DNA from: a virus
Strand: one strand, 5' to 3'
IMG/VR virus record: IMGVR_UViG_3300027849_000030
Coordinates: 1 to 34,704 of that record
DNA: 34,704 bases
This document shows, piece after piece, positions 1 to 34,704 of this stretch; position 1 is the stretch's first letter; the number at the start of each line of letters is the position of its first letter. Under the pieces are notes generated by a model, which was not told where the DNA came from, did not search any database, and was given only the letters and a program-made list of their open reading frames with translations. The translations under genes were made by a program, and so were the position numbers.

Positions 1-1
1 T

Positions 2-346
2 ATGCGTAAAGGTGTTGAAATTCCTAAGGATAAGATTGGAGCATTCGTAGGTCATATGCCAACAAGTATAGCGCATCCAGATGAAGATAGATTCTTAACA
101 GTACGAGAAGCTATGTCATTGATGAAACTACCAACTGATTATCAAATGATCAATGCCAAAAGATCACTTAATCATATGTGTCAAAACGTACCAGTAACTA
201 CAGCTGAGCATCCAGCAGCTATGGTTAAAAAATACTTAGAAGGCAAGTTAGATTTTGTTGATACTAAGTTTATGGTACAAGATAATAAGAAAAGAAATTA
301 TAAATGTGAAAAAAACAGTTTACAATTGACTGAATTTATGTTATAA
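2..346 (+). CDS. DNA cytosine-C5 methyltransferase, C-terminal part (cut by window edge)
   Basis: This is the last 114 residues of a protein whose beginning lies upstream of the window, so the ATG at base 2 should not be taken as the start. The segment D-R-F-L-T-V-R-E-A (residues 29-37) matches the conserved R-x-L-T-x-R-E motif near the end of C5 methyltransferases. Q-N-V-P-V-T-T-A (62-69) matches motif X, normally G-N-A-V-P. The family methylates cytosine at C5 from S-adenosylmethionine; in a phage this usually shields its DNA from restriction. The catalytic Pro-Cys motif is outside the window, so activity cannot be judged. The next promoter's -10 box overlaps this stop codon. The family call rests on two short motifs. 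Confidence 0.65.
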   Translation: MRKGVEIPKDKIGAFVGHMPTSIAHPDEDRFLTVREAMSLMKLPTDYQMINAKRSLNHMCQNVPVTTAEHPAAMVKKYLEGKLDFVDTKFMVQDNKKRNYKCEKNSLQLTEFML

Positions 347-347
347 T
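319..347 (+). promoter_or_regulatory. sigma70-like promoter for bS21-uvsX
   Basis: TTTACA (319-324) and a perfect TATAAT (342-347) are separated by 17 bases. The -10 box overlaps the stop codon of the methyltransferase gene. Transcription would start near 354 and read into the bS21 gene at 380. It belongs to the promoter family repeated through this window but lacks the AATAAACG block in front of the -35. Confidence 0.8.
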
Positions 348-379
348 AGATATACTAATTAATTAATGGACGAGGAAAT

Positions 380-649
380 ATGCCAACAGTAAAACTAACA
401 GCTGAACCACAAAAATACCATAAAGGTAAAAAGAGTCAGCGGCCACAACAAGATATGCCATTTGACGTCGCTATGCGAAAGTTTAAAAAGGCTGTCGAAG
501 CAGCAGGTATTCTACAAGATATTCGTAAAAAGGAATACTATGAAAAACCTACGTGGAAACGTAAACGTAAAAAGGCTGAAGCAGTAGCTCGTCATAAACG
601 AGATTCAGCAAGCGAACAAACTCAATATGGTAGGAGAAAAGTACGATGA
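380..649 (+). CDS. rpsU: Phage-encoded ribosomal protein bS21
   Basis: The 89-residue product carries the bS21 signature over residues 27-74: [11 protein letters not shown], then [17 protein letters not shown], then a run of Lys/Arg ([15 protein letters not shown]). Bacterial bS21 is about 70 residues and sits on the 30S platform near the anti-Shine-Dalgarno helix, where it affects initiation. This version has about 26 extra N-terminal residues, also basic, and a 15-residue tail. The GAGG at 372-375 supports the ATG at 380. The gene lies just downstream of a strong promoter and overlaps uvsX by four bases (ATGA), so it leads the recombination operon. bS21 is a recurrent ribosomal protein in phage genomes; incorporation into host ribosomes is inference here. 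Confidence 0.9.
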
Positions 650-1734
650 GTGTAATGGATAAACTGAGAAAGAATTCAAAGATTAAAACTACAGATATAT
701 TATCTGAAAGTATCTTCTTTGGTGACAAGAGCATGACTAAAACTGAAGTGCCAATGATCAATGTTGCGTTATCTGGAGATCCAGATGGTGGTTTAACATC
801 AGGTCTTACAGTACTAGCAGGTCCTTCAAAACACTTCAAAACGTCATTTGCATTACTTATGGCTGGAGCTTATCTTAAAGAAAATAAAGACGCAGTAATG
901 TTGTTTTATGATTCAGAGTTTGGTTCACCTCAATCGTACTTCGAAGCTTTTGGTATCGATACTAGTCGAGTACTTCATACTCCAATTACCGATGTTGAAC
1001 AGCTTAAGTTTGATCTTGTTGGCCAATTGGATAACATTGATCGTAAAGATAAAGTGATTATTGTTATTGATTCTATTGGTAACCTTGCTTCTAAGAAAGA
1101 ATTAGAAGATGCTTTGAATGAGAAATCAGTTGCTGATATGTCTCGAGCTAAAGCTATTAAAGGTCTATTCCGTATGGTAACACCTTACTTGACTATGAAA
1201 GATGTGCCTCTATTGGCTATTAATCATACGTATCAAGAGATGGGTCTATTCCCTAAAGCTGTAGTTTCAGGTGGTACTGGTATTTATTACTCAGCCGATA
1301 ATATCTGGATTCTAGGTCGTAGACAGAATAAAACCGGAATGGAAGTTACTGGTTATGATTTTATTATCAATGTTGAAAAGTCTCGAATGGTTAAAGAAAA
1401 ATCTAAGATTCCAGTTTCAGTATCTTGGGATGGTGGTGTTGAACGTAATTCAGGTCTGCTTGAAATCGCGCTTGCTGGTGGTTTTGTTGTCAAGCCTAAT
1501 AATGGTTGGTACTGTCGAGTAGATCAAGATACTGGTGAAATGATTGAACCTAAAGTACGTGAAAAGGTTACTAAGGAAGATGAATTCTGGGAACCTATTC
1601 TTAAGACTCAAAAGTTCAAAGACTTCTTGATTAAGCAATATCAGATTGGTCATAAATCTTTAATTGATTTTGATCCTGAAGCGCCACAATCAGTTAAAAA
1701 TAACCCTTTACAATCAGACGAAAGTGTGGTATAA
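646..1734 (+). CDS. uvsX: UvsX, RecA-like strand-exchange recombinase
   Basis: UvsX coats single-stranded DNA and drives ATP-dependent homologous pairing, which T4-like phages use for recombination-dependent replication and repair. The protein is 362 residues, close to T4 UvsX (about 390). Walker A is G-P-S-K-H-F-K-T (59-66), with the K-H-F-K form typical of T4-like UvsX. Walker B is V-I-I-V-I-D-S (140-146). Y-D-S-E-F-G-S-P (91-98) is the segment usually carrying the catalytic glutamate. The ATG overlaps the bS21 stop as ATGA, implying translational coupling. The last 30 bases of the gene contain a second promoter (1707-1735). UvsY was not found in the window. Confidence 0.95.
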
Positions 1735-1735
1735 T
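1707..1735 (+). promoter_or_regulatory. Promoter embedded in the 3' end of uvsX
   Basis: TTTACA (1707-1712), a 17-base spacer and TATAAT (1730-1735) match the promoter family of this window exactly in spacing. The whole element lies inside the last codons of uvsX. Transcription would begin around 1742, just inside the next reading frame (ATG at 1738). It could therefore serve mainly gp41, or yield a transcript that misses the first start codon. Confidence 0.7.
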
Positions 1736-1737
1736 AG

Positions 1738-2055
1738 ATGGATAATCATTACATAACGGTCGAACATCCGGATTCTGATTTCTATGCTTTGCATCTAACT
1801 GATAAGTCTCCATTTGAAGGTGTTAGATTTATATATGGTACTGTGTCTGTTAAGGAAGATGTACAGTTAGGAATGGCAACGTTGTCATTTACATATAATA
1901 TTTCTGATCCTGGAGACTTTGACCATGATGATCTATGTAAGGATCAGAAATTCAATGACTATATTGGCGAATTATTAACTCATATTATTGAAGAAGGAAC
2001 AACAGAAATTGCAGAACGAGATCCCAACACACGTACTGAGCCATCTACTAAATAA
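1738..2055 (+). CDS. Small acidic protein between uvsX and 41, function unknown
   Basis: The 105-residue product is acidic. It resembles a small unknown family often found beside uvsX/41 in marine T4-like phages, with the core F-I-Y-G-T-V-S-V-K-E-D followed by L-S-F-T-Y-N-I-S-D-P-G-D-F (residues 31-61). No catalytic motif, signal peptide or membrane segment is visible. The ATG is three bases after the uvsX stop and has no clear Shine-Dalgarno sequence, so translation probably depends on coupling to uvsX. The 3' end overlaps the start region of the gp41 gene in another frame. Family resemblance is from memory; function is unknown. Confidence 0.75.
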   Translation: MDNHYITVEHPDSDFYALHLTDKSPFEGVRFIYGTVSVKEDVQLGMATLSFTYNISDPGDFDHDDLCKDQKFNDYIGELLTHIIEEGTTEIAERDPNTRTEPSTK

Positions 2056-3400
2056 TGAAGAATACTGTCGTAGGGTAATACCATACATTCAGAAAGAATA
2101 CTTTGACGGTAGTTACAAGATAGTATTCGATCTGATTGTAGGTTTTGTCGCAGTTCACAATAAACTACCAACTGGTAGAGTATTAGATATTGAGTTACAA
2201 AAAGTATCTGCTCCAGACCAAATGCTAAATGAGGCTGCTAATCTCATTAAAGAAATTGGCACTAAGACTGATTTAGATACTGAATATCTTATTGTTGAAA
2301 CAGAAAAGTGGTGTAAAGATCGAGCGGTTTATCTTGCGATTATGGATTCTATTCAAATCATTGATGGCAAAGATACAGAAAGAAGCGAAGGTGCTATTCC
2401 TGAAATTCTTTCAAACGCGTTAGGAGTATCATTTGATCAAGCTATTGGTCATGATTATATCGATGATGCTGATAGCCGCTTTGATTTCTATAACAGCGTT
2501 ACTGAAAAGATACCATTTGATCTTGATTACTTTAATAAGATCACTAAAGGTGGTATTCCAAACAAAACGTTGAATGTTTGTCTTGCTGGTACTGGCGTTG
2601 GTAAATCATTGTTCATGTGTCATAATGCAGCTGCTGTTATGCAGCAAGGTAAAAACGTATTATACATTACAATGGAAATGGCTGAAGAAAAGATTGCTGA
2701 ACGTATTGATGCTAATCTTATGGATCTACCAATACAACAGCTTGAAACATTATCTAAAGATGTGTTTTCTCAGAAGATACAAAAGATTGCTACTGCCACT
2801 CTTGGTAAATTAATCATTAAACAGTATCCTACAGGTAGCGCTCATTCAGGTCACTTTAGAGCATTGTTAAATGAAATGAAGATGAAGAAGAAGTTTATTC
2901 CTGATATGATCTATATTGATTATCTCAATATTTGTTCATCTTCTCGTATGAAAGCAATGGGTGGAAGTATCAATAGTTATACATACATTAAAGCTATTGC
3001 TGAAGAACTACGTGGTTTAGCTATTGAGTTTGATGTTCCTATTATGACAGCAACTCAAACAACACGATCTGGTTTTGGTAACACTGATGTTGGATTAGAA
3101 GATACTTCTGAATCTTTTGGTTTACCAGCCACAGCTGATTTAATGTTTGCTTTGATTGCTACCGAAGAATTAGATGAACTAAATCAAGTTATGGTTAAGC
3201 AGTTAAAAAATCGTTATAATGATGTAAGTAAATACAAAAGGTTCGTAATTGGTATTGATCGAGCTAGAATGAAGTTATATGATGTTGAAGAATCGGCTCA
3301 ATCTGACATTATGTCTGATATGACCATCCCTGATAAACCAATTGCGACTTGGGGTAATAACGACAATACAAAAGACTCATTCGCAAACTTTAAAGTATAA
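2009..3400 (+). CDS. 41: gp41-like replicative DNA helicase (DnaB superfamily)
   Basis: This is the hexameric 5'-3' helicase that unwinds DNA at the phage fork and works with a primase (gp61, not in this window). It matches T4 gp41 along its length: V-L-S-H-L-L near the start, F-N-K-I-T-K-G-G before Walker A, A-G-T-G-V-G-K-S (about residues 193-200), Y-I-T-M-E-M-A-E-E, Y-I-D-Y-L-N-I-C as Walker B, and S-F-G-L-P-A-T-A-D. Length (about 463) is close to T4's 475. There is no ATG at the 5' end. TTG at 2009 is preceded by AAGGA (1994-1998) and gives an N terminus aligned with T4; an upstream in-frame TTG at 1988 lacks a good ribosome site. Either way it overlaps the preceding gene by about 50-70 bases. 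The helicase call is certain; the start is not. Confidence 0.95.
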   Translation: MQNEIPTHVLSHLLNNEEYCRRVIPYIQKEYFDGSYKIVFDLIVGFVAVHNKLPTGRVLDIELQKVSAPDQMLNEAANLIKEIGTKTDLDTEYLIVETEKWCKDRAVYLAIMDSIQIIDGKDTERSEGAIPEILSNALGVSFDQAIGHDYIDDADSRFDFYNSVTEKIPFDLDYFNKITKGGIPNKTLNVCLAGTGVGKSLFMCHNAAAVMQQGKNVLYITMEMAEEKIAERIDANLMDLPIQQLETLSKDVFSQKIQKIATATLGKLIIKQYPTGSAHSGHFRALLNEMKMKKKFIPDMIYIDYLNICSSSRMKAMGGSINSYTYIKAIAEELRGLAIEFDVPIMTATQTTRSGFGNTDVGLEDTSESFGLPATADLMFALIATEELDELNQVMVKQLKNRYNDVSKYKRFVIGIDRARMKLYDVEESAQSDIMSDMTIPDKPIATWGNNDNTKDSFANFKV

Positions 3401-3411
3401 GGAGAAACAAT

Positions 3412-3576
3412 ATGTTAAGTAAATTTATGAAAACACGTGGTGCTATCGGCACTGGTATTACAATCGGCCTTGTAGGTCTTGTTACTGGTTTTGTTCTATT
3501 TGATCCAGTACAGTTAGTAGTAAGTGCTACACTTATTGCTTGTGAAGTTCAACTTTGGCTTGAAAAAAAGGATTAA
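3412..3576 (+). CDS. Small two-segment membrane protein
   Basis: The 54-residue product follows GGAG at 3401-3404, seven bases before the ATG. Residues 10-30 (rich in Gly, Ile, Val, Leu) and 33-50 form two hydrophobic stretches separated by a short F-D-P turn, so a hairpin inner-membrane peptide is likely. The end is charged (E-K-K-D). It lies between gp41 and thyX in the same direction, with short spacing on both sides. I do not recognise the family. Confidence 0.7.
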   Translation: MLSKFMKTRGAIGTGITIGLVGLVTGFVLFDPVQLVVSATLIACEVQLWLEKKD

Positions 3577-3582
3577 TAGTAG

Positions 3583-4254
3583 ATGTTTAATGTGAAACTT
3601 ATGTCGTATAGTCAACCACCTGCACAAAGCGAATTTTCAAATGATCTTTTGCAGATGGTTGCTTATTGCGCTAGGGTATCTAATCCTAGTAATCAAAACA
3701 ATGAAGCGACGTCTCAAAAGCTAGTAGAGTATTTGATTAAGCACAAACATTGGAGTCCATTAGAAATGGTATCTGTTTGTATGGAAATTGATACTACCAG
3801 GGATATTGCGCGACAGATTCTTCGTCATAGATCATTTTCATTCCAAGAGTTCTCTCAAAGATATGCAGATCCTACTAAAGATCTATCATTTGTAACCCGC
3901 GATGCTCGATTCCAAGATACAAAGAATCGACAAGCTAGTGTTGATATTGACGAAACAAATGAAGTTCATCGTAGAATCAATGAAGACTTTAGAATGAAAC
4001 AAATGTCTCTTATTCGTAAAAGTCGTGAAGTTTATGACTGGGCTATTGATAAGGGCATTGCTAAAGAACAAGCTCGAGCTGTATTGCCTGAAGGATTGAC
4101 TAACTCTCGCATGTATGTCAATGGGACATTACGATCATGGATTCACTATATTGATCTAAGAGCTGGTAATGGAACTCAAAAAGAACACATGGAGATAGCT
4201 AAAGCATGTGGTGAGGTTATACACAATATATTCCCTTTAGATGGTCTCTTATAA
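3583..4254 (+). CDS. thyX: ThyX, flavin-dependent thymidylate synthase
   Basis: ThyX methylates dUMP to dTMP using 5,10-methylene-tetrahydrofolate and reduced FAD/NADPH. Unlike ThyA it yields tetrahydrofolate rather than dihydrofolate. The 223-residue protein carries the defining R-H-R-x-x-S motif (R-H-R-S-F-S, 81-86) followed by S-Q-R-Y (91-94). The C-terminal half has the expected A-R-A-V-L-P-E-G and S-R-M-Y-V-N-G-T-L-R-S-W segments for FAD and dUMP binding. Length is normal for the family. A GlyA homologue at 28.9 kb would supply its one-carbon donor. The stop codon lies inside the first copy of a 46-bp block shared with the region upstream of 26069. Confidence 0.95.
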   Translation: MFNVKLMSYSQPPAQSEFSNDLLQMVAYCARVSNPSNQNNEATSQKLVEYLIKHKHWSPLEMVSVCMEIDTTRDIARQILRHRSFSFQEFSQRYADPTKDLSFVTRDARFQDTKNRQASVDIDETNEVHRRINEDFRMKQMSLIRKSREVYDWAIDKGIAKEQARAVLPEGLTNSRMYVNGTLRSWIHYIDLRAGNGTQKEHMEIAKACGEVIHNIFPLDGLL

Positions 4255-4293
4255 CTAAATGATCTAAAAATAAGTGAAATAAACGTTTACACA
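4248..4293 (+). repeat. 46-bp direct repeat, copy 1 (promoter upstream block)
   Basis: These 46 bases are identical to 25969-26014. The block runs from the last codons of thyX through TTATAACTAAATG and AAATAAGTG to the -35 box of the promoter at 4286. Similarity continues past the -10 box. An exact match of this length between two promoters 21.7 kb apart is far beyond chance and indicates a copied regulatory cassette. Confidence 0.9.
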
Positions 4294-4314
4294 CTCCTTT
4301 CTTTATGATATAAT
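4286..4314 (+). promoter_or_regulatory. sigma70-like early-type promoter (AATAAACG family)
   Basis: TTTACA (4286-4291), 17-base spacer, TATAAT (4309-4314). AATAAACG directly precedes the -35, making the palindrome AAACGTTT. The leader continues as ATACCTATATTAAATGATAA, a sequence shared with other copies. It drives the small-gene block starting at 4351. Confidence 0.85.
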
Positions 4315-4350
4315 ATACCTATATTAAATGATAAAGAAAGGAACTACATT

Positions 4351-4743
4351 ATGAAAGACTTAATTACTGAAACAAACAACCTTCTAGCTATCATGCAAAA
4401 CGACCTTAGAAAATCCTATGTCAGAGGCGAATACGCTGGAGACAATCCAGAAGATTATGCCGATGAGAGAATGGAAGGAATTAACTACATCTTCGAAGAA
4501 GGTCGTAATTTTATCAAGCTTGTTAAGACAGAAGAAAGTCAATACGATGGAGCTCTTAGATCTTCAGTCGTTGGCTTCATTGTTAAAAAAGCGCCTAAAG
4601 CAATCGATAACAAAACAAACGAACCATTTAAAGTTGGTGATATGCTAATGGCAGCTGGATGGAGCAAGCCGGCTACTAACTTTGCTAGAGGTAACATATT
4701 TGATAGTTACCAGTCAGAGTCAATTCGTTGGACAGGAATTTAA
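4351..4743 (+). CDS. Hypothetical protein, first gene of a small early-type operon
   Basis: The 130-residue product has no family that I recognise. The N-terminal half is acidic and predicted helical (E-T-N-N-L-L-A-I-M-Q-N-D-L, then D-E-R-M-E-G-I-N-Y-I-F-E-E-G). The C-terminal half is richer in Gly, Ser and aromatic residues and ends in R-W-T-G-I. No membrane segment, signal peptide or metal motif is seen. AAGGA stands at an ordinary distance before the ATG, and the gene is the first behind the promoter at 4286. It may be a host-takeover protein, but only its position suggests this. Confidence 0.75.
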   Translation: MKDLITETNNLLAIMQNDLRKSYVRGEYAGDNPEDYADERMEGINYIFEEGRNFIKLVKTEESQYDGALRSSVVGFIVKKAPKAIDNKTNEPFKVGDMLMAAGWSKPATNFARGNIFDSYQSESIRWTGI

Positions 4744-4753
4744 GGAGAATATT

Positions 4754-4921
4754 ATGGACTTAGAAGAAATCATCAAAAACCTAGTTGCTGAAACTCTAAC
4801 TGAAGAACGGGTAAGAGACATAGTTGGTGCACCAACACTTGAAGAATCTATAACATGTGTATGCGGTGATCAACTTGATGAATGTAAAGATTCTTATGAA
4901 CATATGACCCATGGAGTATAA
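4754..4921 (+). CDS. Small acidic protein with a Cys-x-Cys pair
   Basis: The 55-residue product is preceded by AAGGAG at 4742-4747, which fixes the ATG at 4754 rather than an earlier in-frame ATG inside the upstream gene. It is strongly acidic (E-E-I-I, T-E-E-R-V, L-E-E-S) with three cysteines in C-V-C-G-D-Q-L-D-E-C and a histidine near the end. That could bind one metal ion, but the motif is too short to name. Family unknown. Confidence 0.65.
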   Translation: MDLEEIIKNLVAETLTEERVRDIVGAPTLEESITCVCGDQLDECKDSYEHMTHGV

Positions 4922-4922
4922 A

Positions 4923-5255
4923 ATGAATAGATCAGATAGTTATCAATTTACAGCTGATGTTAACTCAGTAAACGATATGCTTGAACTTCAAACTGTTAGA
5001 AACGCTGTAAAGACCATTAATAGAATGGCTAAACAAACCGAACTGGCTCAACAATATCGATATGATTCTGGTTGGTCTGATGTAGAACCACAGCCAATAT
5101 TTAGATATAGAGTTAGTGTAATGCCACGTGGAGCTCGTACAGTACATGCAATTGCAGATGGTCGTTCACCAAGAGCTTATGATTCAACTCTTCCAATCCG
5201 TCATGCTGAAAGGCTAGATGTTTATATCCATACAGTATCTCAGGAGATTTGTTAA
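4923..5255 (+). CDS. Hypothetical protein
   Basis: The product has 110 residues from the ATG at 4923. That start is preferred because GGAG at 4913-4916 stands six bases upstream; an in-frame ATG at 4911 would overlap the previous gene. The N-terminal half looks helical (V-N-D-M-L-E-L-Q-T-V-R-N-A-V-K-T-I-N-R-M). The middle contains a possible beta strand rich in Arg and Val (F-R-Y-R-V-S-V-M-P-R-G-A-R-T-V). No known motif. It overlaps the next gene by one base (TAATG), so the two are translationally coupled. Confidence 0.7.
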   Translation: MNRSDSYQFTADVNSVNDMLELQTVRNAVKTINRMAKQTELAQQYRYDSGWSDVEPQPIFRYRVSVMPRGARTVHAIADGRSPRAYDSTLPIRHAERLDVYIHTVSQEIC

Positions 5256-5461
5256 TGTTAAGAGCCTTTAAAGAAATAACTCAATGGGATGATAACATTC
5301 CTAATCATGTCTATATCTTAAACGCTCAAAGTCAATTAGTAGGGTATCGTAAATCAGGCACAAAGGAATACATCGAATTCAATAAACCTATGAAGCAGTT
5401 TTCAAAGTCACGTAGAAAGTTTATTGAACTTAAACCAGTTGAAAAGTATATGGAGTCTTAA
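5255..5461 (+). CDS. Small basic hypothetical protein
   Basis: The 68-residue product starts at the ATG at 5255, served by AGGAG at 5242-5246. A TTG two codons earlier is possible but less well spaced. The C-terminal half is basic (K-P-M-K-Q-F-S-K-S-R-R-K-F-I-E-L-K-P). The N-terminal half resembles a short beta-rich domain (V-Y-I-L-N-A-Q-S-Q-L-V-G-Y-R). It is joined to both neighbours by one-base or zero-base spacing. No family recognised. Confidence 0.65.
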   Translation: MLRAFKEITQWDDNIPNHVYILNAQSQLVGYRKSGTKEYIEFNKPMKQFSKSRRKFIELKPVEKYMES

Positions 5462-5635
5462 ATGGAATATGTAATACTAATGGCAGTTGTAATAGGCGTA
5501 GGATACAGTTCATATATTATTGGCCTTAGAGATGGTGGATCCAAAATGATTGATTCGCTTGAATTTCTTAAAATCATTACTCTTGACGAAAACGATAACG
5601 TCATCCCAAATAAGCACTATAATCCCAAACAGTAA
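5462..5635 (+). CDS. Small membrane-anchored peptide
   Basis: The 57-residue product begins immediately after the upstream stop. Residues 4-21 form one hydrophobic segment (V-I-L-M-A-V-V-I-G-V-G-Y-S-S-Y-I-I-G), followed by a polar tail ending in H-Y-N-P-K-Q. A single-pass inner-membrane protein with a cytoplasmic or periplasmic tail is likely. It has no strong ribosome site of its own and probably depends on coupling. Last gene of the 4.35-5.6 kb block. Confidence 0.65.
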   Translation: MEYVILMAVVIGVGYSSYIIGLRDGGSKMIDSLEFLKIITLDENDNVIPNKHYNPKQ

Positions 5636-5647
5636 GAAATAAAATAG

Positions 5648-5655
5648 TATAAATA
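5648..5655 (+). promoter_or_regulatory. T4-late-promoter-like box TATAAATA
   Basis: TATAAATA is the consensus -10 of T4 late promoters, recognised by sigma gp55. This copy is intergenic, just upstream of the long operon starting at 5722, and lies directly before a sigma70-like promoter. In DNA this AT-rich the octamer also occurs by chance, so its position is the main support. Confidence 0.5.
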
Positions 5656-5659
5656 GTAT

Positions 5660-5688
5660 TGTACATCTACTAATATGTGTGTTATAAT
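5660..5688 (+). promoter_or_regulatory. sigma70-like promoter before the tagged-protein operon
   Basis: TGTACA (5660-5665), a 17-base spacer and TATAAT (5683-5688). The -35 differs from the family TTTACA at one base and there is no AATAAACG block. Transcription from about 5695 would include the ATG at 5722 but exclude the in-frame ATG at 5677, which settles the start of the next gene. Confidence 0.65.
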
Positions 5689-5721
5689 AAATGTATATTT
5701 AATAACAAAGGTTATACTACT

Positions 5722-7089
5722 ATGAAAAGTTTCTTATCCACTTTAGAAAAAATCCGTGAAGGCGTTAGGCTTTCTCCAGCTCAAATGAAAAAGCCTAATG
5801 GTAATACAGGTGAACAACGTATTGACATTCTTGCACGACTTATTAGAGATGGTAAGCCTCTTGAATTGTCAAGTGGCGGACTTTTTAAAGTTACTGAAAT
5901 AGAAGATGCTTTAAAGCAATGTGAAATATTTAAGAAACTTGGTCAAGCTTTTAGTCTCCATGGAGATGGTAAGACCATTAGTTCATCAGATCTTGGTAAG
6001 AGTAAAGTATTCGGTGGTGGCGGTGGCGCTGGCGGCGGAACTCTTAATACCAAGATTACTGAAAGTCATCAATGTGTTATATGTCAGGCTATGCTTGATA
6101 ATGGTATGCAAAGCGAAGACTTCTTTATGCAAGAAGACGTTCTTAAAGCTGCGTTTGGAAGAGTCTATGTTGATGCCTCATTTGAAGAAATACTAAGTGT
6201 AGAAGACAGTTGGTTCCATTCATCATATGAGTCTGCTAAGATCTTAGTCAAAGAGGGTTATATTAATAAGTCTCAAACATTCCACAGAAACAGTAAGTTA
6301 ATGAATACTGTTTATGCTTATAAAAACGTAGCATATAAAAATTCAGATCAAAAACCAGTCAAAGATGATAAGTGGAATCCAGGTGACTTCTGGGCAGTGG
6401 AAAAATCATTTGATCTTAAATCTCTTGATACAAGTTCAATCGCTGCTTATAATAAGTCATTACTACAAGCATTCGTTGATCGTCAATTGGTTGGTATATC
6501 CCTTAAGCTAGTCAAAAAGAAAGCAAAAGCTAAAGAATATAACATTAAACTCCCACCTGATACCGATGATCATAAACTACTTAAGATACTACTTCAAGGC
6601 GAAAAGCGTGGAACCTTTTGGACAAACAAAGGTGCTTTGATTATGTTTGACGAAGGTAAGTTTGAATTAAGAGCTGGTTCTGCTGGTGGAGCGATCAAAG
6701 GCGAGATTGCTCTTAAAACTGCTAGAGGTGGTGGAGCTGGATACGGTATTATGGCAGAAGCTATAAAATTAGTATTTAAAAGAAAAATACCAGACAACAA
6801 GAAAATCACTCAAATTGCTAAAAAGATAGTTAAAGGTGATAAGACATCAATAAAAGAATTTTATAGACTATACAATCACTTCTATAAAAACGAATCATTT
6901 GAAAGCTTTGAACAAGAGTTATCTAAGAAAGACGTTTATTGGATAGGATCAAAACTAGGATGTCTATATGTAGTTTATATAGTTGATGTTAATACTGGAA
7001 CAAAAGCTAATAGATGGCTAACTAAAATTATAAACTATGCTGGATCTAAGTCAGAAGATTCAAGCGCATACGTAAAGGTATATGAATAA
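5722..7089 (+). CDS. Large phage protein with capsid-tag-like N terminus and Gly-rich linker
   Basis: The 455-residue product starts at ATG 5722 (AAAGG upstream at 5707-5711); the ATG at 5677 lies inside the promoter. It opens with M-K-S-F-L-S-T-L-E-K-I-R-E-G, the tag shared by many proteins of this operon. A glycine run (G-G-G-G-G-A-G-G-G, about 98-106) is followed by T-E-S-H-Q-C-V-I-C-Q-A. I recall similar Gly-rich segments before a cysteine-containing patch in proteins of other T4-like phages. No enzyme motif is recognised. Being first of the cluster and tagged, it may be a virion-associated or internal head protein. This is inference. Confidence 0.85.
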   Translation: MKSFLSTLEKIREGVRLSPAQMKKPNGNTGEQRIDILARLIRDGKPLELSSGGLFKVTEIEDALKQCEIFKKLGQAFSLHGDGKTISSSDLGKSKVFGGGGGAGGGTLNTKITESHQCVICQAMLDNGMQSEDFFMQEDVLKAAFGRVYVDASFEEILSVEDSWFHSSYESAKILVKEGYINKSQTFHRNSKLMNTVYAYKNVAYKNSDQKPVKDDKWNPGDFWAVEKSFDLKSLDTSSIAAYNKSLLQAFVDRQLVGISLKLVKKKAKAKEYNIKLPPDTDDHKLLKILLQGEKRGTFWTNKGALIMFDEGKFELRAGSAGGAIKGEIALKTARGGGAGYGIMAEAIKLVFKRKIPDNKKITQIAKKIVKGDKTSIKEFYRLYNHFYKNESFESFEQELSKKDVYWIGSKLGCLYVVYIVDVNTGTKANRWLTKIINYAGSKSEDSSAYVKVYE

Positions 7090-8330
7090 TGAAAGGCTTT
7101 AAGAACCAACTAGCTGAAGCAGCTGGAAAGAACACGCATATGACTCATATTGAAGATTTGATTCTTGATGGCGGAGTAAAAGGCGCGAGACAGGCCATAC
7201 TTGCATTAAGATCATTAAGAGATATGCTTTCTGGTAATGCAAAATCTGCAGTAGATGTTACTGTTAAATGGGATGGAGCTCCTGCTGTATTTGCTGGAGA
7301 AGATCCATCTGATGGTAAGTTCTTTGTTGCTAAGAAAGGCATCTTTAATGCTAATCCAAAGATCTATAAGTCTCACGAAGATATTGATGCTGATACTAGT
7401 GGTGATCTAAATAAAAAATTGAAAATGGCCTTTGATTACATTAAGCCTCTTGGAGTAAAAGGTGTAATCCAGGGTGACTTTATGTTTGATCAATCAGATC
7501 TTAAAAAGGAGAAAATAGATGGAGTTGTTCATATTGTCTTTCATCCTAATACTATCGCTTATGCAGTACCTAATGATACACCTCTTGCTAAGGAAATTGG
7601 ATCAGCTAAGATTGGAATTGTCTGGCATACAATCTATAGTGGAGCGACTTTTGAGACTATGAATGCTGAGTTTGGCAGACCAATTGTTTCAAAGTTAAAG
7701 CCATCTAAAAACGTTTGGATGGTCGATGCTACATTACCTGATTTGTCTGGTACTGCAACACTTACTAAATCAGAGACCGAAGCTCTTAATAACAAGCTTT
7801 CAGAAGCTGGTAAGTTATTTAGAAAAATATCAGGTTCTACACTAAAAGAATTAGAATCAAACAAAGAATTAAACCTTGTTATTAATGTATATAATAATAG
7901 GAAAGTTAGAGAAGGCCAAAGAATTACTAATACTAAGTCTCATGCAATGGGTCTTATTACCTTTGTCCAAGAACGTTATCAAAAAGAGATTGATAAAAGA
8001 AGTAGTCAAAAGGGTAAAGATACTCAAATTAATAAACGCGATGCATTACTTAAATTCTTTGATAAAACAAACTTAAAAAACTTACAAAATGTGTTTGATT
8101 TACAAAATTTAGTAGTAGATAGCAAATTAATTATTATAAATAAACTAAATGGTCTAAATAAAATTGGTACTTTTGTGAAGACTAAATCCGGATTTAAGGT
8201 AACCAACCCTGAGGGTTTTGTTGCTATAGATCGTATGGAAGGTGGCGCAGTTAAACTTGTTGATAGATTAGAATTCTCTACTAATAACTTCAGCAAGGAT
8301 ATTATTAAAGGTTGGGATAGTCCTAACTAA
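7089..8330 (+). CDS. Tagged protein with a ligase-like K-W-D-G motif
   Basis: The 413-residue product belongs to a family I recall from marine T4-like phages, possibly listed as DUF6267. It begins M-K-G-F-K-N-Q-L-A-E-A, very close to T4 capsid-targeting tags; a cut after E10 would match the T4 prohead-protease rule. The core has V-K-W-D-G-A-P-A-V-F (59-68), which fits motif I (K-x-D-G, adenylated lysine) of DNA/RNA ligases and capping enzymes. F-V-A-K-K-G-I-F (79-86) and V-I-Q-G-D-F (126-131) sit where motifs III and IIIa might be. A clear motif V is not obvious, so ligase activity is a hypothesis. The ATG overlaps the upstream stop (TAATG). Confidence 0.85.
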   Translation: MKGFKNQLAEAAGKNTHMTHIEDLILDGGVKGARQAILALRSLRDMLSGNAKSAVDVTVKWDGAPAVFAGEDPSDGKFFVAKKGIFNANPKIYKSHEDIDADTSGDLNKKLKMAFDYIKPLGVKGVIQGDFMFDQSDLKKEKIDGVVHIVFHPNTIAYAVPNDTPLAKEIGSAKIGIVWHTIYSGATFETMNAEFGRPIVSKLKPSKNVWMVDATLPDLSGTATLTKSETEALNNKLSEAGKLFRKISGSTLKELESNKELNLVINVYNNRKVREGQRITNTKSHAMGLITFVQERYQKEIDKRSSQKGKDTQINKRDALLKFFDKTNLKNLQNVFDLQNLVVDSKLIIINKLNGLNKIGTFVKTKSGFKVTNPEGFVAIDRMEGGAVKLVDRLEFSTNNFSKDIIKGWDSPN

Positions 8331-8348
8331 ATGGAACCGAGGATAACC

Positions 8349-8735
8349 ATGAAAACTTTTAAAGAACATAATGAAGAAGTCAGTGATGACTCTGTAGATA
8401 CTACAGAAGCTATGACTCTTCAGCATCGTATGAAAATGAAAGCTAGTTTCAGGAAGAATAAATCTAAGATTGCATTAGGTAAAAAGAAAGCTGCACGTAA
8501 ACTAGCATCTCCAGAAAAACTCAAAGGTCGCGCAACTAAGAAAGCTCGTGACATCATGATTCAAAAAATACTTAAGAATAAAAAGAAAGGTGATCTATCA
8601 TTCGCTGGTCGAGCTGGTATTGAAAAGCGTTTAGCTAGTAAAAAGGGTGCAATCGCGAAGATCGCTAAAAAGTTACTACCAGGCATTAAAAAGGCTGATA
8701 GAGCTAAATTAAAGAGCAAAGGTAAAGACAAATAA
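8349..8735 (+). CDS. Lys/Arg-rich tagged protein, likely nucleic-acid binding
   Basis: The 128-residue product starts at ATG 8349, six bases after GAGG (8339-8342); the in-frame ATG at 8331 has no such site. It opens with the tag-like M-K-T-F-K-E-H-N-E-E, then turns extremely basic: M-K-M-K-A-S-F-R-K-N-K-S-K, G-K-K-K-A-A-R-K, and many further Lys/Ala stretches to the C terminus. Comparable lysine-rich proteins occur in the same setting in cyanophages. High positive charge suggests DNA condensation or packaging with DNA in the head, as for T4 internal proteins. This is inference from composition. Confidence 0.8.
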   Translation: MKTFKEHNEEVSDDSVDTTEAMTLQHRMKMKASFRKNKSKIALGKKKAARKLASPEKLKGRATKKARDIMIQKILKNKKKGDLSFAGRAGIEKRLASKKGAIAKIAKKLLPGIKKADRAKLKSKGKDK

Positions 8736-8736
8736 T

Positions 8737-9924
8737 ATGGAAATTAAAAGCTTTAGCGACTATTTAACTGAAGCTAAAGGCGAAGTCTATTTCGTCTTTG
8801 GTAGATTTAATCCACCAACTTCAGGTCATGAGAAACTCTTTGACAAGCTAAAAGCGACTGCAGGTAGTAATCCATATCGTATATATGGCTCAAAGTCGCA
8901 AGATCCTAAAAAGAATCCTTTGTCATTTAAAGAGAAAGTAAAGTTCTTACGTAAAATGTTTCCAAAACATGCTCGTAGCATAATGGCTGATGGTGATGTT
9001 AGACATGTTATGGACATTGCTACTAAATTATATGACCAGGGTTATACCTCAGTAACTATGGTTGCTGGTTCAGATAGAGTACAAGAGTTTGATACTCTTC
9101 TTAATAAATATAACGGTGTCGATTCTAGACATGGTTTCTATAACTTCGAAAAGGGTATTAAAGTCGTTTCAGCTGGAGAAAGAGATCCAGATGCTGAAGG
9201 TGTTGAAGGTATGTCAGCATCTAAGTTAAGATCATTTGCTATAGATAACGATTTAGAAAACTTCTCAAAGGGAATGCCAAAAAGTTATAAAGATTCAAAA
9301 GCATTATTCAATGCAATTAGAAAGGGTATGGGTCTAAAAGAAACTCATATGCATCGCAAACATGTTGAATTAGAAACAGTATCAGAAAAAAGAGAACAGT
9401 TTGTAACAGGTAACCTTTATAAAGAAGGTGATGAAGTTGTTCTAAAAGAAACAAATCAAATCGGTGTTATTAATAGATGTGGTACTAACTTCTTAGTAGT
9501 CGAATTCGGCGAATGGAAGAAGAGAGTTTGGTTAGACGACGTTGAATTATTAGACGAAAAGAAATATACCGATATGGATTCAGAAGAAAAAGCTAAGCAC
9601 GACAAGCCAAAACCTAATGCTCCTGAAAGTCAACACACAAAGAATTTTAAAAAGAAGTTTGGTGAAATGAAAAGCTTTTCACAATCATTAGAAGAAGCTG
9701 ACGCTAAATCAGCTCTTATGAAAAAGGCTGATAAATCAGGAATGCCTTATAGTATCCTAAAGAAAGTATTTGATCGTGGCTATGCTGCTTGGAAGACAAG
9801 TCATAGACCAGGAACAAATCCAACTCAGTGGGGATTAGCTCGAGTCAACTCATTTACAACTAAATCATCTGGAACGTGGGGTAAAGCTGATAAAGATCTT
9901 GCTTCAAAGGTCAGGGGAAAATAA
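8737..9924 (+). CDS. Tagged multi-domain protein with cytidylyltransferase/NMNAT-like domain
   Basis: The 395-residue product is modular. Residues 1-13 are a tag (M-E-I-K-S-F-S-D-Y-L-T-E-A). Residues 16-195 form a nucleotidyltransferase fold: F-G-R-F-N-P-P-T-S-G-H (21-31) carries the (H/T)-x-G-H site, and M-S-A-S-K-L-R (159-165) matches the S-x-T/S-x-x-R motif. Such enzymes transfer a nucleotide to a phosphorylated substrate (NMNAT, pantetheine phosphate or glycerol phosphate type). Residues 226-275 look like a small beta-barrel. Residues 311-321 repeat the tag inside the protein (M-K-S-F-S-Q-S-L-E-E-A), followed by a module with S-G-M-P-Y-S-I-L-K-K-V and H-R-P-G-T, known as a stand-alone unit in other phages. 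The architecture suggests a gene fusion. The substrate is unknown. Confidence 0.88.
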   Translation: MEIKSFSDYLTEAKGEVYFVFGRFNPPTSGHEKLFDKLKATAGSNPYRIYGSKSQDPKKNPLSFKEKVKFLRKMFPKHARSIMADGDVRHVMDIATKLYDQGYTSVTMVAGSDRVQEFDTLLNKYNGVDSRHGFYNFEKGIKVVSAGERDPDAEGVEGMSASKLRSFAIDNDLENFSKGMPKSYKDSKALFNAIRKGMGLKETHMHRKHVELETVSEKREQFVTGNLYKEGDEVVLKETNQIGVINRCGTNFLVVEFGEWKKRVWLDDVELLDEKKYTDMDSEEKAKHDKPKPNAPESQHTKNFKKKFGEMKSFSQSLEEADAKSALMKKADKSGMPYSILKKVFDRGYAAWKTSHRPGTNPTQWGLARVNSFTTKSSGTWGKADKDLASKVRGK

Positions 9925-10274
9925 TGAAAGAGTTTAACGAATTCTTAAATGAAGGAAAATCAGCATCTTCACGATTAACCAGTCGTCTTAAAAGCAAAGG
10001 TCTTGACTTAGATAAAAAGGCAAAGGATCGTAAAGCTGAACATGATAAGCTTAAAGCTAAATACGCTAAAGAAGATACCCTAGATGAAGCTCCTCTTGTA
10101 ATGAAAGACGCTGACATCCTTGATTCAATTTGGGATAAAGTAAAACCTGAACTACAGAAGATGTTAAGAAGTGGTAACTTAGAAACTGTTAATAACTTTG
10201 CTCGTATTGGTAAGTATAGAATAAGCAAAGACAAGCAGAGTAAAGGTAAAACCTATAGGTATGATCTTAAGTAA
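9924..10274 (+). CDS. Small tagged protein, function unknown
   Basis: The 116-residue product begins M-K-E-F-N-E-F-L-N-E-G, a near copy of the T4 internal-protein tag with the putative cut after E10. Residues 15-50 are a highly charged helix rich in Lys, Asp and Glu. A second possible protease site, T-L-D-E-A, lies at 52-56. The C-terminal 60 residues form a separate compact segment (I-L-D-S-I-W-D-K-V-K-P-E-L-Q-K-M-L). The ATG overlaps the previous stop by one base and the stop overlaps the next ATG by one base. No family recognised beyond the tag. Confidence 0.78.
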   Translation: MKEFNEFLNEGKSASSRLTSRLKSKGLDLDKKAKDRKAEHDKLKAKYAKEDTLDEAPLVMKDADILDSIWDKVKPELQKMLRSGNLETVNNFARIGKYRISKDKQSKGKTYRYDLK

Positions 10275-10942
10275 TGGATAATTTTAAAGAGCATTTTGAA
10301 CTAATGGAAGGTGTCAACGATCCTTCTATTTTTAAAGCTATATTCCTAGCAGGTGGGCCAGGTTCTGGTAAATCATTTGTTGTAGGTAAAACAGCTCTTC
10401 AGGCACTTGGATTTAGATTAATTAATTCAGACGATGCTTTTGAAAAGGGATTAAAGAAAGCAGGACTTACAGCTTCTCCAGAGGATATTGCGTCAGCTCA
10501 AGGTCAATCTGCTCGTGCTAAAGCAAAAGCAATTACTGGTAAGAAAATGAACTTTGCTCTTGAAGGTAGATTGGGTATTGTTATTGATGGTACTGGTAAG
10601 GATTATGCTAAGATTAAAAAGCAAGTCGATATGTTAAGAGAGATAGGTTATGCTGTACATATGATATTTGTTAATACTGATTTAGATACAGCTTTAGAAA
10701 GAAACAAAACGAGAGATCGATCTTTAGAAGATAGCTTAGTTACTAAAATGTGGAAAGATGTTCAAAAGAATATTGGTAAATTCCAAGGGTTATTTAGAAA
10801 TAGATTAATCATTGTTGATAACTCTAAAGGTTCTGATATTGAAGGTCAAACAATTGGCGCGTTTAAAAGAATAAAAACTTGGGCTGCCAAAGCTCCTGAA
10901 AACGCGATTGCTGCTAGATGGATAAAAGGACAGAAAAAATGA
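10274..10942 (+). CDS. Tagged P-loop kinase-like protein (zeta-toxin/polynucleotide-kinase-like)
   Basis: The 222-residue product opens with M-D-N-F-K-E-H-F-E-L-M-E-G, a variant of the operon's tag. Walker A is G-G-P-G-S-G-K-S (27-34), inside F-L-A-G-G-P-G-S-G-K-S. It is followed by L-I-N-S-D-D-A-F (49-56), the position of the catalytic aspartate in zeta toxins and the kinase domain of polynucleotide kinases. I-D-G-T-G-K-D-Y (about 98-105) and V-N-T-D-L-D-T-A-L-E-R-N (about 135-146) fit the adenylate-kinase-type core and lid. A phosphotransferase is well supported; whether the acceptor is RNA, a nucleotide or another small molecule is not visible. Coupled to both neighbours by overlaps. Confidence 0.85.
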   Translation: MDNFKEHFELMEGVNDPSIFKAIFLAGGPGSGKSFVVGKTALQALGFRLINSDDAFEKGLKKAGLTASPEDIASAQGQSARAKAKAITGKKMNFALEGRLGIVIDGTGKDYAKIKKQVDMLREIGYAVHMIFVNTDLDTALERNKTRDRSLEDSLVTKMWKDVQKNIGKFQGLFRNRLIIVDNSKGSDIEGQTIGAFKRIKTWAAKAPENAIAARWIKGQKK

Positions 10943-11394
10943 ATAACAGAGATGAATTAAAAGCCAGAGATAAAATAGTATCAACATTCACATCAAAGTG
11001 GAAGTACAAGCTTGATAAAGATCAATTTGGTGCTGCTGATTCGTGGAAGATTATATACTCAGCTGATGCTGATGGTAAATTTGTTGGTGATTGCGAAGAC
11101 TATTCTCTATCAATTCTATATAGACTATGTGGCGAAAGTCATCTTAAAATGTGGTGGATGTTACTTACCCATCAAGCAGGTATTTGTTTAGTAGGTCCAA
11201 GTAAGTGGAAAGTATCGCATGCCGTGTTAAGATACAAAGGCGAATACGTAGATAACTGGACTAGAAAGTTCGGTGCCAAAAACAATATAGAAAAGAATCA
11301 TACGTTCCATGTGTTTTATGGGTATGGTTGGGCATATCAAGTTGCTATTAAAATGATTATAAGTAAGATAGTAAGAACTATTAAGGGAACATAA
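10939..11394 (+). CDS. Transglutaminase-like cysteine protease (BTLCP type)
   Basis: The 151-residue product contains G-D-C-E-D-Y-S (50-56), S-H-A-V-L-R-Y (93-99) and V-D-N-W (104-107). Together these give the Cys-His-Asp triad (C52, H94, D105) of bacterial transglutaminase-like cysteine proteinases. The family is papain-fold and its members cleave proteins or act on amides. The ATG at 10939 overlaps the upstream stop as ATGA and has AAAAGGA eight bases upstream, so it is preferred to the in-frame ATG at 10918. It lacks the M-K-x-F tag of its neighbours. Possible roles are processing of virion proteins or attack on a host protein; neither can be decided here. Confidence 0.8.
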   Translation: MNNRDELKARDKIVSTFTSKWKYKLDKDQFGAADSWKIIYSADADGKFVGDCEDYSLSILYRLCGESHLKMWWMLLTHQAGICLVGPSKWKVSHAVLRYKGEYVDNWTRKFGAKNNIEKNHTFHVFYGYGWAYQVAIKMIISKIVRTIKGT

Positions 11395-11771
11395 TGCATA
11401 ATTTTTTAGAACATATCGAAGAAAGGTTTGGTTTATACGAAGGCGTTCAAGTCCCTTTGGAACAACCTATGATCGAAATCGATGAAGCTGGAGATCCTGA
11501 GCTAAATAAGCCTAAAAGATCTAGTGGCAAAAAGAAATATGTAGTTTATGTTAAAAATCCTAAGACTGGTAACGTAAAGAAAATCGAATTTGGCGACGAG
11601 AAAGGTGGTCTTACATCAAAGATTGGCGATAAAGATGCAGCAAAAAGCTTTGCGGCACGTCATAAATGTGATACAAAGACTGACAAAATGAAAGCAGGCT
11701 ATTGGGCGTGTCGTCTCCCGAAGTATGCTGCAGACTTGGGGCTTAAAGGTGGTGGAAATTACTTTTGGTAA
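11394..11771 (+). CDS. Tagged small protein with a conserved Cys-containing C-terminal domain
   Basis: The 125-residue product begins M-H-N-F-L-E-H-I-E-E-R-F-G-L-Y-E-G, an extended form of the tag, with a second candidate cut at I-D-E-A (29-32). Residues 45-125 form a domain I have seen in many phage and giant-virus proteins. It has Y-V-V-Y-V-K-N-P-K-T-G-N-V-K-K, then A-A-R-H-K-C-D-T-K-T-D-K, then Y-W-A-C-R-L-P-K-Y. The two Cys and the His could bind a metal. The function of the family is not known to me. The ATG overlaps the upstream stop by one base. Confidence 0.8.
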   Translation: MHNFLEHIEERFGLYEGVQVPLEQPMIEIDEAGDPELNKPKRSSGKKKYVVYVKNPKTGNVKKIEFGDEKGGLTSKIGDKDAAKSFAARHKCDTKTDKMKAGYWACRLPKYAADLGLKGGGNYFW

Positions 11772-12021
11772 ACCGTATTGGGAAGATGGCGAGGTAAGAA
11801 CCTTTGACCCAACGTGCGAAGATGCTGAATTCGTTTGGCATAGAGACTTTGAAGACAGAGAAATAGAAATTTTAGAAGGCGAAGGTTGGCAATTTCAAAT
11901 ACAGAAATGCTTGCCTTGGCTATTAAAAAAAGGAATGGTGTTCGATATCAAAAGTACCGAATATCATAGATTAATCAAAGGGGTAACACCTCTTAAATGT
12001 AGGGTTTACAAATATGCCTAA
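11749..12021 (+). CDS. Cupin-like small protein, probable GTG start
   Basis: The core reads F-V-W-H-R-D-F-E-D-R-E-I-E-I-L-E-G-E-G-W-Q-F-Q, then L-P-W-L-L-K-K-G-M-V-F-D-I, then Y-H-R-L-I-K-G. This pattern of beta strands with H-x-D and a later Y-H-R fits a single-domain cupin; similar proteins occur in other T4-like phages. The frame opens at ATG 11725, but this overlaps the previous gene by 47 bases. The two GTG codons at 11749 and 11752 give an N terminus (V-E-I-T-F-G-K-P-Y-W) that looks more natural. Product about 90 residues. Ligand and reaction unknown. Confidence 0.72.
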   Translation: MVEITFGKPYWEDGEVRTFDPTCEDAEFVWHRDFEDREIEILEGEGWQFQIQKCLPWLLKKGMVFDIKSTEYHRLIKGVTPLKCRVYKYA

Positions 12022-12319
12022 TGTTACTGCTACCCAGCAGAGAGCCGAAGCTCAATTAAGACTTGATCGTATAGAAACAAAGATCGATCAAATGGCCGAG
12101 GCTATTATTGCCTTAGCTCGAGCTGAAGAAAAGATTATAACTCTTGTTGAAATTAATAAGCAACAGGGAGTACAAATATTAGGTCTTATAAATAGAGTTG
12201 ATAAGTTAGATCAGGTCGTACGTGAAAATGCGGCAACGGTAAGTGTAATTAATAGATTGTTCTGGATTATCGCTGCGGCAGCCGCTACAGCTATTACGGG
12301 CATGCTTTTCATAAAATAG
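12014..12319 (+). CDS. Coiled-coil protein with C-terminal membrane anchor
   Basis: The 101-residue product has a long amphipathic helix (about 8-75) with regular hydrophobic spacing, consistent with a coiled coil. One hydrophobic segment follows at 82-100 (L-F-W-I-I-A-A-A-A-A-T-A-I-T-G-M-L-F-I), ending in Lys, so the protein is tail-anchored in the membrane. Similar small proteins are found in many phages, often near lysis or head genes. Its role is unknown. The ATG lies inside the last codons of the upstream gene. Confidence 0.72.
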   Translation: MPNVTATQQRAEAQLRLDRIETKIDQMAEAIIALARAEEKIITLVEINKQQGVQILGLINRVDKLDQVVRENAATVSVINRLFWIIAAAAATAITGMLFIK

Positions 12320-12329
12320 GAGAATACTG

Positions 12330-13010
12330 ATGAAAAAATATGAAGACGATATCATCGCAAGCGTAGCTCAAGCTGTTAGCGATGTAGTAGAAGGTAAAGT
12401 AAAAGAAGAAGTTAAATATCCACATGATATGTTTGATCCAAAGACTGGCGAAAAAGAAGTAGCTAAAGACGAAGCTGAACATAAAGCTCTTTCTAAAAAA
12501 GGTTATACCCATGACAAGCCAGAAGTTGATGAAGCTGATGAGCCTAAAGCTAAAGGCGAAAAAGATTTTGTTGCTAAGCATAAAGTTAAGAAGTCTGGCG
12601 AAAAAGAAGATGGTTCTGTAGTTAAAGAAGCTTCTTGTGACGACGATGAAGATCTTGACGAAGCTGTTGATAAAAAACTAGTTAAGAAAGCTGTAGAAAC
12701 TGCTCTTAAGATGGGTGGTAATATGACTGGTGCTGTTAAGAAAATCGAACAGATGATGAAAGGTCTATCTAAAGATAAAGAAGTAGCTGCTGCGTTACAA
12801 CTAGCTAATGAAGAAGTAAGCGAAGCTGTATTAGACGATGCTCATGCTATGAATACTCTTTTAGAAGATAAAGCTAAGTACAAAGCATTCTTTAACAAAG
12901 CTCTTAAGAAGTTTGGTGTTAAATCACCTGGTGAACTAGAAGGCGATAAGAAGAAAGAATTCTTTGATTACGTCGATGCTGGTTACGAGGCGGACAACGA
13001 AGAAGATTAG
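12330..13010 (+). CDS. Highly charged protein with possible multiple protease sites
   Basis: The 226-residue product follows AGGAG with good spacing. The N terminus M-K-K-Y-E-D-D-I-I-A is only a weak version of the operon's tag. Residues 20-115 are low-complexity and rich in Glu, Lys and Asp, with V-D-E-A (66-69) and L-D-E-A (109-112), both possible prohead-protease sites. The C-terminal 45 residues are a recurrent phage module (F-F-N-K-A-L-K-K-F-G-V-K-S-P-G-E-L, ending F-D-Y-V-D-A-G-Y). It seems likely to be packaged in, or to act during assembly of, the head. This is inference. Confidence 0.78.
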   Translation: MKKYEDDIIASVAQAVSDVVEGKVKEEVKYPHDMFDPKTGEKEVAKDEAEHKALSKKGYTHDKPEVDEADEPKAKGEKDFVAKHKVKKSGEKEDGSVVKEASCDDDEDLDEAVDKKLVKKAVETALKMGGNMTGAVKKIEQMMKGLSKDKEVAAALQLANEEVSEAVLDDAHAMNTLLEDKAKYKAFFNKALKKFGVKSPGELEGDKKKEFFDYVDAGYEADNEED

Positions 13011-13023
13011 TTATATATAATAT

Positions 13024-13395
13024 ATGATGAAATTATTTGACAAACTAACTAGTAGAAACTTTGAACTCTTTGCGTCACACCATTACAATAATCCTGAATG
13101 CTGTGACGTAGAGGAATTCAAAGACGACTTGACTAGATTTAAGTACCTAAAGCGATTACTTAGGCGATATGAACAATATGGCGATTTACAAGAAAGACTC
13201 ATATTGAACCACATTACTGTCTTATATAATGTTTTTGGTATTGAAGCAGCTAATAGAATGATGTGGTTTAAAATAGAACCAGAACACTATTCTATGTTAA
13301 AGACTTTTTTAATCTTCTTGAATTATTTACACGAAGATGCTAAGGTAGAAATACCATTAGATCAAGTCATAATAGATAAACTGAGGAAACTTTAA
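13024..13395 (+). CDS. Conserved T4-like phage protein, function unknown
   Basis: The 123-residue product is predicted all-helical. It matches a small family I recall from cyanophages and related T4-like phages, with F-D-K-L-T-S-R-N-F-E-L-F-A near the start, F-K-D-D-L-T-R-F-K-Y-L-K-R-L-L in the middle and V-F-G-I-E-A-A-N-R-M. It lies 13 bases after the previous stop in an AT-rich gap. ATG 13024 and ATG 13027 are both possible; neither has a clear ribosome site. The stop shares its last base with the next ATG. In relatives it also precedes the gene next to it here. Confidence 0.8.
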   Translation: MMKLFDKLTSRNFELFASHHYNNPECCDVEEFKDDLTRFKYLKRLLRRYEQYGDLQERLILNHITVLYNVFGIEAANRMMWFKIEPEHYSMLKTFLIFLNYLHEDAKVEIPLDQVIIDKLRKL

Positions 13396-13994
13396 TGAGC
13401 GTAGTCTCAAGAACAGCTGATTTATTCTATGCCTTTAGGTTTCTAAAGTTATTAGTTTCGTCTTGGGATAAGACCGATGCTTATGAACTAGGCATTATCG
13501 ACGCTGAAGGAAAAGTCCTTAAGAAAGCTAAAGATAGAAAAACACCACAAGAAAAATCAGCATATACCGTATTCCATAGACTAGTATTTAATCTAAAGCG
13601 ATTACTCAATAAGTTACCTGGTGGCGGAAGCAAACTAGCATCTTATGCATCAGCTTTATATTTAATTAAAGAACATACTGGTCTTACTGATGACGAGATC
13701 AAAGAAGTCTTAGATAAAGTCTTTGAAGATCTTGAAGACTTTATAGAAAGTGATATTTCTGAAAGTTCTTCATGGTTTGAAAAGAAGAATAGATTATCAC
13801 CTGGAACATACTTATTAACTCAATCAATTGCATCTCCGGACACCGGTGAAGTGATCGCTCATATAAATACTAGGGTAGAGGCTATTGATTTTACCGAAGC
13901 ATATGATAACATATTCGGTTTAAATATATATCAGGTCGAACATATGTTAACTAAGCAAAAAGTACTAGTAACTAGCGTGGATTTAAAACGATGA
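13395..13994 (+). CDS. Conserved T4-like phage protein, probable structural or assembly role
   Basis: The 199-residue product has the N terminus M-S-V-V-S-R-T-A-D-L-F-Y-A-F-R-F-L-K-L-L-V and later L-G-I-I-D-A-E-G-K, F-H-R-L-V-F-N-L-K-R-L, and F-G-L-N-I-Y-Q-V-E-H. I recognise this set from other T4-like phages, where it follows the same small gene as here. No enzymatic motif is visible. It lacks the M-K-x-F tag. Overlaps at both ends (one base upstream, ATGA downstream) place it firmly in the operon. Function not known. Confidence 0.82.
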   Translation: MSVVSRTADLFYAFRFLKLLVSSWDKTDAYELGIIDAEGKVLKKAKDRKTPQEKSAYTVFHRLVFNLKRLLNKLPGGGSKLASYASALYLIKEHTGLTDDEIKEVLDKVFEDLEDFIESDISESSSWFEKKNRLSPGTYLLTQSIASPDTGEVIAHINTRVEAIDFTEAYDNIFGLNIYQVEHMLTKQKVLVTSVDLKR

Positions 13995-14338
13995 AATCAT
14001 TTAAAGAAATACGAGAAATAGACATTGATAATCTTATTGACATGTCTGAAGCTGATCAATTAGCTCATATTGACACATTAAGCGAAGAGCAAATTGATGA
14101 ACTTATTGGGAAACTTGTAAAAGGAACTGCTAAGTTAGCTGGTAAAGCCGCTAAGGCTGGTGGAAAGCTAGCGTTTAAAGGCGCTAAAGCTGGTGTTAAA
14201 CGTTTAACACCACAAGGCCGTGCTGATGCTGCTAATAAGAAAGCTAATAAAATCGAAAGGCAGCGCAAAGCTAAAGATAATCTTAAAAAGGCTAAAGAAC
14301 GATTAGCTAAAGCAAAAGCTTCAAAGAAGGACTCATGA
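13991..14338 (+). CDS. Tagged Ala/Lys-rich basic protein
   Basis: The 115-residue product begins M-K-S-F-K-E-I-R-E-I, close to the shared tag. Residues 10-42 are acidic (D-I-D-N-L-I-D-M-S-E-A, T-L-S-E-E-Q-I-D-E-L). From residue 43 it becomes a repetitive, strongly basic Ala/Gly/Lys helix (K-G-T-A-K-L-A-G-K-A-A-K-A-G-G-K, R-Q-R-K-A-K-D-N-L-K-K-A-K). The sharp charge switch suggests an acidic leader that is cut away or masks a DNA-binding tail. This would fit an internal head protein, but composition is the only evidence. Confidence 0.78.
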   Translation: MKSFKEIREIDIDNLIDMSEADQLAHIDTLSEEQIDELIGKLVKGTAKLAGKAAKAGGKLAFKGAKAGVKRLTPQGRADAANKKANKIERQRKAKDNLKKAKERLAKAKASKKDS

Positions 14339-14544
14339 AATCATTTAACGATATGTGGGAAGACGCCGCTGCTAATTCAGTATCATCTGGCGGTGTATCA
14401 CTTCCAGCTGACGCAGCTAAGAAAAAGAAGAAAAAAGATTTATACGACGGACGAACTAAACTCGGACGTAAATTTGTAGAAAGAATTATGGCTAGGCGTA
14501 AAGCGGCCGAAGCAAAAAGGGAAATCAAAAATGAAAACGTTTAA
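14335..14544 (+). CDS. Small tagged basic protein
   Basis: The 69-residue product begins M-K-S-F-N-D-M-W-E-D-A-A-A. It then has a poly-lysine run (K-K-K-K-K-K, 29-34) and Y-D-G-R-T-K-L-G-R-K-F-V-E-R-I-M-A-R-R. Small proteins of this layout, with D-G-R-T-K followed by an Arg-rich helix, occur in other T4-like phages. ATGA overlap with the upstream gene; the 3' end overlaps the next gene by 14 bases. Function unknown; nucleic-acid binding is plausible. Confidence 0.75.
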   Translation: MKSFNDMWEDAAANSVSSGGVSLPADAAKKKKKKDLYDGRTKLGRKFVERIMARRKAAEAKREIKNENV

Positions 14545-15691
14545 AGACTTAAGAGAAGCCACTATGTCTACTTGGACAGTCACTGTTCAAAAGCCAGTTA
14601 ATAAGCTTAAGAAAGGCGATAAGCAAGTTGTTAAAGCTCGTTCTGGTTTTGAAGCAATTAATAAAGCTATGAAGTTGTGGAAAGATCCTGCTCTTAAAGC
14701 TGCTTCTGCTGATTCATTTAAGATTACTAAAGAATCTATTGACGAAGGCAAAATGAAGCGTAATCCAGCTATTGATAACAACCCAGATGTTAAAGCTGCT
14801 CGTAAAGCTCATGCAGATGGTACTTGGGATGGCAACGTAGATAAAGAAGGCGAAGCTATTGTACATATCAAAGGTAAACCATACACTGTAACGAACAATA
14901 ATGAATCAGTCAAAGAAGGCAAAATGAAAGAGCTTCAGGACTATATTGATCAAGGTAAATCAGCTGAATGGATTGCTAAGAAGATTGGTTACCCTGTTAA
15001 AGATGTTAAAGATTTCTTAAAAGGTTATCAGAAAGAAGACATTGATGAAGGCGTTGATAAATCAAGCCCAGTATACAAAGAATATCTTTCTTTAAAGAAA
15101 ATGTCTATTGGCGATTTACGTAAAATGGTCGGACAACAACACCGCGGTCCTGTAGACTTAAAGTCATACGACAAACAAGGCGCTATCTCAGATCTTTTAC
15201 GCAACAAGTTCGGTGGCAAGAAAGTTGATGCAGCAATGGGTCTTAACGAAGCTTTCTATAAAGCAGGTTCTGAGAAATCAAAGCTTGATAGTGGTTACCG
15301 TTCACACTTAAAAGATGACGAAGGTAAAACTGCTTATATTGGCAATGTATCTTATAAGAAAGCAGATACTGCTAAAGGCGAAGCTGAAGTTTATGGCGAT
15401 GCTTATTATAAAACTGCAGGTAAGTCTGGCAACGAACGTGCTGCTGATAAAGCTATTGTTAAATATAGACAAGCGCATAAAAAAGATATTGTTGAATCTT
15501 TAGACGAAGCTGTAAGTCCTATTGTTAAAAGCACTGCTGTCGGCCGAAAGAATCTACTTAAAGTTAACGCTGAAGTAGTTAAACTCATGGCATTGTCTGA
15601 TGATAAGACCATGAAGAAATACTATGCTGACATCTTAAAGCAATTAAATTGGGCTGATGGTAGATTAAAACAATTAGGTAAGCCAGAGTAG
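14531..15691 (+). CDS. Tagged modular protein with regularly spaced candidate protease sites
   Basis: The 386-residue product begins M-K-T-F-K-D-L-R-E-A. It is built of short unrelated modules joined by linkers that match the T4 prohead-protease rule (hydrophobic-x-E, then A or G): L-R-E-A (7-10), I-D-E-G (70-73), V-K-E-G (127-130), I-D-E-G (171-174), L-N-E-A (238-241) and L-D-E-A (324-327). Module 2 and module 3 both restart with G-K-M-K. One module (about 130-170) looks like a small helix-turn-helix (A-E-W-I-A-K-K-I-G-Y-P-V-K-D-V-K-D-F-L). If cut, it would release six short peptides. Individual module functions are unknown. The gene overlaps the previous one by 14 bases and ends the operon. 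Confidence 0.85.
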   Translation: MKTFKDLREATMSTWTVTVQKPVNKLKKGDKQVVKARSGFEAINKAMKLWKDPALKAASADSFKITKESIDEGKMKRNPAIDNNPDVKAARKAHADGTWDGNVDKEGEAIVHIKGKPYTVTNNNESVKEGKMKELQDYIDQGKSAEWIAKKIGYPVKDVKDFLKGYQKEDIDEGVDKSSPVYKEYLSLKKMSIGDLRKMVGQQHRGPVDLKSYDKQGAISDLLRNKFGGKKVDAAMGLNEAFYKAGSEKSKLDSGYRSHLKDDEGKTAYIGNVSYKKADTAKGEAEVYGDAYYKTAGKSGNERAADKAIVKYRQAHKKDIVESLDEAVSPIVKSTAVGRKNLLKVNAEVVKLMALSDDKTMKKYYADILKQLNWADGRLKQLGKPE

Positions 15692-15700
15692 AGAAATTAT

Positions 15701-16093
15701 ATGAGTAAAATATTGATTGGAATTATCGTAGCTATGGGTTTTGCCTGTATGGTATATTATCAATTCTCTGTTGTGCCAATGAAAAACAAGCTAGAAGAAC
15801 AAACAAAGGTTATTCTAGCTCAAGATTTAAGAGATCAAGAACAAAAAGCTGCTATAGAAGCTATTCAAGATAATCTAGAAAAGACCTCCAATTCATTAAG
15901 AGGTCTTCAGGTTCAAAATCAACAATACGAAACTCAAATGTCTGAATATATGGATGTATTCAGCAGACATAACATTGCCAAACTAGCAAGTGCTAAGCCT
16001 GGACTAATTGAAACAAGAATTAATAATGGAACTAAGGAGGTTTTCGATGCAATTGAAGCAGATAGCAATCGCATTAGCGCTCTTAACAATTAG
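15701..16093 (+). CDS. Inner-membrane spanin-like protein (Rz type)
   Basis: The 130-residue product has an N-terminal membrane segment (I-L-I-G-I-I-V-A-M-G-F-A-C-M-V-Y-Y, about 4-20). A long helical periplasmic domain rich in Gln, Glu and Lys (25-95) follows, the layout of i-spanins. Spanins fuse inner and outer membranes in the last step of lysis of Gram-negative hosts. The decisive context is the overlapping downstream gene, which begins inside this one and encodes a lipoprotein, as in Rz/Rz1 pairs. Spanins diverge too fast for sequence identity, so the call rests on topology and gene order. Confidence 0.72.
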   Translation: MSKILIGIIVAMGFACMVYYQFSVVPMKNKLEEQTKVILAQDLRDQEQKAAIEAIQDNLEKTSNSLRGLQVQNQQYETQMSEYMDVFSRHNIAKLASAKPGLIETRINNGTKEVFDAIEADSNRISALNN

Positions 16094-16526
16094 TGGTTGT
16101 AGTCTATTACAACAGCCACCACGTGAAGTTAAAATAATAACTAAACCAATACAAATAGAAATCGTCCAGCCAGTTTTACCAAGAGCATTAAAATTAAAAG
16201 AGCCAAGATGGTACGTAGTCTCAGACGCTAAAGTAATTGAAAACTGCTTAAAGAACGAAGAAGGTAAATCAGATTGTAAACTAGGTAAAGAAAATCTATA
16301 CCCTGAAGGATATACCCACCTAGATAAGTTCATTGATAGTATTAAAAAGAAACATGGTGGAGATACTGTGTTTGTTGCTATGTCCGTAGCAGATTACGAA
16401 TTAATGGCATATAATACTCAAGAAATTAAAAGATATATCAATCAACTTGGTGAAGTAATAGTCTATTATAGAGACGTAACAATAAAGGTGGAAAAGGACG
16501 ATGTCAAAGAACAAAATGAAGAATAG
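16047..16526 (+). CDS. Outer-membrane spanin-like lipoprotein (Rz1 type)
   Basis: The start is ATG 16047, seven bases after a perfect AAGGAGG (16034-16040); the in-frame ATG at 16008 has no such site. This gives a 159-residue precursor with a signal peptide and lipobox: M-Q-L-K-Q-I-A-I-A-L-A-L-L-T-I-S-G-C, the Cys at 18 being the lipidated residue. A Gln/Pro-containing stretch follows (L-L-Q-Q-P-P-R-E-V). The domain after residue 50 is longer than classical Rz1 and contains F-V-A-M-S-V-A-D-Y-E-L-M-A-Y-N and R-Y-I-N-Q-L-G-E-V-I-V-Y-Y, which I recall from spanin-like proteins of marine podoviruses. The gene overlaps the i-spanin by 47 bases. Confidence 0.78.
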   Translation: MQLKQIAIALALLTISGCSLLQQPPREVKIITKPIQIEIVQPVLPRALKLKEPRWYVVSDAKVIENCLKNEEGKSDCKLGKENLYPEGYTHLDKFIDSIKKKHGGDTVFVAMSVADYELMAYNTQEIKRYINQLGEVIVYYRDVTIKVEKDDVKEQNEE

Positions 16527-17265
16527 ATTAACTATATGGGAAAGAGCTGAAATGGCGGCAAAGCTATCAGCAATCGCATATATGGATCCTAAGTCAGCTG
16601 ATGCTGCTTGTAAACAATTAGGATTTGCTCATGGAAAAATCATTAGTAAAAACGGTGCAGAAGTACTCATTGCCACAGAGAAAAATGATCTTTGGGTTGC
16701 TTTTAGAGGAACAGAGCCAAATAAACTAAATGACGTTATGGCTGATTTGAAAGTTATTAAGAATACAGCAGTAGCTGGTGGTAAGGTCCATGGCGGATTC
16801 CAAGAAGAAGTCGATGAAGTCTGGGGAGAGATTGTTAAAGTCTTAGATAAAAATAATCAACTAAAGGTAAGCAGAGATGTGTATTTTACTGGGCATAGTT
16901 TGGGTGCTGCTATGGCTACAATTAGTGCCACACGTTATGAACCTCAGGAACTCTTCACGTTCGGATCGCCGAGAGTCGGAGGTAAACACTTCATCAAAAA
17001 TATAAAGTGTGATCATTTTAGATTCATGAATAACAATGATATTGTTTGTAGAATCCCACCAGCATGGCTAGGTTTTAGACATCATGGTACTATGATTTAC
17101 TTTAATAGATTTGGTGTTAAAGCTCCAAAACCAACTTGGACTGATTTCTTTTATGGAATCATAGAGTCTTGGAAGAAGTGGACATTCTTTGATGGTGTTG
17201 TAGACCATGGAATGCCTAACTATATTAAAGCTATTAAGAAACTAGCAAAGGTAGGTAAAAAATGA
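16501..17265 (+). CDS. Class 3 (fungal-type) lipase
   Basis: The 254-residue alpha/beta hydrolase has the nucleophile elbow G-H-S-L-G-A-A (131-137, Ser133). Upstream is W-V-A-F-R-G-T-E (65-72), the oxyanion-hole strand of Lipase_3 proteins. N-N-N-D-I-V-C-R-I-P-P (177-187) holds the likely catalytic Asp180, and D-H-G-M-P-N-Y (235-241) the His236. F-R-H-H-G near 192-196 is also typical. No signal peptide is visible, so it would act in the cytoplasm or after lysis begins. It overlaps the spanin gene by 26 bases and is followed by a membrane-associated protein, suggesting a part in envelope disruption. Substrate is unproven. Confidence 0.88.
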   Translation: MSKNKMKNRLTIWERAEMAAKLSAIAYMDPKSADAACKQLGFAHGKIISKNGAEVLIATEKNDLWVAFRGTEPNKLNDVMADLKVIKNTAVAGGKVHGGFQEEVDEVWGEIVKVLDKNNQLKVSRDVYFTGHSLGAAMATISATRYEPQELFTFGSPRVGGKHFIKNIKCDHFRFMNNNDIVCRIPPAWLGFRHHGTMIYFNRFGVKAPKPTWTDFFYGIIESWKKWTFFDGVVDHGMPNYIKAIKKLAKVGKK

Positions 17266-17558
17266 GTTGGTTAGTCGCATTAACACTTAAATCTATACTT
17301 GGTTCTGTTATAGGATCATCATTCTACAACTGGTTTGAAGATACCAAATTTGGCCTATGGTTTCAAGGTCAAGTTGATAGGTTCATGGAATACTTTGCTG
17401 AAAAGTATGAACTCGAGTTAATGAAAAAGGACGCTAAATTTAGAAAGCAGTTTCCAATACAAGCTGAAAGACTAGACGTTCTAGAAGCTGATCTACAGAC
17501 AATATGGGACCTTCCTGCAGTAAATAAAGCTATCATGAATGAATTGAAAAAAAAGTAA
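17262..17558 (+). CDS. Small membrane-associated protein after the lipase
   Basis: The 98-residue product starts with a hydrophobic stretch (M-S-W-L-V-A-L-T-L-K-S-I-L-G-S-V-I-G-S-S-F) and continues as a charged, aromatic-rich helix (F-M-E-Y-F-A-E-K-Y-E-L-E-L-M-K-K-D-A-K-F). The ATG overlaps the lipase stop as ATGA. It is the last gene before the nrd promoter. Position and topology would allow a lysis or holin-related role, but one hydrophobic segment interrupted by Lys is weak evidence. Family not recognised. Confidence 0.68.
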   Translation: MSWLVALTLKSILGSVIGSSFYNWFEDTKFGLWFQGQVDRFMEYFAEKYELELMKKDAKFRKQFPIQAERLDVLEADLQTIWDLPAVNKAIMNELKKK

Positions 17559-17566
17559 AATAAACG

Positions 17567-17595
17567 TTTACAAAGCGTGAGTTTTGTGTTATAAT
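17567..17595 (+). promoter_or_regulatory. sigma70-like promoter for the nrd operon (AATAAACG family)
   Basis: TTTACA (17567-17572), 17-base spacer, TATAAT (17590-17595), with AATAAACG directly before the -35. It lies in the gap between the lysis block and nrdA, and reads into nrdA at 17642. Confidence 0.88.
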
Positions 17596-17641
17596 ATATA
17601 CTATTACTAATTAATAAAACCTGAATGATGGACACTAACTT

Positions 17642-19936
17642 ATGACAATGCACGTAACTAAGCGCAATGGTACATCTCAAGACTTTGATCTAGAAAAAAT
17701 ACACAAAGTCTTGGAATGGGCCACTGCCGATATATCTGGAGTTTCAGTCTCCGAAATTGAAATCAAAGCAAATATACAACTATACGATAAGATTCCGGCT
17801 TATGACATCCACGAGCTTCTTATTAAATCAGCAGCTGAGCTGATATCAGATCACACTCCAAATTATCAATTCGTTGCAGCTCGATTAATATCTTATAAGC
17901 TTCGCAAAGAAGTCTATGGTCAATACAATCCAAAACCTTTAGTTGACATAATTGCTGATAATGTTTCTCGTGGTGTTTACGATGCTGCAATTCTAACTTC
18001 GTATACTATGGATGAAATAGAAGAATTAGACACTGCTATTAAACATGACAGGGATAATACATTTACCTTTGCTGGTATGGAACAATTCAGAGGTAAATAT
18101 CTAGTTCAAGATCGAAGAATTAAAGAACATTACGAAACCCCTCAAATATTGTACATGATGATCTCAGCTACGTTATTTGCGAATTACTCTAAAGACACTC
18201 GACTAAAATACGTTAAGGATTATTATGATGCTATCTCCCAGTTCTATATCTCGTTACCTACGCCAATCATGGCAGGCGTTCGTACACCTACGCGTCAGTT
18301 TTCAAGTTGCGTGCTTATCGAATCTGGCGATAGTCTTGACAGCATTAATGCTACTGCCACCTCTATTGTAAAATATATTAGTAAGAAAGCTGGTATTGGC
18401 ATTGGAGCCGGTTCTATCCGAGCTGAAGGCGCTAAAGTTGGTGATGGTTCAGTAGTTCATACAGGTCTAATTCCATTCTTAAAATACTTTCAAGCTGCAG
18501 TTAAATCTTGTTCTCAAGGCGGTGTTCGTGGTGGAGCTGCTACTGTATATCTACCAATGTGGCATTATGAATTTGAAGATCTTGTTGTGCTTAAAAACAA
18601 CAAAGGTATTGAAGAAAATCGCGTAAGACATATGGATTATACATTCCAAGTTAATAAACTAATGTATGAACGTTTGTTAACTGGTGGAGATATTACATTC
18701 TTTGATCCAAATGATGTACCTGGTTTGTATGAGTCTTTCTTTGATGATCAAGAAAAGTTTAAAACTCTATATGAAAAGTATGAAAAGACTCGTTCTATTC
18801 GTAAAAAGACATTACCAGCAACTGATGTATTCTCTACTCTTATTCAGCAGCGTAAAGATACTGGTAGAATCTACATCATGAACGTAGATCACGCAAACGA
18901 ACATGGATCATTTAAACCTAAAGTTGCTCCAATTAGAATGAGTAATCTTTGCTGTGAAATTGATTTACCAACAAGTCCATTGTCAAGCGATCCGGATGAA
19001 GGCGAGATCTCGTTATGTACATTATCAGCAATCAATTGGGGTCTTATCAATAACCCTGCTGAATTTGAAAAGTACTGTGATTTAGCAGTTAGAGCATTAG
19101 ACGAATTATTAGATTATCAAGACTATCCAGTACTAGCAGCTGAAAAGGGTACTATGAATCGTAGACCACTTGGTATTGGTATTATTAACTTAGCGTATTT
19201 CTTAGCTAAACGTGGTCTTAAGTATGACGAAGGTGCATTTGAAACTGTAGATGAATATGCTGAAGCATGGTCATATTACTTAATTAAAGCTTCTCAGCAA
19301 TTAGCAGTTGAAAAAGGTGAAATACCTTTGAAAAATCACACTAAATATGCCGATGGAGTATTGCCAATTGATACATATAAAAGAGAGCTAAATAATTTAA
19401 TAGAGCATAAAGAAAGACTACCGTGGAACGAGCTTCGAGAGAAACTCAAAGAAACGGGAACCCGCAATTCTACTCTAATGGCACTTATGCCAGCCGAAAC
19501 AAGCGCTCAAATCTCTAACAGCACGAATGGTATTGAACCACCTCGTGCATTAGTTAGTTACAAGCAGTCTAAAGATGGTGTTATGGCTCAGGTCGTTCCT
19601 GGGTATCATCACCTCAAAAACAAGTATGACCTATTATGGGATCAAAAGTCTCCTGATGGTTATCTTAAAATCTGTTCGATTCTTCAAAAGTACATAGATC
19701 AGGGTATTAGTGTTAACACATCATATAACCCAGAACATTTTGAAGACAATAAGATCCCTATGTCAGTAATGATGACTGATTTAGTAACAGCGTACAAATA
19801 TGGTTTAAAGCAACTCTATTACTTTAATACCTTTGATGGTGCTGGTGAAATGACTGATGAACAAACAAATCATACGTATGATGGTGAAAGTCCACAATAC
19901 GACGAAGAAGAAGATTGCGATAGCTGCAAGATTTAA
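17642..19936 (+). CDS. nrdA: NrdA, class Ia ribonucleotide reductase large subunit
   Basis: NrdA reduces ribonucleoside diphosphates to deoxy forms, using the radical supplied by NrdB. The 764-residue protein is the length of E. coli NrdA (761) and resembles it along the whole chain. It has a complete ATP-cone (about 1-95), P-T-R-Q-F-S-S-C (216-223) with the active-site Cys, N-A-T-A-T-S-I-V-K-Y, S-N-L-C-C-E-I, L-C-T-L-S-A-I-N-W-G, and M-P-A-E-T-S-A-Q-I-S-N-S-T-N-G. The tail ends D-C-D-S-C-K-I, the C-x-x-C shuttle that is re-reduced by glutaredoxin. A retained ATP-cone implies dATP feedback control, although phage enzymes often lose it. First gene of nrdA-nrdB-glutaredoxin, behind the promoter at 17567. 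Confidence 0.97.
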   Translation: MTMHVTKRNGTSQDFDLEKIHKVLEWATADISGVSVSEIEIKANIQLYDKIPAYDIHELLIKSAAELISDHTPNYQFVAARLISYKLRKEVYGQYNPKPLVDIIADNVSRGVYDAAILTSYTMDEIEELDTAIKHDRDNTFTFAGMEQFRGKYLVQDRRIKEHYETPQILYMMISATLFANYSKDTRLKYVKDYYDAISQFYISLPTPIMAGVRTPTRQFSSCVLIESGDSLDSINATATSIVKYISKKAGIGIGAGSIRAEGAKVGDGSVVHTGLIPFLKYFQAAVKSCSQGGVRGGAATVYLPMWHYEFEDLVVLKNNKGIEENRVRHMDYTFQVNKLMYERLLTGGDITFFDPNDVPGLYESFFDDQEKFKTLYEKYEKTRSIRKKTLPATDVFSTLIQQRKDTGRIYIMNVDHANEHGSFKPKVAPIRMSNLCCEIDLPTSPLSSDPDEGEISLCTLSAINWGLINNPAEFEKYCDLAVRALDELLDYQDYPVLAAEKGTMNRRPLGIGIINLAYFLAKRGLKYDEGAFETVDEYAEAWSYYLIKASQQLAVEKGEIPLKNHTKYADGVLPIDTYKRELNNLIEHKERLPWNELREKLKETGTRNSTLMALMPAETSAQISNSTNGIEPPRALVSYKQSKDGVMAQVVPGYHHLKNKYDLLWDQKSPDGYLKICSILQKYIDQGISVNTSYNPEHFEDNKIPMSVMMTDLVTAYKYGLKQLYYFNTFDGAGEMTDEQTNHTYDGESPQYDEEEDCDSCKI

Positions 19937-19956
19937 TAACTCACAAGGAATTTTTA

Positions 19957-21033
19957 ATGGCAGTATTGAAAAAGAATAAGAAACCACATCTAGAAAAAAT
20001 GATGTTTCTAGATGAACCGGTTGATATTCAAAGATATGATGAAGTAAAATATCCACAGATGGATAAGATAACTGACAAACAGTTGGGTTTCTTTTGGAGA
20101 CCTGAAGAAGTGGATGTTTCTAAAGACAAAAAAGATTTTAATGCTCTTACCGAAAATGAACAACATATTTTTACAAGTAATCTTAAAAGACAGATTCTAC
20201 TTGATAGCGTTCAAGGTCGTGCTCCAAACTTAGCATTTCTTCCTATTGTATCTTTACCCGAAGTAGAGAACTGGATTGAAACATGGTCGTTTTCTGAAAC
20301 AATTCATAGTAGATCATACACTCATATTATTCGTAATATTTATCCAGATCCATCTTTTGTATTTGATGATCTATTAAATCAAAAGAATATTATGGACTGT
20401 GGTAAATCAATCGCTAAATACTATGATGATCTTATTGATGCTAATCATAATTCATCTATAAGTAAAATGGATCATAAACGTGCTATTTGGATGGCTATGA
20501 TGAGTGCTAATGCTTTAGAAGGTGTTAGATTCTATGTGTCTTTTGCATGTTCTTGGGCATTTGCTGAACTTAAAAAGATGGAAGGTAACGCAAAGATTAT
20601 TAAGTTAATTGCTCGAGACGAGAACGTTCACTTAGCATCAACTACGACTATGTTAAAACTTCTTAAGAAAGAAGATAAAGATTTTGAAAAGATTGCTAGA
20701 GAAATGGAACCAGAAGCAATCGCATTATACGAAGAAGTAATTAACCAAGAGAAAGAATGGGCTAGTTATTTGTTTAAAAACGGTTCTATGATTGGTCTTA
20801 ACGAAAAAATCTTAGCAGATTATATTGAATGGATTGGTTGTAAACGAATGAGATCTATTGGATTACCATGTCCTTATATAGTTCCACAAGCTAACCCATT
20901 GCCTTGGACTGAAAAGTGGATTGGTGGTGGTAATGTACAAGTTGCTCCACAAGAAACAGAAATTAGCTCTTATGTAATTGGTGGCGTAAAACAAGATATA
21001 GATAGTAATGCATTGAAAGGATTGAGTCTATGA
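19957..21033 (+). CDS. nrdB: NrdB, class Ia ribonucleotide reductase small subunit
   Basis: NrdB holds the di-iron centre and tyrosyl radical. The 358-residue sequence has every expected ligand: Asp83 in L-L-D-S-V-Q-G-R, Glu114 and His117 in S-E-T-I-H-S-R-S-Y, Glu188 in A-L-E-G-V-R-F, Glu222 and His225 in A-R-D-E-N-V-H-L. Tyr121 of that S-Y-T-H segment corresponds to E. coli Tyr122, the radical site. The C-terminal end (S-N-A-L-K-G-L-S-L) is the usual tail that docks on NrdA. About 18 residues shorter than E. coli NrdB, with a deletion in the middle. AAGGA lies nine bases upstream; ATGA overlap with the next gene. Confidence 0.97.
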   Translation: MAVLKKNKKPHLEKMMFLDEPVDIQRYDEVKYPQMDKITDKQLGFFWRPEEVDVSKDKKDFNALTENEQHIFTSNLKRQILLDSVQGRAPNLAFLPIVSLPEVENWIETWSFSETIHSRSYTHIIRNIYPDPSFVFDDLLNQKNIMDCGKSIAKYYDDLIDANHNSSISKMDHKRAIWMAMMSANALEGVRFYVSFACSWAFAELKKMEGNAKIIKLIARDENVHLASTTTMLKLLKKEDKDFEKIAREMEPEAIALYEEVINQEKEWASYLFKNGSMIGLNEKILADYIEWIGCKRMRSIGLPCPYIVPQANPLPWTEKWIGGGNVQVAPQETEISSYVIGGVKQDIDSNALKGLSL

Positions 21034-21266
21034 TTAATATAGAGATATACAGTAAACAACAGTGTCCTTTTTGTGACTATGCTAAATTATTAGCAGAAGA
21101 TTTAAATCGTAACGGTAAAGCAGAATATGCCGTATTTGAACTCGGAACAGACTTTAATCGCGAAGAGCTATTAGAGAAATTTCCAACAGCAAGGACGTTC
21201 CCACAAATAAAAGTCGATGGTGTATCTATTGGCGGTTGGGATCAGTTCAAAAAACTAATAGGATAA
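21030..21266 (+). CDS. Glutaredoxin, probable electron donor for RNR
   Basis: The 78-residue thioredoxin-fold protein has the redox site C-P-F-C (12-15), a T-F-P-Q-I segment carrying the cis-proline, and I-G-G-W-D near the end for glutathione binding. Length and motifs are those of a small phage glutaredoxin (role of T4 NrdC). It would reduce the C-terminal cysteines of NrdA. Its ATG overlaps the nrdB stop (ATGA), so the three proteins are produced together. Confidence 0.93.
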   Translation: MINIEIYSKQQCPFCDYAKLLAEDLNRNGKAEYAVFELGTDFNREELLEKFPTARTFPQIKVDGVSIGGWDQFKKLIG

Positions 21267-21269
21267 CAT

Positions 21270-21413
21270 ATGAAGCGATCAGTAGTTAACTGTGAAGTTT
21301 GTTATAACAGAAGTATTGTGGGACATCAGGAAGACGAGATAGTTTTATTCTGTCCACATTGTGGTGAAGAACAGGATGAAGCTCTAGAAGAACTAGACTT
21401 TAACGACGAGTAA
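21270..21413 (+). CDS. Small zinc-ribbon-like peptide
   Basis: The 47-residue product has two Cys pairs, N-C-E-V-C (7-11) and F-C-P-H-C-G (27-32), spaced as in a zinc ribbon. An acidic tail follows (E-E-Q-D-E-A-L-E-E-L-D-F-N-D-E). The ATG is four bases after the glutaredoxin stop and GGATAA gives a weak ribosome site. The stop overlaps the next ATG (TAATG). It may bind nucleic acid or a protein partner; nothing more can be said. Confidence 0.7.
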   Translation: MKRSVVNCEVCYNRSIVGHQEDEIVLFCPHCGEEQDEALEELDFNDE

Positions 21414-21838
21414 TGACATGGCACTATCGCGGCACAGTATGGCAACCACCAGAAGATTTCAATCACAAAGACGTGTACGGTTTTGTCTACCTGATAACGA
21501 ATCTAGCAACATCCCAGAAGTACGTTGGAAAGAAGTTCTTCTGGTCTCAAAAGACTCTAGGAATAACCAAGACTCGAAAGAGGAGAAAGAAAACTTTAGT
21601 TGAATCTGATTGGCAGAAGTACTGGGGTTCTAATAAGCATCTTCAAGAACATCATGAGAAGATGGGAGACGAGGGATTCTATAGGGAGATATTACACCTC
21701 TGTAAGACTAAAGGTGAATGTTCATACATGGAAGCAAAGGAACAATTTGATAGAGAAGTGCTGTTTACTGATGACTACTATAATGGTATCATTCAGATCA
21801 AGCTAGGTGGAAACGCAGTTAAAAGTTTTTTAAAATAA
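21413..21838 (+). CDS. GIY-YIG family nuclease (Seg-like)
   Basis: The 141-residue product has the GIY-YIG pair in the form G-F-V-Y-L-I-T-N (23-30) and K-Y-V-G-K-K (36-41). Downstream, D-W-Q-K-Y-W-G-S-N-K, I-L-H-L-C-K-T-K-G-E-C-S-Y-M-E-A and Y-Y-N-G complete a pattern that I know from many phage proteins annotated as Seg-like homing endonucleases. Y-M-E-A-K-E likely holds the metal-binding Glu. No DNA-binding extension is visible, so it may be a free-standing nuclease that degrades DNA rather than a homing enzyme. It sits at the end of the nrd operon, a typical insertion place for such genes in T4-like phages. Confidence 0.82.
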   Translation: MTWHYRGTVWQPPEDFNHKDVYGFVYLITNLATSQKYVGKKFFWSQKTLGITKTRKRRKKTLVESDWQKYWGSNKHLQEHHEKMGDEGFYREILHLCKTKGECSYMEAKEQFDREVLFTDDYYNGIIQIKLGGNAVKSFLK

Positions 21839-21841
21839 ACG

Positions 21842-21870
21842 TTTACATTTGCTTAAAAGTATGATATAAT
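21842..21870 (+). promoter_or_regulatory. sigma70-like promoter before 21895-rnh (AATAAACG family)
   Basis: TTTACA (21842-21847), 17-base spacer, TATAAT (21865-21870), preceded by AATAAACG. The spacer TTTGCTTAAAAGTATGA is almost the same as that of the promoter at 23789, so spacers are also copied between members. Confidence 0.88.
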
Positions 21871-21894
21871 ATATCTATTAAATAAGGATAATGT

Positions 21895-22224
21895 ATGAGT
21901 AAAGTGATAGAGTTTCCAACGCATATTCGTCAAGCTGCTATTGACGCCGACTATGCTGAGATACGAACTGAATACGAAGAATACGTTGAGGAATGCCGAG
22001 AGGCTGCTCAAACTGTCCTTCTTGTAGTAGAGGAAGTATTGTTAAACGATCATAGTGAATTTGATGAACTAGATTTTAGAGATGAAGACTTACCTGAATC
22101 TCGTGATATGTTTGTTATTATGAATATGGTCTCTTCAATGTTAATGCGTTACGGTGGAGTTCATCATTTTTTACACGATGACTTCGATAATTTATATGAA
22201 AAACTAATGAGTACTGATGAATGA
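21895..22224 (+). CDS. Acidic hypothetical protein upstream of RNase H
   Basis: The 109-residue product is very acidic and helical (Y-A-E-I-R-T-E-Y-E-E-Y-V-E-E-C-R-E-A-A-Q, D-F-D-N-L-Y-E-K-L). It starts with M-S-K-V-I-E-F-P, a start common among unrelated phage proteins. No known motif. AAGGA precedes the ATG at normal distance. Its stop overlaps the rnh ATG (ATGA), so the two are coupled. Confidence 0.72.
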   Translation: MSKVIEFPTHIRQAAIDADYAEIRTEYEEYVEECREAAQTVLLVVEEVLLNDHSEFDELDFRDEDLPESRDMFVIMNMVSSMLMRYGGVHHFLHDDFDNLYEKLMSTDE

Positions 22225-23078
22225 TTTTACTTGATTATAGCCAAATAGCGCTATCTAATATTATTGTACAAAAGCTTAATGATGAAAATATGATACGTCA
22301 TATGATACTAAACAGTATTCGTATGTACAATAAAAAGTATCGGAAAGAGTATGGTCAAATGGTAATCTGTGCTGATGGTGCTGGTTACTGGCGTAAAGAT
22401 TACTTTCCTGTATATAAAGGAATGCGTAAAAAGAATCGTGATGAACAATCTACAGTTGATTGGGGTGAGATCTTTAGAATCTTAAACTTAGTACGTGAAG
22501 AGTTAAAAGAACACTTTCCGTATAAGGTAATACATTTAGATGGATGCGAAGCTGATGATGTTATTGGTGCTCTTACTATCAATACTCAAGAGTTTGGCCA
22601 ACATGAACCAGTGATGATTATCTCATCTGATAAAGACTTTATTCAACTACACAAATATAATAACGTTAAACAGTTCTCACCAATACAAAAGAAATTCGTT
22701 GTTGATAAGAACCCTAGGACTTATAAGTTTGAACATATTTGTAGAGGCGATAAAGGTGATGGAATTCCTAATATCTTATCTGCTGATAATGCTATTATGG
22801 ATGGAATACGTCAAAGTCCTATAACTAAGAAGAAGCTAGAGTTTTGGGCTGAAAACGCAGATAATCTATCTGAAGTTATGTCACACGACGAGTATAGAAA
22901 CTTTCAAAGGAATAAAACTCTTATTGATCTAGATGACATTCCAAAAGTTCATAATGAAAATATTATAAATACTTATGTAACACAAAAGCTTCCAATGAAA
23001 ATGAAAGTACTAAACTATCTTATTAAAAAACGATGCAATCTATTGATTGAATGTGTAGAGGAATTTTACAATGGGTAA
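22221..23078 (+). CDS. rnh: T4-like RNase H (5'-3' exonuclease, FEN family)
   Basis: The enzyme removes RNA primers and 5' flaps from Okazaki fragments. The 285-residue protein follows T4 RNase H closely: L-L-D-Y-S-Q-I-A-L-S (3-12), I-R-H-M-I-L-N-S-I-R, Y-W-R-K-D-Y-F, G-C-E-A-D-D-V-I-G-A (metal-binding acidic cluster), I-S-S-D-K-D-F-I-Q-L-H-K-Y, and R-G-D-K-G-D-G-I-P as the helix-hairpin-type segment. It lacks about 15 residues at the N terminus relative to T4. Overlaps at both ends tie it to the genes before and after. Confidence 0.95.
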   Translation: MILLDYSQIALSNIIVQKLNDENMIRHMILNSIRMYNKKYRKEYGQMVICADGAGYWRKDYFPVYKGMRKKNRDEQSTVDWGEIFRILNLVREELKEHFPYKVIHLDGCEADDVIGALTINTQEFGQHEPVMIISSDKDFIQLHKYNNVKQFSPIQKKFVVDKNPRTYKFEHICRGDKGDGIPNILSADNAIMDGIRQSPITKKKLEFWAENADNLSEVMSHDEYRNFQRNKTLIDLDDIPKVHNENIINTYVTQKLPMKMKVLNYLIKKRCNLLIECVEEFYNG

Positions 23079-23508
23079 ACCAACAGCAAAACCACTTATC
23101 AGCGAAGTGTTAAAAAACGCTAACAAATTAGGAACCAAAGGCGAACGAATTAAATATTTACAAGAGCAAGACTGTACAGCTCTTAGGGATATACTACGTA
23201 TCAACTTTGATACAACAATCGAACTATCGCTACCTCCAGGCGAACCACCATTTAAAAAGTTTGATTTGACTGGCAATAAAGCGGCTCGAGAACTTAGATT
23301 TGAATATCCAAAGTTTGCTAACTTTATTCAAGCAGTAACTCCAAAGATTAATCAGTTTAAAAGAGAGACAATATTTATTGATTTATTAGAAGCAGTTCAC
23401 CCAGACGATGCAATATTATTCTGTAATGCCAAAGATAAAAATATCAAACTCAAATACGTTACTAAGGCTATGATTAAAACTGCATTTCCAAACTTAATTA
23501 AAAAATAG
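23071..23508 (+). CDS. Conserved T4-like phage protein after rnh
   Basis: The 145-residue product fits a family that I recall from many T4-like phages, possibly DUF6433. It has an N-terminal L-I-S-E-V-L-K-N-A-N-K, a central L-P-P-G-E-P-P-F-K, then R-E-T-I-F-I-D-L-L-E-A-V-H-P-D-D-A and V-T-K-A-M-I-K-T-A-F-P-N-L-I at the end. Function is not known. The position just after a replication gene is typical. It overlaps rnh by eight bases. Confidence 0.82.
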   Translation: MGKPTAKPLISEVLKNANKLGTKGERIKYLQEQDCTALRDILRINFDTTIELSLPPGEPPFKKFDLTGNKAARELRFEYPKFANFIQAVTPKINQFKRETIFIDLLEAVHPDDAILFCNAKDKNIKLKYVTKAMIKTAFPNLIKK

Positions 23509-23571
23509 GAGAGGTATAACCAGACAATCTATATCATGATAGTTTCAATTAACTTAACCCGGAGATTGCTT

Positions 23572-23742
23572 ATGAGTTATATTCAAATTGAACGCCTTAG
23601 GAAGGACCGACAAGAGGCATTATACTATCAGAAAAAATTAATAAAAAAAGGAAAGAATGTGTTAGCGTATAAGATGGAGAAGAAAATCGCGCATCTAAAT
23701 TATTTCCTAGATGATATGGAGGCAATTAGCAAGGTACATTGA
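23572..23742 (+). CDS. Small basic helical protein
   Basis: The 56-residue product starts at ATG 23572, seven bases after GGAG (23561-23564). An in-frame ATG at 23536 has no ribosome site and gives a hydrophobic, unlikely leader. The sequence is one charged helix (E-R-L-R-K-D-R-Q-E-A-L-Y-Y-Q-K-K-L-I-K-K-G-K) with a second helix (Y-K-M-E-K-K-I-A-H-L-N-Y-F-L-D-D-M-E). It may form a helical hairpin. A hairpin in the DNA follows eight bases after the stop. Confidence 0.65.
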   Translation: MSYIQIERLRKDRQEALYYQKKLIKKGKNVLAYKMEKKIAHLNYFLDDMEAISKVH

Positions 23743-23749
23743 TAGCAAT

Positions 23750-23787
23750 CCCTTAGGTGATTAATTTCATTTATTTTCACCTAAGGG
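23750..23787 (+). terminator. 11-bp perfect inverted repeat abutting a promoter
   Basis: CCCTTAGGTGA (23750-23760) pairs perfectly with TCACCTAAGGG (23777-23787) around a 16-base loop. It follows the gene ending at 23742, consistent with a terminator, but the run after it (GTTTACATTTGC) is a poor U-tract. The second arm ends one base before the -35 of the promoter at 23789. It may therefore act as an operator or as insulation rather than as a simple terminator. Confidence 0.6.
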
Positions 23788-23788
23788 G

Positions 23789-23817
23789 TTTACATTTGCT
23801 CAAAAGTATGATATAAT
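23789..23817 (+). promoter_or_regulatory. sigma70-like promoter before 23847-phoH
   Basis: TTTACA (23789-23794), 17-base spacer, TATAAT (23812-23817). The spacer and leader match other family members (ATACCTATATTAGATAATAA), but the AATAAACG block is replaced by the arm of the inverted repeat at 23750-23787. Confidence 0.85.
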
Positions 23818-23846
23818 ATACCTATATTAGATAATAAAGAATCGTT

Positions 23847-24416
23847 ATGAATATATTTGTTTTAGATGATGATCCAGTGATAGCAGCACAGTCCCAATGT
23901 GACAAACATGTCGTTAAAATGATTGTTGAATCAGCTCAAATGCTATCAACAGTACATAGAATGGTTGATGGTACTATGGAACGTAGACCTTCAAAGTCAG
24001 GCTCTATGATACAATACTTCCAATTAGAAGACGATAGAGAAACAATCTTATATAAAGCTTGTCATTTTAACCACCCATCAACTATATGGACACGCGAAAA
24101 CTGTCAAAATTACAAATGGCATTACCAACATTTTATTGCCCTTTGTGACGAGTATACATATAGATATGGAAAGGTTCATATGACAGATACTAAACTTAGA
24201 AGTATTCTACGAAATGCTCCACACGATATTAAACATACAGAATCTATGTCACCATATAAATTGGCAATGGGTTCTAATCCTGAATGTGTAGTCGTTGGAT
24301 TAAGTGGTACTGATGCAGTTCAGTCATATCGAAACTTCTATGAAACCAAACAAGAAAAGTTTAACATGTGTTGGACTAAACGTAAACAACCGGAGTGGTT
24401 CAATGCCTCTATATGA
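23847..24416 (+). CDS. Conserved phage protein with C-D-K-H-V-V-K-M motif
   Basis: The 189-residue product has C-D-K-H-V-V-K-M-I-V-E-S-A-Q-M-L-S-T (18-35), then F-N-H-P-S-T-I-W-T-R-E-N and K-W-H-Y-Q-H-F-I-A-L-C-D-E-Y-T-Y-R-Y-G-K-V-H, then a C-terminal Q-S-Y-R-N-F-Y. These are the hallmarks of a widespread phage family. The repeated His, Cys and charged residues suggest an enzyme or metal site. I do not know a demonstrated function, so none is assigned. First gene behind the promoter at 23789; its end overlaps the next gene by 14 bases. Confidence 0.82.
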   Translation: MNIFVLDDDPVIAAQSQCDKHVVKMIVESAQMLSTVHRMVDGTMERRPSKSGSMIQYFQLEDDRETILYKACHFNHPSTIWTRENCQNYKWHYQHFIALCDEYTYRYGKVHMTDTKLRSILRNAPHDIKHTESMSPYKLAMGSNPECVVVGLSGTDAVQSYRNFYETKQEKFNMCWTKRKQPEWFNASI

Positions 24417-24645
24417 TTTTAGAGATTTAACATCGGGTGAAATATACACCAAGATGATGTCTATTGCAGACATGGAAGAATATGTAAAAGATAAAAATAT
24501 TAAACAAGTACTTTCAGCTCCAAGAATGATAACTTCTGGAGAAGGCGATATACTTAAGAAGGCTGGAGAAGGCTGGAAAGAAGTTCAATCTAGAATACAA
24601 GGTGGGTTACCACCACGACTAAAGGATAACATTAAAACAAAATGA
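24403..24645 (+). CDS. FmdB-like small protein lacking the zinc cysteines
   Basis: The 80-residue product starts at ATG 24403, seven bases after GGAG (24392-24395), rather than at ATG 24304 inside the previous gene. M-P-L-Y-D-F-R-D-L-T-S-G-E-I-Y resembles the start of FmdB-type proteins (M-P-x-Y-x-F), but no cysteine is present, so no zinc ribbon can form. Later K-Q-V-L-S-A-P-R-M-I and G-W-K-E-V-Q match a family known next to phoH in other T4-like phages. A classical four-Cys FmdB protein is encoded at 28494. The stop overlaps the phoH start (ATGA). Confidence 0.78.
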   Translation: MPLYDFRDLTSGEIYTKMMSIADMEEYVKDKNIKQVLSAPRMITSGEGDILKKAGEGWKEVQSRIQGGLPPRLKDNIKTK

Positions 24646-25328
24646 CTAAAAAACCATTACGTTTAAAACTAGAGCATTTAGTAAAGCTTGATCCATTAAC
24701 TCAGAATCAAAAATTAGCGTTTGATTCTTTTGCGAGTGGCAATCATTTATGCCTAGACGGCTCAGCAGGTACAGGTAAGACTTTTATATCTTTATATCTG
24801 GCTTTAGAAGCAGTGTTTAAGAAAGAATATGAAAAGGTTATCATTGTACGTTCCGCAGTTCCAACAAGAGATATGGGATTTCTTCCTGGAACTCAAGAAG
24901 AAAAAGAAGATGCCTACACTGCTCCATATAAAGCAATTGTTAATGATCTATTCGAAGATTCAGATGCGTGGAAAAAAGTCGTTGCTACTAGAAACGTTGA
25001 GTTTCTTACAACATCGTTTATTCGTGGTATTACGCTTAAGAATGCAATTGTTATTATTGATGAATCTCAGAATTGTAACTACCACGAATTGTGTTCTGTT
25101 ATAACAAGACTTGGTGAAGATTGTAGATTCATCATGGCTGGCGATTATTATCAATCTGATTTTACTCGTAAAGGCGATCAAGATGGCATTAGTGAATTCA
25201 TTAAGATCATTAAAAATATGCGTGCATTTGATCATATTGAATTTAAGTGGGAAGACATTGTAAGATCCGGTTTTGTACGAGATTTCATTATGACTAAAGA
25301 GATGATAGAACGTGGAGAATTAGATTAA
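24642..25328 (+). CDS. phoH: PhoH-like ATPase
   Basis: The 228-residue P-loop protein is related to PhoH and to the N-terminal half of superfamily 1 helicases. Walker A is G-S-A-G-T-G-K-T (40-47), followed by V-R-S-A-V-P-T-R-D-M-G-F-L-P-G, the conserved PhoH segment. Walker B is V-I-I-D-E-S-Q-N (about 137-144), and M-A-G-D-Y-Y-Q-S-D (about 165-173) is motif III. Common in marine phages; proposed roles include RNA metabolism, but the function in phage is unsettled. Confidence 0.93.
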   Translation: MTKKPLRLKLEHLVKLDPLTQNQKLAFDSFASGNHLCLDGSAGTGKTFISLYLALEAVFKKEYEKVIIVRSAVPTRDMGFLPGTQEEKEDAYTAPYKAIVNDLFEDSDAWKKVVATRNVEFLTTSFIRGITLKNAIVIIDESQNCNYHELCSVITRLGEDCRFIMAGDYYQSDFTRKGDQDGISEFIKIIKNMRAFDHIEFKWEDIVRSGFVRDFIMTKEMIERGELD

Positions 25329-25355
25329 GTGAAGCATCAAAAGGATAATAAGTCT

Positions 25356-25565
25356 ATGAAAATAGTTAAAACAATTCTAATTAAACACTGCAGCGATTCA
25401 ATGAAATGGTACGCTGACCTTGTTGGAACTGAAGTACCATACATTCGTACTGTACCAGCGTATCCACAGGGCACAGTCGAGTATCAAAGCAGAGAACCTG
25501 CAGGTTATAGTAACTTTGTTTCTATGACAGATGGTACTATTATTACAAGAGAGGTATCAGAATGA
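25356..25565 (+). CDS. Small hypothetical protein after phoH
   Basis: The 69-residue product is taken from ATG 25356, with AAAAGGA about ten bases upstream; a GTG at 25329 directly after phoH would add nine residues and cannot be excluded. The sequence has M-K-W-Y-A-D-L-V-G-T-E-V-P-Y and ends in a strand pattern (F-V-S-M-T-D-G-T-I-I-T), suggesting a small beta domain. No family named. ATGA overlap with the next gene. Confidence 0.68.
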   Translation: MKIVKTILIKHCSDSMKWYADLVGTEVPYIRTVPAYPQGTVEYQSREPAGYSNFVSMTDGTIITREVSE

Positions 25566-25840
25566 GTTCAGCTGCAGTAGTATTAATGAACCATTGGAGA
25601 GACGCCAAGATTAAACAACAAATTCGTCATGCCAGTTTAGTTCAGGAAGCAGAGGATTACCTAAAAGATTCTAATAAAGAGATCCACACTCTTTATGCCG
25701 CGGCAAATATGGTATGTGACCATAGCTCTATCAGTGTGCACATAGAGCAACGTGCGGAACGATGTTCTCATCCACGTGGGTTTGAAAATTATGAAGTTTC
25801 AATCTGTGATGTTTGTCAAAAGGTGATTAATCATGATTGA
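25562..25840 (+). CDS. Hypothetical protein with C-terminal Cys/His cluster
   Basis: The 92-residue product is helical in the first half (V-L-M-N-H-W-R-D-A-K-I-K-Q-Q-I-R-H-A-S-L-V-Q-E-A). The second half has cysteines and histidines (V-C-D-H, R-C-S-H, I-C-D-V-C-Q-K-V), which might form a zinc site with C-D-V-C as one half. Function unknown. Overlaps both neighbours by a few bases. Confidence 0.7.
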   Translation: MSSAAVVLMNHWRDAKIKQQIRHASLVQEAEDYLKDSNKEIHTLYAAANMVCDHSSISVHIEQRAERCSHPRGFENYEVSICDVCQKVINHD

Positions 25841-25967
25841 TGATGAATATACCCGTGCCATTAATATGGACTATAGAGATGGTTATAATAAAGGCAGAAC
25901 CGACATGTTAAAAGAATGTGTGATAGCATTGTGTTTAGTTGGTGTTGTAGGGATGTTGTGGTTATAA
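25833..25967 (+). CDS. Very small single-pass membrane peptide
   Basis: The 44-residue product has a charged N-terminal half (M-I-D-D-E-Y-T-R-A-I-N-M-D-Y-R-D-G-Y-N-K) and a C-terminal hydrophobic segment (C-V-I-A-L-C-L-V-G-V-V-G-M-L-W-L). This is the layout of a tail-anchored peptide. It overlaps the upstream gene by eight bases and has AAAGGTG upstream. The stop is immediately followed by copy 2 of the 46-bp repeat. Confidence 0.6.
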   Translation: MIDDEYTRAINMDYRDGYNKGRTDMLKECVIALCLVGVVGMLWL

Positions 25968-25968
25968 G

Positions 25969-26014
25969 CTTATAACTAAATGATCTAAAAATAAGTGAAA
26001 TAAACGTTTACACA
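25969..26014 (+). repeat. 46-bp direct repeat, copy 2 (promoter upstream block)
   Basis: Identical to 4248-4293. Here it begins just after a stop codon and ends in the -35 region of the promoter at 26007. In copy 1 the same bases include the thyX stop. The leader after the -10 is also nearly the same (ATACCTATATTAAATGATAA), so the duplicated unit is about 90 bases with a variable spacer. Confidence 0.9.
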
Positions 26015-26035
26015 ACACCCAAACTATGATACAAT
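26007..26035 (+). promoter_or_regulatory. sigma70-like promoter before 26069 (AATAAACG family)
   Basis: TTTACA (26007-26012), 17-base spacer, TACAAT (26030-26035), preceded by AATAAACG. The -10 has one change from TATAAT. It reads into the small-gene block and the RecB-like nuclease. Confidence 0.85.
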
Positions 26036-26068
26036 ATACCTATATTAAATGATAAGGAAGAGCAAATA

Positions 26069-26374
26069 ATGAGCAAATGGCGCCATGAAGATAAACTTGA
26101 AGTACGTGATTACGACACAGAAGCTCGTAATCTAATTAAGCCTTTGTCAGAGTTTAAACTCTATGAACTATACGCTGTGGTACAAAAGGAAAAGCTAAAG
26201 TCTAATAGACCAGAGCGAGACCTGGAGCTAAACGCAGTCCATCGTGCTATTGAATTGACTCGTGGTATAGATCAATACAGATTGAATTTCATAATCAATG
26301 GATACAAATCTGAAATGGCTCAAACTGGCCGCCCTCAAGACGGAGCTAGACGTCCATGGCGCAAACAAGTATGA
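26069..26374 (+). CDS. Basic hypothetical protein
   Basis: The 101-residue product is helical and charged (F-K-L-Y-E-L-Y-A-V-V-Q-K-E-K-L-K-S, L-N-A-V-H-R-A-I-E-L) and ends in an Arg-rich tail (G-A-R-R-P-W-R-K-Q-V). AAGGAAG precedes the ATG. First gene after the promoter at 26007. No family recognised. The end overlaps the nuclease gene by 19 bases. Confidence 0.7.
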   Translation: MSKWRHEDKLEVRDYDTEARNLIKPLSEFKLYELYAVVQKEKLKSNRPERDLELNAVHRAIELTRGIDQYRLNFIINGYKSEMAQTGRPQDGARRPWRKQV

Positions 26375-27057
26375 ATAAAGGAAACTTTGAACATGAACCG
26401 ATTGATCTGGGCTATAAAGACTTGGTCGCTAAGACTACTGACTCTGGGCGAAAATACGCTGCTCCTAACGGCGTTCGTTATCCATCTGTTACTACAGTCT
26501 TATCTATACTAAGTGAAGACCACATTAGAGAATGGCGTGCTAGAGTAGGCGCTGAAGAAGCTAATAAAATATCTAGACGAGCTTCTGGTCGTGGTACTGC
26601 AGTCCATTCTGTGTTAGAACGTTATGTTGATAACGAAGAAGACTACTTAAAAGACGCTAATCTTATTGTAAAGTCTAACTTCATGGAAGTCAAAGAGATT
26701 CTTGATGTTAGACTAACCAAAGTCTATGCTCAAGAAGCTGCGTTGTACTCAGAACATCTAGGTATTGCTGGTAGAGTGGATTGTGTTGGTGTATGGGATG
26801 GTAAAAATTCTATCATCGATTATAAGACTGCTGCTAAGTCAAAGAAAAAAGAATGGTGTGAGGGTTACTTCATACAAGAAACTGCTTATGCTATTATGTG
26901 GGAAGAACGGACAGGGATGCCAATTACGCAATTAGTTACTGTAATTGCCGGTGATGAGGGTGCTCAAGTCTTTATTGAACATCGTGACAACTGGTCTAAA
27001 AAGTTACTAGAAACTATTGCAGAATACAGAAGACGCAAACTATTCGGACATAAATAA
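26356..27057 (+). CDS. PD-(D/E)xK nuclease of the RecB/Cas4 type
   Basis: The 233-residue product carries the full signature of the RecB-like nuclease domain. His84 lies in G-R-G-T-A-V-H-S, Asp142 in G-R-V-D-C-V-G, and Asp155 with Lys157 in I-I-D-Y-K-T-A (the D-x-K core). Gln174 lies in Y-F-I-Q-E-T-A-Y-A, the Q-x-x-x-Y motif IV. R-Y-P-S-V-T-T-V-L-S (41-50) is typical of phage members. It probably acts as a DNA exonuclease in recombination or host-DNA breakdown. No Cys cluster is present, so it is not an iron-sulphur Cas4. ATG 26356 (GGAG upstream) is used; ATG 26371 is possible. Ends with a one-base overlap. Confidence 0.87.
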   Translation: MAQTSMNKGNFEHEPIDLGYKDLVAKTTDSGRKYAAPNGVRYPSVTTVLSILSEDHIREWRARVGAEEANKISRRASGRGTAVHSVLERYVDNEEDYLKDANLIVKSNFMEVKEILDVRLTKVYAQEAALYSEHLGIAGRVDCVGVWDGKNSIIDYKTAAKSKKKEWCEGYFIQETAYAIMWEERTGMPITQLVTVIAGDEGAQVFIEHRDNWSKKLLETIAEYRRRKLFGHK

Positions 27058-27428
27058 TGAAAAATTTAATTAAAAATGCTTGGCAAACTCCTGACGGAAC
27101 GATCTTAGAATCAACACATCGTCACGATTATAAGACACATACTGATGCCAATGGTAAAGAATACATGGTTGATGGCGGGTTAGCCTACGTTCGACGTAGC
27201 GCACATGGCGATGAAGTAGATTTATGCATCTATGATGACGCTCCACATATTATTCAAGCGTCTGTTCTAAAGTGGGGAACGTATGGTATTAATGGTGATC
27301 AACCACTTAAATATGTAACTATTGCTGAAATGGATACTGGTCATATTGAGGCGGTACTAAAACTTAATGTAACCCCCACACATAAAGCCTGTATGCAACA
27401 TGAATTATCATTGAGAGGTGTAGAATGA
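27057..27428 (+). CDS. Conserved T4-like phage protein, function unknown
   Basis: The 123-residue product has N-A-W-Q-T-P-D-G-T-I-L (7-17), H-R-H-D-Y-K-T-H-T-D (22-31), G-K-E-Y-M-V-D-G-G-L and K-W-G-T-Y-G-I-N-G-D-Q-P-L-K-Y-V, and later H-I-E-A-V-L. I recognise this combination as a conserved unknown of marine T4-like phages. The dense His and Asp residues would allow metal binding. Located in the small-gene block behind the nuclease, with overlaps on both sides. Confidence 0.82.
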   Translation: MKNLIKNAWQTPDGTILESTHRHDYKTHTDANGKEYMVDGGLAYVRRSAHGDEVDLCIYDDAPHIIQASVLKWGTYGINGDQPLKYVTIAEMDTGHIEAVLKLNVTPTHKACMQHELSLRGVE

Positions 27429-27511
27429 TGTACGTGATGTTTAGATTTACAGTTGGATTTGTTATTGGTTATGGACTCATGAACTTATGGCAGTCGTTGG
27501 GTATCCTATGA
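27425..27511 (+). CDS. Tiny membrane peptide
   Basis: The frame from ATG 27425 (overlapping the upstream TGA) encodes 28 residues: short, hydrophobic and aromatic (F-R-F-T-V-G-F-V-I-G-Y-G-L-M). Its stop overlaps the next ATG as ATGA, so both junctions show the coupling expected of a real gene. At this size the reading frame alone is weak evidence. Confidence 0.45.
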   Translation: MMYVMFRFTVGFVIGYGLMNLWQSLGIL

Positions 27512-27756
27512 CTATGCCAAACGAAAGGTTCTATGCTATTAGAAATACTCGTGAGTTCCTAGTAGAATTAATGGACCCTAAGAAAACTCCTAGAGTGCCT
27601 AAGGAAATACGGCTTAAAGCGTATTATGCCATTAAGCACTTTCCAGGCGAGTATCATATGGAAGAGGCACGAAAACTTGCACCAGAAATATTTGGTGATT
27701 GGGACACAGGACTAGTTGATTCTGTTCCATACGAACATAACCGTGGAAGAAGTTAA
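27508..27756 (+). CDS. BPSL0761-like small conserved protein
   Basis: From ATG 27508 the 82-residue product begins M-T-M-P-N-E-R-F-Y-A-I-R-N-T-R-E-F-L and continues T-P-R-V-P-K-E-I-R-L-K-A-Y-Y-A-I-K-H-F-P. This matches the BPSL0761 family of short proteins found in bacteria and phages (M-T-x-P-x-E-R, T-R-E-F-L, R-V-P). Function is not known. The start is preferred to ATG 27487 because it fits the family N terminus and overlaps the upstream stop (ATGA). Confidence 0.78.
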   Translation: MTMPNERFYAIRNTREFLVELMDPKKTPRVPKEIRLKAYYAIKHFPGEYHMEEARKLAPEIFGDWDTGLVDSVPYEHNRGRS

Positions 27757-27920
27757 TGAACCGTATTAAAGACTTAGAAATAATAGCAAAGCAACAGATT
27801 TCTATTTGTTGTGAAACTTTATGTGAACGAGCTTCAGTTGAAGAATATATTGAATGGCTTGAACTAGAAATTAAAGACTTACGTAAATACGTTGAAGAGC
27901 TTGAAGAGGCTGTACAATGA
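27756..27920 (+). CDS. Small acidic coiled-coil protein
   Basis: The 54-residue product is a single acidic helix with heptad-like spacing (Y-I-E-W-L-E-L-E-I-K-D-L-R-K-Y-V-E-E-L-E) and three cysteines near the middle. It could form a coiled-coil dimer. The start overlaps the upstream stop by one base (TAATG) and the stop overlaps the next ATG. Family unknown. Confidence 0.65.
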   Translation: MNRIKDLEIIAKQQISICCETLCERASVEEYIEWLELEIKDLRKYVEELEEAVQ

Positions 27921-28291
27921 GTCAAGATTACCACCCAGACAGCTGGGTCGTTGTTAAAATAATAACAGAAGAAACACTAAACTCTTCTAACACTGCATAC
28001 ATAGAAGGCAGAACTTACTACAAAGTATTAGGAGGATGGAGTGGTGGTTACTTACATGGTGATTGTTGGCGCCTAAACAGCGGCATTAGTCTTGTAAACT
28101 GTATCGAAGATGAAATTCACTTTCATGGTTACAGCGGTTCTAATTACATATGTCATAAAGAAACCTATGGGCTTAGAATGAGTACTGCTGGTATCTTTAA
28201 ACAAATGCAACTAATTGGCACAGGAGTAGATGGTTCTGCTAAAGTAGAGATGATGCCTGAAGATACAGATTGGAGTAAATTAGTATTATGA
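27917..28291 (+). CDS. Conserved phage protein, function unknown
   Basis: The 124-residue product has Y-H-P-D-S-W-V-V-V-K-I, Y-K-V-L-G-G-W-S-G-G-Y-L-H-G-D-C-W-R-L-N-S-G-I, and F-H-G-Y-S-G-S-N-Y-I-C-H-K-E-T-Y-G-L. I recall this series of Gly/Trp/His motifs as an unknown family of T4-like marine phages. It looks like a compact beta protein. ATGA overlap at the end links it to the next gene. Confidence 0.78.
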   Translation: MSQDYHPDSWVVVKIITEETLNSSNTAYIEGRTYYKVLGGWSGGYLHGDCWRLNSGISLVNCIEDEIHFHGYSGSNYICHKETYGLRMSTAGIFKQMQLIGTGVDGSAKVEMMPEDTDWSKLVL

Positions 28292-28476
28292 CCGACAGCG
28301 AAGAACTTAAAGCAATGGATAATATTAATCGACTTGAAGTTATAGATCAGACAGGCCGTGCATATGTTCATTACTTGAATGATAACGAAAGTGTTCGATA
28401 CAGTTTACAAGATAATAGACAAACACTTAAAATATTTATTACTAAAGAACCAAACGAACAATACGAAAACGTTTAA
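28288..28476 (+). CDS. Small conserved phage protein
   Basis: The 62-residue product contains R-L-E-V-I-D-Q-T-G-R-A-Y-V-H-Y-L and S-L-Q-D-N-R-Q-T-L-K-I-F-I, a short beta-rich domain that I recall from other T4-like phages. The ATG overlaps the previous stop (ATGA). A 17-base gap follows before the FmdB gene. Function unknown. Confidence 0.72.
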   Translation: MTDSEELKAMDNINRLEVIDQTGRAYVHYLNDNESVRYSLQDNRQTLKIFITKEPNEQYENV

Positions 28477-28493
28477 TATTAGGAAGTTTAAGA

Positions 28494-28682
28494 ATGCCAA
28501 CGTATAACTATAAGTGTAAACAATGCGATCATGGATTTGAAATTATGCAGCGTATGAGCGATGACGTACTTGTTAATTGCCCAGAATGTAAAAAGGATGA
28601 ACTTAAAAAGGTTATGGTTCCTAGTACTACTGGTGGATTTCAATTAAAAGGTAAAGGCTGGTTTAAGAGTGGTGGTTACTAG
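28494..28682 (+). CDS. FmdB-family zinc-ribbon protein
   Basis: The 62-residue product has the classical FmdB start M-P-T-Y-N-Y-K-C-K-Q-C and the second pair N-C-P-E-C, a four-cysteine zinc ribbon. It ends with F-Q-L-K-G-K-G-W-F-K-S-G-G-Y, also typical. The family is proposed to regulate transcription in bacteria; the phage role is unknown. AGGAAG is upstream at normal distance. A related gene without cysteines lies at 24403. Confidence 0.87.
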   Translation: MPTYNYKCKQCDHGFEIMQRMSDDVLVNCPECKKDELKKVMVPSTTGGFQLKGKGWFKSGGY

Positions 28683-28712
28683 TTTGATCAAATCAAATAA
28701 TAGGAGAAGAAG

Positions 28713-28922
28713 ATGAAATGCTACAAAGATAAAATGATTAAAAATATGATTAAACAGCTTGAAGCTAAAGCTGAAGGTCATATGTTAAACGCTGAGATTA
28801 TACTTGGTAACCACATGGCAGTTGCTGATCATCCAGATATGATGGGTACATTAGACAAAGAATTAAGTGCTATGTCTGAATGTCATGGTAAATTAGAAAT
28901 GCTACTAAAATACTTTAAATAG
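28713..28922 (+). CDS. Small helical conserved phage protein
   Basis: The 69-residue product follows AGGAG. It is helical with [25 protein letters not shown] split by a conserved-looking H-P-D, and ends [13 protein letters not shown] recall similar small proteins in cyanophages. Its end overlaps the ribosome site of glyA. Function unknown. Confidence 0.7.
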
Positions 28923-28930
28923 GAATAATG

Positions 28931-30079
28931 ATGGACGTAAGAATAGAAGAAATAGTAAGAGATGAAGCGTTTCGCCAAGTAAGTACAATAGAACTTATTG
29001 CTAGTGAGAACTTTGCTAGTGAAGCTGTTATGAAACTTGCTGGTAGTGTTCTTACTAATAAGTATGCTGAAGGTTACCCAGGCAAACGTTACTATAATGG
29101 TTGCGAACACATGGATAGTATTGAACAACTTGCTATCGATACATTATGCGAATTGTTTGGGGCTGGATACGCTAATGTACAACCACATTGTGGAGCAAAT
29201 GCTAACACTGCGGTTTATCAAGCATTCTTAAAGCCAGGTGATACTATTCTTGGTATGGACTTAGCTTCTGGTGGTCATTTAAGCCATGGCAGTAAACCTA
29301 ATCTATCTGGTAAAGTTTATGATGCACACTCTTATGGTGTTGAAGAGGATGGTTTAATTAACTACGATGAAGTTTTTATGTTAGCAAAACGTCATAAACC
29401 TAAAATGATTATTGCTGGTGCAAGTGCATATCCAAGACAAATCGACTGGAAAGCGTTTAGAGAAATTGCTGATGACGTTGGAGCATTGCTTATGGTTGAT
29501 ATGGCTCACTATTCCGGTTTGATTGCTGGTGGTGTATATCCTAATCCATTACCATTCGCTGACGTAGTTACATCAACAACTCATAAGACTTTACGAGGTC
29601 CAAGGGGTGGTGTTATACTTTGGAATAACCCTGATTATAGTAAACGTATTAATGGTGCAATCTTTCCTGGTACTCAAGGTGGACCACTAATGCATATAAT
29701 TGCGGCTAAAGCACAATGTTTTATTGAAGCCAGTGATCCTAGCTTTAAAGATTATGCATCTAATGTCGTAACAAACGCGAAAGCTATGTGTGAAGTGTTT
29801 GAGCGTAATGGATTCCCAGTTCAAACTAGTGGTACTGATAGTCATATTATCTTAATGGATCTAAGCGAAAGTAAGTATAGTGGTAGAGAAGCTGCTGACT
29901 TATTAGAAGAGAATGGGATTACAGTCAATAAGAATGGCATACCTAATGATCCACGTTCGTTCATAGAAACAAGTGGCATTCGTATTGGCACTGCAGCAGA
30001 AACTACACGTGGTTATACAAAGGATGACTTTGTTGAATTAGCAAATAATATTGTTAAAATATTAATTGAAATAAAGTGA
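28931..30079 (+). CDS. glyA: Serine hydroxymethyltransferase (GlyA)
   Basis: GlyA converts serine and tetrahydrofolate to glycine and 5,10-methylene-tetrahydrofolate, using PLP. The 382-residue protein is collinear with E. coli Gly[50 protein letters not shown] with the PLP lysine at 219, and S-G-I-R-I-G-T with the substrate Arg351. It is about 35 residues shorter, missing short stretches at both ends, not active-site residues. ATG 28931 is favoured (AGGA six bases upstream); ATG 28928 is adjacent. Its product feeds the ThyX reaction. A host-derived metabolic gene. Confidence 0.95.
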
Positions 30080-30088
30080 AAATAAACG

Positions 30089-30117
30089 TTTACAACGCAC
30101 TAAAAGTATGATATAAT
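30089..30117 (+). promoter_or_regulatory. sigma70-like promoter before 30153 (AATAAACG family)
   Basis: TTTACA (30089-30094), 17-base spacer, TATAAT (30112-30117). AATAAACG lies directly before the -35 and AAAGTGA further up, as in the 46-bp repeat. Leader ATACCTATATTAAACAATAA. The element starts only a few bases after the glyA stop. Confidence 0.88.
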
Positions 30118-30152
30118 ATACCTATATTAAACAATAAGGATTTAAGTAAAGA

Positions 30153-30734
30153 ATGAAAGAAAATATTATATTAGTCGATTGTGACGGTGTCTTATGTGAC
30201 TGGGAGTACTCGTTTACTCAATGGATGAACCACAAAGGATTCCCTACAATCGATGATCAGCAATACAATGTTGGTAGAAGATTTGGTATCTCTAAAGAAT
30301 ATGGTTCAGACCTAGTAGCTGAGTTTAATGACTCAGCTGCTATTGGTTTCCTACCACCTCTACGAGATGCTATGTATTATATGAAACGACTTAATATGTT
30401 ACATGGATATAGATTCCATTGCGTCACGTCTTTAAGTATAAATAAATATGCACAGAGACTTAGAACCCAGAACCTTGAGTTGTTATTTGGTAAAGGTATG
30501 TTTGATGAGTATGTCTATTTAGCGTGTGGTGCTGATAAGACTGACGCATTAGCTAAATACGAAGGCACTGAATGTTGGTGGATTGAAGATAAACCAGAGA
30601 ACGCTGAATGTGGCGCTGATTTTGGTCTTAACCCAATACTTGTAGCTCACGATCACAATAATTATTATGAAGGTGATATACCACGTTATTGGACATGGAA
30701 AGAAATCTACAAGCATATTATAGGCGAAATTTAA
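30153..30734 (+). CDS. HAD-superfamily phosphatase, probable 5'-nucleotidase
   Basis: The 193-residue product has the HAD motif I D-C-D-G-V-L-C-D (9-16; nucleophile Asp9, acid/base Asp11). A Thr-Ser motif II follows in H-C-V-T-S-L-S. W-W-I-E-D-K-P-E-N-A (about 142-151) is motif IV. The W-x-E/D region after motif I and the length fit the 5'(3')-deoxyribonucleotidase group common in phages, which dephosphorylates nucleoside monophosphates. Substrate is inferred from family. First gene behind the promoter at 30089. Confidence 0.85.
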   Translation: MKENIILVDCDGVLCDWEYSFTQWMNHKGFPTIDDQQYNVGRRFGISKEYGSDLVAEFNDSAAIGFLPPLRDAMYYMKRLNMLHGYRFHCVTSLSINKYAQRLRTQNLELLFGKGMFDEYVYLACGADKTDALAKYEGTECWWIEDKPENAECGADFGLNPILVAHDHNNYYEGDIPRYWTWKEIYKHIIGEI

Positions 30735-30747
30735 AGGCATAATGTAG

Positions 30748-31173
30748 ATGAATATGAATGTAGACGAAGCTGAACGAGTGGCAAAAGTTGAAGGTCAACT
30801 TAGTCCTGAGATTCAAGCAGAGTTTGCTGGAAGTACAATGTCTAAGGCTGGACGACTTGCGATGGAACTTAATTCTGAACGCAAAAGACTCAAAGAAGAG
30901 ATGGAAGTACTTCAATTAGAAGTTGAGGACCTGAAGCCGGCTACTCCAACGGGAACTGTTGACAGTTACGTTAAATGGATAGCAACCGTATTAGGAGTGG
31001 TCGGCGTGTTTATAATGAGTGCTGGATATGGTACAGCTGGTCAAATATGTTATGCGTTAGCTGCGTGCTCTTGGGTATATGTAGGCCATTGTTGGAATGA
31101 CAAAGCAATTATGATCGGCAGTGCTATAAGTGGTACTGCCGTTTTAATGAACTTAGTAAAAGCTGGATTATAA
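30748..31173 (+). CDS. Membrane protein with coiled-coil N terminus
   Basis: The 141-residue product has a charged helical N terminus (A-M-E-L-N-S-E-R-K-R-L-K-E-E-M-E-V-L-Q-L-E, about 38-58). Three membrane segments follow at about 73-94, 97-115 and 120-139. W-N-D-K-A-I-M-I-G between the last two is a feature I recall from relatives in cyanophages. It probably sits in the inner membrane. Function unknown; start ATG 30748 or 30754. Confidence 0.75.
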   Translation: MNMNVDEAERVAKVEGQLSPEIQAEFAGSTMSKAGRLAMELNSERKRLKEEMEVLQLEVEDLKPATPTGTVDSYVKWIATVLGVVGVFIMSAGYGTAGQICYALAACSWVYVGHCWNDKAIMIGSAISGTAVLMNLVKAGL

Positions 31174-31332
31174 ATGAGACGGAAGACAAAAAAAGTTAAT
31201 AAGACTAATCCAGTTAAAAAGAATATGGATAAGTTGCATAGACCATCAACACATAAAGATAAGAAAAAAGAAGCTAAGATACAAGGCATGACATATGATT
31301 ATGCTATATTGGATGAACTTTATGATGAATAA
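31174..31332 (+). CDS. Small basic protein
   Basis: The 52-residue product starts immediately after the upstream stop. It is strongly basic (R-R-K-T-K-K-V-N-K, H-K-D-K-K-K-E-A-K) with a short acidic end (I-L-D-E-L-Y-D-E). No ribosome site of its own, so coupling is likely. Possibly nucleic-acid binding. Its last bases overlap the next gene. Confidence 0.62.
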   Translation: MRRKTKKVNKTNPVKKNMDKLHRPSTHKDKKKEAKIQGMTYDYAILDELYDE

Positions 31333-31504
31333 GTGGTGGAGAATATGGGCAAAGAGTCTTGGAGAGAAAGTTGGTGAAACTGATAGACAAGCAAACACTG
31401 TTGCCGGCATTAGGAGCGTGTGGTGGTTTACACATATGCTTACTTGTATGGCAATCATACTTAACGCTATAGCTACACATGGTTGGGCTTTAATTGGATT
31501 ATGA
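31325..31504 (+). CDS. Small single-pass membrane protein, conserved in T4-like phages
   Basis: From ATG 31325 the product has 59 residues: M-N-K-W-W-R-I-W-A-K-S-L-G-E-K, a short charged part, then a membrane segment (W-W-F-T-H-M-L-T-C-M-A-I-I-L-N-A-I-A). The start W-W-x-I-W-A-K-S-L-G-E-K is one that I recall from cyanophage genomes. ATG 31322 is adjacent; the ATG at 31295 lies inside the previous gene. Function unknown. Confidence 0.72.
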   Translation: MNKWWRIWAKSLGEKVGETDRQANTVAGIRSVWWFTHMLTCMAIILNAIATHGWALIGL

Positions 31505-31624
31505 ATGAAAATAAATATAAGTGTTGAAATCGATACAGAAAACGAAAAAGATTGTATTGCTATTGAGGAATTAATAGAAATATTGAAAGATTTTAAAGAG
31601 CGATCGTACCAAGAAGAAGACTAA
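31505..31624 (+). CDS. Tiny acidic protein
   Basis: ATG 31505 starts directly after the previous stop and encodes 39 residues, very acidic (V-E-I-D-T-E-N-E-K-D, I-E-E-L-I-E-I-L-K-D-F-K-E). The sequence looks like a strand followed by one helix. Support is the tight spacing, the biased composition and the lack of another use for the stretch. Confidence 0.5.
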   Translation: MKINISVEIDTENEKDCIAIEELIEILKDFKERSYQEED

Positions 31625-31663
31625 TAAATTTACTAACTGATTTAAAAAAGAAGATAGAATATT

Positions 31664-31993
31664 ATGAAGATTAACTTTAAAAATACTTGGAGACCATTAC
31701 CAAGTTGTGTTACCATTAAACCAAGCAAGATTGATGGCCTTGGAATGTTTGCTGTTAAAGATATTCCTGCTAATACAAATCTTGGACTAATGCGATTAAA
31801 ATATAATGGTGAGTGGATAAGAACTGCATTAGGGTCATTTCCTAATCACTCTGAGACATCTTCTTGTATTAACGTATGTTATAAAAATCTATATGGCGAT
31901 GAAGAATTCTATCTAATAACGGCTAAGGATTTAGTAGCAGGCGATGAGTTAACTTTGACTTATCAAATGCCAGAGTATCATCAAACCGAGTAA
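31664..31993 (+). CDS. SET-domain protein (putative lysine methyltransferase)
   Basis: The 109-residue product has the three core SET motifs: I-D-G-L-G-M-F-A with G-x-G (23-30), F-P-N-H-S (59-63) corresponding to the N-H motif, and G-D-E-L-T-L-T-Y (93-100) corresponding to the E-L/F-x-x-x-Y motif. SET enzymes transfer a methyl group from S-adenosylmethionine to protein lysines. It is near the minimum size for a SET fold and lacks a post-SET cysteine cluster. Related proteins exist in phages and chlorella viruses. The target could be a virion or host protein and is not visible here. Confidence 0.8.
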   Translation: MKINFKNTWRPLPSCVTIKPSKIDGLGMFAVKDIPANTNLGLMRLKYNGEWIRTALGSFPNHSETSSCINVCYKNLYGDEEFYLITAKDLVAGDELTLTYQMPEYHQTE

Positions 31994-32020
31994 TTAATTA
32001 ATCGTTAGCTTTTTTACATG

Positions 32021-32028
32021 TATAAATA
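32021..32028 (+). promoter_or_regulatory. T4-late-promoter-like box TATAAATA
   Basis: TATAAATA stands 17 bases before the ATG at 32046, between the SET gene and the structural genes. No sigma70-like -35 with correct spacing accompanies it. A late promoter is expected at this functional border, which strengthens the call. Confidence 0.65.
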
Positions 32029-32045
32029 AAGGTAAAGGAGAACAA

Positions 32046-32309
32046 ATGAGTGATTTATTAGATTTTGATTTCGGATTTACAGCCGTTGATGAAAACGAGC
32101 TTGAAGCCGTACAATCAGTCAAATCAGAAGCTTCAGAAGCTTCGGCCACTGTGCATGAGTTAGAAGCTAAATTAAACAAGCTTTATAATTCGATCCTTCC
32201 TTTGTTGACAAATTTAAAAATGAATCCTGAGAAAGAATATATCTTATGGCCTAATAGAGTTGCTAAGATAGAACAGTTCGAAGATTTGATTACGGAGATT
32301 ATTAAGTAA
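32046..32309 (+). CDS. Conserved small T4-like phage protein
   Basis: The 87-residue product begins M-S-D-L-L-D-F-D-F-G-F-T-A-V-D-E and ends with L-K-M-N-P-E-K-E-Y-I-L-W-P-N-R and I-E-Q-F, a pattern that I know as strongly conserved in cyanophages and other T4-like phages. The middle is a helix with short Ser-Glu-Ala repeats. AAAGGAG is upstream. Function not known; it follows a late-type box and precedes a tail-fibre-like gene. Confidence 0.83.
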   Translation: MSDLLDFDFGFTAVDENELEAVQSVKSEASEASATVHELEAKLNKLYNSILPLLTNLKMNPEKEYILWPNRVAKIEQFEDLITEIIK

Positions 32310-33595
32310 TGACAATTATATCAAGTGGTCAACTCGCTCTTCAAAACGCTGGTACTAATCCGACCACTACAGCAGACAATATCCCATTATCTACATCTAT
32401 TACACCAGGTGTTGATGCAACTGCGTCGATTTGGAGATATATGGAAGCTCCTTATGGTGACCAATTCGCAAACACTAGACAATGGGATGGAACGATTTAC
32501 GGTTGGGCTGCATCCAGTACGTATTTAGAAAGTGGAACCAATGTCAGTGGAAGAGTATTTAACACTATACTTGGGAATGTTGGTGGTACTTCTGCGGGCA
32601 ACTGTTGGTTTAATGAAACATCAACTCAGATGGGTGGTACTTCAAGTGGTAATACATTCGTAGATAGCAGTGGTACTACTAGAACAATAACAGCAGCATT
32701 ATGGGGTATTCCAAATAGTACTTCGCCCAGTCCTAATAACAACACCCGTTGGTTTCTACTAGCAATTAATGGAACTAGTGTACCCAATTCAGATGATACA
32801 TTTGATAAAGTCGTATTTAGCGCGGCCTCTGGATCAGCTGGATCAACATTTGATCGAACAGGTGCTACTGTAAGATCTAGTAGCGATAATGGCAGTACTG
32901 TTTGGCTCTGGGAATACGATACAACGAATGCCTATAACAGTATTGATTATGGTTTAGGAGCGAATAGTACTGCTAAGACTTTTAAAGTACATTTAGCGCA
33001 GGCTACAGTATCATTAAATAATGGTATTGCTGAAGAGTTTGATGGGGACGATAGCTCTGATGTTAAGTTATCTGACTATTATGCTGGTGGTATATACACT
33101 CCATCTGGCACTACTGGAATTCCGACATCAGGTCAAATTAAGTTTTCTGACTTCTTAGGTACCAGTAAAATAATAACAAATACTTATTCTGCTACTGGTA
33201 CTTCTACTATGTGGGGTAAGGGTTCACGACTAAGAATTGGACGTGTTATTACAAGTTATTATGTTGGTGGAGCTCAAGGTTCTGGTGGAACACCTAGTCC
33301 TTTATCTAGTGATGGTTTTGGCTTATCACTTACATGTCAAGCTGCAGCTTGGTATGAAAGTGGCGGCACAGTGCATGGTTTTAGATGGGAAGCTACTAGT
33401 TCTTCATCTACCGGAGCCAATACTACCTGGTGGAATAAGGTTACTATATCAAGATCAGGACAAACTGATGTCGTACTTCTTAGATCTGCAGCAACAACTA
33501 ACGCTCATTCAAACTATAGATATTCTATATTTTGGCCGGTATCAACAACCAATTACATTTGTAATGGCGCATTTACTTGGACATTCTCCTCATGA
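32309..33595 (+). CDS. Tail-fibre-like structural protein
   Basis: The 428-residue product is rich in Ser, Thr, Gly and Asn and poor in charged residues, as in beta-rich virion proteins. It has V-K-L-S-D-Y-Y-A-G-G (about 251-260) and G-Q-I-K-F-S-D-F-L-G (about 274-283), short patterns that recur in tail fibres and adhesins of marine phages. The C-terminal 140 residues form another beta-rich domain ending F-T-W-T-F-S-S, which could be the receptor-binding tip. No membrane or enzyme motif. The ATG overlaps the upstream stop by one base; its stop overlaps the ATP-grasp gene as ATGA. Exact position in the virion is inferred. Confidence 0.8.
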   Translation: MTIISSGQLALQNAGTNPTTTADNIPLSTSITPGVDATASIWRYMEAPYGDQFANTRQWDGTIYGWAASSTYLESGTNVSGRVFNTILGNVGGTSAGNCWFNETSTQMGGTSSGNTFVDSSGTTRTITAALWGIPNSTSPSPNNNTRWFLLAINGTSVPNSDDTFDKVVFSAASGSAGSTFDRTGATVRSSSDNGSTVWLWEYDTTNAYNSIDYGLGANSTAKTFKVHLAQATVSLNNGIAEEFDGDDSSDVKLSDYYAGGIYTPSGTTGIPTSGQIKFSDFLGTSKIITNTYSATGTSTMWGKGSRLRIGRVITSYYVGGAQGSGGTPSPLSSDGFGLSLTCQAAAWYESGGTVHGFRWEATSSSSTGANTTWWNKVTISRSGQTDVVLLRSAATTNAHSNYRYSIFWPVSTTNYICNGAFTWTFSS

Positions 33596-34566
33596 AAATA
33601 TTACTTATCGCAATGCCAACAACACTTGAAACAAAGGTTGTACCCTTGGAAGAAGCAGGGCATACTGTCTTATTGCTTAATGGAATTAATGACTCTGAAA
33701 GAACTTTAAATTTAGTACATGACGTTGAAGCTGAAGATTACGTATTAGAAAAGATTGTAACATTTGAACCAGACATGGTTATTAACGCAATAACTTCAAT
33801 AGTATTACCTCTTTCAGATAGTTATACTTATGTGGGTAATACTGCGCTTAGTGCAAGGTTAGAAACTCATAAATGGGAAACACGAACAAAAGCGGGTGAA
33901 TTAGGTTGGTCTTTACCTACTCTTTTAGAAGAGTGTAAAATGAATGCAATATCGGATTATGATGATACCGTGTATGTAAAACCTAAAAATGATATTCTAA
34001 GATTTACTCAAATTTATAAAATACCAACTTCTTTAGAGCGTACAACGTATGATATAACTGAAAGCGCAAGCACTGTTTGGAATCAAATAGCAACGGGTGA
34101 AGGATTTGGTAATACTGATTGTTATGTAGAAGCTAGCGTAGATTATTCAGTTGAAGCGTGGTGTTTCTTTACAATATCTAATGGTTCATATTCTATTATT
34201 AGAACATTAGGATGTACAGGTTATGGTAACGATAAACTACCAACTAGTAATGGCGATTGGACTAGCGAAGATATTACATTATTAGATCTTACAGATTCTC
34301 AAGATGCAGCATTTAGATCTAAGTGTAATACATGGTTGGATTATGCAGTAACTCTTGGCGGTAACTACGAAGGAACATTAGGTGGATCAATTACTGACGA
34401 CAATACAGTAGTTTGGTTCGAACAAAACAGTAGACCCGGAACATATAATAATGGTATGTTACCTGGGACTATACAAGATTGGATTGATGGTTTAACAACT
34501 GATTCAACAAAATCCATAAATCAAATATCAGCAGCAACAATTAGATCTGCAAAAGGTTATGGTTAA
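33592..34566 (+). CDS. ATP-grasp (PurD-like) protein beside the tail fibre gene
   Basis: The 324-residue product (ATG 33592; ATGA overlap with the fibre gene) has the layout of ATP-grasp ligases related to PurD. The N-terminal Rossmann part is M-K-I-L-L-I-A-M-P, with D-M-V-I-N-A at 61-66. V-Y-V-K-P-K (127-132) carries the ATP-binding Lys, Y-V-E-A-S-V (178-183) the adenine-contacting region, and V-V-W-F-E-Q-N-S-R-P-G-T (273-284) the Mg-binding E-x-N-x-R-P-G. Such enzymes join a carboxylate to an amine through an acyl phosphate. Loops are shorter than in true PurD, so a purine role is unlikely. Coupling to the fibre gene suggests modification of the fibre. This is inference. Confidence 0.75.
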   Translation: MKILLIAMPTTLETKVVPLEEAGHTVLLLNGINDSERTLNLVHDVEAEDYVLEKIVTFEPDMVINAITSIVLPLSDSYTYVGNTALSARLETHKWETRTKAGELGWSLPTLLEECKMNAISDYDDTVYVKPKNDILRFTQIYKIPTSLERTTYDITESASTVWNQIATGEGFGNTDCYVEASVDYSVEAWCFFTISNGSYSIIRTLGCTGYGNDKLPTSNGDWTSEDITLLDLTDSQDAAFRSKCNTWLDYAVTLGGNYEGTLGGSITDDNTVVWFEQNSRPGTYNNGMLPGTIQDWIDGLTTDSTKSINQISAATIRSAKGYG

Positions 34567-34583
34567 TAATTAAAGGAAATAAT

Positions 34584-34704
34584 ATGAATATTGAACAATT
34601 AAGAGAAACGCTAACGATCGATGAGGGTAAAGTCAATGAAATTTATGAAGACCATTTGGGCTACGCAACTTTCGGAATTGGCCATTTGGTCCTTAAATCA
34701 GATC
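34584..34704 (+). CDS. e: T4-e-like lysozyme (GH24 endolysin), N-terminal part cut by window edge
   Basis: The first 40 residues are visible. I-D-E-G (12-15) holds the catalytic Glu14 (T4 Glu11), Y-E-D (21-23) the Asp23 (T4 Asp20), and Y-A-T-F-G-I-G-H-L (27-35) the Thr29 (T4 Thr26) with the family signature. All three T4 catalytic positions are present in correct spacing. The enzyme cuts the glycan chain of peptidoglycan. AAAGGA is upstream of the ATG. It is not linked to the spanin/lipase block at 15.7-17.6 kb. It could also be a baseplate lysozyme domain if the protein continues far beyond the window. Confidence 0.85.
   Translation, partial: MNIEQLRETLTIDEGKVNEIYEDHLGYATFGIGHLVLKSD

Follow-up and report, generated by a model that had tools for sequence, protein, structure and literature searches.

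A shared N-terminal tag of probable capsid-targeting function in ten genes of a marine T4-like phage operon

A marine T4-like phage is represented in IMG/VR by a fragment of 34.7 kb, here called the window in its whole length, which contains uvsX and gp41 helicase. Ten genes of one operon in it, with otherwise unrelated products, begin with a common short N-terminal tag, and the operon would be a much enlarged variant of the capsid-targeting system of phage T4. The tag is most probably (probability ca. 0.85) a T4-type capsid-targeting propeptide, in which case the operon would be late, its products packaged and cut as cargo, and ejection together with the DNA probable. Packaging in the window phage, cutting at the window sites, injection and function are inferred.

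The tagged operon and its products

The shared start originally predicted for genes 5722, 7089, 8349, 8737, 9924, 10274, 11394, 13991, 14335 and 14531 was present at the given positions in 10/10 N termini (Table 1). The cut site, L/I-x-E followed by A or G and expected for most of them, was clean in seven of the ten; in 8349, 13991 and 14335 the F part was present and the cut site weak or degenerate. Gene starts were partly taken from a simple caller, which agreed with 79% of the annotated S-CREM2 starts.

Table 1. Features of the tagged operon. Genes are named by their first nucleotide; a slash marks the predicted cut.
Feature	Position	Strand	Sequence or tag	Remarks
T4-type late promoter core	5648..5655	+	TATAAATA	in sole sizeable gap ahead of tagged operon
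Tagged protein 1, 455 aa	5722..7089	+	MKSFLSTLEKIRE/GV	phrog_1462, function unknown
Tagged DUF6267 protein, 413 aa	7089..8330	+	MKGFKNQLAE/AAGKNTHM	Pfam DUF6267, E 5e-103
Tagged small basic protein, 128 aa, +29	8349..8735	+	MKTFKEHNEEVS; N terminus read as MKTFKEHNEEVSDD	weak cut site
Tagged cytidyltransferase/NMNAT-like protein + KOW-like part + DUF5824	8737..9924	+	MEIKSFSDYLTE/AK	fusion
Internal tag in 8737, ahead of DUF5824	9658..9705 (approximate; residues 308-323)	+	MKSFSQSLEE/ADAKSA	profile score 15.1
Tagged two-module protein, 116 aa	9924..10274	+	MKEFNEFLNE/GK	predicted inner site DTLDE/APLV
Tagged predicted P-loop kinase, 222 aa; AAA_33 / zeta-toxin / polynucleotide-kinase-like	10274..10942	+	MDNFKEHFELME/GV	Pfam AAA_33, 1.8e-12
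Untagged gene within operon	10918..11394	+		weak phage peptidase family match, phrog_12671, E 2e-4
Tagged protein, 125 aa	11394..11771	+	MHNFLEHIEERFGLYE/GV	phrog_7595
Four untagged genes within block (12014, 12330, 13024, 13395)	12014..13994	+		
Tagged small basic protein, 115 aa	13991..14338	+	MKSFKEIREIDID	
Tagged small basic protein, 69 aa	14335..14544	+	MKSFNDMWED/AA	borderline in leave-one-out
Tagged chain of ~six small modules, 386 aa	14531..15691	+	MKTFKDLRE/AT	predicted inner sites SIDE/G, DIDE/G, LNE/A, LDE/A

The tagged proteins were basic, like the T4 internal proteins. The expectation that several of them are enzymes was borne out at the level of family matches, by which 10274 is a P-loop kinase and 8737 cytidyltransferase/NMNAT-like, the remainder being mostly small basic proteins. 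Orthologs of 10274 retained the tag and the cut site, the cut site of 11394 was retained in 25/25 distinct orthologous N termini, and orthologs of 5722 had an invariant F4 and cut Glu with a spacer of variable length. The slot of 5722 was occupied in relatives by unrelated tagged proteins, one of them REase_II-like, and it is from the REase_II matches of these unrelated proteins, together with the conserved residues WNPGD...ISLK, that a PD-(D/E)XK-like nuclease is weakly suggested for 5722; fold and homology searches with its product gave no match. Of the untagged genes, 10918 had no tag in its orthologs either, and the families of 13024 and 13395 occur also in the same block of other marine T4-like phages. 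PADLOC gave no match for the six window proteins tried, nor did a nucleotide search for phages with the block.

The DUF6267 protein was tagged in the window clade and in C48C1, Melnitz and DLP6. It was without tag in 80/80 cyanophage-like loci examined, where its start, M-A/S-KNTHL, adjoins the predicted cut, which indicates that the tag is a detachable module. In a count over 80 loci plus seven longer genomes, the window among them, the tagged genes numbered 555 and their bodies represented 37 families. The DUF6267 motifs KWDG and EGFVA, which would correspond to ligase motifs I (KxDG) and IV (EGxV), were invariant, ligases were the best matches of the fold search at a non-significant E of 0.46, and T4 Rnl1 was aligned at motif IV (E 0.11); these features are suggestive of a possible ligase-type nucleotidyltransferase.

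Distribution of the tag and cargo chains

The tag was described by a two-part profile, K-x-F-x-x-aromatic followed at variable distance by L/I-x-E-A/G, with relatives of the window tags as the training set. Scores of at least 12 were obtained for 10 of the 14 called block genes and for none of the 48 genes outside (Fisher p=9e-9), in agreement with the claim that no such start occurs outside the block; the ten tagged genes scored 15.6–21.7 and all other window genes at most 8.2. In a leave-one-family-out test, nine of the ten remained above every untagged window gene (12.0–18.7 vs ≤9.0), and 14335 was borderline with a score of 7.4. Shuffled N termini attained a score of 11.9 in 0.1% of cases. 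The profile returned no matches in lambda (0/55) and SPO1 (0/74 in the first 50 kb).

The codons of the tag vary between genes, so the motif is one of protein level and a DNA repeat is excluded. Most orthologs of the tagged proteins had F at residue 3–7, and the L/I-x-E cut site was retained in orthologs despite indels. In both structure models the tag was disordered.

Chains of cargo modules with L/I-x-E at their joins were not foreseen in the original prediction. C48C1 encodes DUF5824 in a tagged gene of its own, but in the window it follows an internal tag within the cytidyltransferase fusion; the fused joins carried L/I/M/V-x-E in 64/67 cases (background 12.6% per 10-mer). Of the relatives, 24 encode the second module of 9924 as a tagged gene of its own and 26 have it fused, with L/I/M/V-x-E at 26/26 joins. 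A control join in the 8737-type protein (KOW-like part) had the motif in 56/79, as relatives share joins; the join counts are thus non-independent events, p-values drawn from relatives overstate, and the chain argument draws mainly on the separate tagged copies. Five inner sites were found in 14531 against 0.6 expected (p<0.001), and its module 1 was a separate tagged gene of 67–71 aa in relatives, with a two-module version in L004. On the simplest reading, the fused cargos are probably polyproteins cut by gp21.

T4 internal proteins, head protease and virion data

In T4 IPIII (MKTYQEFIAE), targeting depends on residues 4 and 7 and cutting on residues 8 and 10, and gp21 cleaves after L/I-X-E (PMC9026906). 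When the marine profile, trained with no T4 sequences, was run on T4 as had been proposed, the top five of the 266 T4 proteins were gp61.1, IPII (2nd), IPIII (3rd), ndd.1 and IPI (5th), and gp61.1 is thereby flagged as a packaging candidate in T4 itself. The N terminus of T4 IPI, MKTFKEFTSTTTPVSTITE/A, indicates that the targeting part and the downstream L/I-x-E are separable, as in 5722, 10274 and 11394.

In six long relatives and in phage C48C1, the contig with the tagged block also encodes prohead protease gp21 (Peptidase_S77), which the original prediction had named as a check; in the 34.7-kb window, a fragment that ends short of the head genes, the protease was not found. The gp23 sequences of the gp21-bearing relatives contained the candidate cuts GNYISE/A, GNFIAE/D and GFLTE/T, which match the tag ends in type.

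The promoter core TATAAATA was located 47–76 bp upstream of the 5722 orthologs in 28/29 relatives (vs 4.4% background). In the relative G001 it also precedes both tagged loci as well as genes for sheath, portal, prohead core and tail. Its count over the whole window was not above chance, and the conserved position alone stands out; CTAAATA was uninformative. Owing to this conserved position and its presence ahead of the G001 head and tail genes, the operon is probably late-expressed, and proteins made that late would need to be packaged if they are to act when the next infection begins.

Cytidyltransferases orthologous to 8737 are reported among the virion proteins of S-SM1 (PMC3037559), S-SCSM1 (PMC9602691), S-SZBM1 (PMC9146016) and S-CREM2 (PMC10665884). 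In the S-CREM2 mass spectrometry (MS) data, the detected enzymes with the tag or a close form were a SAM hydrolase (MKDFDSFLEEF), an APH-like kinase (VKRFDAFLTEE) and the cytidyltransferase (MKNFSSFLTEA); a detected Cas9-like nuclease had RFASFMAEA near residue 18, and the detected unknowns gp13, gp15 and gp136 had the tag or a close form. In the same data, a profile score of 8 was reached by 7/26 detected non-structural or unknown proteins, compared with 3/167 undetected (p=3.4e-5) and 0/26 tail and head proteins; a plain pattern in place of the profile gave a weaker and consistent result (p=0.003), and the Mann-Whitney rank test over all 26 detected was weak (p=0.035), because most detected unknowns are in the tail cluster. 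In the reverse direction, training on virion-proven tags only separated tagged from untagged window genes with an AUC of 0.92 (p=1.4e-5).

The tag is evidently not the sole route into the virion, since some block proteins without it were also detected by MS in S-SZBM1 (_139, _136) and S-CREM2 (gp156, gp160); the S-CREM2 authors remark that CsCl-purified virions may hold contaminants (PMC10665884). The syntenic block of S-SZBM1, S-CREM2 and Syn9 lies ahead of primase and nrdA and holds further virion proteins without tag. The accessible parts of the cyanophage virion-enzyme papers make no mention of the tag, and no description of it in marine phages was found in the open-access papers searched.

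Proposed mechanism, alternative readings and known systems

The tagged operon would be transcribed late from the TATAAATA promoter. The first residues, with F at position 4 and, in most cases, an aromatic residue or another hydrophobic one near 7, would draw each protein into the prohead core, where gp21 would cut after L/I-x-E and release the mature protein within the head. Where cargos are fused, a second round of cutting at their L/I-x-E joins would probably yield separate modules. The cargo would then be carried in the virion and probably ejected together with the DNA, and the kinase, the cytidyltransferase/NMNAT-like enzyme, a possible ligase, a possible nuclease and the small basic proteins could act before phage gene expression. 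A counter-defence role of the cargo is plausible by analogy, as one internal protein of T4, IPI, blocks a restriction system and another, IPIII, is needed on one E. coli strain (PMC9391042). Taken further, and with somewhat less than even confidence, the head may be viewed as a container that delivers effectors and whose cargo is exchangeable: the product of any gene that acquires the tag would be loaded, chains would be split by the protease in the capsid, and a nuclease, a ligase, an NAD-related enzyme, a kinase and small basic proteins, a dozen proteins or more in all, would enter the host cytoplasm with the DNA and counter first-response defences before phage transcription.

The capsid-targeting reading, in its packaging part, gained support from the cross-recognition of T4 internal proteins, the MS enrichment in S-CREM2, gp21 in relatives, the gp23 cut motif, the late promoter, the modular gain and loss of the tag and the basic charge. 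The tagged proteins might instead be parts of the prohead core or its assembly, like T4 gp67 and gp68, which are targeted, cut, and removed or kept with no delivery to the host. This is the more serious alternative, in keeping with the small tagged gene found immediately ahead of gp21, in the place of T4 core proteins gp67/68, in three relatives, and with the contribution of T4 IPIII to head assembly (PMC9026906); it is nevertheless rather unlikely, as several tagged proteins are by family match enzymes (kinase and cytidyltransferase here, SAM hydrolase and kinase in S-CREM2) and the cargo of a given slot is swapped between relatives, unlike conserved core parts.

That the tag directs proteins elsewhere in the infected cell (membrane, replisome, chaperone), unrelated to the head, would suit the location of the block among replication and nucleotide-metabolism genes, outside the head cluster, but is very improbable given the match to T4 internal proteins, the MS detection in virions, the gp23 cut motif and the late promoter. 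Least credible of all is a shared start without targeting role, produced by translation-initiation or composition bias or left by recent duplication: MK-rich starts are indeed common in AT-rich phages, yet F and the cut Glu are retained while spacer length varies, and translation bias and DNA repeats were ruled out as explanations by the codon differences between tags, the 37 unrelated body families and the zero matches outside the block and in lambda and SPO1.

If capsid targeting is accepted, the tag provides a sequence rule for the proteins packaged by marine T4-like phages, which would account for enzymes reported in cyanophage virions with no known entry route and would reduce the question of which proteins ocean phages inject to a list that N-terminal proteomics can test. 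Cargo chains joined by protease sites, if true, would be new among internal head proteins.

Among known systems, T4 IPI, IPII, IPIII and Alt are alike in having at the N terminus a short tag that is aromatic at position 4 and cut after L/I-x-E; they also share variable spacing (IPI), basic proteins, exchangeable bodies and gp21, here found in the genomes of relatives. Residue 4 is F in the window tags vs Y in T4 MKTYQEFIAE. The claim of far more such proteins than in T4 is true of gene number, with ten here and 8–10 in two long relatives, compared with IPI-III, Alt and one or two further candidates in T4. Moreover, the ten window genes form a single operon located between gp41 and nrdA; among the cargos are several predicted enzymes, and some are fused chains with predicted inner cut sites. 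DarA of phage P1 and related defence-against-restriction proteins are carried in the head and act against host defence, with a different targeting. The cyanophages S-CREM2, S-SZBM1, S-SCSM1 and S-SM1 share the orthologous virion cytidyltransferase, and the S-CREM2 enzymes the same tag, whereas the window clade tags more genes, DUF6267 included. The giant phages SPN3US and phiKZ similarly package many proteins in the head and cut them with a prohead protease after Glu, but their propeptides are mostly >100 residues long and have no common short tag (PMC5694885).

Tagged genes outside the main block

In cyanophages, additional genes carrying the capsid-targeting-like tag lie between the genes for the small and large terminase subunits, adjoining proteins detected by mass spectrometry in published virion proteomes. 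In the relative G001, a tagged gene similar to HAD-type phosphatases is located away from the main block and has its own TATAAATA, apparently a T4-type late promoter core.

Variation within the block

The slot of gene 5722 is occupied in other phages by type II restriction-enzyme-like proteins, and the operon of the window includes a gene without the tag, weakly matching a phage peptidase family. Two block proteins, S-CREM2 gp160 (detected by mass spectrometry in a published virion proteome) and Syn9 gp190 (annotated as head protein), contain a stretch, GFTGAAAPxGPxAGxDPVM, resembling the N-terminal arm of mature gp23.

Genes discussed, with coordinates
Gene	Genome	Coordinates	Tag
Between terminase genes, _191, _192	S-SZBM1	L220:5312-6126	yes
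Between terminase genes, gp136	S-CREM2	L085:7301-8014	yes
HAD-type phosphatase-like	G001	L103:11037-11642	yes
Restriction-enzyme-like, 5722 slot	L031	L031:8999-10000	yes
Restriction-enzyme-like, 5722 slot	DLP6	L216:12079-12996	no
Weakly peptidase-like	window	10918-11394	no
gp160	S-CREM2	L085:28342-29235	
gp190	Syn9	L217:10455-10979	
61.1	T4	L088:18966-19130	

A candidate internal protein of T4

With the marine profile, trained without T4, the top scorer in T4 was gp61.1 (N terminus MKTFKEFIKED), annotated as hypothetical, which on sequence grounds is a candidate additional internal protein of T4.
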